From Acidimicrobiia bacterium (GTDB lineage Bacteria > Acidobacteriota > Terriglobia > Bryobacterales > Bryobacteraceae), in assembly GCA_016871315.1 (NCBI GenBank), contig VFZE01000040.1:1-54925 (forward strand): DNA of 54,925 bases. The letters run 5' to 3'. This document shows, one piece after another, positions 1-54,925 of the stretch. Every line of letters starts with the position of its first letter. Position 1 is the first letter of the stretch. The position numbers and the translations under genes were made by a program. Below the pieces are notes generated by a model. The model made no database searches and was not told where the DNA came from. It was given only the letters and a program-made list of their open reading frames with translations.

Positions 1-251
1 GCTACCCGCGAGAGGATTACGCCACTCCCTACGAGAAGCTGAAGAGCTTGGAAAAGGCCGAGCAATCCTTAAAGCCGAACCTGAGTTGGGCGCAGTTGGA
101 CCAAGTAGCGCAGAAGATGAGCGACACACGTCAAGATCGAATCGCCCCATCCTCCGCGAAGCTAACATCGGTTGAGGGTCCGGCAAAGGATCATGACGGC
201 TCTCTGTCCCAAACCCAAAAACCGAAGAAAGGAGGATCATTCTTGGATTAG
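1..251 (+). pseudogene. 3' end of an integrase-core transposase, cut by window start
   Basis: An open frame runs in from the left edge (read from base 3) to the TAG at 249-251. It begins YPREDYATPYEKLKSL and continues with an AEQSLKP segment and a QKMSD segment. This resembles the extreme C-terminus of transposases with an rve (DDE integrase) core, where a TPYEkL..L..AEqfLkpg..l..LD..A...SD pattern follows the catalytic domain (recalled, not searched). The catalytic part would lie left of the window, so I cannot tell whether the element is intact. The last 25 or so residues look unlike the family and may read through into flanking DNA. No terminal inverted repeat is visible before the next remnant. 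Confidence 0.5.
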
Positions 252-263
252 AAAATGCCGTGT

Positions 264-301
264 GGGGCGGGCCTTCAGCCCGCGCGAGGCTTCAGCCTCG
301 C
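264..301. repeat. Two tandem hairpins with TTCA loops (REP-like intergenic element)
   Basis: Two perfect inverted repeats lie back to back. GCGGGC (267-272) pairs with GCCCGC (278-283) around a CTTCA loop. GCGAGGC (284-290) pairs with GCCTCGC (295-301) around a TTCA loop. Elements of this form are familiar from intergenic regions of Solibacter-like genomes (from memory). It lies between the transposase tail and an endonuclease fragment that read toward each other, so it could act as a bidirectional terminator or be a non-autonomous repeat. There is no T-run after either stem, which argues against a classical terminator. Confidence 0.6.
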
Positions 302-321
302 CAGGGTTTCTCGATCCACTA

Positions 322-516
322 TCACCCCCATCCGGGGAGAGGCTCCCGGCTTGATTCCAGATCCTTCTCCTGCTCATCGGGCAATTCGCCGAAAAAGTCC
401 AGTCCGGTCCGTTGCTCGACTTGGTCGGCAGAAACGGCAAGCTGACCGATCGTCTCGATGACCGCGAACATTCTCTTTGTCTGGCCGCGCTCCGCCGGCT
501 TATAGATAGAGATGAT
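322..516 (-). pseudogene. C-terminal fragment of a DNA/RNA non-specific endonuclease (NUC1 family)
   Basis: Read on the minus strand from 516 to the TGA at 324-322, the frame gives AVSADQVEQRTGLDFFGELP near its end. The VE..TGLDFF..LP pattern is the usual C-terminus of NUC1 / endonuclease G type non-specific nucleases. A stop codon lies just upstream in the same frame (519-517), and a neighbouring frame carries AYDKSSLSI, so the sequence seems to cross a frameshift there. The His-Asn-Mg active-site region is absent. It is therefore a dead 3' piece, adjacent to the transposase tail and hairpins. Confidence 0.45.
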
Positions 517-756
517 TTATCATACGCGGTCTGCCGCCACGAAGGACCTATGCCTACCGGAATCCAAACGTAGGCAAGCCTGTTGTTTATGGCTTCAACG
601 GCGGTTGAACCACCGGCAACTCTGCCCCGGTCACATCTCCCGCACAACTCAATCTCCCCTCTTTTCAACCACTCCCAATTTCGAATCCATCACCCTCTCC
701 ACCCCCCATGCCACCCTCATCATCGAGAGCAACTCTCTCGAAAAGGATGAACAGCC
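517..756. other. Stretch with no supported gene
   Basis: Between the nuclease fragment and the next gene I see no gene with recognisable content. The upstream part may hold more of the decayed nuclease in shifted frames. The last 100 bases are C-rich and lead to the ATG at 757. A short leader reading GAAAAGGATGAACAGCC precedes that ATG. Confidence 0.4.
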
Positions 757-1476
757 ATGGAAAAAAAAGTTGCCCATAACCAGACTTCCGAAAAGAAAGC
801 CGCCGCCTCCCGCGCCAACGGCGCCAAATCCCGCGGCCCCAAGACTGCCGAGGGCAAAGCCAAGTCCTCCCTCAACGCCATCACTCACGGCGGCTACTCC
901 AAGCGTCCCACCCACCTGCTCCCCTGGGAAAGCGACGAAGCCTTCAAGGCATTCAGCGCCTCCTTTCACGACCTCTTCCAACCCGCCAACGACGTCGAAG
1001 CCTCGCTCGTCGACGAAATGGTCTTCGCCCGCTGGCGCATGGACCGCTTCTGCGCCCTCCAGGACCAAACCCTCTCTCTCAAGGTGCGCGATCTCGAAAA
1101 CTACTTCAACCTCAAGTACGATTCCATCTCCGAGCCCGAGCGCCTCTCCGTTGCCGTCTCCAATCTCGTCGCCAGCTCCCCCGCGCTCGACTTCCTCTAC
1201 CGCGTCGAAGCCCGCCTCCGCCGCCAGTACTCCCGCGCCCAGTCCGACCTCCTCAAACTCCAAAAACTACGCCGCGATGCAAAAAACGGCGAAACGAACC
1301 TACCGGATCAGCAACCCCAACCCGCTCAACTACTTCCCGCTACCCCACAACCCCAGAATCCATGTTCATCCGTGTCCATCCGTGTCCCAAACCCTGTTCC
1401 CGCTAACCAGAACACCTCCCCAGTCACGGGCCCCGTCAGTCCGCCCCGCCCATCCTCTACCCTGGGCCCGCAGTAG
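757..1476 (+). CDS. Conserved hypothetical protein of the RANGAKSRGPKTAEGK type
   Basis: A 239-residue protein. Residues about 17-45 carry SRANGAKSRGPKTAEGKAK followed by SLNAITHGG. This N-terminal signature is shared by a large family of acidobacterial and planctomycete hypothetical proteins, often in many copies per genome (from memory). The middle (about 55-185) is predicted helical and contains a VDEMVFARWRMDR segment. The last 50 residues are rich in Pro, Gln and Ser and look disordered. An AAAAGGA purine run lies about 10 bases upstream of the ATG. No signal peptide, membrane segment or catalytic motif is visible. I do not know its function. A mobile-element connection is possible, given the debris upstream and the 12-base repeat inside and after the gene. 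Confidence 0.7.
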   Translation: MEKKVAHNQTSEKKAAASRANGAKSRGPKTAEGKAKSSLNAITHGGYSKRPTHLLPWESDEAFKAFSASFHDLFQPANDVEASLVDEMVFARWRMDRFCALQDQTLSLKVRDLENYFNLKYDSISEPERLSVAVSNLVASSPALDFLYRVEARLRRQYSRAQSDLLKLQKLRRDAKNGETNLPDQQPQPAQLLPATPQPQNPCSSVSIRVPNPVPANQNTSPVTGPVSPPRPSSTLGPQ

Positions 1477-1520
1477 GTTGGTTGTGTTCCACAAAAAACT
1501 CATCAACGTGTTCATCCGTG
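1363..1520 (+). repeat. Pair of TGTTCATCCGTG repeats
   Basis: The 12-mer TGTTCATCCGTG occurs at 1363-1374 and again at 1509-1520. The first copy is followed by a partial second unit, TCCATCCGTG (1375-1384). Strings of the form gttcatccgtgtccatccgtg recur in intergenic DNA of unrelated bacteria, as I recall. Here the first copy lies inside the 3' disordered tail of the hypothetical gene and the second lies in the 85-base gap before the permease. This suggests the tail was extended by invading repeat sequence. Confidence 0.5.
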
Positions 1521-1561
1521 GCCGTTCAAATAGGACCCCTCACGGTATACTGTCCTCTCCC

Positions 1562-3016
1562 ATGCTCCCCTCCCAATCCGACGCTGACCGCGCCGACCTC
1601 TCCCGCTTCGGCTACGCCCAGGAACTCTTCCGCTCCATGGGCGGCTTCTCCAACTTCGCCATCTCCTTCTCCATCATCTCCATCCTCACCGGTGCCGTCA
1701 CCCTCTACGGCTACGGCCTCGAAATGGGCGGGCCGCTCGAAATGACCCTCGGCTGGCCGCTCGCCACTTTCTTCATGCTCCTGGTCGCCGCCAGCATGGC
1801 CGAGCTCTGCTCCGCCTACCCCACCTCCGGCGCCATGTATCACTGGGCCCTCGCCCTCGGCTCCCCCGCCACCGGATGGTTCGTCGCCTGGCTCAACATC
1901 TTCGGCCTGATCGCCGCCCAGGCCGGCATCAACTATAGCTGCGCCCAATTCATCCTCCCCTTCCTCGACCTACCCTCCACCCCGCGCAACCTCTTCCTCA
2001 TGTTCGCCTTCATCACCCTCACCCACGGCGCGCTCAATCACTACGGCGTACGCCTCGTCGCCCTCCTCAACGACCTCAGCGTTACCGTCCACATCATCGG
2101 CGTCTTCCTCATCGTCGGCGCTATCTTCTGGCTCGCCCCGCTCTCCCCGCCTTCTCATCTCCTCACCGCCGTCTCCCCATCCGGCCGCTCTCCCTACTGG
2201 TGGGCTTTCCTCCTCGGACTCCTCCAAGCACAGTGGACCTTCACCGGCTTTGACGCCTCCGCCCACATGGCCGAAGAAACCACCGACCCGCGCCGCCGCG
2301 CCCCTTGGGGCATCGTGCTCTCCGTCGGCGTCTCCGGAGTCGTCGGCTACTTCCTCCTGCTCGCCCTCACCCTCGCCGCCCGCGACATCCCCGCCATCCT
2401 CTCCGCCACAGACGCCGAAGGCAACACCGTCCCCGCCGCCATCGCCGTCCTCCAGCTCGCTCTCAGCCCCAAGTTCGGAGCCGCCATGGGAGCCCTCGCC
2501 TCCATGGCCATGTGGTTCTGCGGACTCTCCTGCATCGCCTCCGCCTCCCGCGCGCTCTTCTCTCTCGCCCGCGACCACGGCACTCCGCTCCCCAACCTCC
2601 TCCGCCGCGTCCACCCGCGCCACGGCACGCCCGGCCCCGCCATCTGGGCCATCGTCTTCGCATCTCTTGCCGCCATGGTCTGGACCGGAGCCATCCCCGT
2701 CGTCACCTCTCTTTCCACCGTCGCCCTCTACGTCGCCTACGTCATCCCGCTCATCCTCGGCTACCGCGCACGCCGCCGCGCACACCCCTGGACGCGCGAC
2801 GCCGTCTGGAACCTCGGCCGCTTCTCTCCCCTGGTCAACCTTGCCGCCATCCTCTACACTGTTCTTATTTGCCTCGTGCTCGTGATGCCGCCCAATCTGC
2901 TCGCCGGCCAAACATTCCTCGGCTTGATCGCCGCCCTCGCGCTTCTGTGGTCCTTCCGCGTCCGTTCCCAGTTCACCGGCCCCGAATGGAGCCGCCAGCC
3001 TTCTTCCGGAGACTAA
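1562..3016 (+). CDS. APC-superfamily amino acid / amine permease (ACT-like)
   Basis: A 484-residue membrane protein with about 12 hydrophobic segments starting near residue 30. SMGGFSNFAISFSIISILTG at the N-terminus and FTGFDASAHMAEET near residue 235 are hallmarks of the amino acid/choline transporter (ACT) branch of the APC family. The frame is open for a further 1 kb upstream, but homology begins at the ATG at 1562, just past a TATACT box at 1549-1554. It should import an amino acid or amine across the inner membrane. The glutamine-synthetase-like gene starts 4 bases after its stop and an alcohol dehydrogenase follows, so the three form an operon. The substrate is unproven; an amino alcohol such as ethanolamine would fit the neighbours. 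Confidence 0.85.
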   Translation: MLPSQSDADRADLSRFGYAQELFRSMGGFSNFAISFSIISILTGAVTLYGYGLEMGGPLEMTLGWPLATFFMLLVAASMAELCSAYPTSGAMYHWALALGSPATGWFVAWLNIFGLIAAQAGINYSCAQFILPFLDLPSTPRNLFLMFAFITLTHGALNHYGVRLVALLNDLSVTVHIIGVFLIVGAIFWLAPLSPPSHLLTAVSPSGRSPYWWAFLLGLLQAQWTFTGFDASAHMAEETTDPRRRAPWGIVLSVGVSGVVGYFLLLALTLAARDIPAILSATDAEGNTVPAAIAVLQLALSPKFGAAMGALASMAMWFCGLSCIASASRALFSLARDHGTPLPNLLRRVHPRHGTPGPAIWAIVFASLAAMVWTGAIPVVTSLSTVALYVAYVIPLILGYRARRRAHPWTRDAVWNLGRFSPLVNLAAILYTVLICLVLVMPPNLLAGQTFLGLIAALALLWSFRVRSQFTGPEWSRQPSSGD

Positions 3017-3020
3017 CCTC

Positions 3021-4373
3021 ATGACTCTCAGCGACGTCCTCAAGCGCTTTGATGAAGCCTCCATCCACCGCGTCAAGCTCGGCGCCTTCGACATCGACGG
3101 CATCCTCCGCGGCAAGCACGTCAGCCGCAAGAAATTCGAATCCTCCGCCGCCTCCGGCCTCGGCTTCTGCGATGTCATCTTCGGCTGGGACATCGCCGAC
3201 CTCCTCTACGCCCACCCCGGTGTCACCGTCACCGGCTGGCACACCGGCTTCCCCGACGCCACCGCCCGCATTGATCTGGAAACCTGCCGCATCATCCCCT
3301 GGGAGCCCGGCACCGCCCTGCTCCTGCTCGATCTCTGCGACAAACACGGCGACCCGCTCCCCCTGGCCCCGCGCAACCTCTTCCGCCACGTCGCCTCCAA
3401 AGCTTCCGCCCTCGGCTACGACGCCCACTTCGCCGCCGAGTACGAATTCTTCCTCTTCCGCGAATCCCCGGAATCGCTCCGCCAGAAAAACTTCCGCAAC
3501 CTCACCCCGCTCTCGCCCGGCATGTTCGGCTACTCCGTTCTCCGCGCCTCCCAGCACTCCCCCATCGTGCTCGACCTCTTCGATCAACTCGAATCCTTCG
3601 ACGTGCCGCTCGAAGGCATCCACACCGAAACCGGCCCCGGTGTCTATGAAGCCGCCATCCACGCCGCCAACGGCATCCACCCTGCCGACCGCGCCGCCCT
3701 CTTCAAAACCGCCGCCAAGGAAATCTGCAGCCGCCACGGCATCATCCCCACCTTCATGGCCAAGTGCAACCACGACCTGCCCGGCTGCGGCGGCCACATC
3801 CATCAATCCCTCTGGGATCACGAAAAAGGCGCCAACCTCTTCCACGCCGACGACCACTCCATGTCCGACCTCATGCAGAGCTACACCGCCGGCCTCCTCC
3901 GCTATCTGCCCGAACTCATGCTCATGCACTGCCCCACCGTCAACTCCTACAAGCGCACCGTACCCGGTACCTGGGCCCCCATCAACGCAACCTGGGCCAT
4001 CGACAATCGCACCTCCGCCGTCCGCGCCATCCCCGGCCGCGCCAAATCCGCGCGCACCGAAATGCGCCTCACCGGAGCCGACGCCAATCCCTACCTCGCC
4101 ATGGCCGCCTGTCTCGCCGCCGGCCTCGAAGGCATCGACAATCAGCTCGACCTTCCTCCCGCCACCTCCAACGCCTACGAAGCCTCGGACGCGCCCGCCC
4201 TCCCCTCCTCCATCGAGCAAGCCATCGCGCTCTTCCGCCAAAGCCATCTCGCCCGCCGCTGGTTCACCGATGCCTTCGTCGACCACTACGCCGCCACCCG
4301 CGAATGGGAAGCCCGCCAATACTCCAAAGCAGTCACCGATTGGGAACTCGCCCGCTACTTCGAATCCATATGA
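3021..4373 (+). CDS. Glutamine-synthetase-like gamma-glutamyl ligase
   Basis: A 450-residue member of the GS type I fold. Seen: the N-terminal beta-grasp part, GCGGHIHQSLW near residue 255 (ATP/glutamate loop), VNSYKR near 307, NRTSAVR near 328 and a GADANPYLAMAA segment near 354. These match the PuuA/GlnA3/GlnA4 group, which joins glutamate to amines instead of ammonia. The adenylylation motif of housekeeping GlnA is not evident at the C-terminus. Its gene starts 4 bases after the permease stop, and its TGA overlaps the dehydrogenase ATG. Known homologues make gamma-glutamyl polyamines or gamma-glutamylethanolamide; which amine is used here cannot be read from sequence. Catabolic rather than assimilatory use is inferred from context. 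Confidence 0.8.
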   Translation: MTLSDVLKRFDEASIHRVKLGAFDIDGILRGKHVSRKKFESSAASGLGFCDVIFGWDIADLLYAHPGVTVTGWHTGFPDATARIDLETCRIIPWEPGTALLLLDLCDKHGDPLPLAPRNLFRHVASKASALGYDAHFAAEYEFFLFRESPESLRQKNFRNLTPLSPGMFGYSVLRASQHSPIVLDLFDQLESFDVPLEGIHTETGPGVYEAAIHAANGIHPADRAALFKTAAKEICSRHGIIPTFMAKCNHDLPGCGGHIHQSLWDHEKGANLFHADDHSMSDLMQSYTAGLLRYLPELMLMHCPTVNSYKRTVPGTWAPINATWAIDNRTSAVRAIPGRAKSARTEMRLTGADANPYLAMAACLAAGLEGIDNQLDLPPATSNAYEASDAPALPSSIEQAIALFRQSHLARRWFTDAFVDHYAATREWEARQYSKAVTDWELARYFESI

Positions 4374-5476
4374 CCTTCTCTTTCCCCACCACCATCCTGT
4401 TCGGCGCCGGCGTCATCGCGCAGCTCCCGCAAACGCTCGAACGCAAACACGCCCGCAAACCCATGCTCGTCTCCGACCACGGCCTCCTCTCGACCCCGGT
4501 CTTCACCCGCGTCCACTCCCTCATCCCCCACGCCGCCACCTTCACCAACGTCAATCCCAACCCCACCGAACAAAACGTCCTCGACGGCGTCGACTTCTAC
4601 CGCGCCCATAACTGCGACTCCATCGTCGCCCTCGGCGGTGGCTCCCCCATCGATGCCGCCAAAGCCATCCGCCTCAAGGTCACCCACACCCTCCCCCTCG
4701 CCGAATACGACGACCTGCTCAATGGCGCCGGCTTGATCACTGCTGACCTGCCCCCATTCATCGCCATCCCCACCACCGCCGGCACCGGCAGTGAAGTCGG
4801 CCGATCCTCCGTGATCACCATCGCCGCCACCAACCGCAAGACCGTTATCTTCAGCCCCTACTTAATCGCCGAACCCGCCATCGTCGACCCCGAACTCACC
4901 CTCGGCATGCCCCCGCACATCACCGCCGGCACAGGCATGGACGCCCTCACCCACAACGTCGAAGCCTATCTAGCCAAGGGCTACCATCCTATCTGCGACT
5001 CCATCGCCCTCGGCGGAGCCAAACTCGCCTCCGATAATCTCCCCATCGTCATGAGAGACCCCGCCAACATCGACGCCCGCGCCTCCATGCTCATGGCCTC
5101 CATGATGGGCGCCATCGCCTTTCAAAAAGGTCTCGGCGCCACTCACTCCCTAGCCCACCCCCTCTCATCCGAATACGCCATGCACCACGGCACCGCCAAC
5201 GCCGTCCTCCTCCCCTACGTCCTCGAATTCAATCAAGACGTCTCGAATGACCGTCTCGCCTCACTCGCAAACCACCTGAACGTCGCGGACCTTCCCGCCC
5301 ACATCCGCCACCTGAACCAGCTCGGCAACATCAACCCCGCCCTCCGCGCCTACAACATCCCCGAATCCGCCCTCCCCTCTCTCGCCGCCAAAGCTATCGA
5401 AGACGGCTGCCATCAACTCAACCCCCGCCCCTGCTCGGAACAGGATCTCCTCTCCCTCTACCGCGAAGCCTGGTAA
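4370..5476 (+). CDS. Iron-containing (group III) alcohol dehydrogenase
   Basis: 368 residues. GGGSPIDAAKAI near residue 88 is the NAD(P)-binding loop, and TTAGTGSEV near 134 is typical of the family. Metal ligands are visible as Asp and His in GMDALTHN (about 190-195), a His in GATHSLAHPL (about 259-263) and a His in AMHHG (about 273). The start ATG overlaps the ligase stop (ATGA), so translation is coupled. It would oxidise an alcohol, or reduce an aldehyde, in the cytoplasm. With the permease and gamma-glutamyl ligase it could oxidise the hydroxyl of a gamma-glutamylated amino alcohol. No aldehyde dehydrogenase or gamma-glutamyl hydrolase follows, so the route is incomplete here. Confidence 0.85.
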   Translation: MTFSFPTTILFGAGVIAQLPQTLERKHARKPMLVSDHGLLSTPVFTRVHSLIPHAATFTNVNPNPTEQNVLDGVDFYRAHNCDSIVALGGGSPIDAAKAIRLKVTHTLPLAEYDDLLNGAGLITADLPPFIAIPTTAGTGSEVGRSSVITIAATNRKTVIFSPYLIAEPAIVDPELTLGMPPHITAGTGMDALTHNVEAYLAKGYHPICDSIALGGAKLASDNLPIVMRDPANIDARASMLMASMMGAIAFQKGLGATHSLAHPLSSEYAMHHGTANAVLLPYVLEFNQDVSNDRLASLANHLNVADLPAHIRHLNQLGNINPALRAYNIPESALPSLAAKAIEDGCHQLNPRPCSEQDLLSLYREAW

Positions 5477-6026
5477 CCGCCACAAGTCCCCCATCGGCGC
5501 GGAGGTGCGGAACAACAGGAAACCGTCCGTGGCCATCCTGGAGATGTCCTGGCTCGGAAGCCGCGGGGCTGCCTTTCAGCCGTCCTGTATGCACCTCTTA
5601 GCCGTCACGCCCGGCTTCTATGGAGTACTGAACCGTATCCTGCGGTCGGGGTTGAGCGTCGTGTTCAGCTTACGCTGTGAAGCACCCCTGCGCGCAGACA
5701 CAGCGCCTCGGGAAGTACTCCCGTTTCCCCATCCACGAAACGTTGAGCGGCATCCCCATACACAGCGTCTTCCTCAATGGCGAGGTCGCGAAGGCCGGAG
5801 TCTGTGTTTAGCCGGCGCAGGTACTCAATGAATGAAACCCGCTCCTCCCTGCTATCCTCCCCAAAAACAAGCCTTTAACCTTTTGTTTTAACTTTGTCTT
5901 CCTCTCCCCTGCAAACAAAAAGCTTTCCTCAAGCTTGACGGCCCTTCCGCCGATCATTCAAAATAGCGAAAGGTTTCGGCGATCGTGTAGTCCGCCAAGC
6001 CACTTTGAGCGATCAGAAATACTCCG
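5477..6026. other. 550-base gap with possible gene remnant
   Basis: No convincing gene. A minus-strand frame open between stops at 5877-5875 and 5667-5665 translates as protein-like text (for example SFIEYLRRLNTDSGLRDLA), but it has no usable start and I do not recognise it. A small hairpin, GGCTG / CAGCC around CCTTT (5567-5581), resembles the TTCAGCC hairpins at 264-301. The last 170 bases are AT-richer than the surroundings and probably hold the promoter of the penicillin-binding protein gene. Confidence 0.35.
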
Positions 6027-7175
6027 ATGCGGAATCTCATTCTCTTGCTCGCTTTGAGCCTCTCCATGCTGGCGGTGCCCGGCACGCCTCCTGCCAAAAA
6101 GAAGGCGCCCGCCAAGAAGCCTGCGACGACGGCCAAGAAAGCCCCGGCGAAAAAGCGCACCACCACGCGAACCCGCGCCTCCCGTTACAGCCCTTGGAAG
6201 GAACCCTCCTTCGCCGACTCCACCATCGGCGACAACATCGATGGCGAAGACCTCACCGTCCGCCGCGCCGCCGTCGACGCGCTTGGACCCTTCAACGGCA
6301 CCGTCGTCGTCTCCGACCCCTACACCGGCCGCGTCCTCTCCATCGTCAACCAGAAGCTCGCCTACAAGAGCGGCTTCCAGCCCTGCTCCACCTTCAAGGT
6401 CCTGGTCGGCCTCATGGCGCTGAGCGAAGGCATCATTGAGCGAGAAACCCCCATCCGCCTGTACGGCCGCACATCAATGAACCTCACCCAGGCCATCGCC
6501 AAATCCAACAATCCTTTCTTTGAGAGCCTCGGCCGCAAGCTCGGCTTCGATAAGGTCCACTACTACGCCCGCCTGTTCGGCCTTGGCGAGCGCGCCACGC
6601 TCAACCGCGAACTCGAGCAGCCCGGCACGCTCCCCGGCGAAGCCCCCAAGCACGGCGGCGTCGGCATGATGTGCAGCTTCGGTGAAGGGATTCTCCTTTC
6701 GCCGCTCCAATACGCCGCCGCTCTCGGAGCCATTGCCAACGGCGGCACTCTCTACTACCTCCAGCACCCGCAAAACTCCGATGACTCCACGGGCTTCCAG
6801 CCCCGCGTCAAACGTCACCTCGACATCTCCCCCTGGATCGACGAAATCAAGCCCGGCCTGACCGGAACCGTCGAATACGGCACCGGCAAGCGCGCCGCCT
6901 TCGATGGCGCCGACCCCATCCTCGGAAAAACCGGCACCTGCACGGACCGCCAATCACCCACTCACCTGGGCTGGTTCGGCTCCTTCAATGAAGTCGAGCG
7001 CAACCGCCTCGTTGTCGTCGTCCTGCTCACCGGCGGACGGCCTGTCAACGGCCCTGTCGCCGCCGGCGTTGCCGGGCAGGTCTACAAGAACCTCTCCGAT
7101 CAGCAATACTTCGCCCAGGACCGCAAGTCCTCACCCGTCGCCCTCGTCAGCCCCGATCATTGCTGCCGGCAATGA
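6027..7175 (+). CDS. Penicillin-binding transpeptidase-domain protein
   Basis: 382 residues. A Sec signal (MRNLILLLALSLSMLAVPG) is followed by a basic Lys/Ala-rich linker (about 23-50). The rest is a bare penicillin-binding transpeptidase domain: S-x-x-K as CSTFK near residue 120, S-x-N as KSNN near 160 and K-T-G as GKTGT near 301. It should cross-link peptidoglycan, or act as a carboxypeptidase or beta-lactam-binding enzyme, in the periplasm. The N-terminal dimerisation domain of class B PBPs such as FtsI is absent, making it short for that class and closer in plan to class D beta-lactamase / MecR-like domains. Its stop overlaps the start of the sialidase gene. Confidence 0.85.
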   Translation: MRNLILLLALSLSMLAVPGTPPAKKKAPAKKPATTAKKAPAKKRTTTRTRASRYSPWKEPSFADSTIGDNIDGEDLTVRRAAVDALGPFNGTVVVSDPYTGRVLSIVNQKLAYKSGFQPCSTFKVLVGLMALSEGIIERETPIRLYGRTSMNLTQAIAKSNNPFFESLGRKLGFDKVHYYARLFGLGERATLNRELEQPGTLPGEAPKHGGVGMMCSFGEGILLSPLQYAAALGAIANGGTLYYLQHPQNSDDSTGFQPRVKRHLDISPWIDEIKPGLTGTVEYGTGKRAAFDGADPILGKTGTCTDRQSPTHLGWFGSFNEVERNRLVVVVLLTGGRPVNGPVAAGVAGQVYKNLSDQQYFAQDRKSSPVALVSPDHCCRQ

Positions 7176-8380
7176 GCTGCCGCGCGCTTCCCCTCATCCT
7201 GCTCGCCGCCGCGCTCGCGTCCGCCCAGGAAAAGCCGTTCCTCGACACACAGCTCATCTTTCCACTCGATAAGCTCCACAACCACTCCTCCGCCGTCGTC
7301 GAACTCCCGGGCGGCGAACTCTTCACCGTCTGGTACCGCGGCTCCGGCGAGCGCACCGCCGACGATGTCGTCATCATGTCCTCCCGTCTCCGCCGCGGCG
7401 CCAAAGCCTGGACCCCGCCCCTCGTCATCGCCGACACCCCCGGCTTCCCCGACTGCAATCCCGCCGCTTTCGTAGACTCCCGCCGCCGCCTCTGGCTGAT
7501 GTGGCCCGTCATCCTCGCCAACGAGTGGCACACGGCGCTGATGAAGTACCGTATCTCCTCGAACTACGCCGACTCTACCAAGCCCCCGCGCTGGGACATC
7601 TCCGACAACATGCTCTTCGTCCCCCGCAACTTCACCGACGTCGCCCGCCGCGCCATCGAGCCACGCCTCAAATCCGCGACACCCGGCACCCCGCAGGAAA
7701 CCTACTTGAAGCGCCTCTGGGAAAACTCCGGCGACAAGTATTTCATGCGCATGGGATGGATGCCCCGCTCACGTCCCGTCGAGCTACCCTCCGGCCGCAT
7801 CATCGTTCCTCTTTACTCCGACGGCTACGACTTCTCTTTGATGGCCATCACCGATGATGGCGGTCTCACCTGGTCCACCTCGGAGCCCCTTGTCGGAGCA
7901 GGCAACATCCAGCCCTCCATCGCCCGCAAGCGCGACGGGACGCTGGTCGCCTACATGCGTGACAACGGCCCCGCTCCCAAGCGCCTCCACGTCTCGGAAT
8001 CCAAGGATGACGGCATTACCTGGAGCCCTGTCCGCGACTCCGAATTTCCCAACCCCGGCTCCGGAGCCGACATCATCGTCCTCAAGAACGGCATGTGGGC
8101 TCTCATTTACAACGACACCGAGCGCGAGCGCCATTCCCTCGCCATCTCCCTCTCCGACGATGAAGGAGCAACCTGGAAATGGAAGCGTCACCTGGAACTC
8201 GACACCCGCGCCGAACGCCGCTCCTCTTTCCACTACCCCTCCATCCTCCAGGCCTCCGACGGCACTCTCCACGCCACCTACAGCTATTTCATCAACCACC
8301 TCCCCAACACCGAACCCCGCAAATCCATCAAGCACGCCCACTGCAACCTCGCCTGGCTCCAGCAAACAACCCCTCAATAG
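7172..8380 (+). CDS. Exported sialidase-fold (BNR/Asp-box) protein
   Basis: 402 residues with a signal peptide (CRALPLILLAAALASAQ). Three Asp-box repeats are visible: ITDDGGLTWS (about 226), SKDDGITWSP (about 277) and SDDEGATWKW (about 328), consistent with a six-bladed propeller. Family members are exo-sialidases or other glycan hydrolases, but many are uncharacterised. An Arg triad is plausible (RGSGERT near residue 52, RSRPVELPSGR near 195) but not proven. The ATG at 7172 overlaps the TGA of the PBP gene (ATGA), so the two are co-translated; a TTG 12 bases upstream is a less likely start. The link with a peptidoglycan enzyme suggests a role at the cell envelope. Confidence 0.8.
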   Translation: MSCRALPLILLAAALASAQEKPFLDTQLIFPLDKLHNHSSAVVELPGGELFTVWYRGSGERTADDVVIMSSRLRRGAKAWTPPLVIADTPGFPDCNPAAFVDSRRRLWLMWPVILANEWHTALMKYRISSNYADSTKPPRWDISDNMLFVPRNFTDVARRAIEPRLKSATPGTPQETYLKRLWENSGDKYFMRMGWMPRSRPVELPSGRIIVPLYSDGYDFSLMAITDDGGLTWSTSEPLVGAGNIQPSIARKRDGTLVAYMRDNGPAPKRLHVSESKDDGITWSPVRDSEFPNPGSGADIIVLKNGMWALIYNDTERERHSLAISLSDDEGATWKWKRHLELDTRAERRSSFHYPSILQASDGTLHATYSYFINHLPNTEPRKSIKHAHCNLAWLQQTTPQ

Positions 8381-8419
8381 CCGCCGCGGCGCCGGGACGC
8401 ACGGGGCCAAGCCCGCTCA

Positions 8420-8736
8420 CAAGTAACTGCGGTTTTGAAGAGCGAACCGGATTGGACCCGCCTCCCCGCCGGCCTGCCCCCCGGCGTCCCCATTCTTCTG
8501 CGGCTCTGTCTTGAGAAGAACGTCAGGCATCGCCGCAGCGATGCGACGGACGTGCGCCTCGACATCGAGTTGGCATTGAATGAACGGCCGCCTGTGGCTA
8601 TCCGGCCAGTTGGCCGCCCGGCGGCAAGGTCCTTCTCTCCGGAGTCAGCGTTGGGGAGGTTGTCGGGTTGCAGAACTCCGGCGCCGCAGCGTCGATTACG
8701 GTTCTCCTCAACTGGCCCTCCACCCTGAAGAAGTAG
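8420..8736 (+). pseudogene. Deleted Ser/Thr protein kinase with WD40-type tail
   Basis: Two ends of one gene type are fused. In one frame (from 8420) VLKSEPDWTRLPAGLPP, then LLRLCLEKNVRHRR and DARLDIE-like text, is the C-lobe end of acidobacterial Pkn kinases (R-C-L-x-K-D/N-x-x-x-R). From about 8620 a different frame reads SGAASITVLLNWPSTLKK and stops at 8734-8736; this is the typical last line of the WD40-type sensor region of the same kinases. The catalytic lobe and nearly the whole propeller are missing, so an internal deletion plus frameshift has destroyed the gene. Confidence 0.6.
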
Positions 8737-8751
8737 CTGCAAGCCCCGTAG

Positions 8752-8757
8752 TATTAT
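8752..8757 (+). promoter_or_regulatory. Probable -10 box (TATTAT), leaderless start
   Basis: TATTAT lies 7 bases before the aldolase ATG at 8765, with no Shine-Dalgarno sequence between. A transcript starting 6-7 bases downstream would begin at or next to the ATG. No good -35 hexamer is visible at 16-18 bases spacing. Confidence 0.4.
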
Positions 8758-8764
8758 TATCCCC

Positions 8765-9616
8765 ATGTCCGCACGCATTCTCACCACCGCACTCATCCTA
8801 GGAGCACTCATGCAAGCCCAAACCCTATGGCAAAACCCCGTCAAACAGCAGCTCAAGGAGGGCAAACCTGTCATCGGCGCAACCATCACCGTCGCCAGCC
8901 CCGACGTGGCCGCGCAGGCCGCCAACATGGGCTTCGATTTTCTCTGGATCGAAATGGAGCACGCCCCCACAACGCTTGAAACCGCCCGCAACATGATCCT
9001 CGCCACCCGCGGTCTCAAGGCCATCCCCTTCATCCGCGTGCCAGTCAACGAACTCTTCATGGCCAAGCGCGCCCTGGACGCCGGAGCCCTCGGCGTCGTC
9101 TTCCCCTTCACCTCCACGCCCGAACTCGCCAAGCAAGCCGTCGACGCCTGCAAATACCCGCCCCTCGGCCGCCGCGGCGCCGGACCCGGCCTCGCCAGTT
9201 TCCGCTGGCAGGGCCCGGAATCCTACTACGACTTCTCAGACCGCAACGCCATGGTCATCATCATCATCGAAGAGAAGCGCGCCGTCGAAAAAATCGAAGA
9301 GATCGCCGCCACTCCGGGCATCGACGTCCTCTTCATCGGCACCAACGATCTCTCCTTCTCCTACGGCAAGCGCGGCAACCCCAACGACCCCGAAGTCCAG
9401 CAGGCCATCCAGCGCATCGTCGCCGCCGCCAAAAAGAACAACCTTCCCGTCGGCCGCCCCGCCGCTTCTCCCGAAGCGATAGCGCAGTTCATGAAGGAAG
9501 GCTTCACCTTCTTCCAGGGACCCGGCGACCTCTCGATGATGGCCGCCGGAGCCGCTCCGCTCCTCAAGTCCCTGGGCAAATCCGGCATCGACCCCAAGAA
9601 GCAGCCGCTCTATTGA
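8765..9616 (+). CDS. Exported HpcH/HpaI-family aldolase
   Basis: 283 residues. After a clear Sec signal (ILTTALILGALMQAQ) the mature part starts exactly where cytoplasmic relatives begin (NPVKQQLKEGKPVIG). Family motifs: FLWIEMEHAP (about 61), GVVFPFTS (about 117), PPLGRRGAG (about 135) and IDVLFIGTNDLS (about 183). Such enzymes use a divalent metal to cleave 2-keto-3-deoxy sugar acids (for example 2-dehydro-3-deoxyglucarate) or HMG/HKHD into pyruvate and an aldehyde. A signal peptide on this cytosolic family is unusual. The neighbours are a periplasmic quinoprotein dehydrogenase and an exported enolase-superfamily enzyme, which suggests the substrate is made outside the cytoplasm. Confidence 0.85.
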   Translation: MSARILTTALILGALMQAQTLWQNPVKQQLKEGKPVIGATITVASPDVAAQAANMGFDFLWIEMEHAPTTLETARNMILATRGLKAIPFIRVPVNELFMAKRALDAGALGVVFPFTSTPELAKQAVDACKYPPLGRRGAGPGLASFRWQGPESYYDFSDRNAMVIIIIEEKRAVEKIEEIAATPGIDVLFIGTNDLSFSYGKRGNPNDPEVQQAIQRIVAAAKKNNLPVGRPAASPEAIAQFMKEGFTFFQGPGDLSMMAAGAAPLLKSLGKSGIDPKKQPLY

Positions 9617-9650
9617 CTCCTTCGACGGAACGCACCCAACCGCCGGAGAT

Positions 9651-11498
9651 CTACCCCAGCGAAAATGCCACGTACTGATCCCCCGCCGGAGTCCGCTGCC
9701 GGTTGCCCCCTCCACACGCGATGACCACGTACTGCTTGCCCTTCACCGAATAGGTCGCCGGTGTCGCATAGCCGCCGGCGGGCAGCTTCTGCTCCCACAG
9801 CACCGCCCCGCTTGCCGAATCGATCACCCGGAACTTCTCATCCGCTGTCGCCCCCATGAAAATAACTCCTCCCGCGGTGGCGATGCAGCCACCCAGCTGG
9901 TAGGAGCCGGTTCTCTTCAACCCCCGCGCCACCAGTTCAGGATACTCGCCCATCACCTCGCGCCAGGCGAAGTCGCCTGTCTTCAGATCGATCGCCGTCA
10001 GGTGGCCCCATGGCGGCTTCACCGCCGGGTAACCTTGCTGATCGATGAACTTCTCGTATCCGGTGATCCCGAATGGATAAGCCTCCGACGCCCGCACGTC
10101 CTTGAGTGTCACGATGCTCGGCAGTTCGCTCGAATTGACGAATATGCGCTGCGTCGCAGGGTCGAACGCGCAACCGCCCCACAGCGCGCCGCCCAGCGTC
10201 CCGGGCGAATAGATCGTCCCTTGCAGGCTCGGCGCTGCGTACGGTACGCCCCCCCGCAAGGAACGAAACCGCTTCATCGCGAATTCGCGCGCCTCCGCCG
10301 AGATGTCCGTCACCAGATCCTCATTCACTTCCTGTCTGGCAAAGGGCAGCGGCTTCCGCGGAAATGGCTGTGCCGGCGAAAGCTTCTCTCCCTCCACATC
10401 GCTCCCCGGCACCTTGCGGTCTTCCACCGGAAAAAGCGGCTGGCCCGTGTCGCGGTCCAGCAGAAACAGCATGCCCGTCTTGGTCACTTGCGCCACCGCA
10501 TCGCGAAGCCTGCCTTGATGCGTCACTGTCACCAGCGCCGGTTGCGCGGGCAGGTCGTAATCCCAAACATCGTGCCGCACCGTCTGGTAGTGCCAGATCC
10601 GCCGGCCCGTGCTCGCATCCAGAGCCACCACGCAGTCGCTGAACAGGTTGTCGCCGTGACGATCCCCGCCCCAAAAATCGAAAGCCGCCGATCCTGTCGG
10701 AACGAACACCCATTTGCGCTTGAGATCGACGCTCATTCCCGCCCAGTTATTCGCCGCCCCGCTGCGCTGCCAGGCATCCTTCGGCCAGCTGTTGTAGCCG
10801 AACTCGGCCGGATGCGGAATGGTGTGGAAGATCCACTTGCGCTTGCCCGTGTAGACGTCGTAGCCGCGGACGTGTCCAGGAGCCTCCGGCCGCGGACCCT
10901 CGCCCCCTCCCCCACCGACGATCAGGGTGTCTTCCACGATCACGGCCGGGCTGGTCACACGGAAACTCAGACCGCTCATGTCGCGGTCGAACTGCGCAGC
11001 CAGATCGACGACCCCGTTGTCGCCGAAACTGCGCATCAGCTCTCCGGTCTTCGGATCCAGGCAATACAGTTTGTCCTGAATCGCCGCAAAAACGCGCCGG
11101 TCCTTGCCGTCTTCAAACCACGTCACTCCGCGATTCACTCCCGGCGAACGCCGCGAACCGGCCAGCGGATTGAAATTCCATAGCGGCTCGCCTGTTGCGG
11201 CGTTCAACGCACGCACCTGCACTCGCGCCGTCGTCAGATACATCACGCCATCGATGACCAGAGGCGTGCATTCGATCGTCGTCAGCGGCCGCTGCGTGGC
11301 GTCTTCGCAGGCGTGGGTCCATGCCATCTTCAGCCTGCCCGCATTCGAGCGCCGGATCTGATCGAGTCGCGAGAATCGCGAAGCCCCGCCATCGCCGCCA
11401 TAATGCCGCCAGTCGCCTTCCCCAGCGGTGGCCGCCCACCCGGGCGACGATAATAGCGCCGTGGAAAGGAAACTTCTTCGGTCCATGGTCATCTGCAT
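9651..11498 (-). CDS. PQQ-dependent dehydrogenase (quinoprotein), exported
   Basis: 615 residues. The N-terminus MDRRSFLSTALLSS is Tat-like (RRSFL). The rest is an eight-bladed quinoprotein propeller with repeated tryptophan-docking style segments such as ALNAATGEPLWNF, ALDASTGRRIWHY and VIDSASGAVLWEQ. HDVWDYDLPAQPALV (about 310) and the terminal LPAGGYATPATYSVKGKQ are typical of the membrane-type glucose/polyol dehydrogenase branch. It should oxidise a sugar or alcohol in the periplasm and pass electrons to quinone or cytochrome c. The start at 11498 has AAAGGA 6 bases upstream. It is divergent from the enolase-superfamily gene (46 bases apart) and convergent with the aldolase. The substrate is not readable. 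Confidence 0.85.
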   Translation of the reverse strand: MQMTMDRRSFLSTALLSSPGWAATAGEGDWRHYGGDGGASRFSRLDQIRRSNAGRLKMAWTHACEDATQRPLTTIECTPLVIDGVMYLTTARVQVRALNAATGEPLWNFNPLAGSRRSPGVNRGVTWFEDGKDRRVFAAIQDKLYCLDPKTGELMRSFGDNGVVDLAAQFDRDMSGLSFRVTSPAVIVEDTLIVGGGGGEGPRPEAPGHVRGYDVYTGKRKWIFHTIPHPAEFGYNSWPKDAWQRSGAANNWAGMSVDLKRKWVFVPTGSAAFDFWGGDRHGDNLFSDCVVALDASTGRRIWHYQTVRHDVWDYDLPAQPALVTVTHQGRLRDAVAQVTKTGMLFLLDRDTGQPLFPVEDRKVPGSDVEGEKLSPAQPFPRKPLPFARQEVNEDLVTDISAEAREFAMKRFRSLRGGVPYAAPSLQGTIYSPGTLGGALWGGCAFDPATQRIFVNSSELPSIVTLKDVRASEAYPFGITGYEKFIDQQGYPAVKPPWGHLTAIDLKTGDFAWREVMGEYPELVARGLKRTGSYQLGGCIATAGGVIFMGATADEKFRVIDSASGAVLWEQKLPAGGYATPATYSVKGKQYVVIACGGGNRQRTPAGDQYVAFSLG

Positions 11499-11544
11499 AG
11501 TCTATCCTTTGCGGCGATAAACTATCGAACAAGGAGCATAACCA

Positions 11545-12801
11545 GTGAAAGCCACTCGCCGGAACTTCCTCTCAACCACTCTTGGTGCAGCCGCGGCCGC
11601 TCAAGCGGCCTCCCCGGAACTCGCCCCCCGCTACGCCAAACTCGACGAAATCTTGAAACAGCCGGTCCTCAAGAAGCAGCTCTTCAAAACCCCGGTCATC
11701 ATCGAAACCCTCGAACTGCTTCGTTCCGGCAACAGCTTCCTCTGCCGCGTGCGTTCCCGTGAGGGCGCCGAAGGCATCTCCGTAGCACACAGCGGCATGA
11801 GCACGCTCTTTCCCATCTTCCTCAAAAACGTCCAGCCCTTCTTTATCGGAAAGGACGCTCGCGAGCTGGACCTCATCCTCGAAAAGGTCTTCATCTTCGG
11901 CTTCAACTTCCGTTACAACGGCATCTCGCTCGGCCTCCCGCTGGCCACCATCGAATTCGCCATTCTCGACATGCTCGGCCGCATCGCCGGCAAGCCCGTC
12001 GGCCAGCTCATCGGAGAAATCCACAACCCGGAAGTCAGCATCTACATCGCCACCGAATGGCGCGAGAAACCTGTCGAGGAATCCATCGAGCTCATCAAGG
12101 GCGCCGTCGCCGAATATCCGGAAGCGCGCGCCCTCAAGATCAAGGTCGGCGGGCTCATGTTCATGACCACCGACATGTACGCCACAGGCCCTCCCGGAAG
12201 AACCGAACGGATGATCCCCCTCGTGCGGAAAACTTTCGGCGACAACATGGCCCTCTATGCCGATTCCAACAGCTTTTATACGGTTCCGGAAGCCATCCGC
12301 GTGGGCAAACTGCTGGAGCAGTACAAGTTCAAATACTTCGAAGAGCCCGTCATGTTTGACCACATCGAGGAGATCAAGCAAGTCGCCGACGCCCTCACCA
12401 TCCCCATCGCCAACGGCGAGCAGGACTACAGCTTCTACGGATTCCGCTGGCTGCTTGCAAACAACGGTCTCGACATCGTGCAGCCGGACAACTACTACTT
12501 CGGCGGCTTGATCCGTTCCATGAAGGCCGCGCGCATGGCGGCCGCCTTCGGCAAGCAATGCATCCCCCACATGTCAGGCGGCGGCCTCGGATTCCTCTAC
12601 AACATCCAGTTCGTCTCCGCTCTCCCCAACGCCGGCGAGCATCACGAATTCAAAAGCTTCCGCACCAATGTCCGCTTTGAGTGCAAGACCTCCCCTCTCA
12701 AAGTGACCGCCGGCAAGATCAAGGCGCCCACCGGCCCCGGATTCGGAGCCGACTTCGATCCGGACTGGGTCAAGAAACACGAGCCCGTCAAACTGTCCTG
12801 A
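11545..12801 (+). CDS. Tat-exported enolase-superfamily enzyme (mandelate racemase / acid-sugar dehydratase type)
   Basis: 418 residues. A GTG start follows AAGGAG (11531-11536) by 8 bases. A twin-arginine signal ([17 protein letters not shown]) leads an enolase capping domain and a TIM barrel. Visible residues: Lys pair in ALKIKVGG (about 197), metal ligands in YADSNS (about 239), FEEPV (about 266) and NGEQD (about 292), Asp in [10 protein letters not shown] and the catalytic His in IPHMSGGG (about 341). This Lys-x-Lys / His arrangement is that of the mandelate racemase subgroup, which includes galactonate, gluconate and glucarate dehydratases. It likely dehydrates a sugar acid to a 2-keto-3-deoxy acid outside the cytoplasm. 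Adjacent genes could supply the acid and cleave the product. Confidence 0.85.
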
Positions 12802-12806
12802 GCGAT

Positions 12807-14096
12807 CTAGACCTTCTCCGGCACGATATACGGCGCCCGATAATTCCGCGTCCTCATCGCGTTCGCCTCCGCATCGCCAACGAACATCCCGCTACTGGGA
12901 TCCATCGCCAGCCGCCGCTTCAGCCGGTAGCTGATGTTCGCCATGTGGCACAGCTTGGCGGACGTCACACCAATCGCGACATCGGCCCTTAGGCTGCCGT
13001 GGTGCCGCGACTTCACCGCGTCGAGAAAATTCTTGAAGTGAGGCGAATCTTCCTCCCGCACAGCCTTCTCATCGATCGCCAACTCCGCTTTCTCCCCCTT
13101 GTAGACCTTGAAGCCGGCGCCATCCAGCACCATGTAGCCTTCGGAGCCGTAGAACAGGTTCCCGACCTTGACGCCCATTTCCGAAGAACCTTCCCCGCCC
13201 GTAATCAAGCCGCGCACCTCGAACACCAGCTGGAACCGCGCGTAGTCGAACGTCGCGATCTGCGTGTTCGGCGTCTCCTGATCGTCGTCGTAGACATACT
13301 TACCGCCGGTCGATACCACTGACGTGGGAAGCTGGTTCGTCCCAAGACCCCAGAGCGCGATGTCCATCTGATGAACTCCCTGATTGCCGAGATCGCCGTT
13401 GCCCGTGTCCCAAAACCAGTGCCAGTTGTACTTGAACCGGTTCTCGTTGAACGGCCGCATCGGCGCCGGTCCCAGGAACATGTCCCAGTCCACGCCGGGA
13501 GGCGTTGGCATGTCCGGCTTGCGTCCGATCGATACGCGCCGCTTGTAGCAAAGCCCCTTTGCCATATAGACCTCGCCGATCACGCCTTCCTTCATGAGTC
13601 TCGCGGCTTTCTCCATGTGCGGCAGCGAGCGCGACTGCGTCCCGATCTGCACCATCCGTTTGTACTTCCGCGCCGCATCCACCATCCGCTCCGCCTCAAA
13701 GATGTTGTAGCTAGCCGGCTTCTCCACGTACACGTCCTTGCCCGCCTGGCAGGCCCACACCGTGCCCAGCGCGTGCCAGTGGTTCGGCGTCGCCATCGAA
13801 ACGGCGTCCACCGCTTTATCGGCGAAGACTTCGCGCATGTCGGCGTACTCTTTCGGCTTCGTTCCGCCCAGGCTCTGCACCAGCGCGGAAGCCCGCTCGC
13901 GCGCCGCCTGGTTGACGTCGCAGATGCCCGTGATGTCGCAGGAGCTCTTCAGCCCGGCATATCCTCTCACATGGCCGATACCGCGGCCCCCGACACCGAT
14001 GATCACCAGGCTGACACGGTCGTTGGCGCCACGCATCCTCGAGGAAGCGGCTAACGCGGCGCTGGTTGCTAGAAACGTGCGGCGTGTGGTCTGCAT
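12807..14096 (-). CDS. Tat-exported Gfo/Idh/MocA oxidoreductase
   Basis: 429 residues. A TRRTFLATSAALAASS twin-arginine signal precedes a Rossmann domain (VIIGVGGRGIGHVRG near residue 31). The family EKP motif is present (VEKPASYN, about 130), as is the substrate-domain segment GNQGVHQMDIALWG. Members oxidise or reduce sugars or cyclitols with bound NAD(P). The Zymomonas glucose-fructose oxidoreductase is the known exported case with tightly held cofactor. The gene is convergent with the dehydratase, 5 bases between stops. A TATGAT box lies 6 bases before the ATG. Its upstream DNA runs straight into the DUF3500 remnant, whose homology begins only 24 bases from this start. Confidence 0.85.
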   Translation of the reverse strand: MQTTRRTFLATSAALAASSRMRGANDRVSLVIIGVGGRGIGHVRGYAGLKSSCDITGICDVNQAARERASALVQSLGGTKPKEYADMREVFADKAVDAVSMATPNHWHALGTVWACQAGKDVYVEKPASYNIFEAERMVDAARKYKRMVQIGTQSRSLPHMEKAARLMKEGVIGEVYMAKGLCYKRRVSIGRKPDMPTPPGVDWDMFLGPAPMRPFNENRFKYNWHWFWDTGNGDLGNQGVHQMDIALWGLGTNQLPTSVVSTGGKYVYDDDQETPNTQIATFDYARFQLVFEVRGLITGGEGSSEMGVKVGNLFYGSEGYMVLDGAGFKVYKGEKAELAIDEKAVREEDSPHFKNFLDAVKSRHHGSLRADVAIGVTSAKLCHMANISYRLKRRLAMDPSSGMFVGDAEANAMRTRNYRAPYIVPEKV

Positions 14097-14102
14097 AGCT
14101 AG

Positions 14103-14108
14103 ATCATA
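14103..14108 (-). promoter_or_regulatory. Probable -10 box (TATGAT), leaderless start
   Basis: On the minus strand TATGAT ends 6 bases before the ATG at 14096. The surrounding bases are AT-rich (TTTATTTTAA just upstream), unusual in this GC-rich window. No Shine-Dalgarno sequence can fit between box and start. Confidence 0.45.
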
Positions 14109-14119
14109 TTAAAATAAAC

Positions 14120-14731
14120 CGCGTCGAGGGCCACCACTTGGCCCAGAACTGGACCGTCGTGAAGGGAAAGGTCGCCGATTCACCCACCTTCTACGGCACC
14201 AACCCGGCCTTAGTCAAGGAGGGTCCGCAGAAGGGGCTCCGCATATTGGCCAACGAGGAAGACGCCGCGCGCGAACTATTGATGGCCCTCGACGAAGCGC
14301 AGCGGAAAACCGCCATCGTCAGCGAGACCGCGCTGAAGGACATCATCACGATGGCTTCCCGCAAAGCCGCCATCGAGGGGCATGCGTCTGGGCTTTCCGC
14401 CGCCAAAATGAACGCCAAACAACTCGACCTGCTCCATAACCTGCTCGAAGTCTACGCAGGCAACATGCCCGAAGAGCTGGCCGCCGCCCGCCGCGAGATG
14501 ATCAAGAAGGCGGGCAAGAATATTTTCTTCGCCTGGACTGGTGTCAAGGAAAAAAGCGGACCCCATTACTATCGCGTGCAAGCTCCGTCTTTCCTCGTCG
14601 AGTACGACAACACGCAGAACAACTCGAATCACGTCCATTCGGTGTGGCGGAACTACGACGGCGACTTCGGGATGGATCTGCTCGGTCAGCATTTGCAGGC
14701 GTATCACCGGTCATCGCCCCTGAATCCCTAA
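14120..14731 (+). pseudogene. 5'-truncated DUF3500 protein
   Basis: About 200 codons match only the C-terminal half of DUF3500 proteins, which are usually about 350-400 residues. The match starts abruptly at RVEGHHLAQNWTVV (14120) and ends normally with HVHSVWRNYDGDFG and a TAA. Other family text seen: GPQKGLRILANEEDAA and VEYDNTQNN. The frame has a TTG at 14138 but no start signal. The family's N-terminal half is missing, replaced directly by the upstream region of the oxidoreductase gene. The function of the family is unknown. I read this as a deletion remnant, though an in-frame product of 197 residues from the TTG cannot be excluded. Confidence 0.7.
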
Positions 14732-14762
14732 GCGACGGGCTGCACTGCGCCTGGTTTGCAGG

Positions 14763-15213
14763 ATGCCGCCGATGCGCGCGGTCACAGCAGATACGGATGT
14801 CATCGGCATCAAGGTCAACTGCTCCGGCGCGCCCAATATCATGTCCTCTCCCGAAGTCGTCGCCGGCATCGTCGAGAACCTCACCGCCATCGGCGTTCCG
14901 CCACGCCAAATCTACGTCTACGAGCGTTTCGTGAGCCAGGGCCGGGCCGTTTTCCGTCAATCCGCGCTTCCGCTTTTACCCGAAGCAGATCCTGTTCGGC
15001 ACCGATCCCGTCGCGCTGGACCGCCTCCTCATCGACGTCATCAACGATAAACGAAAGGCCGAAGGCGCACCCTCCATTTGGGACGCCTCCAAGGATCGCA
15101 TTCGCGCCGGCGGGCGTTCCCAGGACCCCGCTTTCAACCAGTTCATTCGCGAACCCGGTCACGTCGAATACGCCGCCAAACTCGGCCTCGGCCTTTCTAA
15201 AAACTCCCGATAA
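14763..15213 (+). pseudogene. DUF362-family remnant with internal deletion and frameshift
   Basis: Two pieces in different frames. The first (14763 to about 14950) reads DVIGIKVNCSGAPNIMSSPE then GVPPRQIYVYERF, the N-terminal DUF362 core. The second (about 14941-15213) reads FRFYPKQILFGTDPVALDRL and later FIREPGHVEYAAKLGLGLS, the C-terminal part, ending at TAA. The central region of the usual 300-residue or longer protein, with its cysteines, is gone, and the join changes frame. The family is linked to iron-sulfur proteins, but no function can remain here. Confidence 0.65.
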
Positions 15214-15385
15214 AAAGCTGCGTCTCCACGTTCCCTTCGGAACCGGCGAATACACAAAAGAGGCCGCCGCCAATCCAAGCGAATTGGCCCAGCGGATCCG
15301 CGGAGAACTCAGCGATGAAAACCGCTCCCTCGAGTTCACCCTGCGGCAGTTGCCCTCCAACGCTGTTGTAGACTTGTCGAGATAA
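15214..15385 (+). pseudogene. Unrecognised C-terminal gene fragment
   Basis: In a third frame the sequence reads FGTGEYTKEAAANPSELAQR and then RSLEFTLRQLPSNAVVDLSR, ending in TAA at 15383-15385. It has the composition of a real protein C-terminus but no start and no match I can name. It follows the DUF362 remnant directly and ends 13 bases before the amidohydrolase gene, so it looks like a third broken gene in the same graveyard. Confidence 0.35.
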
Positions 15386-15398
15386 CAGAGGAAGAATG

Positions 15399-16682
15399 AT
15401 GAAATCCAGCACTCGCGTTTTCATTTCCACCGCGCTGTTCGCCGCCAGCCTTGCCGCGCAGCCCAAATACGATCTGGTTTTGAAGGGCGGCCACCTGGTT
15501 GATCCCAAGAACAAGCTCAGCGCTGTCACCGACGTCGCCATTCACGAGGGCCGCATTGCCGCCGTCGGCAAGATCGATCCGGCTCAAGCTGCCAGGGTCG
15601 TCGACGCAGCCGGGCTATACGTCGCTCCAGGGCTGATCGATATTCACGTCCACGTCTACGCCGGCACCGGGGAGCGTAACTCCTACGCCGGCGACAACAG
15701 CGTCTATCCGGATGGATTCACCTTCCGTATCGGAGTCACCACCGTCGCCGACGCCGGCAGCGCCGGGTGGCGTAATTTTGAGGATTTCAAGAGCCGTGTC
15801 ATCGATCGCTCGCGAACCCGCGTCCTCGCCTTCCTCAACATCGTCGGCCACGGCATGCGCGGCGGCCAGTTTGAACAGGACCTCTCCGACATGCAAGTCA
15901 AGCCCGCCGCCGAAATGGCGCTTAAGCACAAGGACACCATCGTCGGCATCAAGACCGCCCATTACTCCGGTCCCGAGTGGACCCCCGTCGAGAACGCTGT
16001 CGAAGCCGCCACGCTCGCCAACATTCCCGCCATGGTCGACTTCGGCTCCAACCGGGCCGAGCGTCCGCTCAGGGAACTGGTCACCTCAAAACTCCGCCCG
16101 GGCGACATCTACACGCACGCGTATTCCGGCCTCCGCGGCGAACAGGAAGAGTCCGGCCAAATCAATCCCGCTCTTCTCGAAGGCCGAAAAAGGGGCGTCA
16201 TCTTCGACGTCGGCCACGGCGGCGGCAGCTTCGTCTGGCGCGTCGCAGTTCCCCTGGTCAAAGGCGGCTTCCTCCCTGATTCCATTTCCACCGATCTCCA
16301 CACCGGCAGCATGAACGCCGGCATGAAGGACATGCTCAACGTCATGGATAAATTCCTCGCCATGGGCTTGTCGCTCGACGAGGTGATTCTCCGCTCCACC
16401 TGGAATCCGGCCCGCGAAATCCGCCGCGAAGAACTCGGACATCTCTCCGTTGGCGCCATCGCCGACGTCGTTGTCCTGCGCATGGAAACCGGCAATTTCG
16501 GCTTCCTCGACATGCACGGCGCACGCCTGAAAGGCTCCCGCAAGCTCACCGCCGAACTGACTCTCAAGGACGGCAGAGTCGTCTATGACCTCAACGGCAT
16601 CACCCGCCCCGATTGGGAAACACTGCCGAAAAACTACCAGGGCGAGGGCAGGGGAAGCGGGGCTCGCCGCACACGGCCCTAG
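15399..16682 (+). CDS. Exported amidohydrolase / deacetylase-type metallohydrolase
   Basis: 427 residues with a signal peptide (RVFISTALFAASLAAQ). Amidohydrolase-fold motifs: GLIDIHVHVY (metal His pair, about 78), GIKTAHYSG with the likely carboxylated Lys (about 184), a His in YTHAYSG, DVGHGGGSF and the metal Asp in STDLHTGS (about 300). These match the dihydroorotase-like / EF_0837 deacetylase group. AGAGG (15387-15391) lies 7 bases before the ATG at 15399, so that start is preferred over the ATG at 15396. It would hydrolyse an amide or acetamido bond outside the cytoplasm; the substrate is unknown. The esterase gene begins directly after its stop codon. Confidence 0.85.
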   Translation: MKSSTRVFISTALFAASLAAQPKYDLVLKGGHLVDPKNKLSAVTDVAIHEGRIAAVGKIDPAQAARVVDAAGLYVAPGLIDIHVHVYAGTGERNSYAGDNSVYPDGFTFRIGVTTVADAGSAGWRNFEDFKSRVIDRSRTRVLAFLNIVGHGMRGGQFEQDLSDMQVKPAAEMALKHKDTIVGIKTAHYSGPEWTPVENAVEAATLANIPAMVDFGSNRAERPLRELVTSKLRPGDIYTHAYSGLRGEQEESGQINPALLEGRKRGVIFDVGHGGGSFVWRVAVPLVKGGFLPDSISTDLHTGSMNAGMKDMLNVMDKFLAMGLSLDEVILRSTWNPAREIRREELGHLSVGAIADVVVLRMETGNFGFLDMHGARLKGSRKLTAELTLKDGRVVYDLNGITRPDWETLPKNYQGEGRGSGARRTRP

Positions 16683-18701
16683 ATGCGAGCCCTCCTCGCG
16701 CTCTCGGCGTTTGCAGTCACTGCCTTCGCACAGGACTGGTCCGCCGCGCGCGCTCTGCGCCCCTCCGATACCACCAGACAAAGCGATGCCGTGCTCGATG
16801 AACTCGAGAGCCGCGCGCGTGCCGCCCTCAACAGAATCAAACATGCCGGCTCAAGAGCCGAGGCCGCGCGCACAAAACCGGATTTGCGCAGCAAGCTCAC
16901 CGCTTCGCTCGGCCACGCTCGCCTGCCCTGGCCGCCCGACCTCCAATCACGCACCACCGGCATTGTCCAGCGCCAGGGATACCGCATCGAAAAGGTGATC
17001 TTCCAATCGCTGCCCGGCGTGACGGTCCCCGCCCATCTCTACCTGCCTGATCCTCTCGACAACCCAGCTCCCGCGGTGCTGTTCTACAACGGCCACTGGT
17101 GGCCTGACAGCAAATCCAGGCCCGATTTTCAGGCCTTTTGCACCCATATGGCCCGCATGGGCTTCATTGTCTTCAGCTTCGATCCGTTCGGGCAAGGCGA
17201 GCGCGGCGTCTCCTCCCGCGATCACCGCCGCACGGAAACTCTGCTCACCGGCCTTTCCCAGCAAGGCATCGCCGAATATGAAACGCGCTGCGCCCTTGAA
17301 TACTTGCTCTCGCGCAAGGAAGTCGACCCGGAACGCATCGGCATGACCGGCGCATCCGGCGGCGGCTACAACACCTGGATCACTGCCGCCCTCGATGACC
17401 GCATCAAGGTCGCCGTTCCCGTCGTCGGCACAAGTGATTTCCTCGAACAGATCGTTGTCACCCGCAAGCTGGACTGGTACGGCGCCGCCGAGCATTGCCA
17501 CTTCGTCCCCGGGCTCATTCAATACGCCAACAACCATGAGCTTCTCGCCATGATCGCGCCGCGCCCCCTGCTCATCATTGCCGCCTCCGTCGACCAATCC
17601 TTCCCCGTCGCCGGGGTGCGCGGCGTCCATGACTATGGCCGAAAACTCTACCAGGCTCATCAGGCAGCCGAACAAGTCGGTCTGTTTGTCGACGCGAAGG
17701 AAGGCCACGGCTATCAGAAAGCCAAACGCGAAGCCGCCTACGGATGGTTCTCCCGGTGGCTCGCCGGAAAGGGGGATGGCCAACCGATTCCTGAACCCGC
17801 AACCGATACACTTCCCTACGATGCCGAAGAGTTGAAGGTTTTTCCCGCTGGCCAGCGGGCGCCCGCCGGCCCCGGAATTGTCGAAACCGCCAGGCGCATG
17901 GCGCGGCAGATCAAGCCCGGCGGCCTCACCATCATGGAAGCCATGGGCGGCGCGCCGCAACCCCTCCGGCTGACCGCCCCTCCCCGCAAGGCGCAAGTTG
18001 CCCGCCACCTCTTCACAACCCAAACCGGCATCGATGTTCCCGCCTTGATCCTTGCCGCCTCCGGGGTTCGCGCCGGCGTTCTCGTCGCTGTCGATGACCG
18101 CGGTAAGGAAGCGCTGCTTGAGGACCCCGTCGTGCGCGAAGCCTGGCGCCGCGGCTGGGACATCTGGGCTATCGATCCGCGAGGCATCGGCGAATCTCAC
18201 ATCGAAAAATCGGGATGGGTCTTCGCCGTAAGTCTCCTGCTCGGAGAGAACTTCGTTTGGAGGCAAGGCTGGGATATTCATCGCGTGCTGGAGTTGGCAT
18301 CGGCCCGCCGTGCGGCTCTCTACGCGCGCGGCCACAATGCCGCCCTCGCCGGAGCCTTCGCCGTAATCATGTCCAAAGCCAAACCGCCCGCGTGGGCCGT
18401 CCTCCGCGGCGGGTTCATCGGTTGGAAACAGTTCCTCTTCCGTCCCGCCTCCGAACCCGCCTCTTTCCGGCTTTTAGATGATGACATCCGGGACCAGCGC
18501 AGAACCGCCTTCGACCGCGAGATCCCTCACGAGTATTTCGTCTTTCACGGCCTGACCCTCGGCGATCTCCCCGAACTTCTCTCCGCCGCGAAAACCTCAA
18601 CCACCCTTATAGAACCTCTCGACGGAGACTGGGGCGCCTCCCATCCGGCGTCGCCACTCCCCGTCAAAACCGAAACCCAGTTCCTACAAAGCCCCTGGTA
18701 G
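16683..18701 (+). CDS. Exported tandem alpha/beta hydrolase (acetyl-xylan-esterase-like)
   Basis: 672 residues with a short signal (RALLALSAFAVTAFAQ). The first alpha/beta hydrolase domain (about 90-360) has YNGHWW near the oxyanion position, the nucleophile elbow GASGGG (Ser about 225), PRPLLIIAASVDQSF with the likely acid Asp, and EGHGY with the catalytic His (about 344). A second, more diverged hydrolase-like half (about 440-650) has WAIDPRGIGES but only ARGHNAAL in place of a serine elbow, so it is probably inactive. The ATG abuts the TAG of the amidohydrolase gene with no gap, which indicates coupled translation. It probably removes ester groups from a carbohydrate outside the cytoplasm. 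Confidence 0.8.
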   Translation: MRALLALSAFAVTAFAQDWSAARALRPSDTTRQSDAVLDELESRARAALNRIKHAGSRAEAARTKPDLRSKLTASLGHARLPWPPDLQSRTTGIVQRQGYRIEKVIFQSLPGVTVPAHLYLPDPLDNPAPAVLFYNGHWWPDSKSRPDFQAFCTHMARMGFIVFSFDPFGQGERGVSSRDHRRTETLLTGLSQQGIAEYETRCALEYLLSRKEVDPERIGMTGASGGGYNTWITAALDDRIKVAVPVVGTSDFLEQIVVTRKLDWYGAAEHCHFVPGLIQYANNHELLAMIAPRPLLIIAASVDQSFPVAGVRGVHDYGRKLYQAHQAAEQVGLFVDAKEGHGYQKAKREAAYGWFSRWLAGKGDGQPIPEPATDTLPYDAEELKVFPAGQRAPAGPGIVETARRMARQIKPGGLTIMEAMGGAPQPLRLTAPPRKAQVARHLFTTQTGIDVPALILAASGVRAGVLVAVDDRGKEALLEDPVVREAWRRGWDIWAIDPRGIGESHIEKSGWVFAVSLLLGENFVWRQGWDIHRVLELASARRAALYARGHNAALAGAFAVIMSKAKPPAWAVLRGGFIGWKQFLFRPASEPASFRLLDDDIRDQRRTAFDREIPHEYFVFHGLTLGDLPELLSAAKTSTTLIEPLDGDWGASHPASPLPVKTETQFLQSPW

Positions 18702-18703
18702 CC

Positions 18704-19054
18704 TCAACCCTGCCCCGAACTCTCCATCGCCTCCCTCGCCTTCCCCCATCCCAACAACGCACGTCCGATCCGCTGATGGCTCCCCGCCCGAAGCGACATC
18801 GCACGCAAATCATTCCCGTCCACCGCCGCCTGCTCCCGGTGAATCCCGTGCGCCTCCCGGTAATACGCCAGCGCCGCCACCGCGAAAAAAAGCGCCCGGT
18901 TCTCCCACTTCCCCCTCTGCTCCACCAGCCTCAAATACGTCTCATTCACCAGCGCCGCGCTCACCAGCGTATGATCTTCCCGCTCCCTCCTCAGATGTTT
19001 GCGCGCAACTCTCCTCAACTCCTCATACACCAGTGTTTCCGTCACCGGCGCCAT
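18704..19054 (-). pseudogene. ECF sigma factor head fused to kinase TPR tail by deletion
   Basis: The first 60 residues are sigma region 2 of acidobacterial ECF factors: LVYEELRRVARKHLRRERED, then HTLVSAALVNETYLRLVEQR and WENRALFFAVAA. The text then switches, in frame, to a TPR repeat (LAYYREAHGIHREQAAVDGN, RIGRALLGWGKAREAMES) and stops. Sigma region 4, needed for -35 recognition, is absent. In related genomes this sigma gene is followed by a Ser/Thr kinase ending in TPR repeats, so the simplest explanation is one deletion joining the two genes. The product is unlikely to be a working sigma factor. Confidence 0.6.
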
Positions 19055-19091
19055 GGCCCCTTAACCAATTCTACTCACTGCGGTCCGGGCT

Positions 19092-20096
19092 TCAAGGCCT
19101 CATCCACTCGTCCAGATGCTCCCGCACGAACCCGTCGTCGGTCAGCTCGGGATAACTGCGGCACACACGCTGGATCTCTTCCATCTGCCCCGCGGACAAC
19201 TCCTCTTTTTCATCCAGGCACCACCGCCCCGCCAGCAGTCCCTGCCGCCGCAGCACTTCATGTATCCCCGCGATGCAGCCATGGAACCCGTTCGCCGCGT
19301 CGAAAATCGCCGCGTTCATGTCCGTCACCCGGACCCCCACCGTCAGCCAGTCCCGCCTCCCCGGCTCCGCGTGAATCTGCTCCAGCATCTCCACCGCCCG
19401 CCGCGTCCATGCCGCCCAGTGCCCCAGCAGCCCGCCGTTGATCCGCAGCTTCCGCGCGCCGGTATCAAACTCCGTCACCAGATCCGCCACGATGTTATCG
19501 TCGTTACCCGTGTACAGCGCAATCTCGCGCCCGGACTCCGCCACCGCACGCACCACGTCCAGCGTCTGGTACCGGTTGAACGGGGCAATCTTCACCGCCG
19601 CCACGTTCTCTATCTCCGCAAACCGCCGCCAAAACTCATACCCCAGCACGCGCCCACCCACCGCCGGCTGCAAGTAGAACCCGAACACCGGCAGCACCGC
19701 CGCCACCGCCTTCATGTGCTCCACCATCTCCTCTGTGGAAGCACCCTTCAGCGCCGCCATGCTCACCAGCCCCGCATGGTAGCCGATCCCGCGCGCCAGC
19801 TCCGCCTCCTTCACTGCCTGCGCCGTCCCCCCGCACACTCCCGCCACCTTGATCACATCGCGGCCCCGCATCTCTTCCATCGCCATCCGCAGCACCGGCT
19901 CAAACAGTCCCACCTTCGGATCGCGAATCGCGAACTGCGTCGTATGCACCCCCACCGCCAAGCCGCCCGCGCCCGCCGCCAGGTAGTAGCGCGTCAGCGC
20001 CCGCTGCCGCCGCTCATCCAGTTTCCGTTCCGCCGTCAGCGCCAGCGGATGCGCCGGAATCACCACTCCTTGCCGCAACCTCTCCCGCCAGCTCAT
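19092..20096 (-). CDS. Dihydrodipicolinate-synthase-family aldolase
   Basis: 334 residues, class I TIM-barrel aldolase/lyase. The Schiff-base lysine is in AAVKIAPFN (about 165), following the beta-strand with FGFYLQPAVGG. The N-terminus IPAHPLALTAERKLDERRQR fits the family start. The ATG at 20096 lies 2 bases after the epimerase stop; an upstream in-frame start would overlap that gene. The family cleaves or condenses pyruvate with aldehydes (for example DapA, NanA, KDG aldolase). Last gene of an operon with an epimerase and an adenosine-specific kinase, which fits sugar-acid metabolism better than lysine synthesis. Confidence 0.8.
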   Translation of the reverse strand: MSWRERLRQGVVIPAHPLALTAERKLDERRQRALTRYYLAAGAGGLAVGVHTTQFAIRDPKVGLFEPVLRMAMEEMRGRDVIKVAGVCGGTAQAVKEAELARGIGYHAGLVSMAALKGASTEEMVEHMKAVAAVLPVFGFYLQPAVGGRVLGYEFWRRFAEIENVAAVKIAPFNRYQTLDVVRAVAESGREIALYTGNDDNIVADLVTEFDTGARKLRINGGLLGHWAAWTRRAVEMLEQIHAEPGRRDWLTVGVRVTDMNAAIFDAANGFHGCIAGIHEVLRRQGLLAGRWCLDEKEELSAGQMEEIQRVCRSYPELTDDGFVREHLDEWMRP

Positions 20097-20098
20097 CT

Positions 20099-21106
20099 TC
20101 AGAACTTCCCGTCCCGCGTCTCGAAATGAGTCGGCTTGTTGAGCGTCGATCCCCCCATCCCGATCCACGCCGCCGTCCACTCAATCACCTGCTGCAAGCT
20201 CACCTCCGGATACCCGAACAGCTTGTGACACCGCGACGCGTTGTTCAATAGCGCCGTCGGCGACTCCACGCCCGCAAACACCGGCTCTATCCCGAATATC
20301 CGCCCATACTCCTGCGCCACCGCCCGCACGCTCAGCGTCTCCGGCCCCGTCAGATTCAACACGAACGGCGGCGAGGCGCAATGCGCGAACGACCGCAAGC
20401 ACACCGAATTCGCATCTCCCTGCCAGATCACGTTCACGTTCCCCATCGATAAATCCACAACCTGCCGCTCAAAAACCTTCGTCCCGATATCCAGCAGCAC
20501 TCCGTAGCGCAACTCCACCGCGTAGTTCAGCCGCAGAATCGCAACCGGCGTCCCGTGCAGCTTCGAAAAGTGCGAGAACATCCGTTCCCGCCCCACCGCA
20601 GTGATCGCATACTCTCCCACCGGCTGGAGCGGTGTCTCCTCCGTCGCCCCGCCTCCGGCCACCGGCACCAGCGGATACACGTTCCCGCTCGAAAACGTCA
20701 CCATCCGCGACCCCCGATACCGCGCCGCCACCCGTGCCGGCAGGTACGTATTCATCGCCCACGTGTATGGCTCATCCCCGGTTGAACCAAACTTCCGGGC
20801 CGCCATGTAGATCACATTCGGCGCATCCGGCAGCCCTTGCAAAAACCCGTCATCCAAAAGATCCCCGGCAATCGTCTCGATCCCGCCCTCCTCCAGCTGC
20901 TTCTTCACCCCGCCGCTGGAAAACCGCGCCACCGCGATCACCCGCGCCGCACCAGCGCGCTTGGCCCTGATCGCCAGGCTCGGGCCCATCTTCCCCCCAA
21001 CTCCCAGGATCAGCAGGTCCCCGCGCAACGCACCCATCGCCTCCCGATCCGCCTCGGTCGGCCGCGAAAGCACCTCTTCCAACTGCTCCACGTTCGTGAT
21101 TTTCAA
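20099..21106 (-). CDS. NAD-dependent epimerase/dehydratase-family protein (atypical SDR)
   Basis: 335 residues. The nucleotide loop is [15 protein letters not shown] (about 25), then [10 protein letters not shown] (Ser of the active site, about 130) and [13 protein letters not shown], where the usual Tyr-x3-Lys becomes Tyr-x3-Ala with a later Arg. It is therefore an atypical member whose catalytic set may differ. The start is a TTG at 21106 that overlaps the TGA of the kinase gene (TTGA); an upstream extension of the frame has no protein-like content. Probably acts on a nucleotide sugar or lactone in the cytoplasm; the substrate is unknown. Confidence 0.75.
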
Positions 21107-21588
21107 CGCTTGTACCCGATCTTGCGCAGGAATCCCCGGCGCGCCTCCACATCCGTCTCCGTCTCCACCCCCTTCGGAGAACTGCCATCCACAAGGCCCA
21201 CAATCCCGCGCCCCTGCTCCGTCTCCGCCACGATCACCTCCACCGGGTTCGCCGTCGCGCAAAAGATCCCGCACACCTCCGGCACATCCTTGATCCGCCC
21301 GAGCACGTTAATCGGAAATCCGTCCCGCATCGTCACGACGAAAATATGGCCCGCCCCGATCGCCGTCGCGTTCCTCGCCGCCATCTCCTTCAAACCGTCG
21401 TCATTGCCGTCCACCCGCGTCAGGCACGGCCCAGACGCCTCGTTGAACGCGATCCCGAACTTCATGTGCGGAGCCGTGTTCACCATGGCTTCGTAGATGT
21501 CCTCCACTGTTTTGATGAAATGCGATTGGCCGACGATAAGATTCCCGCCGCCGTCGGGAATCTCCAGCCGGATTGCCTTCAGCTCCAT
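21103..21588 (-). CDS. Adenosine-specific kinase family protein (DUF355)
   Basis: 161 residues. The text [20 protein letters not shown] (about 41-60), [18 protein letters not shown] (about 80) and [15 protein letters not shown] (about 108) is the strongly conserved core of the small adenosine-specific kinase / DUF355 family, mainly known from archaea and thermophiles. The biochemical role is poorly established. First gene of the minus-strand operon with the epimerase and DapA-like aldolase. Its ATG is only 24 bases from the divergent oxidoreductase ATG, so both promoters must overlap. Confidence 0.85.
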
Positions 21589-21599
21589 GGGAAACAGCG

Positions 21600-21605
21600 T
21601 ATCAT
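21600..21605 (+). promoter_or_regulatory. Probable -10 box (TATCAT), leaderless start
   Basis: TATCAT lies 7 bases before the ATG at 21613, inside the 24-base gap between divergent genes. No Shine-Dalgarno sequence is present. The -35 region would lie inside the first codons of the adenosine-specific kinase gene. Confidence 0.4.
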
Positions 21606-21612
21606 CTATTCC

Positions 21613-22875
21613 ATGAACCGCAGATACTTCATCCCCTTGGCTGCTTCCGCCGTCGCGCAGTCCCGCGCCGTCGCCGCCAACGACAAGGTCACCGTCGCCT
21701 TCATCGGTGTCCGCGGCCAGGGGCGGAGTCTCGCCGGCCGCTTCAGCGCCCTCGCTGACGTCAACGTCGCCTACGTTTGCGACGTCGATCCCGCCGTGGT
21801 CGAACCCGCCCTCAAATCCATCGAAAAGAACAAAGGCTCCCGCCCGCCCGTCATCTCCGACCTCCGCCGCATCCTTGACGACAAGTCCGTCGACGCCGTC
21901 GTCATCGCCACGCCCGACCACTGGCACGCGCCCGCCACCATCCTCGCCTGCGATGCCGGCAAAGATGTCTACGTTGAAAAGCCTCTCGCCCACAACATCC
22001 GCGAAGGCCGCCTCATGATCGAAGCCGCCCGCCGCAACAAGCGCATCGTCCAGCACGGCACACAACTCCGTAGCCGCCCGGCCGTCCAGCGCGCCATCGA
22101 ATACGCCCACTCCGGCAAAATCGGCCGCGTTCTCATGGCCAAGGCTTGGAACGTCCAGCTTCGCGACAACATCGGCCGCAAGCAGGATTCCGCCCCGCCC
22201 GCCGGCATCGACTACGACACCTGGATCGGCCCCGCCCCCGCGCTCCCCTTCAACCCCAACCGCTTCCACTACAACTGGCACTGGAACTGGAACTACGGCA
22301 CCGGCGACGCCGGCAACGACGGCGTCCATCAGCTAGACCAGGCCCGCTGGGCACTCGGCGTCGGCGCGCCGCTAGAAGTCTCCGGCTCCGCGCGCAAGCT
22401 CTTCTTCGACGATGATCAGCAGACGCCGGATACCATGACCATCACCTTCAACTACGCCGATAAAGCGCTCCTCTTTGAAATGCGCATCTGGAACAACTAC
22501 GGCCTGGAATCCAACGACAACGCCGTTTCCGTCTACGGAACCAACGGCTACCTCCAAATCGGCCGATGGGACGGCGATTTCTCCTTCCGCGTCTTCGACA
22601 ACAACAATAAGCTTGTCCACGCCGACAAGGGCGACGAGCCCGACACACACCCCCGCAACTTCATCGACTGTCTCCGCTCCCGCAAATCACCTAACGCCGA
22701 TATCGAAACCGCCCACCTGTCCAGCCTCCACTCCCACCTGGCCAACATCGTCGCCCGCACCGGCCGCACCCTCCGCTTCGATCCCCAGACGGAAACCATC
22801 CTTAACGACCCTGACTCCTCCGCCCTCACGCGCCGCTCCTATCGCTCCCACTGGGCTACTCCGAAAGGCGTCTGA
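21613..22875 (+). CDS. Exported Gfo/Idh/MocA oxidoreductase
   Basis: 420 residues. A short twin-arginine-like signal ([18 protein letters not shown]) precedes a Rossmann fold ([15 protein letters not shown] near residue 28), TPDHWHAP (about 102), EKPLAHN (about 121) and the substrate-domain segment [15 protein letters not shown] (about 236). It is clearly related to the gene at 12807-14096, but with different detail, so it is a paralogue rather than a recent copy. It likely carries a tightly bound NAD(P) and acts on a sugar outside the cytoplasm. It sits divergent from the kinase-epimerase-aldolase operon, so a shared substrate is possible. Confidence 0.85.
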
Positions 22876-22988
22876 CTGAAAAAGAACCAATCTCCACGCC
22901 GATCGGCAACGAAAAGCCCCTCGAATCTTCCGCCGCCACAATCCGCCTTTCCAAGAGAGAACGAGTCGTGTGCCCGAAGTCCCGTGAT

Positions 22989-23702
22989 TCAGCCTAAAAC
23001 CAAATCGGCGAGTTCCCGCATGTCGTCGACCAAAAAATCGGGAGGGTGTTCGAGGAAAGTCTCAGGTTGAAAGCCGAACGTCACGCCGCAGGCGCCGGTG
23101 CCCGCGTTGCGGGCGGTGCGGATGTCGACGGAGCTGTCGCCAACCATGATGGTCTCGGTTGCCGTGGCGCTGAGATCGTTCAGCAGAGTATCGATGCCGA
23201 TTGGGTGAGGTTTCTTTTCGGCGAAGCTGTTGCCGCCGTAGATACGCTGGAAATGCGAGCCGAGGCCGAGGCCCGACATCAGAGCTTCGGAAAATCGCAC
23301 GGGTTTGTTCGTGAGTACCGCAAGCAGCTTGCCCGCTTCGTGCAGACGGTCGAGAGCTTCACGCACCCCGGGGTAGAGGCGCGTGTGGTCGAGCATGTGG
23401 TCGCGATAGTAGGCGAGGAAGAATTGCAGGGCGCGATCGACGTCGGATTCCGATGCCTCGGGGCCGAGGGCGCGGCGGATCAGGACGGGCGCGCCGTTGC
23501 CGACGTAGGAGTAGACAAGCTCGTTGGCGATGGCGCCCATTCCAAGATGCGCCCGGGCGGCGTTCACCGAGTTGGCCAAGTCAAGCTGCGAATCGATCAG
23601 GGTGCCGTCAAGGTCGAAGATCAGCAGGCGCGCGGGCTGCGCCAGCGTTACATCTCGTGCGTGGGGAGTTTTTGGGAGCGGTTCTTCCAGGTTTGGTTCC
23701 AA
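22989..23702 (-). CDS. gph: Phosphoglycolate phosphatase, HAD family
   Basis: A HAD phosphatase of about 220-237 residues. LLIFDLDGTLIDS holds the nucleophile Asp, AVLTNKP is motif II, EKKPHPIGI holds the motif III Lys and VGDSSVDIRTARNAG is motif IV. A cap domain sits between motifs I and II, as in Gph. It removes phosphate from 2-phosphoglycolate. The start is unclear: the TTG at 23702 would overlap cvpA by 55 bases and add 20 residues not usual for the family. A CTG at 23645, two bases after the cvpA stop, gives the normal length but is a rare start. Last gene of the hemerythrin-purC-cvpA-gph run. Confidence 0.8.
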   Translation of the reverse strand: MEPNLEEPLPKTPHARDVTLAQPARLLIFDLDGTLIDSQLDLANSVNAARAHLGMGAIANELVYSYVGNGAPVLIRRALGPEASESDVDRALQFFLAYYRDHMLDHTRLYPGVREALDRLHEAGKLLAVLTNKPVRFSEALMSGLGLGSHFQRIYGGNSFAEKKPHPIGIDTLLNDLSATATETIMVGDSSVDIRTARNAGTGACGVTFGFQPETFLEHPPDFLVDDMRELADLVLG

Positions 23703-24214
23703 AGTTCTTTCACCTTTTCATAGCTGGACTCGAAGCCGTCGCGAAGTTCGCGAGGGGCCAGCGAGGCCGCCACGCCGGCGGCATCCATCAAATACGGAGC
23801 GAGGCGGCTTTCGGCGACGGCGCGTGGCGGCGGAGTGCGCGAGAAGGCGCACATCACCAGCACAATCGCGAGCGAGACCAGCGAGCCGCGCACCAGGCCC
23901 AGACCGCCGCCGAGCAGGCGGTCCAGCCAGCTCAGCCCAACCCACTTGAACAGCTTCGCCAGCAGCCGGCCGAGAACGGCGCCGGCCAGAATGACCGTAC
24001 CGAAAACGAGGAAGAAGCCGATGAAGTTGGCGATCGATTTGTGGCTGACGTAGTCGAGCAGGAAAGCGCCGGCGACGCCGTAGGTCCAGATGCCGGCGAA
24101 AACGCCGATGACGGTGGCGGCGATGGCGACGATGGCGCGCGCGAATCCTCGGGTGATGCCGGTGGCCGCGGAGACCACCAGGATCACGGCGATCAGCAGG
24201 TCCAGCCAGTTCAC
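23648..24214 (-). CDS. cvpA: CvpA-family membrane protein
   Basis: 188 residues with four hydrophobic helices (NWLDLLIAVILVVSAATG first), the GFARAIVAIAA turn and the conserved SWLDRLLGGGLGLVRG segment before the last helix. CvpA proteins are inner-membrane proteins linked to colicin V production and envelope stress, often beside purine genes. That matches here: the ATG overlaps the purC stop by 4 bases (ATGA). Confidence 0.8.
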   Translation of the reverse strand: MNWLDLLIAVILVVSAATGITRGFARAIVAIAATVIGVFAGIWTYGVAGAFLLDYVSHKSIANFIGFFLVFGTVILAGAVLGRLLAKLFKWVGLSWLDRLLGGGLGLVRGSLVSLAIVLVMCAFSRTPPPRAVAESRLAPYLMDAAGVAASLAPRELRDGFESSYEKVKELWNQTWKNRSQKLPTHEM

Positions 24215-25101
24215 AGCGGTTTTCCCGTCAGCAGGCGGTAGGCCTCGCGGTACTTATCGGCGGTCCGCTCGGCGACATCCGCCGGCAGAGCCGGCGCCGG
24301 GGGCTGCTTGTTCCAGCGGATCGATTCCAGGTAGTCGCGCACGTACTGCTTGTCGTAGCTCGGCTGCGCTCCGCCGGGCGAATAGGACGCAGCGGGCCAG
24401 AAGCGCGAGGAGTCGGGCGTGAGCACTTCATCGGCCAGCACAAGCTGATCGCCGACGAAGCCGAACTCGAACTTCGTGTCCGCGAGAATGATGCCGCGCG
24501 TGGCCGCGTAAGCGGCGGCGCGCTTGTAGATGGCGAGCGTCAGCTCGCGCAGGCGTTGCGCGAGGTGGGTGCCGATCCGCGAGGCCGCCTCCTCAAAGCT
24601 GATGTTGATGTCGTGGCCGGAGCTTGCCTTGGTTGCGGGCGTGAAGATCGGCACGGGGAGCTGCGACGATTCCTGCAAACGGTCCGGCAGCGGGATGCCG
24701 CAGACGGTGCGCGATTCGCGGTACTCCTTCCAGCCGGAGCCCGCGAGGTAACCGCGGGCGACGCATTCCACATCGATCATGCGGGCACGCTTGACGAGCA
24801 TGGTGCGGCCCTCCAACTGATCCCGGAATTGCGGCAGCGGGGCCGGAAAGGTGGCGATGTCGGCCGAGAGCAGATGCGTGGGTGTCAGGTCCTTCAGAAA
24901 ATCGAACCAGAACAGCGAGATCTGCGTCAGCACGCGGCCCTTGTCGGGGATACCGGTGGCCAGGATGTAGTCGAAGGCAGAGATGCGGTCCGACGCCACC
25001 AGCAGCATCTTGTCATCCCCGATCGCGTAGTTGTCGCGCACCTTGCCGCGCGCCAGCAACTCGACACCGGGCAGATTGGTTTCCAGAACGAGCTTGCTCA
25101 T
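24211..25101 (-). CDS. purC: SAICAR synthase (phosphoribosylaminoimidazole-succinocarboxamide synthase)
   Basis: 296 residues, the length of the longer bacterial/yeast type. GKVRDNYAIGDDKMLLVASD at the N-terminus, DRISAFDY, the SGHDINISFEEA signature and LVLADEVLTPDSSRFW identify it. It joins aspartate to CAIR in de novo purine synthesis, in the cytoplasm. Its ATG overlaps the hemerythrin gene stop and its TGA overlaps cvpA. No other pur gene is in the window. Confidence 0.95.
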   Translation of the reverse strand: MSKLVLETNLPGVELLARGKVRDNYAIGDDKMLLVASDRISAFDYILATGIPDKGRVLTQISLFWFDFLKDLTPTHLLSADIATFPAPLPQFRDQLEGRTMLVKRARMIDVECVARGYLAGSGWKEYRESRTVCGIPLPDRLQESSQLPVPIFTPATKASSGHDINISFEEAASRIGTHLAQRLRELTLAIYKRAAAYAATRGIILADTKFEFGFVGDQLVLADEVLTPDSSRFWPAASYSPGGAQPSYDKQYVRDYLESIRWNKQPPAPALPADVAERTADKYREAYRLLTGKPL

Positions 25102-25535
25102 AGGCAGACGCGCACCGCCTTGGAATCGATTTCGGCGCCGAGGCGGTCCAGCGTCTCCCGCGGCAGCTGCTTCTGCACGGATTCAAACAGCTCGTTTTCT
25201 TCCTGGCGAATGTGCGAGCGCAGCAGCGAGGTGAACTCCGTGAGCAGCGCGGCGGCCGGTTGCGCGCGCAGCTTCCCGATCAGTGCCTCGATCTGCCGGT
25301 GTTCCTCCCTGAGACGCGCCGTCAAATCTGATTCGCAGGCCGGGAACAAGATCTGCTCTTCAAGCTCGAAGTGATTGATCAGCTCCACTGCATAGCGGTC
25401 GATGGCGCGCTTGCCCAGCCGCTCGATGTTGGCGGCGGAGCCATCCTGCGCCAGTTCACGATCGGTGAGCACGCACAGCGCAAGCCCGTTATGATGCTGG
25501 TGCGACAGCGGGATCAAACTGGGGTCTCTTAACAT
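25098..25535 (-). CDS. Hemerythrin-domain protein
   Basis: 145 residues, a four-helix bundle with the di-iron His/Glu pattern: PLSHQHHNGL at the N-terminus, INHFELEEQILFPA (about 54), REEHRQIEAL (about 76) and RSHIRQEENELFE (about 107). Such proteins bind oxygen, NO or iron and can repair iron centres (YtfE-like). It leads the operon with purC, cvpA and gph. The start at 25535 is preceded by AT-rich DNA with a TATGAT 12 bases upstream. Divergent from the PCP-reductase-like gene, 38 bases apart. Confidence 0.8.
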   Translation of the reverse strand: MLRDPSLIPLSHQHHNGLALCVLTDRELAQDGSAANIERLGKRAIDRYAVELINHFELEEQILFPACESDLTARLREEHRQIEALIGKLRAQPAAALLTEFTSLLRSHIRQEENELFESVQKQLPRETLDRLGAEIDSKAVRVCL

Positions 25536-25573
25536 TGCCCTATTGTTATCATAAGGTTTTTGACGAGCTAACC

Positions 25574-25837
25574 ATGGATTGGAACGAAGCCGCCCAAGAC
25601 CTGCTACATCAGATTCTGATGACCACGCCGCTGCCCGTGCGCCAGCAGATTGAAGGACAGATCCGCCAGGTTGCCGATGGCATCGCCGATGGCGAGGGTA
25701 AGAGCCGCGTCGGCGTGAACACGGTGGTGGAGGCCTGGATCAAGACGACGCCCGAAGCCCTCCGCGGTGAGTTGCCGCGCCAGATGGAGCGGCTGGGGCT
25801 GGACCCCGACGAATTTACGGGGCTGCTGGAAGGCTGA
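25574..25837 (+). CDS. Small protein with PCP-reductase-like domain
   Basis: 87 residues from the ATG at 25574. MDWNEAAQDLLHQI, then PVRQQIEGQIRQVAD and the VVEAWIKTTPEALRG end, matches the small helical domain found at the C-terminus of light-independent protochlorophyllide reductase subunit B and as a stand-alone protein in many non-phototrophs. Its role there is unknown. A longer frame starts at a TTG at 25535, but that would overlap the divergent gene's start. The next gene begins at the last base of its stop (TGATG). Confidence 0.65.
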   Translation: MDWNEAAQDLLHQILMTTPLPVRQQIEGQIRQVADGIADGEGKSRVGVNTVVEAWIKTTPEALRGELPRQMERLGLDPDEFTGLLEG

Positions 25838-26538
25838 TGCTGGCGCGCGCCATCCTCGCCCTGGTTCTGGTTTGTTCTGCCGGCGCGGAAGTCTTCGATT
25901 ACGGCGCCGAGTGGCGGCTGATGCGCGCCGGCTGGGCGCGCCTGACCTGGTATCCGGGGCAAGCGCAGCTGTTTCTGGAGACGACGGGCTTCGTAGGCAC
26001 TCTCTATCATGTCAAGGACGACTACAAGGTCAGCTACAGCGACAAATACTGCGCCTCCACCGCCGTGATGAACGCCGAGGAAGGCAGCAAGCACCGCGAA
26101 ATCACCGTCCACTACAATACGCCGCCCGGCAAGGCCGAGCGCGTCGAGCGCGACCTCAAAAACGGCAACGAGGTGGTCGAAACCAAGCAGATCGAAGTCC
26201 CTCCCTGCGTGCACGACATCATTGCCGGTCTGACTCGCCTGCGTCACGTTCCCTTGAAAGTCGGCCAGAAGCTGGAGCTTCCGCTCAGCGACGGCAAGAA
26301 GAGCGTATCGACGCGGGTGGAAGTGCAGAAGGCGGAGCGCGTGAAGACGCCGGCGGGTGAGTTTGATACGCTGCGGCTGGAGGCGTTTCTCTATCACGGC
26401 GTTTTGTACCGCCGCAAGGCGCACCTGTATGTGTGGCTCACCAATGACGCGCGGCGCATTCCCGTGCAGATTCGTGTGAAGATGGCCTTCTATTTGGGAA
26501 CGGTGACGCTGCAACTGGAGAAGGAATGGGATCAATGA
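25837..26538 (+). CDS. DUF3108-type exported protein
   Basis: 233 residues with a signal peptide (RAILALVLVCSAGA). The mature part is all-beta: ARLTWYPGQAQLFLETTGFV, YKVSYSDKY (about 64), FDTLRLEAFLYHGVLY (about 173) and VWLTNDARRIPVQIRVKMA near the end. The last pattern (a line reading as ornament-free W-L-T-x-D-x-x-x-x-P) is typical of DUF3108. Proteins of this family are periplasmic or outer-envelope associated, of unknown function. It overlaps both neighbours by 1-4 bases, so it is translated with them. Confidence 0.7.
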   Translation: MLARAILALVLVCSAGAEVFDYGAEWRLMRAGWARLTWYPGQAQLFLETTGFVGTLYHVKDDYKVSYSDKYCASTAVMNAEEGSKHREITVHYNTPPGKAERVERDLKNGNEVVETKQIEVPPCVHDIIAGLTRLRHVPLKVGQKLELPLSDGKKSVSTRVEVQKAERVKTPAGEFDTLRLEAFLYHGVLYRRKAHLYVWLTNDARRIPVQIRVKMAFYLGTVTLQLEKEWDQ

Positions 26539-27605
26539 AACGGTTACTGGCTGCTTGCATGTTGGTTGCCGGGGTGTGCGCGGCACAGCCGCAGGCGCTG
26601 CTGGGCAATCGCGAATCGATGGAGCTGTATACGCGCATGGTGCAACTGATGGAATCGACCACGGCGGTGGTGCCGGGGCTGGCTCGCGCCGGTGCGCCGG
26701 TGATCGAGAACATGCGGCAGGCCATCGTCAACTTGCAAGCCGCCGCCAGCCGTCAGGACGGCATGCAGCATTACAACGTGCTGACCAATGCGCGAGCTTA
26801 CCTGGCGCTGGCCGACGCCATCCCCAAGCCATATCCGTTTCCCCAGGAAGCGCAGCGACAGTTCCGCGAGCTGAGGGAATCGGTGGAGCGCGCCGAGGCG
26901 CATTTCATCGCCCTGCTGGCCTTGAAGGAGCGGCAGCTGGGCAGTCCCGACCGCGATCAATTGGAGCGGTACAGGGAAGATAACCTGAAAGTCGGACCAC
27001 CGCGGCAGGGGCAGCCGCGTGTCGTCTTCTTCGGCGATTCGATTACCGACGGCTGGCCGTTGAATGAGTATTTTCCCGAACGCGATTTCGTCAACCGCGG
27101 CATTAGCGGGCAGATCACCTCGCAGATGCTGGCGCGGATGCAGGCCGACGTCATTGACCTGAAGCCGGCGGCAATGGTCATCCTGGCGGGGACCAACGAT
27201 ATCGCCCGCGGCGTGCCGGTGGAGGTCATCCAGAACAACCTCGAGATGATCGCCGACCTTGCCGAGCTGCACAAGATCAAGCCGGTATTGGCTTCCATCC
27301 TCCCGATTCACGACTACAACAAGGACAAGGATCCAGGGTTCTTGCGCAGTGTCAGCCGGCCGATGACGACCATCCGGCGTCTCAATGAGTGGCTTCAGGA
27401 GTTGTGCAAGAAGCGCGGGTTCCTTTATCTCGATTACTTTTCCGCGATCGTGGATAACGCGGGGATGCTAAAAGCGGAACTGGCCGAGGATGGGCTGCAT
27501 CCGAATGCGGCCGGCTACCGGGTCATGGCGCCGCTGGTACTGGAGGCGATTGGCAAGGTCACCGCGCCTGTTGAGGAGAAGAAGCGCCGGCGGTTTCCCT
27601 TCTGA
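26535..27605 (+). CDS. Exported SGNH/GDSL hydrolase
   Basis: 356 residues. Signal peptide KRLLAACMLVAGVCAAQ, then a helical region of about 130 residues, then an SGNH esterase domain. Block I is FFGDSITDGW (nucleophile Ser, about 170), block III is LAGTNDIARG (Asn, about 219) and block V is DGLHPNAAGY (Asp and His, about 319). The C-terminus is a basic KKRRRFPF. It should hydrolyse ester bonds on lipids, carbohydrate or peptidoglycan in the envelope. The ATG at 26535 overlaps the TGA of the DUF3108 gene; an in-frame ATG 9 bases upstream is less likely. Convergent with serA, 7 bases apart. Confidence 0.85.
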   Translation: MKRLLAACMLVAGVCAAQPQALLGNRESMELYTRMVQLMESTTAVVPGLARAGAPVIENMRQAIVNLQAAASRQDGMQHYNVLTNARAYLALADAIPKPYPFPQEAQRQFRELRESVERAEAHFIALLALKERQLGSPDRDQLERYREDNLKVGPPRQGQPRVVFFGDSITDGWPLNEYFPERDFVNRGISGQITSQMLARMQADVIDLKPAAMVILAGTNDIARGVPVEVIQNNLEMIADLAELHKIKPVLASILPIHDYNKDKDPGFLRSVSRPMTTIRRLNEWLQELCKKRGFLYLDYFSAIVDNAGMLKAELAEDGLHPNAAGYRVMAPLVLEAIGKVTAPVEEKKRRRFPF

Positions 27606-27612
27606 GCGGACG

Positions 27613-29205
27613 TTAACTGGTAAGTTCCACCGTTTTTGCTTGCAGGACGGCGGGGTGATTGCGCAGTTCCGCCAGCACGGCTTCAGGAACGGAGTGATCG
27701 GTTTCCACCAGAGCCAGGGCGCGAAGGGGTTCGCCGGGCGCGGTGGGCGCGGACTGGCGGCCGAGAGAGAAGTTGGCGATGTTGACCTGGTTGCGGCCCA
27801 TTACTGTGCCGACGTGGCCGATGACGCCGGGCACGTCCTTGTTCTTCATGAAGGTGAGGTGGCCGGAAAGAGCCGCTTCGCATGTGATGCCATCCACCTG
27901 GATGAGGCGCGGGCGGTCCAGAACGAGGGCGCCTTCGACAGCGGTGACGCCGGAGTCGGTTTCCAGTTCTAAAGAGATCGAGTCGATGTGGCCGGCGCGG
28001 CCTTCATGGCGTTGCTCAACGTTGATCCCGCGCTGCGAGGCCAGTTGCGCGGCGTTCACCACGTTGGCTTTTTGCGAGAGCGAGCGGTTGAGCACGCCGG
28101 CCAGGCCCGCGTTGCGGAGCACGTGCGTAGTCATCTCGGCGATCTTGCCGCGGTAGGTGAGGCGCACCAGTTTCGGATTGCCTTCGGCGACGTAGGCGGC
28201 GAACTTGCCGAGCCGCTCGGCGACGGCGATCCACGGGCCGATGGCCTTGTATTGTTCCGGCGTGATGGCCGGCATGTTGACGGCGTTGACGGCGACGCCG
28301 TTCTTCAAGTAATCCACCATCTGCTCGGCGATGCGGACGCCGACGATCTCCTGCGCCTCCTCGGTGGAGCCGCCGATGTGGGGTGTGGCGAGCAGGTGTT
28401 CGGCCTTCAGCAGCGGGTTGTCGGGCGGAGGCGGTTCCGGGGCGAAAACGTCCAGGCCCGCGCCGGCGACTTTGCCGGAATCGAGCGCTGCTTTCAACGC
28501 GGCTTCGTCGATCAGTTCGCCGCGGGCGCAGTTGATGATCCGCACGCCGGGCCTCATCTTCTCGAAGGCGGCGGCGGAGAGCATACCCTTGGTTTCCAGG
28601 CTCAAGCCCAGGTGGAGTGTAATGAAATCGCTGCGCGAGTAGAGCGTTTCGGTATCGACCAGCTCGATGCCGAGATCGGCCGCCAGCTGTGAGCTGACGT
28701 ACGGGTCCGAGCCAATGATCTTCATCTCGAAGGCGCGCGCGCGCTGCACCACTTCACGGCCGATGTTGCCAAGCCCGAGCACGCCCAGCGTTTTCCCGCG
28801 CAGCTCATTGCCCATGAACTTCTTCTTTTCCCACTTGCCGCCTTTGGTGGAGGCGCTGGCTTCCGGAATAGCGCGGGCGAGCGAAAGCATGAGCGCCATG
28901 GTGTGCTCGGCGACGGCGACGGCGTTGCCGCCCGGCGTGTTCATGACAAGCACGCCGGCATCGGTGGCGGCCTTCATATCGATGTTGTCGTAGCCGACGC
29001 CGGCGCGGCCGACCACGCGCAGCAGCGGCGCCTTCGCCAGCACATCGACGGTAACCTTGACAGCGCCTCGCACCACCAGCGCGTCACAGTCACCCAAATG
29101 CGCGGCGTATTCTTTCGGGTTGGAGACGACCACGTCCCACCCGGATTCGGCTTTGAAGAGGGAAACGGCCCCCTCGGCAAGGGGTTCGGCGATCAGGATC
29201 TTCAT
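27613..29205 (-). CDS. serA: D-3-phosphoglycerate dehydrogenase
   Basis: 530 residues, the long form with an added ASB domain and a C-terminal ACT domain. VLGLGNIGREV (about 146) binds NAD; the catalytic Arg is in NCARGELID, the Glu in GLDVFAPEPP and the His in ATPHIGGSTEEA. The ACT part (from about 455) begins GHLTFMKNKDVPGVIG. It makes 3-phosphohydroxypyruvate, the first step of serine synthesis, and the ACT domain suggests serine feedback. The class V aminotransferase gene ends 1 base upstream of its start, so the two form an operon for consecutive steps. Confidence 0.95.
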   Translation of the reverse strand: MKILIAEPLAEGAVSLFKAESGWDVVVSNPKEYAAHLGDCDALVVRGAVKVTVDVLAKAPLLRVVGRAGVGYDNIDMKAATDAGVLVMNTPGGNAVAVAEHTMALMLSLARAIPEASASTKGGKWEKKKFMGNELRGKTLGVLGLGNIGREVVQRARAFEMKIIGSDPYVSSQLAADLGIELVDTETLYSRSDFITLHLGLSLETKGMLSAAAFEKMRPGVRIINCARGELIDEAALKAALDSGKVAGAGLDVFAPEPPPPDNPLLKAEHLLATPHIGGSTEEAQEIVGVRIAEQMVDYLKNGVAVNAVNMPAITPEQYKAIGPWIAVAERLGKFAAYVAEGNPKLVRLTYRGKIAEMTTHVLRNAGLAGVLNRSLSQKANVVNAAQLASQRGINVEQRHEGRAGHIDSISLELETDSGVTAVEGALVLDRPRLIQVDGITCEAALSGHLTFMKNKDVPGVIGHVGTVMGRNQVNIANFSLGRQSAPTAPGEPLRALALVETDHSVPEAVLAELRNHPAVLQAKTVELTS

Positions 29206-29206
29206 C

Positions 29207-30379
29207 TCAGGCAGTGACCGGCAGTCGAACTCCGGCCGCCTCCGCGTAGACTTCCTGCACCGCGGCCACGCCCGTGCCGAACTTGACTTCGTGACCGTTG
29301 GCCACCAGGATCACCTCCAGCGCCGCGATGACGCTGAACAGATCATTGAAGTCGAAGTAGCCGAGGTGCGCGATGCGGAAGATCCGCCCCTTCATCGAGC
29401 CTTGGCCGTTGGCGATGATGGCTCCGAACCGCTCCTTGAAGCCCTTCACGATCTTGCCGGAGTCCATGCCGGCTGGGGCCTTGATGGCCGTAAGCGCGGC
29501 GCCCGGGGAGTCAGGAGCGAACAGCTCGAGACCAAGCGCCTGGGCCGCGGCGCGTGTTGCCCTGGCAAGAAGCTGCGCATTGTCGACCAGCTTGTCCATG
29601 CCGATCGATTTGATGTAGCGCAGGGCTTCCGCCAGGGCGAGGATGAGCGAGGTGGCGGGGGTCCAGCTGGATTCCCCGGCGGCGGCGTTCTTGGCTTCCT
29701 TCGTCAGGTCGAAGTAGTAGTGCGGCAGGTCGGAGGTTTCAGCCATCTTCCAGGCCTTCGGGCTGACGCTGAGGAAGGCGATTCCCGGCGGAATCATGAA
29801 GGCTTTCTGCGAGCCGCCGATGACGACGTCCAGACCCCAGCCGTCGATGTCGAGCGGCATGGTGCCGAGGCCGGTGATGGCATCCATGACGAGAATGGCA
29901 TCGGTTTTGCCGACGATTTCGCCCATCGATTTCACGTCGTGCGCGGCGCCGGTCGAGCTTTCCGAAGCCTGCACAAAGACGCCTTTCACATCCGGGTTCG
30001 CTTGGAGCGCGGCGGCCACGGCCGCCGGTTTCACGGCGCTGCCGTACGGCTCTTCCAGCAGCGTGACTTGCAGGCCGTGAGCCTTGGTAATGCCGGCCCA
30101 GCGCTCCCCGAATTTGCCGGCCGAGCAGACAACGACGTGATCGCCTTTCGAGAACAAGTTGGAGACGGAAGCCTCCATGGCTCCGGTGCCGGAGCTGACC
30201 AGGGGAACCACATCGTGCGATGTGCCCATCACTTCCTTGAGGTCCGCCAGCGCGGACTTATAGATCTTCCGGAAATCCTCGGTCCGGTGATGCAGATCCG
30301 ACGCCATCATGGCGTGCAGAGCCGGCGGATAGAGAGGGGTCGGCCCAGGAGTCAATAACCGCTGTTTCTTAATGTGCAT
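29207..30379 (-). CDS. Class V aminotransferase (probable phosphoserine-forming or serine/alanine-glyoxylate type)
   Basis: 390 residues from the ATG at 30379. RLLTPGPTPLYPPA at the start, SSGTGAMEASVSN (about 64), the PLP-binding Asp in VMDAITGLGT and the Schiff-base Lys in VIGGSQKAFMIPPG (about 188) place it in the soluble hydrogenase / alanine-glyoxylate aminotransferase branch. It is not a SerC-type sequence, yet it sits directly upstream of serA and no serC is seen. In Thermotoga a class V aminotransferase also precedes serA (from memory), so this enzyme probably makes phosphoserine. A GTG at 30412 would extend it but cross the divergent promoter. Confidence 0.8.
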   Translation of the reverse strand: MHIKKQRLLTPGPTPLYPPALHAMMASDLHHRTEDFRKIYKSALADLKEVMGTSHDVVPLVSSGTGAMEASVSNLFSKGDHVVVCSAGKFGERWAGITKAHGLQVTLLEEPYGSAVKPAAVAAALQANPDVKGVFVQASESSTGAAHDVKSMGEIVGKTDAILVMDAITGLGTMPLDIDGWGLDVVIGGSQKAFMIPPGIAFLSVSPKAWKMAETSDLPHYYFDLTKEAKNAAAGESSWTPATSLILALAEALRYIKSIGMDKLVDNAQLLARATRAAAQALGLELFAPDSPGAALTAIKAPAGMDSGKIVKGFKERFGAIIANGQGSMKGRIFRIAHLGYFDFNDLFSVIAALEVILVANGHEVKFGTGVAAVQEVYAEAAGVRLPVTA

Positions 30380-30393
30380 GGGAAAGCTGGAAA

Positions 30394-30403
30394 ATTCTAG
30401 AAT
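30394..30403. promoter_or_regulatory. Palindromic double -10 box between divergent genes
   Basis: ATTCTAGAAT is a perfect 10-base palindrome that contains TAGAAT on both strands. It lies 10 bases before the yqeY start on the plus strand and 14 bases before the aminotransferase start on the minus strand. Each TAGAAT could act as a -10 element, so the two promoters would be mutually exclusive. No strong -35 hexamers are visible. Confidence 0.4.
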
Positions 30404-30413
30404 AGCAGACACG

Positions 30414-30860
30414 ATGGCACTACTGGATCGAGTTCAAAAGGACATGGTGGAGGCGATGAAGGCCAAGCAAGAGCTGCGCCTGAACGCTATCCGTATGATC
30501 AAAGCGGCCCTGCTCAAGTACAAGGCCGACAACATGAAAGAGGCCGATGAAGCCGCCGAGATGCAGATACTGAACAGCCTGTTGAAGCAACGGCGCGAGG
30601 CAGCCGACATGTTCCGCAAGGGCAACCGGCCGGAGCTGGCGGATAAGGAAGAGGCCGAGTGGAAGATCATTGAGGGGTACATGCCCGCGTCGGCGAGCCC
30701 GAAGGAGATTGACGCGGCCATCGCGGCGGCGATGGCGGAGACGGGAATCACATCGCTGAAGCAGATGGGGCAGGTGATGAACGCGGTGAAGGCGAAGCTG
30801 ACGGGCAAGCGTGTGGACGGCAAAGCGCTGAGCGATCAGGTTCGGGCGAAGCTGAGCTGA
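30414..30860 (+). CDS. GatB/YqeY domain protein
   Basis: 148 residues, all helical, full length for the stand-alone family. LRLNAIRMIKAALLKYK (about 19), LNSLLKQRREAADMFRKGNR, EEAEWKIIEGYMPA and GQVMNAVKAKLTGKRVDG are the standard blocks. The domain is the tRNA-binding tail of GatB; in stand-alone form it may bind tRNA or affect amidotransferase activity. The ATG at 30414 is chosen since the upstream 14 codons lie across the divergent promoter. Confidence 0.9.
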   Translation: MALLDRVQKDMVEAMKAKQELRLNAIRMIKAALLKYKADNMKEADEAAEMQILNSLLKQRREAADMFRKGNRPELADKEEAEWKIIEGYMPASASPKEIDAAIAAAMAETGITSLKQMGQVMNAVKAKLTGKRVDGKALSDQVRAKLS

Positions 30861-30863
30861 GGG

Positions 30864-30892
30864 TTGATTCAGCGGCCCGCCTGATGTATCAT
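30864..30892 (+). promoter_or_regulatory. Sigma-70-type promoter for the AbiEii-like pair
   Basis: TTGATT (30864-30869) and TATCAT (30887-30892) are separated by exactly 17 bases. TATCAT ends 6 bases before the ATG at 30899, so the transcript would begin at or beside the start codon. This is the best promoter match in the window. It supports 30899, not 30884, as the start of the gene. Confidence 0.65.
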
Positions 30893-30898
30893 AAACAA

Positions 30899-31165
30899 AT
30901 GATTCCAGAGCACTTGCGATGGTTGTTCTGGGATACGACTCTCTCTTCGCTGGACCCTCAACAGTGGGCTGATTACTGCATCACACGAGTGCTGGAGCTG
31001 GGGGATCAACCGGCTGTGAAGTGGATGCGGGCAACTTTTTCAGAGAGCCAGATCGTGGAGGTGCTGCGAAACCAACGCCGGCTGTCCCGCCGGTCGGCGA
31101 ACTTCTGGTCGCTGGTTTACGGATTGCCGGCCGTGGAAGTGGCGGCGCTTGCCCATGCCGAATGA
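30899..31165 (+). CDS. DUF6922-type protein, probable antitoxin of AbiEii-like pair
   Basis: 88 residues. IPEHLRWLFWDTTLSSLDPQ, YCITRVLELGD and the QRRLSRRSANFWSLVYG end match a small family that commonly precedes AbiEii-type nucleotidyltransferase genes. It is probably the neutralising partner or a regulator. The ATG at 30899 follows a -10 box by 6 bases; an ATG at 30884 would lie across that box. The next gene starts 11 bases before its stop, so translation is coupled. No DNA-binding motif is certain. Confidence 0.65.
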   Translation: MIPEHLRWLFWDTTLSSLDPQQWADYCITRVLELGDQPAVKWMRATFSESQIVEVLRNQRRLSRRSANFWSLVYGLPAVEVAALAHAE

Positions 31166-31781
31166 GTGGCGGGTGGATGCGATTCCTTCCGCCGCGGAGG
31201 AATTGCTTGAGCATTGGCAAGCTTCCTCGCTGCTGGAAGGTTTTTACCTGGCGGGCGGCACGGCGCTGGCACTTCAGCTGGGACATCGCCGGTCCGTGGA
31301 TCTCGATTTTTTCAGCGGCCGTGGCTTCGATGTGGAAGCGCACTTGCAGAAACTCCACCGGCTGGGCGGATTCTCGCTCACGGGAATGGCGGTGGGAACC
31401 GTACACGGCCACTGCCGGGGTGTGAAGGTCAGTTTCCTGGAATATGACTATCCGGTGCTGTTCCCCTTCCTTCAATACCAGCAGGTGAGTGTGGCCCATC
31501 CCCTGGACATCGGCTGCATGAAGCTGAGCGCGATTGCGGCGCGAGGCGCACGCCGCGACTTCATCGACGTTCACGCCGTCTGCTTCCCGTCGCGGCTAGG
31601 CGAGGTGGTCCAGCTTTTTCAGAAGAAGTACGCCGGAGTGAACTTCAGCCTCTTGCATTTGCTGAAGTCGCTGACATGGTTCGAGGATGCGGAAAAAGAG
31701 CCGATGCCCGACATGCTGACCTCGACAAGCTGGGCGGAGGTGAAGGATTTCTTTCTGCGGGAAGCGCCGGCGCTGTTGTAG
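31155..31781 (+). CDS. AbiEii/AbiGii-type nucleotidyltransferase, probable toxin
   Basis: 208 residues. LAGGTALALQLGHRRSVDLD followed by FFSG (about 31-56) is the nucleotidyltransferase motif of AbiEii toxins (GG-T-x-L-x-L then R-x-S-x-D-x-D-F). A Lys/Ser segment IGCMKLSAIAARGARRDFID (about 117) is the second conserved block. Known members add nucleotides to tRNA acceptor ends and block growth during phage infection. It is short compared with canonical AbiEii (about 300 residues), and belongs to the small subgroup that pairs with DUF6922. All visible catalytic residues are present. Confidence 0.75.
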   Translation: MPNEWRVDAIPSAAEELLEHWQASSLLEGFYLAGGTALALQLGHRRSVDLDFFSGRGFDVEAHLQKLHRLGGFSLTGMAVGTVHGHCRGVKVSFLEYDYPVLFPFLQYQQVSVAHPLDIGCMKLSAIAARGARRDFIDVHAVCFPSRLGEVVQLFQKKYAGVNFSLLHLLKSLTWFEDAEKEPMPDMLTSTSWAEVKDFFLREAPALL

Positions 31782-31883
31782 AACTACTTGCGTCTATCGT
31801 TGGCGCCCGAATCGGACTTTATCGATTCGCGGAGGTGGAATTCGTGAGGCCTGCGTTAATACAATGGGCAAGGGAGAACCGCA

Positions 31884-32192
31884 GTGAATGAACTGCTAGA
31901 GAGGAAGCGGCAGGCAATCGAAGAGGCCTGTTCGCGCTTTGGCGTGGCCAAGCTCGAGGTATTCGGCTCGGCGCTACGCGACGACTTCAAGCAAGCTGAT
32001 AGTGATCTGGACATGCTTGTCGAGTTCAAACCCATGGCGCCATACGCCCGTGTCGAATCGTACTTTGGTTTGCGAGAGGAGCTTCGCGCTTTGCTAGAGC
32101 GGGAAATTGATTTGGTCATGGCGGGAGCGGTGAAGAATTCGTATATTTCCCGTGAGATCGAACGCACGAAGCAACTAATGTATGCCGCTTGA
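31884..32192 (+). CDS. MNT-type minimal nucleotidyltransferase (MntA-like antitoxin)
   Basis: 102 residues from a GTG start at 31884, with AGGGAGA about 7 bases upstream. EVFGSALRDDFKQADSDLDM (about 25-44) is the GS-x10-D-x-D catalytic motif of MNT proteins. Known MntA antitoxins AMPylate a Tyr in their HEPN toxin partner. Here the partner, which starts 11 bases inside the end of this gene, is deleted (see 32182-32380). The antitoxin thus looks like an orphan with an intact active site. Confidence 0.8.
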   Translation: MNELLERKRQAIEEACSRFGVAKLEVFGSALRDDFKQADSDLDMLVEFKPMAPYARVESYFGLREELRALLEREIDLVMAGAVKNSYISREIERTKQLMYAA

Positions 32193-32380
32193 TGAGCGGG
32201 CCTATCTCGCCGATATCGTTGAATCCTGCGACGCAATCCAAAGAGCAACCTGTGGTCTCGACGTTCAAAGCCGTCGATGATGCTCTTGTTTGGGCCATTG
32301 TTGAGACCGACATTCCTGTACTGAGACGCGAATGCGCCGAGCTTATCGAGCGGCATTTACCCAGGGGTGGAGGGACCTGA
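32182..32380 (+). pseudogene. HEPN (DUF86) toxin with central deletion
   Basis: The frame from the ATG at 32182 reads PLDERAYLADIVESCDAIQR, the normal N-terminus of HEPN/DUF86 toxins, and hits TGA at 32278-32280 after 32 residues. A different frame then reads KAVDDALVWAIVETDIPVLR to the TGA at 32378-32380, which is the normal C-terminus. The middle 60 or so residues, including the catalytic R-x4-6-H, are missing and the join is out of frame. The toxin cannot be active. It overlaps the MNT gene by 11 bases as in intact pairs. Confidence 0.75.
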
Positions 32381-32426
32381 AGTCCCACGGGCTAGGAGCG
32401 GGAGAGTGTCCGGCGCTACTACAGAA

Positions 32427-33677
32427 CTACTTCCGCCGCTCGCCGATGCAGTAGAGGAATTTCTCGGTGCGCATGAAGATCTGGCCTTCGGAGATGGCGG
32501 GCGAGCTAAGCGTATACTCGCCGAGCTTGTTCTCGGCGAGGACTTCGAATTCCGGTCCGGCCTTGAGCACCGTCGTTGTTCCCTCTTCATTGGTGACGTA
32601 GAGCTTGCCGTCGGCGAGCACGGGCGAGGAACTGTAGATGGCTGGGGCGATGCGCTTCGCGCCGTAGATCTCTTCACCCGTCTTGGCGTTCACCACCCAA
32701 ACGATACCGCGGTCGTTGGGCAGGTAGAGATACTTGCCGTCGGTGACCGGCGTCGGCACGTCGGGGCCGTTCATCACCTTGAATGCGAGGTGGGATTCCG
32801 TGATATCCCCGCTTCCGCCGGCGCGGAGCGCCAGCAGCGGCTTCACGCGCGTGGGCGCGTAGATCATGCCGTCGAAGGCGACCGATGAGGCGATGATGCG
32901 GTTGGCGGCGATGTTGTCGGGGTTGAGTCCATTGGCGCGCCAGAGTTCCTTGCCTGTTGCCGGGTCGTGTCCGGTGACGCAGTCGGCGCCGTTGAGGACA
33001 ATCTCCTTCTTCCCGTTGTGCCGCAGCAGCGCAGGAGTGATGTAGGCGTCCGGCGATTCGTGCCTTGCCTCGGTCGGGCGTTCCTGACGCCAGATGGTCT
33101 TGCCGGATTTCGCGTCGATCTTGAGCAGGTAGGAGGGATCGTCGGTCTTCATGCCGTGCAGGACGGGGATGTAGAGCGCACCGGCGTCGAGCAGCGGCGA
33201 GGAGGCAAAGCCCCAGTTGAGGCCGAACTTGCCATAGTCCTTCTGGATGTCGCGTGTCCACAGTTCCTTGCCCTGGAAATCGAAAGCCTTCAAGATACCG
33301 GTGCCGGTGAGCGCCCAGAGGGTCCGGCCGTCAGTGACGGGCGAGGGGCTGCTCATGTTCTGCTTGTTGATCTTGTAGTTGCCGCCGGCAAGCGACGCTT
33401 TCCACTTCACTTCGCCCTTGGTGCGGTCGACGGCCCACAGCTCCAGCGCTTCGCCGTCGGCGACGTTTAAGAAAATCCACTCGCCCCAGAGAATCGGCGT
33501 GGCGCCGCTGCGCGACGGCATGGCGAGCTTCCACTTCACATTCTCTTCCGGACCCCAGCTGACGGGAAGGCCTTTTTCCGGGCTGATGCCGTTGCCATCG
33601 GGGCCGCGCCATTGAGGCCAGTTGGCGGCGGAGGCGGCGAGCGTGATGGCGAAGCAGGCGAAAAACAGAGCTTTCAT
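32427..33677 (-). CDS. Exported PQQ-like beta-propeller protein
   Basis: 416 residues. Signal peptide [18 protein letters not shown], then [20 protein letters not shown], the classic start of the planctomycete/acidobacterial outer-membrane-assembly-like (BamB-type) PQQ-repeat proteins. Repeats such as [29 protein letters not shown] and [14 protein letters not shown] define blades. There is no proof that it binds PQQ; it may be structural. The start at 33677 is preceded by a TATGGT 7 bases upstream on the minus strand. Divergent from gapA, 83 bases apart. Confidence 0.8.
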
Positions 33678-33721
33678 GCCGTCCACCATATCGCAGCGGA
33701 CGGGTTGGTATCATGAAGTGA

Positions 33722-34768
<1,047 letters not shown>

Positions 34769-34787
34769 CGAGTTGCGCGGGAAGCGG

Positions 34788-36356
34788 TCACCTTGCGGCG
34801 AGCGCTTCCTCCAGGACGCGGCCGACCGAGCCGCTGGGAGTTTCCACATCGAGCAGGGTAGCGAGCGTCGGCGCGATGTCGTTGACCGCGGCGCGGCCGT
34901 GAAAGCGGCCCGGCTTGATGCCTGGGCCCATGAAGATCACCGGCACGTGGGAGTCGTAATTGTACGGCGTGCCGTGTGAGGTGCCTTTCTCCTCAAACAG
35001 CCAGTAGGGCTGGATCACGATGAACAGATCGCCGGCGCGCCAGGGGTTGAAGCCGGCGCGAACGCGGCGGTCGACTTGATCTTCGAGCGTAGTGCCGGAG
35101 GCGAGTTGGTCGCGCGTGTAGACGCGGTAGATTTGCGGGATCTCGCGGACGGCTTCGGCGGCTTGCTTGCGGACTTCGATGAGGTCGAGCTTCTTTGCCG
35201 CGATCAGTTCGTGGTCCAGGTAGGGCGCGGGGCCGGACTTGCCCACCACCCACTTGCCTTCACCGTAGAGGCGCGCGAGCCGCTCTTCCACCTTGCCGTG
35301 GACGACCTTTTCGGGAATGCGTCCGCCGGGCATTTTGCGCTTCTGCATCACTTCGGGCAGCGGGGCGACGCCGTGGTCGGCGGTCATGACCACGAGTACG
35401 TTTTGCATGCCGATTTTCTTGTCGAGGAAGGCGAACAGCTTGCCAAGCACGCGGTCCGTGCGGATGGAGATGTCGCGGACCAACGGAGAGTCGGGACCCT
35501 CGTCGTGCCCGACGTAGTCGTTGGAGGAGAAGCTGACGGCGAGCAGATCGGTTCCGGGACCCTGGCCGAGTTTTTCGGCTTCGACGGCGCGTTCGGCGAG
35601 CAGTTCCAGCAGGTCGTTGCCGAAGGGAGTGCGCTGCATCGCGCCCCAGTATTTTTCCTCGAGCTGCGGGGCCATGGCGAGGAACGGCTTCGCTTTGGGG
35701 TCCTCGATGGAACCCCAGACGGAGCCGAGGAACTTGTCGGCCACGCGGCTGCGGTTGAACTCCTCCACCCAGGCGGGGAGCTTCTCGTAGAAATAGGTGC
35801 TGGATACGAAATTGCCGGTCTTGTTGTCGAACCAGAAGGCGCCGTCGGCCATTCTGCCCACCGGGAGAATGGCGCTGCGATCCTTGATGGAGAGGCCGAA
35901 GGCTTTGGAGGGGGCGCGGCCGGACATTTTCAGTTCGTCGGGGATGGTGCTGACCAGCAGGTTGCGCGGCGAGGCTCCGGCGGCATCGCCCGCGCCGATC
36001 TGCTTGTGATCGGGGTCAAAGACGCTGGTGACCTGGCGTTTGAGCACCCGGTCGTACCATTCGTTGCCGACGATGCCGCTGATGGAGGGCGTGGCGCCGC
36101 TTAGGAACGTGGCGTGACCGATGGCGGTGACGGTGGGGAAATGCTCGTAGTGGGCGTTGGTGAAGACGGCGCCGGTGCGGAGCATGCGGTCAATGCCGGA
36201 GTTGTACTGGTCGCGGAAACGGGTGAGATAGTCGTAGCGGAACTGGTCGACGACGAGCGCGAGAATCAGCTTTGTGCGCGCCGGAGGGGCGGTGCGCTGA
36301 GCGGGGAGCAGCGCCGCGGCAAGAATCGAGAGAATGGCAATCCGTTTCCAAATCAT
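34788..36356 (-). CDS. Exported alkaline phosphatase / nucleotide pyrophosphatase-family protein (PafA-like)
   Basis: 522 residues. Signal peptide WKRIAILSILAAALLPAQ. The core is the metal-dependent phosphatase fold: metal Asp in LALVVDQFRYDYL (about 36), nucleophile Thr in FPTVTAIGHATFLSG (about 79), NDYVGHDEGPDS (about 290, metal Asp/His), VVMTADHGVAP (about 336) and HGTPYNYDSHVPVIF (about 470, metal His). The Thr nucleophile with a Lys-free site resembles PafA-type broad phosphatases. It releases phosphate from monoesters in the periplasm. Convergent with gapA. The closing region fits full length. Confidence 0.85.
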   Translation of the reverse strand: MIWKRIAILSILAAALLPAQRTAPPARTKLILALVVDQFRYDYLTRFRDQYNSGIDRMLRTGAVFTNAHYEHFPTVTAIGHATFLSGATPSISGIVGNEWYDRVLKRQVTSVFDPDHKQIGAGDAAGASPRNLLVSTIPDELKMSGRAPSKAFGLSIKDRSAILPVGRMADGAFWFDNKTGNFVSSTYFYEKLPAWVEEFNRSRVADKFLGSVWGSIEDPKAKPFLAMAPQLEEKYWGAMQRTPFGNDLLELLAERAVEAEKLGQGPGTDLLAVSFSSNDYVGHDEGPDSPLVRDISIRTDRVLGKLFAFLDKKIGMQNVLVVMTADHGVAPLPEVMQKRKMPGGRIPEKVVHGKVEERLARLYGEGKWVVGKSGPAPYLDHELIAAKKLDLIEVRKQAAEAVREIPQIYRVYTRDQLASGTTLEDQVDRRVRAGFNPWRAGDLFIVIQPYWLFEEKGTSHGTPYNYDSHVPVIFMGPGIKPGRFHGRAAVNDIAPTLATLLDVETPSGSVGRVLEEALAAR

Positions 36357-36382
36357 AGGTTGTTGGTTCGCTTTTCTGAAGT

Positions 36383-36829
36383 TCAGTCGAGAATGACGGC
36401 GCCCGTGCCGGCGATCTGGTAGATGGTGACGGGGCCCTTCACCGAGGAGGGATCAAACTTGCGCCCTTGCTCTTCGGCTTCGTGTTTGGCGCGCGCGACG
36501 GCCTGTTCCTTGTTGAGTTCGAGTTTGACCAGCTTGCCCTCGGCGATCGCCATCTTGCCGATGCTTTCCTTTGGAAAGACGATAACGCCGTCGTCCACCT
36601 TTATGCGGAGGGAAGTGGTTTTGCCGGGCTCGATGAGCGCCATCCAGCAGCCCATCATCTGGCAGACTTCGGTGACTTTGCCTTTGACTTGGACGGTTTT
36701 CCCGGTGTGGGTTGCGGCCTGGGACAAAACCTGTGTAACGGAGGAGGGCTGAGACAGAGTGAGCGGCTGGCCGAGCTTCACCTCGGCGGCCGCGAACGTG
36801 GCGGCAAGCAGGAAGATTGCGAGTTTCAT
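36383..36829 (-). CDS. Exported DUF4920-type protein
   Basis: 148 residues with a signal (KLAIFLLAATFAAAE). The mature part is a small beta-barrel (OB-like): TVQVKGKVTEVCQMMGCWMA holds the family's C-x4-C motif (about 56-62), then SLRIKVDDGVIVFPKESIG. The family is periplasmic and of unknown function; the cysteines could bind metal or form a disulfide. It lies between the phosphatase and cytochrome c genes on the same strand, 43 bases after the latter, so it may be co-transcribed with the cytochrome. Confidence 0.75.
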   Translation of the reverse strand: MKLAIFLLAATFAAAEVKLGQPLTLSQPSSVTQVLSQAATHTGKTVQVKGKVTEVCQMMGCWMALIEPGKTTSLRIKVDDGVIVFPKESIGKMAIAEGKLVKLELNKEQAVARAKHEAEEQGRKFDPSSVKGPVTIYQIAGTGAVILD

Positions 36830-36872
36830 AAGCGAGCATTATCTCAAAGGACGGCTGGCGTGTGTGGGGAAA

Positions 36873-37304
36873 CTACTGGCCGAGCTCATGGCAGGCGGTG
36901 CAGACGACGGTTGCCTTGTGCTCCTTGTGGCAGTCGACGCAGGCTTTCATGGTGTGGTCGACTTCCTTGGTCAACACGGGGCGTTCGTTCACGGGGCCAT
37001 GGCAGCGGGCGCAATCGACTTTCGCGTTGACATGGGAGGCGTGGCTGAAAAAGACGTAGTCGGCGAGGCGGTAGACGCGCTGCGCGGGGAACTTCGCGTC
37101 ATCGGGGAAGCTGGTGTGACAGGTGCGGCAGGTGGTGGCCTTGGGGAAGCCGGCGCGTTCGGCTTTGGCGGCGCCGGAGTGGCAGAAGGCGCAGTTCAGC
37201 TTGAGGGGGGCATGAATTTTGTGGCTGAACGGGGCGGTGGGGCCGGCGGCCCAGGCGGTCAGGGCAGCGACGAGGAAACCAAGGCATCCGAGTTGATGTC
37301 GTAT
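36873..37304 (-). CDS. Five-haem cytochrome c (c3/c7-like), start unclear
   Basis: The mature protein has five CxxCH sites: CAFCH, CRTCH, CARCH, CVDCH and CTACH, with extra His residues (FSHKIH, FSHASH, DHTMKAC) as sixth ligands. This is the class III / c7-like multihaem pattern, used for periplasmic electron transfer. The signal peptide GCLGFLVAALTAWAAG is in frame, but no ATG, GTG or TTG lies just before it. The ATA at 37304 gives a perfect signal peptide (IRHQLGCLGF) and has AGGAGG 9 bases upstream; the only standard start is a GTG at 37409, giving a 35-residue basic extension. The gene begins inside a broken quinoprotein tail. A mutated start is possible. Confidence 0.7.
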   Translation of the reverse strand: MRHQLGCLGFLVAALTAWAAGPTAPFSHKIHAPLKLNCAFCHSGAAKAERAGFPKATTCRTCHTSFPDDAKFPAQRVYRLADYVFFSHASHVNAKVDCARCHGPVNERPVLTKEVDHTMKACVDCHKEHKATVVCTACHELGQ

Positions 37305-37440
37305 TTGCTTCCGCCTCCTGCGGCGATGACGACGAACTGCTTCTTCGTCCTCTTTCCAATATAAGTCGCCGGAGTGGCGTGCGAGCTGGCGGGCAGGAGC
37401 GTGACCCACAGTACTGTTTGCCGGTCTTGGAGTCGTCCTC
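37259..37440 (-). pseudogene. C-terminal remnant of a PQQ dehydrogenase
   Basis: Minus-strand text reads VLWVTLLPASSHATPATYIG and KKQFVVIAAGGGSKYD, the standard C-terminus of exported quinoproteins (compare the end of the gene at 9651-11498), then stops at 37261-37259. Upstream, DSKTGK appears in another frame, so a frameshift precedes it, and beyond about 37440 no homology is visible. The remainder of the gene has been lost. The cytochrome c gene overlaps its last 45 bases, a plausible relic of a dehydrogenase-cytochrome pair. Confidence 0.6.
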
Positions 37441-37623
37441 CGGAATCACCGAATGTGCAGGCCTGAATCCACTGTAACGGTATGAGGAAGTCATCCCCGG
37501 ACTGGCTATAGGCCAACTCTTTCGAGATCAATTATATCGCGAACGTTACTAACAGGCGACAAGCCGTTTCAACCTTGCGGTATCGGCTCCCGGTTCCACA
37601 GAATGGCGCATTGGGGGGGTACC

Positions 37624-40600
37624 ATGAAGCCAACCTACGCAACGTTTGCAACAATCCTTCTCTCGCTATGCCTCCCCGTAGGGCCGATGTTCGGCCAGTC
37701 GCCGACAGCGAGCGTTACCGGGACAGTCACCGACTCGCAGGGAGCCGCGGTCGCAGATGTCACTGTTGAGGCTGTAGCGTCCAGCACGAGCCAAACCTAC
37801 CGAGCGGTTACAGATGCGGCCGGGCAATACCTCATTCTGAACCTGCCGATTGGTGGCTACTCTGTTCGGGTGAGTCATCCCGGTTTCAAATCCTACACCC
37901 GGTCTGGCCTCGTGCTGGAGGTGTCGCAGCGGCTGCGGCTTGCAATCCAGCTGGAGATCGGCGCCGTGACCGAATCGGTGCTGGTAACCGCGGAGGTGGC
38001 CCGCGTTCAGACGGAAGAGTCATCGTTGGGCGCGGTGGTCGAGAGGAAGAGGATCGAGGCTCTGCCGCTGAATGGCCGGCACATCATGACGCTGACGAGG
38101 ATTGTGCCGGGCGTGCAGCCCCGCAGCCGCACGTCGGAAGGCTTCGGCGATTTCATCAATCAGCCGATCTCCGAAATCCGCATCAATGGTGGACCTGCCT
38201 ACGGCAATCAGGTGTTCCTGGATGGGAGCGTGAACACTGCCCCGCTGCACAACGAGATCTCGGTCGTTCCGATGGTCGATGCCACCGAAGAGTTTCGAGT
38301 CGAAACAAACGCGCTGAAAGCCGAGTATGGACAGACCTCGGGTGGGGTAATCAATGTGGTGTCCAAGGCCGGGGGCAACAACTTCAGCGGATCGCTTTAC
38401 GAATTCTTGCGGAACGACGCGTTGGATGCGCGGAACGCCTTCTCGTCCGTGCCCGATCCGCGCACCGGGCGCACCAAGCAGGTCCTGCGCTACAACCAGT
38501 ACGGCGGAACGCTGGGCGGGCCCGTCATTTTGCCCAAAATTTACAACGGACGGAACCGGACGTTCTTCTTCACGGGATGGGAGCAGTGGCGGCTCGTGCA
38601 GAGCGGCGCGCCTCGTCTCGGTACCGTTCCGACCGCGCAGGAGCGCTCCGGGGACTTCTCCAACACGCGCGATGGAAGAGGCGCACTGCTGCCGCTGTTC
38701 GATCCGGCGACCACACGACCGAATCCGGCCGGAGCCGGCTTCGTCCGGGATCCGCTTCCGGGCAACATCGTTCCCCGTGGGCGGATGGATCCACTCTCGC
38801 TGCGGCTGCTGGAATTTATCCCTCAGCCCAATACAACCCCGACGGATCCGTTGACGAACTCGAACAACCTGACGGCCTTGGTCAGTTCGCCCATCAATCA
38901 GACTACGTGGAGCGCTCGTGTCGATCACCGTTTTACAGACAGCGATCTGATGTTCTTCCGCTATTCCACGACCGGCAACGTGCGGCAGGACCGCGGCTAC
39001 GGTTTCGGTGCGTCGGATCCCGGTGGACGCAACGACCAGCGTGACAACCGCAACGCAGTGGTCAATTACACGAAGGTATTCACACCACGCGTCCTGAACG
39101 ATCTTCGGGTGGCGGCCACCCGGCAGTACCTCACGTTTCTTCACCCCAGCTTCGGCGGTGACTGGCCGGCCAAGCTTGGATTCCCCTCCACGATTCCGCA
39201 GGACCAGTTTCCGCCAGTCCAGATTACAGGGATACTGCCGCTGAGCAACGGTAGCTTCGCCGGCGGGATTCGTGCGCAGCAGTATATCCAAATCATCGAC
39301 AGCGTAACGCTCTCCAGAAGCGCCCACACCATCCAGGCCGGCGTCGATCATCGCTGGATTCGCCTCAGTTTCATTAACCGCGCCCAGCCCTCGGGATTCT
39401 TCACCTTCACACCGGCCCTGACTGGAAATCCGCTGTCGCCCGCAGGCAACGGGTTCGGCATGGCGACTTTCCTGCTCGGAGAGGTGAGCGGCGGAACGCT
39501 CGGCGTGCGTCCGTTTTTCCAATTCCGCTCCATGTCCACTGGCACCTACATTCAGGACGACTGGAAAGTCGCCCGCGGCCTCACCTTGAATCTCGGGTTG
39601 CGCTACGACTTGTCATTCGGCCCCACCGAAATGCATAACCGCTTCTCCAACTTCGATCCGTTCCGCGCTAACCAGCAGACGGGCACCTCCGGCGTGATGC
39701 AGTACGCGGGTGCAACGCTGCCGCGGACTTTCGTCGACCAGGATCGCAACAACTTCGGGCCGCGGGTCGGCTTTGCATGGGATCCCTTTGGCGGGGGGCG
39801 GACCGTGATCCGCGGCGGCTACGGGCTCATGTATACGATCGCGGAGATTGGAAACACCGTCGCTGATAACTCGAACGCGCTCGGATTCTCGGTAGATACA
39901 CCCTTCGCTCCGGTGGGTGGAGGCCCGTTCCGTGCGTTCCGCTTCTCGGATGGTCCGCCCTCGTTGCTGCAGCCGCTCGGAGCGGCGGGTGGCGAGTCGG
40001 CCTTTCGTGGTTTCAGTGTGCGCTACCAGGATCGGAACGCGCCCGTACCGTACATTCAGCAATGGAACCTGACACTGCAAAAAGCGCTTCCCGGCGCCTG
40101 GACCACCTCGCTGGTGTACGCCGGATCGAAGGGCACGAAACTCTTCGGCGGCAACTACAACCTGAATCAGTTGGATCCCTCCTTCTTGTCACTCGGATTA
40201 GCGCTGCAGGATCCCGTGCCGAACCCGTTCTTCGGCACGATCCGAACGGGTCCGCTGTCGGGAGCCACGGTGCTGCGCGAGCAGTTGTTGCGGCCTTTCC
40301 CGGACTACCAGAACGTCAACACTCACGCTACGAATGCAGCTTCCAGCATCTACCACTCGTTTCAACTGTTCGTGGAGCGGCGCTTCTCACGAGGAGCCAG
40401 TGTGCTCATCAGCTACACATTCTCCAAACTCATCAGCGGAGCCACTTCCGTGGGAGGTTCCGGAGACGGCGGTAGTCTGGCCGCGTTCCGCATCGGACGC
40501 CTGAACCGTCGCCAGGACCGCGCGATCGATGAAGACGACGTGTCGCAGCGACTGGTGACCAGCGGCGTCTGGGAACTGCCGTTCGGCCGCGGGCAGCGCT

Positions 40601-41097
40601 GGTTGCCCAACAGTCCACGCTGGCTGAATGCGGTCGTGGGTGGATGGCAGGTAAACGGTATCGGCACATTTCAGACCGGAACGCCCTTGGTCGTTCGCGG
40701 CGCGGACAACTTCACAGGGATTGCCTGGCCCGATGTTGCCGCTGATCCGACGCTGCCGTCTGACGAGCGTAGCGCGAATCGTTGGTTCCGTACCGACGTG
40801 TTTCGCAATCCGGCTGACTTCGTGATCGGCAACATCGGCCGGACACTACCCCGGACGCGCGCCCCCGGGCTGGTGGATGTTTCGCTTTCCGGCTTTAAGT
40901 CCTTTTCGATCCGCGAACGGGCGAAGATCGAGTTCCGGGTCGAGTTGTTCAACGCACTGAACACGGTGAACCTCAACAGCCCGAACACCACGTTCACGCC
41001 CAACCGGCAGGGCGTCAATACCAATGCCAATTTCGGGCGGATCTTCGGCTCGCTCGATCCGCGGAGACTGCAACTCGGGTTGCGGCTCACCTTCTAA
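37624..41097 (+). CDS. TonB-dependent receptor with carboxypeptidase-regulatory-like N-terminal domain
   Basis: 1157 residues. Signal MKPTYATFATILLSLCLP, then an Ig-like carboxypeptidase-regulatory domain (about 30-115: VTGTVTDSQGAAVADVTVEA, YSVRVSHPGFKSY), a plug domain (about 120-245, LPLNGRHIMTLTRIVPGVQP, VDATEEFRVETNALKAEYGQ, SGGVINVVSKAGGN) and a large 22-strand barrel ending LQLGLRLTF with the terminal Phe. This is the OmpA-related / SusC-like plan common in Acidobacteriota. It imports large ligands, probably carbohydrate, with TonB energy. The ATG at 37624 follows GGGGGG; an earlier TTG start adds seven unlikely residues. No SusD partner follows. Confidence 0.9.
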   Translation: MKPTYATFATILLSLCLPVGPMFGQSPTASVTGTVTDSQGAAVADVTVEAVASSTSQTYRAVTDAAGQYLILNLPIGGYSVRVSHPGFKSYTRSGLVLEVSQRLRLAIQLEIGAVTESVLVTAEVARVQTEESSLGAVVERKRIEALPLNGRHIMTLTRIVPGVQPRSRTSEGFGDFINQPISEIRINGGPAYGNQVFLDGSVNTAPLHNEISVVPMVDATEEFRVETNALKAEYGQTSGGVINVVSKAGGNNFSGSLYEFLRNDALDARNAFSSVPDPRTGRTKQVLRYNQYGGTLGGPVILPKIYNGRNRTFFFTGWEQWRLVQSGAPRLGTVPTAQERSGDFSNTRDGRGALLPLFDPATTRPNPAGAGFVRDPLPGNIVPRGRMDPLSLRLLEFIPQPNTTPTDPLTNSNNLTALVSSPINQTTWSARVDHRFTDSDLMFFRYSTTGNVRQDRGYGFGASDPGGRNDQRDNRNAVVNYTKVFTPRVLNDLRVAATRQYLTFLHPSFGGDWPAKLGFPSTIPQDQFPPVQITGILPLSNGSFAGGIRAQQYIQIIDSVTLSRSAHTIQAGVDHRWIRLSFINRAQPSGFFTFTPALTGNPLSPAGNGFGMATFLLGEVSGGTLGVRPFFQFRSMSTGTYIQDDWKVARGLTLNLGLRYDLSFGPTEMHNRFSNFDPFRANQQTGTSGVMQYAGATLPRTFVDQDRNNFGPRVGFAWDPFGGGRTVIRGGYGLMYTIAEIGNTVADNSNALGFSVDTPFAPVGGGPFRAFRFSDGPPSLLQPLGAAGGESAFRGFSVRYQDRNAPVPYIQQWNLTLQKALPGAWTTSLVYAGSKGTKLFGGNYNLNQLDPSFLSLGLALQDPVPNPFFGTIRTGPLSGATVLREQLLRPFPDYQNVNTHATNAASSIYHSFQLFVERRFSRGASVLISYTFSKLISGATSVGGSGDGGSLAAFRIGRLNRRQDRAIDEDDVSQRLVTSGVWELPFGRGQRWLPNSPRWLNAVVGGWQVNGIGTFQTGTPLVVRGADNFTGIAWPDVAADPTLPSDERSANRWFRTDVFRNPADFVIGNIGRTLPRTRAPGLVDVSLSGFKSFSIRERAKIEFRVELFNALNTVNLNSPNTTFTPNRQGVNTNANFGRIFGSLDPRRLQLGLRLTF

Positions 41098-41114
41098 ACT
41101 CAGGACGTGAACCA

Positions 41115-42179
41115 ATGACGCGAAACCAGTTCGTGAAGACCATTTGTGCCTCTGCAGTCGCAGGCGTAGAACGGGGTGCGGCCGCTCGGGCTCCTCGGAT
41201 TCTGTTGCGTTCCTCGTGGCAGGTCGCCAACATCGGGGATGTGGCGCATACGCCGGGGGTCCTGACGCTGATCGAGCGGTATATCCCCGAGGCTGAAGTA
41301 CGCTTGTGGCCCAGCCACGTGGGGCACGGCGCCGACGAGATGCTGCGGCGCCGGTTCCCAAAGCTGCAGATCGTATCGGGAATGGAAGCCTTAACGCGCG
41401 CCTTCGAGGAGTGCGACTTCCTCCTGCACGGATCCGGTCCCTGGCTCGTTGCGCCTGCCGACGTGGAACGCTGGCGCGCTGCGACTGGCAAGCCTTATGG
41501 CGTTTACGGAATCTCACTCCCGCACGAGTTCATCAACCCCAAGGTCATTGCACTGTTGACAGAATCCCGCTTCGTCTTCTTCCGCGATTCGGTGTCGATG
41601 GCACTGGCTCGCTCGCGTGGTGTCGCCTGCCCGGTGATGGAATTCGGACCCGATGGAGCGTTTGCCGCGGATGTGCGGGACGATGCAGCCGCGAAGTCGT
41701 TTCTGGCAAGCCACCACCTGGAGCCCGGCCGTTTCGCCTGCTGCATCCCGCGGTACCGTCATGCCCCGGGCTGGCGCTTTCAGAGCGTGCAGCGGCCTGT
41801 AGTACCGGAACTCGAAAAGCGCAATCAGGACATGAAGGAGCACGATCACGCGCCGCTTCGGGAAGCGATTGAACGAGTCGTCCGTGAGCTGAAGTTGAAA
41901 GTGCTCCTGTGTCCTGAGGACGAAAGTCAGATGGCACTGGGGAAGGAGATGCTTTACGATCCATTGCCCGCCGCTGTGAAATCCGCCGTCGTGTGGCGCG
42001 AGGATTTCTGGCTCACGGACGAGGCTCTCAGCACCTACCTGCTCTCCGCCGGTCTTTTCGGCAACGAGATGCATTCGCCCATCATGTGTATCGGGAACGG
42101 AGTTCCGGCGATCGTCTGCCGCTGGGAGGAGCAGACTTCGAAAGGCTTCATGTGGCGCGATATCGGTCTTGGGGATTAG
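41115..42179 (+). CDS. Polysaccharide pyruvyl transferase-family protein, ended early by TAG
   Basis: 354 residues up to the TAG. RILLRSSWQVANIGDVAHTP (about 28), the GSGPWLV segment (about 106), RDSVSMALAR (about 157), EFGPDGAFA and the HSPIMCIGNGVPAIVCRWEE end (about 325) match the CsaB/WcaK-like family, which transfers pyruvate ketals or acts on exopolysaccharide. The N-terminus has a weak export-like segment. The text continues in frame past the TAG for 58 residues that also fit the family (GLGD-stop-LFSLDVPADLPKIP), where relatives have Trp. A TGG to TAG change is the simplest reading. The lost tail includes the last helices, so activity is doubtful. Confidence 0.75.
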   Translation: MTRNQFVKTICASAVAGVERGAAARAPRILLRSSWQVANIGDVAHTPGVLTLIERYIPEAEVRLWPSHVGHGADEMLRRRFPKLQIVSGMEALTRAFEECDFLLHGSGPWLVAPADVERWRAATGKPYGVYGISLPHEFINPKVIALLTESRFVFFRDSVSMALARSRGVACPVMEFGPDGAFAADVRDDAAAKSFLASHHLEPGRFACCIPRYRHAPGWRFQSVQRPVVPELEKRNQDMKEHDHAPLREAIERVVRELKLKVLLCPEDESQMALGKEMLYDPLPAAVKSAVVWREDFWLTDEALSTYLLSAGLFGNEMHSPIMCIGNGVPAIVCRWEEQTSKGFMWRDIGLGD

Positions 42180-42356
42180 CTCTTTAGCCTCGACGTACCC
42201 GCAGATCTCCCGAAGATCCCGTCGGCTGTGGTGGCCATGCTCCGCGATCCCGAGAGCTCGAGAAAAATGGTTGCCGTTGCGCAAAAAATCGTAACAGCTC
42301 GCCAGAAAGCCACGATGGCCGTTCTGGCTTCAGAACTGCGTCGAGTGCAACGTTGA
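42180..42356 (+). pseudogene. Post-stop tail of the pyruvyl transferase gene
   Basis: In the same frame as the upstream gene the bases after the TAG read LFSLDVPADLPKIPSAVVAM, then helical text to the TGA at 42354-42356. The composition and periodicity are coding. It is untranslated unless the amber codon is read through. Confidence 0.6.
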
Positions 42357-43344
42357 CGCGATAGCTGCGAAAAAGCAAACAGCGCTTGAATCTCTCGACC
42401 GCCGACCCGCCGAGTGCTCAGCCTCTGTGGCAGGGCAGAGTCGCGGGTCCTAGTAGTTGAGAACACGTCCCGCTGTGCCGGGAGAAAATTAGGGCACCGG
42501 TGAGTCTGGGGAGCCACCCAACGGCCGCTGCCTAGGTATGAACTGACGCCGTTGGTAACGTCTCGCCTGATTTCGGTATCCGGTTCTCCAAATGCAATGC
42601 GTAACAGGGTTCCTCTCGGGGAGCCATACCGTCCACGTCCCAACTCCAAAGCCCATTATCTTGACAGCAGCGCTCGCCGCCTCTCCCGCCCGTATCCGCC
42701 ACATTCCGCACCTGTTGCGCAGTGCGGTTTCTCTCTTGTTGGAAACTATGATTCGCGGGGTGGCGCACTCAACCCCCGGGGTTGAGGCCGGACTCCAAGT
42801 TTCCGCGTACCAATTCTCGGCTTTCTCCAGTTGACAGGAGGCGTTTGTTGACGGGAGGGTTGAGCCCGCTCACCAATTCGACCAAGTTGCGAATTCCGCC
42901 GCCGCCGGACTGTTACGGCATGTTCCGGTAGATCAGTCTGGCGGTCCGAGTCACCTCTACCGCCTGCGGGTCGCTCGATCGGCTTGCCTGCATTTGAGTG
43001 AGCAGCGGCCCGGGTGCGCAATCCTGGAATTTCACGAGGTCGGCCTGGTCGAATCGGGGAAGTTCAACGCCAGGCAGACTGGCTTCGAGCTGCTTTCGAA
43101 AATCATGAGGAAGGACGGTCTGGTTCATTGTGATCGAGAGGTTGTCAGGCCTGCTACCAAGGGGTGCGAACGCACCGCATCGGCTGCGATGGATATAGAG
43201 TGCGTTGCGCACGTCAAGTTCGCAAAGTAAACACGAAAAAGGGGCCGGGAAGCCCTCGGCGCGATTGTGGAACCTGTGGGTTGCCACGTTTTCGGAAGTC
43301 GCACATCCGGGATTCTGTGCCGGTCAACCAATCTCAAGTTCGGA
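42357..43344. other. About 1 kb without a supported gene
   Basis: Several short frames overlap on both strands, but none carries a motif I know. A minus-strand frame from an ATG at 43128 to 42913 (71 residues, MNQTVLPHDFRKQLEASLPG) has ordinary protein composition and could be a small unknown gene. I see no start signal for it. The base composition is lower in GC than the surrounding genes. It is most likely decayed DNA following the receptor/pyruvyl-transferase locus. Confidence 0.4.
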
Positions 43345-43640
43345 ACGTCGCGGCTGAGTAACTCGTTAATTAAGACGGCCCCACTGTGGGAACAGCAGCG
43401 TGGACTGCCTGTCCGGAGGCTGCCGGGTGGCCGCGGTCGTGTATGGGCGGCTGTGGCGGATGTGGAGGTTTGGAAAGGCAGCCATTCGTTTCAGCCAGTG
43501 GAACCGCCGGCGCGGTCATGCCGCTGGGGCTGGATGGTGCTGGCAGGTGTAGCCGGGGCAGCGGCCTTGGTAATGGGCATTGCGCTGCGATCTGCAGAAC
43601 CTTTCTCGGTGAAGGTGGACATCTGTGGATCGTGCTGCCC
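43345..43640 (+). pseudogene. Remnant of an HTH regulator with a membrane segment
   Basis: The frame reads LSNSLIKTAPLWEQQRGLPV, RRLPGGRGRVWAAVADVEVW and then RWGWMVLAGVAGAAALVMGI, a membrane helix. The first part matches the acidobacterial N-terminal helix-turn-helix module of the form vrRWE.e.GLPVhRlPgg.rg.Vya...EldaW, which is normally followed by a membrane helix and a repeat domain. Here the N-terminus is damaged and the C-terminal domain is lost after about base 43640, where the convergent metallophosphoesterase gene ends. Confidence 0.45.
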
Positions 43641-43667
43641 GCGGACGGCCACGGCGGCCGCTTGGAG

Positions 43668-44411
43668 TCAGTGCCCCACGGCGAGGCGGTGAGCGAGCAT
43701 CGTGGGCAAGCCGGCCGCCTTAATTTTTTCCTGGGCGGCGGGGATGTCGTAAGGGGTGCGGCGGTAGATGACCAGCCGCTCCTCGGGGACGTAAATCGAC
43801 CAGGCGGCGCGTGGGTCGCCGTCGCGGGGCTGGCCGACGGAGCCGGGGTTGATCAGGTAGTGGCAGTCGGGGTGGAGGGTAAGCTCGAGGCGGTCCTGAT
43901 CCAACTCGACCGGGTTGAGTTCGATCACCTTGGAGCGGTGGAACTGGAAGCCGCCTTGCAGGTGTGTGTGGCCGAAGAAGGAAACGCGGGTCTCGAGGTA
44001 GCCGATCAACTGCGAGGCCTCCGAGGCGGAGAGCAGGTATTCGTCCTCGTCCAAGGGTGAGCCGTGGACGATCTGGAAGCCGCCGATTTCCAGTGGGCCC
44101 TTGGGCATGGCGCGCAGATAAGCGAGGTTTTCCGGGGTGAGCGTCTGCTGGGTCCAAAAGGCGGAGTTGCGGGCGGCGGGATTGAACCATTCCAGGTCGT
44201 CGAGGCCGGAGCCGGCCTTGTCGTGGTTGCCGCGGACGATGTAGGGGACGCTGGAGCGGACCCATTCGGTGCAGGCGTTGGGATCGGCGCCGTAGCCGAC
44301 GACATCGCCGCAGCAGGCGATCTTGTCGAAGCCGTCGCGCGCGGCTTCTGCAAGCACTGCCTTCAGCGCTTCCAGATTGGCGTGAATGTCACTCAGGATC
44401 AGCCAGCGCAC
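43668..44411 (-). CDS. Metallophosphoesterase (YfcE/ApaH-like)
   Basis: 247 residues. All calcineurin-like motifs are present: ILSDIHANLEAL (about 6), GDVVGYGADP (about 40), RGNHDKAG (about 59), IVHGSPLDEDEY (about 113) and FFGHTHLQG (about 145). These ligate two metals for phosphodiester or phosphomonoester hydrolysis. No signal peptide, so cytoplasmic. Its start overlaps the stop of the next metallophosphoesterase gene upstream on the same strand by 13 bases, so the two are expressed together. The substrate is unknown. Confidence 0.85.
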   Translation of the reverse strand: MRWLILSDIHANLEALKAVLAEAARDGFDKIACCGDVVGYGADPNACTEWVRSSVPYIVRGNHDKAGSGLDDLEWFNPAARNSAFWTQQTLTPENLAYLRAMPKGPLEIGGFQIVHGSPLDEDEYLLSASEASQLIGYLETRVSFFGHTHLQGGFQFHRSKVIELNPVELDQDRLELTLHPDCHYLINPGSVGQPRDGDPRAAWSIYVPEERLVIYRRTPYDIPAAQEKIKAAGLPTMLAHRLAVGH

Positions 44412-45523
44412 AGGCGTAGAAGAGTCACCTCAGGAGGAGCGCCGAGCCGGAGCGGAGGGCCGATTGTTCCCAGGCCGCGGCTGACATGGATGGAGGCTCC
44501 GGCATCGAGGTAGAGGCCGGAGACATAGCGTGTGTAGAAGCGCGTGACGTTGGCGTACTGGTTGAGAATCTCCACCGTAACCTGACCGCCGTGCGTGTGG
44601 CCGGACACGGTCAAATCGTACCCTAAACGGGCGGCCACGGGGAAGACGTCGGGGTTGTGGGAGAGCAGCACGTTCACGGCTTGCGGATGCAGCAGCTTCT
44701 CCGCGCCCAGTAGATAGGGGAGTTGGCGGGGCTGGTAATCGACGCCGGCGAGGTTCAGGAGAGCGCCGCCGAAGCGGATTTCGGCAGAGGCGCCGCGGAG
44801 GAAGCGAATCCCGAAGCGGGCGGCCTGAGCGGTGGCGTAGTCCTGGCATCCGGCGTAGATCTCATGGTTGCCGAGGCAGCCGTAGACGCCGGCCTCGGCG
44901 CGCAGGCCGGCGAGGATGCGGAGGCAGTCGTCGATCGGGTCGCGGCGCATGGTGATCATGTCACCGGTGACGAGGGCGATGTGGGCGCGGGTTTCATTGG
45001 CCATGTCCACGGCGCGCTCGACTTCGCGCGGGCCCAGCAGAGGGCTCATGTGGATGTCGGTGAGCTGAACAAGGCGCAGTCCTTCGAGCGGCTTAGGGAG
45101 GTTGCGGACGGGGATGTCGACGGCGTTGAGCTGGAAACGATGGCGATTGATGAAGACGCCGTAGCCGGTGACGGCGGCGGGCACGGCGAAAGCGGCGCCG
45201 GTTGCCAGACGCAGCAGTTTGCGGCGCGAGGGATCGGTTGCGGCGGGCGCCTGGAACCATCGCAGGAGCCAGATCAGAAGGAAGGCGCCGGTGGTGGCGA
45301 CGGCCCAGGCGGTACCCATGGCGCGCCACCATTCGAATGTGTCGTTGTAAGGGATCTGGCGGGCGATGCGTGGGATGGTGAACAGAAAACTGCCGCCGGC
45401 CCATACCATCACCGGCAGTCGCCACAACGGTCTCAGGCCGAACCAGCACCAGAGCTTCCAGTTGGCGTAGCAGGCCACGGCTGCCGAGAGCAGCTCCGGA
45501 AGCCGATGAAACGGAAACGTCAT
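44399..45523 (-). CDS. Membrane-anchored metallophosphoesterase (YkuE/LpxG-like)
   Basis: 374 residues. Three hydrophobic helices in the first 95 residues, with RRKLLRLATGAAFAVPAAV as the last, precede a calcineurin-like domain: QLTDIHMSPLLG (about 153), VTGDMITMRRDP (about 184), CLGNHEIYAG (about 217), LLSHNPDVF (about 285) and VSGHTHGGQV (about 304). This is the plan of YaeI/YkuE-type enzymes, some of which cleave UDP-diacylglucosamine at the membrane. The catalytic domain should face the membrane; the side is unclear. Leads a two-gene unit with the soluble metallophosphoesterase. Confidence 0.85.
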   Translation of the reverse strand: MTFPFHRLPELLSAAVACYANWKLWCWFGLRPLWRLPVMVWAGGSFLFTIPRIARQIPYNDTFEWWRAMGTAWAVATTGAFLLIWLLRWFQAPAATDPSRRKLLRLATGAAFAVPAAVTGYGVFINRHRFQLNAVDIPVRNLPKPLEGLRLVQLTDIHMSPLLGPREVERAVDMANETRAHIALVTGDMITMRRDPIDDCLRILAGLRAEAGVYGCLGNHEIYAGCQDYATAQAARFGIRFLRGASAEIRFGGALLNLAGVDYQPRQLPYLLGAEKLLHPQAVNVLLSHNPDVFPVAARLGYDLTVSGHTHGGQVTVEILNQYANVTRFYTRYVSGLYLDAGASIHVSRGLGTIGPPLRLGAPPEVTLLRLCAG

Positions 45524-45542
45524 TGGAAACCTTCATTGTACT

Positions 45543-45569
45543 TTGTACTTTCCAGGGGCACGCTACAAT
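45543..45569 (+). promoter_or_regulatory. Promoter-like pair (TTGTAC / TACAAT) before the PfkB gene
   Basis: TACAAT (45564-45569) ends 6 bases before the ATG at 45576, so the mRNA would be leaderless. TTGTAC occurs twice in tandem (45536-45541 and 45543-45548); the nearer copy is 15 bases from the -10 box, a short spacing. Confidence 0.45.
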
Positions 45570-45575
45570 TGGTTC

Positions 45576-46493
45576 ATGTCGCTTGTTGTTGTCGGATCGC
45601 TTGCCTACGATGCTGTTGAGACGCCGCATGGCAAGGTGGATCGCATGCTGGGCGGTTCCTGCACTTATGTTTCGGTGGCGGCGAGTTTCTTCTCACCGGT
45701 CTCCATCGTCGGGGTTGTCGGCGATGATTTTGCCGAGGAAGATGTTCAACTGCTTCAGGGCAGAGGGATTGACGTGGAGGGGGTGGAGCGCGTTCCGGGC
45801 AAGACTTTTTTCTGGAGCGGCGTCTATTCCGAGGACATGAATGAGCGGACGACGCTGGCCACCGATCTGAACGTGTTCGCCGATTTCCAGCCGAAGTTGC
45901 CGGCTTCCTACAAGACGAAGCCGTATCTGTTTCTGGGCAACATACAGCCGCAGCTGCAAAAAGATGTGCGGCGGCAGATGAACGGCGTGCGGTTGGCCGG
46001 CGGCGACACGATGAACCTGTGGATCGAGCAGACGCGGGAGCCATTGCTGGACACGATCAAGGATTGGGACTTTCTGTTGATCAACGACGGCGAGGCGCGG
46101 ATGCTGAGCGGCGAGCACAACATCAAAAAGACCGCCCGCGCGATTCTCGAGATGGGACCGAAGACGCTGATCATCAAGCGCGGCGAGTATGGCGCGCTGC
46201 TGTTTCACGACGATGATGTGTTTTCCGCGCCCGGCTACCTGTTGGACAGCCTGCATGATCCGACCGGGGCGGGCGACTGCTTCGCGGGGGGCTTCATGGG
46301 CTATCTGAGTTCCCGCAACGTGGATTTGAACGACCCCGCCGCCGACCGGAAGGAACTGAGCCGCGCCGTGATCTATGGTTCGGTGATGGGCAGCTTCTGC
46401 TGCGAGAGGTTTGGCGTGGAGCGCTTCCGAAGCCTGACTCGTGCCGAGATCGATAACCGTTTCCAAGAGTTCAAAAGCCTCACCGATTTTTGA
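45576..46493 (+). CDS. PfkB-family carbohydrate kinase
   Basis: 305 residues. VVGSLAYDAVETPHGKV opens the ribokinase fold, GGSCTYVSVAASFF (about 26) is the first PfkB region, and HDPTGAGDCFAGGFMGYL (about 227) holds the anion-hole GAGD with the catalytic Asp. TLIIKRGEYGALLF precedes it. It phosphorylates a sugar or nucleoside in the cytoplasm; this branch is annotated as ribokinase/adenosine-kinase-like without proof. The ATG at 45576 is preferred to an earlier in-frame ATG at 45543, which would lie in the promoter. Confidence 0.85.
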   Translation: MSLVVVGSLAYDAVETPHGKVDRMLGGSCTYVSVAASFFSPVSIVGVVGDDFAEEDVQLLQGRGIDVEGVERVPGKTFFWSGVYSEDMNERTTLATDLNVFADFQPKLPASYKTKPYLFLGNIQPQLQKDVRRQMNGVRLAGGDTMNLWIEQTREPLLDTIKDWDFLLINDGEARMLSGEHNIKKTARAILEMGPKTLIIKRGEYGALLFHDDDVFSAPGYLLDSLHDPTGAGDCFAGGFMGYLSSRNVDLNDPAADRKELSRAVIYGSVMGSFCCERFGVERFRSLTRAEIDNRFQEFKSLTDF

Positions 46494-48000
46494 GGTATTG
46501 CTGGCGCTGGCCTGCGCCGCCGCCTTGAGTGCGGCCGCGGTGGCATGGTTTCACCAGCAGGGCTACCTGTATTACTACGGGGACGCCGAGGCGCACCTTA
46601 ATATCGCGCGGCGCATTGCGGATTCACGCACGCCGGGACCGTTTCAGTTCGGCACGGTGTGGCTTCCATTGCCGCACGCGGCAATGGCTCTGTTTGCACG
46701 GAACGATGAGTTGTGGCGGAACGGGCTGGCGGGTGCGTATCCGGCGGCGGCGGCGTTTGTTGTGGCGTGCGGATTCCTGTTTGCTTCGCTGCGGCGGGTG
46801 ACCGGTTCGCGGGCGGCGGCATGGGGCGGAATGGCGGTGTTCGCGCTGAACCCGAACTTGCTTTACCTGCAATCGACGGCGATGACGGAGGCGTATCTTT
46901 TTGCGTTTCTGTTCGGGCTGCTCTACTTTTCGCTGAGGGGCAACGCGGTGATAGCGGGGTTGTGTGCGGCGGCGGCGGCGCTTTGCCGGTATGAGGGTTG
47001 GGCGCTGATACCGCTGGTGGCGGTGTATCTGTTGTGGAAGACGCGGAAGTGGCGGACGGCATTGGTTTTCGGGGCGATCGCGTCGGCGGGGCCGGTGGCG
47101 TGGGTGGCACACAACATCTATTACTATTCCGATCCGCTGGAGTTTTACGAGGGCGAGTGGTCGGCGAAGGCGATTTATCAGCGGTCGCTGGATGCGGGGA
47201 TGGAGCGGTATCCCGGGGATGGGAACCTGGCCGTTGCGGCGCGGTATTACGCGGAGGCGGCGGTGCTGGTGTGCGGGATCGCGTTGGTTTTACTGGCGGT
47301 TATCGGGCTGGTAGGTTCGTTCCGCAAAAAGAGGTTCTGGTGGGTGGCGCTGTTGGGGGCGGGGCCGGCCTTTTATGTCTACAGTATGTATTCTGGTGGG
47401 ACGCCGATCTACGTGCCGAATCTGTGGCCGCACAGTTACTACAACAGCCGTTACGGGCTGGCCCTTCTGCCATTCCTGGCTTGGGGGGCGGCGGAGGCGG
47501 TGGCGCTGGTACGGGGCAAGTGGCGGTTGGGATTTTTCGCGGTGGTGCTGGCGGCGGGGATCGCGCCGTGGGCGGATGGGGAGGGGATTTGCTGGAAAGA
47601 GTCGCAGGTGAACAGCGAGGTGAGGCGGGCGTGGACGCGGGAGGCGGCCGATTACCTGAAAGAGCATTACCGGGGAGGCGGCATCGCGGCCGGGTTTGGG
47701 GATTTGACGGGGATCATGCGGCAGGCGGGGATACCGATTCGGGAAATGGTGCATGAAGGGAACCTGCCACACTGGGACGCAATGATGATGCGGCCGGAGC
47801 TGTTCTTAGGGGAAGAATGGGCGGTGACATTTTCCGGCGATAAACTGGCGACGGCGATTTTGCGGGCGGACCGGAAGGCGTTCGCAGCGAAGGGAACCGA
47901 TGCGGCGGCAATCCTGCCGCGGTATGAGCGTGTGAAAATGATCTATATCAAAGGCGGGCCGGTAGTGGAGATCTACCGGCGAGCCCAATCACAGCCATGA
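46441..48000 (+). CDS. GT39-like membrane glycosyltransferase/mannosyltransferase-type protein
   Basis: 519 residues with 9-11 hydrophobic segments. After the first helix comes YLYYYGDAEAHLNIARRI (about 42), the loop that carries the acidic catalytic residue in GT-C enzymes (D-x-E), then TVWLPLPH (about 71). A soluble C-terminal part of about 120 residues follows the last helix. GT-C enzymes use polyprenyl-phosphate sugars to modify proteins or lipids on the outer face of the membrane. The GTG at 46441 gives a 52-base overlap with the PfkB gene; a TTG at 46498 would start at the first helix. The coding strand is very G-rich here. Confidence 0.75.
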   Translation: MPRSITVSKSSKASPIFEVLLALACAAALSAAAVAWFHQQGYLYYYGDAEAHLNIARRIADSRTPGPFQFGTVWLPLPHAAMALFARNDELWRNGLAGAYPAAAAFVVACGFLFASLRRVTGSRAAAWGGMAVFALNPNLLYLQSTAMTEAYLFAFLFGLLYFSLRGNAVIAGLCAAAAALCRYEGWALIPLVAVYLLWKTRKWRTALVFGAIASAGPVAWVAHNIYYYSDPLEFYEGEWSAKAIYQRSLDAGMERYPGDGNLAVAARYYAEAAVLVCGIALVLLAVIGLVGSFRKKRFWWVALLGAGPAFYVYSMYSGGTPIYVPNLWPHSYYNSRYGLALLPFLAWGAAEAVALVRGKWRLGFFAVVLAAGIAPWADGEGICWKESQVNSEVRRAWTREAADYLKEHYRGGGIAAGFGDLTGIMRQAGIPIREMVHEGNLPHWDAMMMRPELFLGEEWAVTFSGDKLATAILRADRKAFAAKGTDAAAILPRYERVKMIYIKGGPVVEIYRRAQSQP

Positions 48001-48851
48001 ACATTCCATTTATCAAGGCGCAAGGCGCGGGGAACGATTTTCTTTTCACCTATGAGAGGGACCTGCCCGGGGCGCTGGATGAGGAGCGGTTGCGTGAACT
48101 GGCGAAGGCGATCTGCGCGCGGCACACGGGGTTGGGAGCGGACGGGTGGTACGTGATGGGGGAGGCGGAGGGGTGCGCGGCAAGAATACGTTTGTATAAC
48201 AGCGATGGGAGTCCGGCCGAGTTGTCGGGCAACGGAACGCGGTGTGCGGCGGCGATTCTGGTGGATGCGGGTTGGAGTTCCCCGGAGGTGCGAATTCAGA
48301 CGGGTTCGGGCCCGAAGCAGTTACGGGTAGTGGAGAGGGGCGGAAGGCGATTCCGGTTTGAGATGGACATGGGGCGGCCGCGGAAGGCGACGTTGGGATA
48401 TGCCCTGCGGCTTGCTGGGGAGGAACGGCAGGTGACGATTCTGGACGTGGGGAATCCGCAATGCGCGGCGGTGGTGGACAGTCTGGAGTTCGATTGGAAA
48501 AAACTGGGCGCCGAGATTGAGAAACACTCCGATTTTCCGAACCGTACCAATGTATCGTTCGTGCGAAAGATGGATGAGCATACAATTGAAGCGCGCTTTT
48601 ATGAGCGTGGTGCGGGTCCGACGCTGAGTTCGGGCACGGGATCGACGGGCGCGGCGGCGGCAGCTGTTTTACTGGGGTTGGTGAAGAGTCCGGTGCGAGT
48701 GGAAACGGAGGCCGGGCCGCTGGATTTGCGCTGGGAGGACTCCAGGGAAAGCGGCTCTGAGCCGATAGAAGGGTTGGGCAAGGCGCCTGCCGGCTCGATC
48801 TATTTGACGGGACCCGCCGAGATCACCGCTCAAGGCGATTATTTCTGGTAG
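47997..48851 (+). CDS. dapF: Diaminopimelate-epimerase-fold protein lacking both catalytic cysteines
   Basis: 284 residues, full length, two DapF half-domains. AQGAGNDFLF (about 9) and RIRLYNSDGSPAE (about 63) match DapF, but the first catalytic Cys of the E-x-CGNG motif is Ser (ELSGNGTRC, Ser 77) and the second, of T-x-ACGTG, is also Ser (TLSSGTGSTG, Ser 212). Codons at both sites are TCG, so this is neither a sequencing read of TGA nor selenocysteine. In characterised DapF the two Cys are the acid/base pair and changing either abolishes epimerisation. The other substrate-binding parts (NRTNVSF, ERGAGPT) are kept. Start overlaps the GT stop by 4 bases. Either a new activity or a Ser-based variant is possible. 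Confidence 0.8.
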   Translation: MNIPFIKAQGAGNDFLFTYERDLPGALDEERLRELAKAICARHTGLGADGWYVMGEAEGCAARIRLYNSDGSPAELSGNGTRCAAAILVDAGWSSPEVRIQTGSGPKQLRVVERGGRRFRFEMDMGRPRKATLGYALRLAGEERQVTILDVGNPQCAAVVDSLEFDWKKLGAEIEKHSDFPNRTNVSFVRKMDEHTIEARFYERGAGPTLSSGTGSTGAAAAAVLLGLVKSPVRVETEAGPLDLRWEDSRESGSEPIEGLGKAPAGSIYLTGPAEITAQGDYFW

Positions 48852-48875
48852 CGAGAGAGGTAGAGGCCTTTATAG

Positions 48876-50204
48876 ATGCAATCGAACCGTTCCGCAAAGA
48901 TGACCATTGCCGGTGCGCTGGCCGAGAAGATTAAGAGCAAGCAGGCGCGCTGCGGCGTGGTGGGCCTGGGCTACGTAGGGCTGCCGTTGGCGGTGGAATT
49001 AGGCAGCACGGGTTTCCCGGTGACAGGGCTGGACGTGCAAGCGTCGAAGGTGGGCGAGATCAACGCGGGACGGTCCTATGTTCAGGATGTGGGGGGAGAT
49101 CAGGTAAACGCGCTGGTCGCGCAGGGCAAGCTGAAGGCGACGACGGACTTTTCGGTGGTGGCGGAGCTGGACACGATCAACATCTGCGTGCCGACGCCGC
49201 TGCGGAAGACAAAAGATCCGGACATGAGCTACGTGGTGTCGGCCTGTCAGGAGATCGCCAAGCATATCAAGCCGGGGACGCTGGTGATTCTGGAGTCGAC
49301 GACGTATCCGGGGACGACGGATGAGTTGGTGCGGCCGATTCTCGAGAGCGGCGACCTGCGGGTGGGCGAGGAGATTTTCCTGTGCTTTTCCCCGGAGCGT
49401 GTGGACCCCGGCAACGCGCAATTCCACACGAAGAACATTCCGAAAGTGGTGGGCGGATGCACGCCGGCCTGCACGGAACTGGGTGTGCTGCTGTACAAGA
49501 GCGCGCTGGAGACGGTGGTGCCGGTGAGCTCGACGCAGGTGGCTGAGATGGTGAAGTTGCTGGAGAACACCTTCCGGATGATCAACATCGGACTGGTGAA
49601 CGAAGTGGCGTTGATGTGCGGGCGGATGGGGATCGATGTCTGGGAAGTGATCGAAGCGGCGGCGACCAAGCCGTTCGGGTTCATGCCGTTCTATCCGGGC
49701 CCGGGGCTGGGCGGGCACTGCATCCCGATCGATCCTTTTTATCTATCGTGGAAGTCGAAGCAGGCCGGGATTGAGGCACGGTTCATTGAGCTGGCCGGGT
49801 ACATCAACGGTCAGATGCCGCACTTCGTGGTGGACCGTGTGCAACAGGCTCTGAACGAGCATGGCAAGCCGATCAAGGGCTCGCACATCCACATCATGGG
49901 CGTGGCGTACAAGAAGAACATCGAGGACATGCGGGAGTCGCCGGCGCTCGATATCGCGCACCTGCTGGCGCAGCGCGGGGCGAAGCTGAGCTACAGCGAT
50001 CCGTTCGTGCCGGAGTTCAAGGTGGACACGGTGGAGCTGACTTCGCAGGACGCGGTGTCGATGGCGGCGGTATGCGATTGCGTGGTGGTGGTGACCGATC
50101 ACACGGGGATGCCGTACGCGCAGGTGCTGGAGAAGGCGCCGCTGATTTTCGATACGCGGAATGCGCTGAAGGGCTTCCAATCGGACAAGATCGTGCGGCT
50201 GTAG
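48876..50204 (+). CDS. UDP-sugar 6-dehydrogenase (WbpA/WecC type)
   Basis: 442 residues. Rossmann motif VVGLGYVGLPLAVELG (about 28), ESTTYPGTTDELV (about 141), FSPERVDPGN (about 174), the second-domain MVKLLENTFRMINIGLVNEV (about 228) and the catalytic Cys in GLGGHCIPIDPFYL (about 278). It oxidises UDP-GlcNAc or a similar UDP-hexosamine at C6 in two steps with NAD, giving the uronic acid for surface polysaccharide. GAGAGAGG at 48852-48859 is too far upstream to be an ideal ribosome site. The neighbours include a GT-C enzyme, so cell-surface glycan synthesis is likely. Confidence 0.9.
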   Translation: MQSNRSAKMTIAGALAEKIKSKQARCGVVGLGYVGLPLAVELGSTGFPVTGLDVQASKVGEINAGRSYVQDVGGDQVNALVAQGKLKATTDFSVVAELDTINICVPTPLRKTKDPDMSYVVSACQEIAKHIKPGTLVILESTTYPGTTDELVRPILESGDLRVGEEIFLCFSPERVDPGNAQFHTKNIPKVVGGCTPACTELGVLLYKSALETVVPVSSTQVAEMVKLLENTFRMINIGLVNEVALMCGRMGIDVWEVIEAAATKPFGFMPFYPGPGLGGHCIPIDPFYLSWKSKQAGIEARFIELAGYINGQMPHFVVDRVQQALNEHGKPIKGSHIHIMGVAYKKNIEDMRESPALDIAHLLAQRGAKLSYSDPFVPEFKVDTVELTSQDAVSMAAVCDCVVVVTDHTGMPYAQVLEKAPLIFDTRNALKGFQSDKIVRL

Positions 50205-50264
50205 GGCCGCTGATCCGGTTCCTGAGTGTCACGCCGCCGTTGAGCGGGTGCTAGACTCGCGCTT

Positions 50265-51614
50265 GTGAAGACGATCATTGAGCCGTTCCGGATCAAGAGC
50301 GTCGAGCCGATCCGGCAGACGACGGAAGCAGAACGCGCCGCAATCCTCAAGCAGGCCGGCTACAACGTTTTTTTGATTGAAGCCGCCGATATACTCATTG
50401 ACTTGCTGACCGATTCGGGCACCAGCGCCATGTCGACGGGGCAATGGGCGGCCATGATGCGCGGAGATGAAAGCTACGCAGGCAGCGAGAGCTATTACCG
50501 GCTGGAGAAAACGGTCCGCCATCTCACCGGTTTCCGCCACGTGATTCCCACTCACCAGGGCCGGGCGGCGGAACGCATCCTCTTTTCCATCCTCTGCAAG
50601 CCCGGCCTGATTGTCCCCAACAACAGCCACTTCGACACCACGCGAGCCAACATCGAGAGCACCGGCGCGCAGGCGGTGGACCTGCCTTGCGCCGAATCGG
50701 CCGACACGCAGGCGAAGGCTCCGTTCAAGGGAAACATCGATCTCGAGGCGCTTGATGCGCTGCTCACCCGCGAAGGCAGCGCGCGCGTGCCGCTGGTAAT
50801 GATCACGGTGACCAACAACACGGGCGGCGGTCAGCCGGTCTCGCTGGCCAACCTCAAACAGGCGCATGAGATCAGCCGCCGCCACGGCGTGCCCCTGTAT
50901 CTGGATGCCTGCCGCTTTGCGGAGAACGCCTGGTTCATCCGCGAGCGCGAGGCCGGTTACGCGGACTGGTCACCGAAACAAATCGCGCAGAAAATGTTCA
51001 GTCTGGCCGACGGCTGCACCTTCTCCGCGAAGAAGGATGCGCTGGCCAACATCGGCGGCCTGCTGTGCGCCAACGACAGCCGGCTGGCCGAACAGGAAAC
51101 CAACTTGCTCATCCTCACGGAAGGTTTCCCGACATATGGCGGTCTCGCCGGCCGTGATCTGGAGGCCATCGCCGTTGGCCTGGAAGAAGTGCTCGACGAA
51201 GACTACCTTCGCTACCGCATCGCCTCCACCGCTTATCTCGGGCGTCACATCGCTGATCACGGCGTGCCCATCCTGGAGCCGCCAGGAGGCCACGCCATCT
51301 ACATCGATGCGGCGCGCATGCTGCGGCACATTCCCAAGCACCAGTTCCCCGGCGCGGCGCTGGCTTGTGCCCTTTACCGGCACGCCGGGATCCGCGGCGT
51401 CGAAATCGGTTCGGTGATGTTCGGCGCGGAAGCGCGCCATGAACTGCTGCGCCTGGCCATCCCGCGGCGAGTCTACACGCAGAGTCACATCGACTACGTG
51501 GTGGAGGCGATTCTCGAAGTCAACGAGCGCCGAAACGAGATCCGCGGACTGGAGATCATCGAGCAGCCGCGCTTTCTCCGCCACTTTTCCTGCCGCTTCC
51601 AGCCAGTGGCATAA
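50265..51614 (+). CDS. Tryptophanase / tyrosine phenol-lyase family enzyme
   Basis: 449 residues, PLP-dependent beta-eliminating lyase. MMRGDESYAGSESYY (about 65), IPTHQGRAAERI (about 94), TVTNNTGGGQPVS (about 184), LDACRFAENAWF (about 210) and the Schiff-base Lys in FSAKKDALANIGG (about 250) are present. The lysine loop mixes features: SAKKDA is as in TnaA, NIGG as in tyrosine phenol-lyase (both recalled), so the substrate is open. Products are pyruvate, ammonia and indole or phenol. The GTG start follows TAGACT by 7 bases. The stop overlaps the modB start (TAATG), an unusual partner. Confidence 0.85.
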   Translation: MKTIIEPFRIKSVEPIRQTTEAERAAILKQAGYNVFLIEAADILIDLLTDSGTSAMSTGQWAAMMRGDESYAGSESYYRLEKTVRHLTGFRHVIPTHQGRAAERILFSILCKPGLIVPNNSHFDTTRANIESTGAQAVDLPCAESADTQAKAPFKGNIDLEALDALLTREGSARVPLVMITVTNNTGGGQPVSLANLKQAHEISRRHGVPLYLDACRFAENAWFIREREAGYADWSPKQIAQKMFSLADGCTFSAKKDALANIGGLLCANDSRLAEQETNLLILTEGFPTYGGLAGRDLEAIAVGLEEVLDEDYLRYRIASTAYLGRHIADHGVPILEPPGGHAIYIDAARMLRHIPKHQFPGAALACALYRHAGIRGVEIGSVMFGAEARHELLRLAIPRRVYTQSHIDYVVEAILEVNERRNEIRGLEIIEQPRFLRHFSCRFQPVA

Positions 51615-52294
51615 TGAGTGGTTCCATGGAGATCGACTGGTTTCCGTTATGGCTCAGCCTGCGGGTGGCGGTGCTGTCCACGCTGATGGCCGTTGCGTGT
51701 GGAATGGCGCTTGCCTACGTCCTTGCCAACGGACGGTTCCGCGGGCGTGAAGCGTTGGACGCGGCGCTGACGCTGCCGCTCGTGCTGCCCCCGACGGTGC
51801 TTGGCTATTATCTGCTGGTGGTGCTTGGGCGCGAGAGCGCGCTCGGACGCCTGTATGAATCCATCTTCGGCGGCCCGCTGGTATTCAGCTGGCAGGCGGC
51901 TGTCGTCGCCGCCTTTCTTCACTCGGCGCCGCTGCTGATCAAGTACATTCGAGCCGCGCTGGAAAGCGTGGACCATAGCTACGAGCGCGCAGCGCGCACG
52001 CTCGGCGCCGGGGAATGGAGACTCTTCTGGCGCGTGACAATGCCGCTGGCGCAGCGCTCCATTCTGGCTGCCACCGCGCTGGCGTTCGCCCGCTCGCTCG
52101 GAGATTTCGGCGTCACCATTATGGTGGCGGGCAACATACCCGGCCGTACGCAAACCATCGCCGTCGCAATTTACGATGCGGTGGAAGCCGGCAACGGCGC
52201 TCTCGCCCGCCTACTGGTGATCATCATCAGCGCCATCGCGCTGACGATTCTCTGGCTCGCCAACCGTTACGGACCACGGCAGACACCGGCATGA
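51614..52294 (+). CDS. modB: Molybdate-type ABC transporter permease
   Basis: 226 residues with five membrane helices. LTLPLVLPPTVLGYYLLVVL (about 52) is the ModB hallmark, and the EAA loop is YERAARTLGAGEWRLFWRVT (about 120-139), followed by FGVTIMVAGNIPGRTQT. It should form the inner-membrane channel of a molybdate or tungstate importer. The start overlaps the lyase stop by 1 base and the stop overlaps modC by 4. No periplasmic binding protein (modA) gene is in the window, and the upstream slot is filled by the lyase. Confidence 0.9.
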   Translation: MSGSMEIDWFPLWLSLRVAVLSTLMAVACGMALAYVLANGRFRGREALDAALTLPLVLPPTVLGYYLLVVLGRESALGRLYESIFGGPLVFSWQAAVVAAFLHSAPLLIKYIRAALESVDHSYERAARTLGAGEWRLFWRVTMPLAQRSILAATALAFARSLGDFGVTIMVAGNIPGRTQTIAVAIYDAVEAGNGALARLLVIIISAIALTILWLANRYGPRQTPA

Positions 52295-53361
52295 TCCAGG
52301 CGCGCCTCCGCAAGCACTTCCCGCCGAGCGCGGAATCGGCCGCCTTCACGCTCGACGTCGATTTGGGCACCTCCGCCGGCGTCACGGTACTGTTCGGACC
52401 CAGTGGCTCCGGCAAAACTCTCACGCTCGATTGCATTGCGGGCTTCGTCAGACCCGATCAAGGACGCATTCTCATCGACGATGCGCTTCTGTTTGATGCC
52501 GCCACGGGCGTCCACCTGCCGCCGCAATCGCGCAACTGCGGTTACGTCTTTCAGAACTACGCGCTGTTTCCGCACATGAGCCTGCGGGAGAATCTCGCTT
52601 TCGCCTCCGAGCGTCTTGCCAGGCTGGAGCGTCATCGCCGTGTTAGCGAAATGCTGGAGCGCTTCCGCCTGTCCGAGGTCGCCGGGAGGCGGCCGAATGA
52701 ACTGAGCGGCGGCCAGAAGCAGCGTGGCTCGATCGCCCGGGCCCTGCTCGCCGCGCCGAAGCTGATCCTTCTCGATGAACCGGCGCGCGGCCTGGATGCG
52801 CGGCTACGCGCCGAACTTTACGCCGTGCTGCGGCAAGTGCGCGCCGAATTCTCCACGCCGATCCTTCTGGTTACGCACGATCTTGAGGAGTGTTTCGAAC
52901 TGGCCGAATGGATGGTGGTTCTTCACGAAGGCAAGCTGGAGCAGGCCGGACCTCCGGCGAAGATCCTGGAGCATCCGGAAAGCGTAGAAGTGGCGCGGAT
53001 GCTCGGGCTCTATAACCTGCTTGCGGCCGAAGTCCGGGCGCTGGATCCATCAAACAATTCTTCGAAGCTTCGTGTGGGGGATCACGATCTCACCGGGCCT
53101 TATCTTCCCGGCCGCCTGCTCGGGGACCGTGTCACCCTCTACGTGCGTCCGGAGCAGCTTACGGCGGTGCCCCGTGACGGAAAGATCGGCGCCAACCAGG
53201 TTCCCGTTTCGCTCGACCGTGTCGCTGATTTGCCGCAGTCGGTGCGGCTGGAGTTCACCGGCGGCATCACCGTCACGATGACCAAGGCCGAGTTTGACCG
53301 CGGACGCCATCATCGTGACTGGGTGGTCGAGTTTCCCCGCGACGCAATTCGTGTATTGTAG
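52291..53361 (+). CDS. modC: Molybdate-type ABC transporter ATPase with Mop/TOBE domain
   Basis: 356 residues. Walker A GPSGSGKT (about 36-43), Q-loop FQNYALFPHM, signature LSGGQKQRGSIARALL (about 138), Walker B KLILLDEP (about 156) with PARGLDARLRA, and the His switch in LLVTHDLEE. The C-terminal 100 residues hold a TOBE/Mop domain (YVRPEQLTAVP). It powers ModB on the cytoplasmic face. The signature reads RGSIAR instead of the usual RVALAR, a small departure. ATGA overlap with modB. Confidence 0.9.
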   Translation: MIQARLRKHFPPSAESAAFTLDVDLGTSAGVTVLFGPSGSGKTLTLDCIAGFVRPDQGRILIDDALLFDAATGVHLPPQSRNCGYVFQNYALFPHMSLRENLAFASERLARLERHRRVSEMLERFRLSEVAGRRPNELSGGQKQRGSIARALLAAPKLILLDEPARGLDARLRAELYAVLRQVRAEFSTPILLVTHDLEECFELAEWMVVLHEGKLEQAGPPAKILEHPESVEVARMLGLYNLLAAEVRALDPSNNSSKLRVGDHDLTGPYLPGRLLGDRVTLYVRPEQLTAVPRDGKIGANQVPVSLDRVADLPQSVRLEFTGGITVTMTKAEFDRGRHHRDWVVEFPRDAIRVL

Positions 53362-53370
53362 TAGGTCGAA

Positions 53371-53793
53371 ATGCGGAAAACATTATTCCTCGTGACCTTG
53401 CTGGCTACCCTGACCATCCCCTTGCTTGCTTCGGAAGCGGAAATCGCCGCCGCGGAGAAAAACTGGGCCGCCGCGGTCGTCGCCCGCGACTATGCCGCCC
53501 TGGAAAAAGTTTACTCCGACGATCTTATTTACGCGCATTCGACCGGGGCTGTCGAGAATAAGGCCGAGTACATGAAGCGGCTGCGCAGCGGCGTGCAGCG
53601 TTACGACAAGATCGAGCACCAGAAGACCGTCGTCAAGCTCCACGGAACCACCGCCATCGCTCATTGCCACGTCCGCATGACCGGCTCCAGCAATGGCGAG
53701 CCGTTCGACAACAAGATCATGATGATTCACCTGTGGGTGAAGCAGAGTGGACAGTGGCGTCTGGCCGCCCACCAAACCACGCGGCTTCCGTAG
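53371..53793 (+). CDS. Exported NTF2-like (DUF4440) protein
   Basis: 140 residues. Signal peptide RKTLFLVTLLATLTIPLLAS, then an NTF2/SnoaL-like cone: EIAAAEKNWAAAVVARDYAA (about 24), KVYSDDLIYAHSTG and a closing MIHLWVKQSGQWRLAAHQTT. Family members are small-molecule binding or enzymatic; the role here is unknown. It starts 9 bases after modC and could be the last gene of that unit. Only a weak purine run (AGTAGG) precedes it. Confidence 0.8.
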   Translation: MRKTLFLVTLLATLTIPLLASEAEIAAAEKNWAAAVVARDYAALEKVYSDDLIYAHSTGAVENKAEYMKRLRSGVQRYDKIEHQKTVVKLHGTTAIAHCHVRMTGSSNGEPFDNKIMMIHLWVKQSGQWRLAAHQTTRLP

Positions 53794-53844
53794 ACAGATC
53801 GTGAATGTGATATAGTTCACTGCCAGCAGGAATCTGGGCGAACC

Positions 53845-54925
53845 ATGTCGAAACCGAGAGTGGTCATCATTGGTTCGGGTTTCGGCGGCTCCGTATTCGC
53901 GTGCCGGCTCGCTGAATCCGGCCGCTACGACGTTCATGTACTTGAACGTGGCCGCCGTTACCGCCGCAATGAATTTCCGCGCCGTCCCGACCAGTTGCGC
54001 GAAGCCTTCTGGGAGCCGCAACAGGGCCTGTACGGCATGTTCGAATACCAGTCCTTTCCCAAGTCAGACATTGACGTGCTCACTTGCAGCGGGCTGGGCG
54101 GCGGCTCACTGATCTACGCGAACGTGCTCTATGAAATGCCCGCCGAGTTCTTTGAAGGCTGGCCCGGCGGCCATAGCCGACCACAACTGGACCCCTACTA
54201 CGCCCGCGTCCACGAAATGATGGAGACTCGCTCCTATCCAGTAGACAGGCCCGACTGGCCCTATGCCGCCACTCCAAAAACCAACGCGCTGCGCCGCGCT
54301 GCCGAAGGTCTAGCCGCCAACGCCCTCGGCCATCCCACTGCGGAGCTCCAGTATCCACGGCTGGCGATTCAGTTCGGACCCAATCCCGGCGATCAAATCG
54401 TCAACAAGCAGGGGGTTCCGCAAACTGCCTGCATCATGTGCGGGGAGTGCGACATCGGCTGCAACTACCACGCCAAGAACACGCTCGATCTGAATTACCT
54501 AGCCCGCGCACAGGCCGCCGGCGCCACCATCCACACCCACGCCGAGGTCACCTCCATAGAGCCCGGCTACCGCGTCTCCTACTGCGATCCCGCCGATCCT
54601 TCCCGCACCGAAACTATCGACGCCTCGCGCGTGATCCTTGCGGCCGGTTCCCTGGGCTCGACAAAAATGCTGCTGCGCATGAAGCGGGCAGGCCATCTGC
54701 CGCTGCTCAGCAAGGCGCTCGGTACACGCTGGAGCGGCAATGGCGATCTGCTCGGCTTCTCCTTCGACAGCGCCGAGGAGCTATACCCGACGCAAGGCCC
54801 GGTCATCACGAGCGCGGTTCGATTCTTCCACGCAGCGTATCCCGATGGATTTCCGCACGGCCTCTTTGTGGAAGACGCCGGCATCCCGGATCTACTCGCC
54901 TGGTACATCGCCGGAATGGCACCCT
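53845..54925 (+). CDS. GMC oxidoreductase (cholesterol-oxidase-like), 3' end beyond window
   Basis: An open frame of 360 codons from the ATG at 53845 to the window end, without a stop. VVIIGSGFGGSVFACRLAES (about 6) is the FAD-binding loop, and GLGGGSLIYANV (about 84) is the second GMC block. CIMCGECDIGC (about 195-205) gives four closely spaced Cys residues followed by AKNTLDLNYL, the pattern of bacterial GMC proteins with a ferredoxin-like cluster insertion. FAD residue text VILAAGSLGSTKMLLR (about 260) follows. It oxidises an alcohol or sterol; the C-terminal His/Asn active site would lie outside the window. Confidence 0.85.
   Translation, partial: MSKPRVVIIGSGFGGSVFACRLAESGRYDVHVLERGRRYRRNEFPRRPDQLREAFWEPQQGLYGMFEYQSFPKSDIDVLTCSGLGGGSLIYANVLYEMPAEFFEGWPGGHSRPQLDPYYARVHEMMETRSYPVDRPDWPYAATPKTNALRRAAEGLAANALGHPTAELQYPRLAIQFGPNPGDQIVNKQGVPQTACIMCGECDIGCNYHAKNTLDLNYLARAQAAGATIHTHAEVTSIEPGYRVSYCDPADPSRTETIDASRVILAAGSLGSTKMLLRMKRAGHLPLLSKALGTRWSGNGDLLGFSFDSAEELYPTQGPVITSAVRFFHAAYPDGFPHGLFVEDAGIPDLLAWYIAGMAP

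What the first reader, a model, noticed from the sequence alone, without database searches (positions are those of the whole stretch)
47997..48851. DapF homologue with both catalytic cysteines replaced by serine
The two Cys of DapF (motifs E-x-CGNG and T-x-ACGTG) are Ser 77 and Ser 212, both encoded by TCG, while the surrounding loops and substrate-binding segments are intact. Known DapF enzymes lose epimerase activity when either Cys is changed. A paired, clean double change in a full-length protein suggests selection for another mechanism or substrate rather than decay. If this is the only dapF in the genome, meso-diaminopimelate must be made in a new way.
Basis: partly seen in the sequence, partly recalled or inferred. 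Interest (0 to 1): 0.75.

Follow-up and report, generated by a model that had tools for sequence, protein, structure and literature searches.

The report
Cell-wall amino-acid epimerase without cysteines
A whole group of soil bacteria carries a version of the enzyme that makes the key D-amino acid of the bacterial cell wall in which both reactive cysteines of the textbook mechanism are serines, apparently as the only copy, so either the enzyme works by an unexpected chemistry or the step is done by something unknown.

Summary
Confirmed: window 47997-48851 encodes a full-length DapF-family protein with Ser77 and Ser212 (both TCG) at the positions of the two catalytic Cys. It is not a decaying oddity. 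The own gene and all 48 relatives read in its order and class are Ser/Ser, as are 64 of 90 genes read from a phylum-wide draw; together they span 36 family-level groups. The ten residues that contact diaminopimelate (DAP) in Anabaena DapF are kept in at least 156 of the 159 Ser/Ser sequences scored. Searches of the window's genome found no other DapF and no DAP dehydrogenase, but found LysA and a DAP-type MurE. In two single-contig chromosomes the Ser/Ser dapF lies in a dapF, ldcA-like, mpl cluster (peptidoglycan recycling). Some Chloroflexota carry Ser/Cys forms; two of seven keep the dapF-dapL gene pair. My best reading: this is the lineage's real DAP epimerase, using two serine hydroxyls where other DapFs use a thiol/thiolate pair. 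No step of that chemistry is shown. Main evidence against: a few near-complete relatives have LysA but no detectable DapF, so another DAP-epimerising route may exist in the phylum. New variant of a known kind; complementation and isotope-exchange assays would settle it.

The parts
47997..48851 (+). dapF homologue, 284 aa, with Ser at both catalytic-Cys positions
   Evidence: TIGR00652 183.4 bits, cut-off 114.65; AlphaFold model mean pLDDT 95.4, closest solved fold Anabaena DapF 9mro
48225..48227 (+). codon 77, TCG = Ser (Cys75 in Anabaena DapF), just before the predicted helix 78-90
48627..48629 (+). codon 211, AGT = Ser (Ala in 42 of 51 Cys/Cys sequences scored); not needed in general, 34 of 159 Ser/Ser sequences have Ala
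48630..48632 (+). codon 212, TCG = Ser (Cys224 in Anabaena DapF), just before the predicted helix 213-225
46441..48000 (+). protein without a Pfam match (membrane protein by eye); its stop overlaps the dapF start by 4 bases (ATGA); homologue beside dapF in 13 of 48 Ser/Ser named loci
45543..46493 (+). PfkB-family sugar kinase, conserved upstream neighbour (homologue in 20 of 48 Ser/Ser named loci)
48876..50204 (+). UDP-glucose/GDP-mannose dehydrogenase family gene, 24 bases downstream

Best explanation
The gene encodes the organism's diaminopimelate epimerase (LL-DAP to meso-DAP), in a lineage-wide form in which both general acid/base cysteines have become serines. SHOWN: the sequence, a predicted DapF fold, retention of the DAP contacts, phylum-wide conservation, and LysA and DAP-type MurE without a Ddh match in the window's genome (Mpl in other Ser/Ser genomes, not in this one). 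INFERRED: that it epimerises DAP, and that Ser77-OH and Ser212-OH at the N-termini of the two opposed helices do the 1,1-proton transfer (one as transient alkoxide, one as acid). My reason for thinking this feasible: removing a very weakly acidic alpha-H has a carbanion-like transition state, so a scarcer but stronger alkoxide loses little rate, provided the closed site places oxygen closer than sulphur would sit. A possible benefit is freedom from the disulfide inactivation known in C. glutamicum DapF.
For: Single DapF found in the window's genome; the only other, weak PF01678 hit is a 4-hydroxyproline epimerase (459.2 bits, cut-off 442). LysA at E=5e-149, MurE with DNPR, no Ddh match (2 of 297 genomes over cut-off, both with Cys/Cys DapF). 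All 38 genomes of families f1 and f8 in the draw have one TIGR00652 match, LysA at E 1e-138 or better and no Ddh over cut-off (DapF letters read in 14 of the 38, all Ser/Ser). DAP contacts N13, N66, G76, N164, N197, E215, R216, G225 in 159 of 159 Ser/Ser sequences, N77 in 156, T/S226 in 156 (contacts from passages of PMC12039745). Ser/Ser dapF beside ldcA-like and mpl in L240, L241, L227, L176, L177, L184, L224. Ser/Cys L186 and L222 keep dapF-dapL, each of the 7 Ser/Cys genomes has one DapF match, and L222 is sister to Cys/Cys L205. Precedent in the wider fold: Ser-Cys hydroxyproline epimerase (PMC4113996).
Against: Cys-to-Ala C. glutamicum DapF almost completely loses activity (PMC5296763), and Cys-to-Ser mutants of this enzyme class are described as hindered (PMC12039745, PMC11602996). 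G287 (100% complete), G299 (94%) and, less reliably, G152, G176, G184 (90-91%) have LysA but no DapF by three profiles, so LysA does not prove that DapF works. The Cys-free (Ser-Thr) relative in print is a dehydratase, not an epimerase. dapL is beside none of 48 Ser/Ser named loci, but beside 19 of 25 Cys/Cys ones. The ldcA/mpl neighbourhood is a minority: mpl in 4 of 48 named and 3 of 11 further Ser/Ser loci, and the window's genome has no Mpl-level hit. G026 also holds a Cys/Cys dapF beside a dapL. His166 is Gln in 65 of 159 Ser/Ser sequences. The enzyme that makes LL-DAP in this genome is not settled.
Confidence: 0.66

Rival explanations
1. The Ser/Ser protein binds DAP but does another job (for example alpha-H exchange, an elimination, or a role in recycling of cell-wall peptides), while an unrelated enzyme, perhaps PLP-dependent, makes meso-DAP.
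For: Relatives with LysA and no detectable DapF; Ser-Thr precedent is a dehydratase; in some lineages linkage to recycling genes, and never to dapL in 48 named Ser/Ser loci; G026 keeps both a Ser/Ser and a Cys/Cys gene.
Against: Among the five Ala_racemase_N hits in the window's genome one is alanine racemase over cut-off, one YggS, two carry a D-serine dehydratase domain, one is LysA, so no spare racemase of that family is evident (other families were not searched); the DAP contacts are conserved; two Ser/Cys forms keep the dapF-dapL pair.
Confidence: 0.2
2. The lineage builds peptidoglycan from LL-DAP and needs little meso-DAP; the protein has drifted to another task.
For: No chemical analysis of acidobacterial walls turned up in the listings of my searches (open-licence papers only).
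Against: LysA (needs a D centre, established knowledge) in 38 of 38 f1/f8 genomes of the draw, and Mpl, whose equivalog is the meso-DAP tripeptide ligase, beside dapF in some lineages.
Confidence: 0.08
3. Decaying paralogue or sequencing artefact.
For: Loss of both catalytic Cys; for the close pair L042/L043 dN/dS is about 0.59, though both distances are small.
Against: Same state in 48 of 48 relatives read and in two single-contig chromosomes (G260, G284); dN/dS about 0.16 against the same-genus gene, with dS near saturation; no stops inside any DapF match listed.
Confidence: 0.01

Closest known systems
Diaminopimelate epimerase DapF, Anabaena/plant type (PDB 9mro, 3ejx)
   Same: Predicted fold (best Foldseek hit 9mro, TM 0.85/0.87), all ten DAP contacts, helix N-terminal placement of the two acid/base positions, NCBIfam equivalog score
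   Different: Both acid/base Cys are Ser; His166 is Gln in the window protein; neighbours are pfkB, a protein without Pfam match and a sugar-nucleotide dehydrogenase, not dapL
Proline racemase superfamily Ser-Cys 4-hydroxyproline epimerase and Ser-Thr trans-3-hydroxyproline dehydratase (PMC4113996, passages)
   Same: Related two-domain fold; natural Ser in place of the first Cys; a pair without any Cys exists (Ser-Thr)
   Different: Other substrate; the Cys-free pair catalyses dehydration, not epimerisation; 14-17% identity to the members listed
C73S and C217S mutants of H. influenzae DapF (PDB 2q9h, 2q9j; titles seen, organism recalled)
   Same: Ser at one of the two positions
   Different: Made in the laboratory and single; here natural, double and conserved over much of a phylum

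Membership tests
DapF (TIGR00652, equivalog) | Score over curated cut-off over most of the length | tested here: met
   183.4 against 114.65 bits, residues 4-250
DapF | DAP-contact residues of the solved closed enzyme | tested here: met
   10 of 10 in P0001; each kept in 156-159 of 159 Ser/Ser sequences
DapF | Catalytic Cys pair | tested here: not met
   Ser77/Ser212; 0 of 2 Cys
DapF | Fold | tested here: met
   predicted model pLDDT 95.4; the 26 best PDB hits are DapF or O-ureidoserine racemase
DapF | Epimerisation of LL-DAP | not testable with these tools
   needs an assay
DAP pathway with meso-DAP wall | LysA and DAP-type MurE, without Ddh, in the same genome | tested here: met
   the DNPR motif as a DAP mark is recalled
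DAP pathway with meso-DAP wall | An identified enzyme making LL-DAP (DapL, or DapD/DapE) | tested here: inconclusive
   TIGR03542 over cut-off in 0 of 61 genomes; best own candidate below the TIGR03540 cut-off; DapD/DapE not searched
Proline racemase / hydroxyproline epimerase | Closest sequence and fold relatives in that family | tested here: not met
   DapF structures rank first
PhzF family (phenazine biosynthesis) | Closest fold relatives in that family | tested here: not met
   first PhzF hit at rank 27, 13% identity

The most novel reading that the evidence does not exclude
A cofactor-free amino-acid epimerase that works without any thiol: two serine hydroxyls carry out the two-base proton transfer in the sole DAP epimerase of most Acidobacteriota and Aminicenantota, perhaps reached through a Ser/Cys stage such as that seen in some Chloroflexota.
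Probability: 0.55. Interest if true: 0.86.

Novelty: new variant of a known kind. Interest (0 to 1): 0.74.

Why it matters
DapF is the textbook case of a thiol/thiolate pair pulling a proton off an unactivated amino acid, and it is pursued as an antibacterial target, among others with aziridino-DAP, which alkylates the thiols. A natural Ser/Ser DapF conserved over much of a dominant soil phylum would show that the thiol is dispensable, would give a ready comparison series (Cys/Cys, Ser/Cys, Cys/Ser, Ser/Ser) for the physical chemistry of proton abstraction, and would predict enzymes immune to thiol-directed inhibitors and to disulfide inactivation. If instead the Ser/Ser protein is not an epimerase, an unknown meso-DAP enzyme is waiting to be found in a major phylum. 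Either result is informative.

Tried and rejected
Second DapF elsewhere in the genome: the only other PF01678 hit (C60, 23.3 bits) is a 4-hydroxyproline epimerase (459.2 bits, cut-off 442). Ddh: no match in the window's genome. A PLP racemase of the alanine-racemase fold as substitute: five Ala_racemase_N hits, namely one Alr over cut-off, one YggS, two with a D-serine dehydratase domain and LysA itself. Third cysteine (Cys83, GNGxRC) as a hidden base: present in 51 of 51 Cys/Cys sequences too and lost in 11 of 159 Ser/Ser, so not a substitute. Ser211 as a needed partner of Ser212: Ala in 34 of 159. Lysine-operon context for the Ser/Ser genes: LysA lies within 4 kb in one locus only (L225). 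TIGR03542 for DapL gave no hit over cut-off in 61 genomes; the best own hit, translated from L238, scores 412.6 against 593.25 for TIGR03540 and best to PRK08175 alanine transaminase (562.4 against 647), so the enzyme making LL-DAP in this genome is not settled. Replacement gene at the empty dapF site in G060: between the pfkB-like gene and mpl only an MgtC-like gene (by eye) and an antisense frame; nothing convincing. Literature: no paper on natural Ser/Ser DapF or on acidobacterial DapF showed in the listings of nine searches; these cover open-licence PMC only.

Rows dropped and limits: L053 (run of N across the second site; one search reads its two pieces as Ser and Ser) and L005 (copy of the window gene) were left out of the 220-row alignment; L024 was scored S/- because its row was cut short, although reads Ser/Ser, and was left out of the 219-row tree. 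Six of 55 genomes with a hit (all one genus, g38) were not read. The match table is capped, so only genomes with a match at about E 8e-57 or better could be read; weaker DapF lineages of the phylum are unread. The named-genome scan used one pattern that asks for Ser at the first site and one that does not, and kept 80 of 566 relatives, so its proportions are no census. Several named loci have short flanks, so neighbour counts are lower bounds.
Full report
OBSERVATION. The window is one contig (C40) of a 6.25 Mb, 166-contig genome, 98% complete. ORF 47997-48851 (+) encodes 284 aa without interruption. Codons 77 and 212 are both TCG. In the alignment to the closest solved structure, Anabaena DapF (9mro), they replace the two catalytic cysteines Cys75 and Cys224. 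The protein is over the NCBIfam DapF cut-off (183.4 against 114.65 bits). An AlphaFold model on 31 sequences has mean pLDDT 95.4; Ser77 and Ser212 each stand one residue before a predicted helix (78-90, 213-225), as the cysteines do at the N-termini of helices 2 and 4 in Anabaena DapF (passages of PMC12039745). The first 26 Foldseek hits in the PDB are DapF or the related O-ureidoserine racemase.

HOW WIDESPREAD. Of 61 genomes (own and 60 relatives), 55 have a homologue. I read the letters in 49 of the 55, the own included, and 49 of 49 are Ser/Ser (L053 was read in two pieces, as a run of N lies between the sites). Serine codons are mostly TCN: 47 of 48 at the first site and 45 of 48 at the second (49 loci of which one is the Cys/Cys L054). 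In an even draw of 297 genomes of the phylum, 290 have a TIGR00652 match, 263 over its cut-off. I read 90 of them: the 30 best-scoring matches, then 60 chosen to span families from the capped list. They are 64 Ser/Ser, 24 Cys/Cys, 2 Cys/Ser. With the relatives, Ser/Ser occurs in 36 family-level groups and Cys/Cys in 13, with only f1 and f46 holding both. Among 80 named loci from a scan biased to Ser at the first site, 48 are Ser/Ser: Acidobacteriota, Aminicenantes, two unclassified 'HR' bins and one MAG titled Arcobacter that branches inside the Bryobacterales. 25 are Cys/Cys and seven Ser/Cys: six Chloroflexota and one Actinomycetota MAG.

SELECTION. In the 159 Ser/Ser sequences scored (three rows set aside, some near-copies kept, see Tried and rejected), the residues that hold DAP in Anabaena DapF (passages of PMC12039745) are kept: N13, N66, G76, N164, N197, E215, R216 and G225 in 159, N77 in 156, T/S226 in 156. 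The 51 Cys/Cys sequences are less strict (N164 in 23 of 51). All ten are present in the window protein. These contacts bind both the reacting end and the distal amino-acid end of DAP, so DAP is the probable substrate. dN/dS against the same-genus homologue is about 0.16, with dS 1.84 (near saturation, so rough); for the close Ser/Ser pair L061/L058 it is about 0.05, but two other close pairs give about 0.59 (L042/L043) and 0.25 (L046/L047). A position that does relax is His166: His in 51 of 51 Cys/Cys, but Gln in 65 of 159 Ser/Ser, including the window protein.

HISTORY. With the trait columns removed, Ser/Ser needs two changes on the tree of 219 rows and two on a better-modelled tree of 79; one origin is not excluded. 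The Ser/Ser rows fall in the clade that also holds Anabaena, Chloroflexota and Bacillota DapFs, apart from the 27 Cys/Cys and Cys/Ser rows of the acidobacterial genomes, which form a second clade with an inserted residue (ERGVExET). Ser/Cys needs five changes on the larger and four on the smaller tree; L222 (Ser/Cys) is the sister of L205 (Cys/Cys) (support 94, 100). In L186 and L222 the Ser/Cys gene is followed directly by dapL, as dapL is beside dapF in 19 of 25 Cys/Cys named loci; the other five Ser/Cys loci show no dapL hit. Each of the twelve named genomes tested, all seven Ser/Cys ones among them, has one DapF match (their completeness is not told). So a Cys-to-Ser change at the first site has happened at least once beside an otherwise unchanged dapL.

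PATHWAY. Searches found no other DapF in the window's genome: the second, weak PF01678 hit (C60) is a 4-hydroxyproline epimerase. DAP dehydrogenase is over its cut-off in 2 of 297 genomes (G135, G216), both read as Cys/Cys, and has no match in the window's genome. LysA, which needs meso-DAP (established knowledge), is in the window's genome (495.8 bits against 297.9) and at E 1e-138 or better in all 38 genomes of families f1 and f8 in the draw, each with one DapF match. Over the 64 Ser/Ser genomes read in the draw, 55 have LysA at E 1e-60 or better, against 15 of 24 Cys/Cys and 0 of 2 Cys/Ser (typed). MurE is present and has the DNPR motif that I recall as typical of DAP-adding MurE. The enzyme that makes LL-DAP in this genome is not settled; DapA, DapB, DapD and DapE were not searched.

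CONTEXT. In two chromosomes in one contig (G284, G260) the Ser/Ser dapF is followed by an LdcA-like gene (NF008424 120.5 and 146.2 bits, below its cut-off of 378) and by mpl (439.9 and 417.7 bits, cut-off 388.7); dapF and the LdcA-like gene overlap by 4 bases in both, stop codon included. The same order is in L227, L176, L177, L184 and L224: mpl in 4 of 48 named Ser/Ser loci and 3 of the 11 further Ser/Ser loci examined. Mpl and LdcA recycle meso-DAP peptides (established knowledge). The more frequent neighbours are pfkB (20 of 48), methylthioadenosine phosphorylase (14 of 48; the query is over TIGR01694) and a homologue of the window's upstream protein (13 of 48). dapL is beside none of the 48. 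The window's own genome has no Mpl-level hit (best 7.5e-54 against 9e-155 in G060).

MECHANISM. In canonical DapF one Cys thiolate takes the alpha proton and the other Cys gives one from the far side (passages of PMC12039745; PMC8142540). Changing Cys to Ala almost completely abolishes activity in C. glutamicum DapF (passages of PMC5296763), and Cys-to-Ser is described as hindering catalysis in this enzyme class. Nature has nevertheless used Ser in the wider fold: a Ser-Cys hydroxyproline epimerase, and a Ser-Thr pair that catalyses a dehydration (passages of PMC4113996). I propose that the Ser/Ser DapF keeps the two-base reaction with hydroxyls. This is an inference from conservation and context. 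The loss of activity in mutants does not refute it, because a protein tuned for sulphur would leave oxygen too far from the alpha carbon; a lineage that evolved to Ser could have tightened the site. Positions that separate Ser/Ser from Cys/Cys of the same clade (in Anabaena numbering V213 to F or I, L249 to T, L179 to W) are candidates for that, but differ by ancestry too, and I had no coordinates to test their place. C. glutamicum DapF is inactivated by a disulfide between the two Cys; Ser/Ser would be immune. The same state in Aminicenantes, which I recall as anaerobes, argues against oxidation as the sole reason.

AGAINST. Seven of 297 genomes have no TIGR00652 match: G287 (100% complete), G299 (94%), G316 (94%), and at 90-91% G122, G152, G176 and G184. 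LysA is strong in G287, G299, G152, G176 and G184, weaker in G316 and G122. PF01678 finds nothing in the seven nor in G058 and G060 of the own class, and an alignment-based profile finds nothing convincing in eight of these nine (G122 not given; best 0.19 in G176). LysA in G058 and G060 was not tested. In G060 a pfkB-like gene and mpl remain close together without dapF between them. Either these are losses with an unknown replacement or gaps in assembly; if a replacement is widespread, the Ser/Ser protein need not be the epimerase. G026 carries a second, Cys/Cys dapF beside a dapL over its cut-off (619 against 593.25 bits), branching with family f33, which looks like a transferred pair.

VERDICT. 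By the membership test it meets the sequence, substrate-site and fold criteria of DapF and fails the catalytic-Cys criterion: it very probably binds DAP and probably works like DapF; whether it is an epimerase must be assayed. Papers: passages only were read of PMC12039745, PMC11602996, PMC4113996, PMC8142540 and PMC5296763; all others were seen as search listings.

Noticed in passing
G287, G299, G152, G176, G184, G316, G122 (LysA hits); G058 and G060 (LysA not tested): Genomes 90-100% complete with no detectable DapF-family protein, five with a strong LysA and none of the seven in the draw with Ddh over cut-off: an unknown meso-DAP route or missing pieces.
   Followed up: partly
L106 (G066) and L135 (G081): Cys/Ser DapFs (first Cys kept, second Ser) in the other, insert-bearing clade, in genomes without a LysA match.
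   Followed up: no
L054 / L228 8952-11071 (G026): A second, Cys/Cys dapF directly upstream of dapL in a Ser/Ser genome, branching with family f33: probable transferred pair.
   Followed up: partly
L223: A MAG titled Arcobacter sp. whose DapF branches inside the Bryobacterales and whose neighbours match those of that group: probably mislabelled or contaminated.
   Followed up: no
L080, L099, L111, L142, L143 (family f28): A separate Ser/Ser group with Ile in place of the GNGxRC cysteine and an altered second loop (ASGSS); three of them have SGDG in place of SGNG.
   Followed up: no
L004 (G000:C60) 4251-8641: Hydroxyproline degradation cluster: DapA-family protein, 4-hydroxyproline epimerase over cut-off, and two genes that look like amino-acid oxidases by eye; the epimerase has Cys at both sites by its motifs.
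   Followed up: partly
G124, G214, G252, G259, G267, G275, G301, G307 (family f46) and G158 (f59): LysA-family matches reported with one or two in-frame stop codons inside, repeated over a family: possible pseudogenes or matches running past the end of the gene.
   Followed up: no
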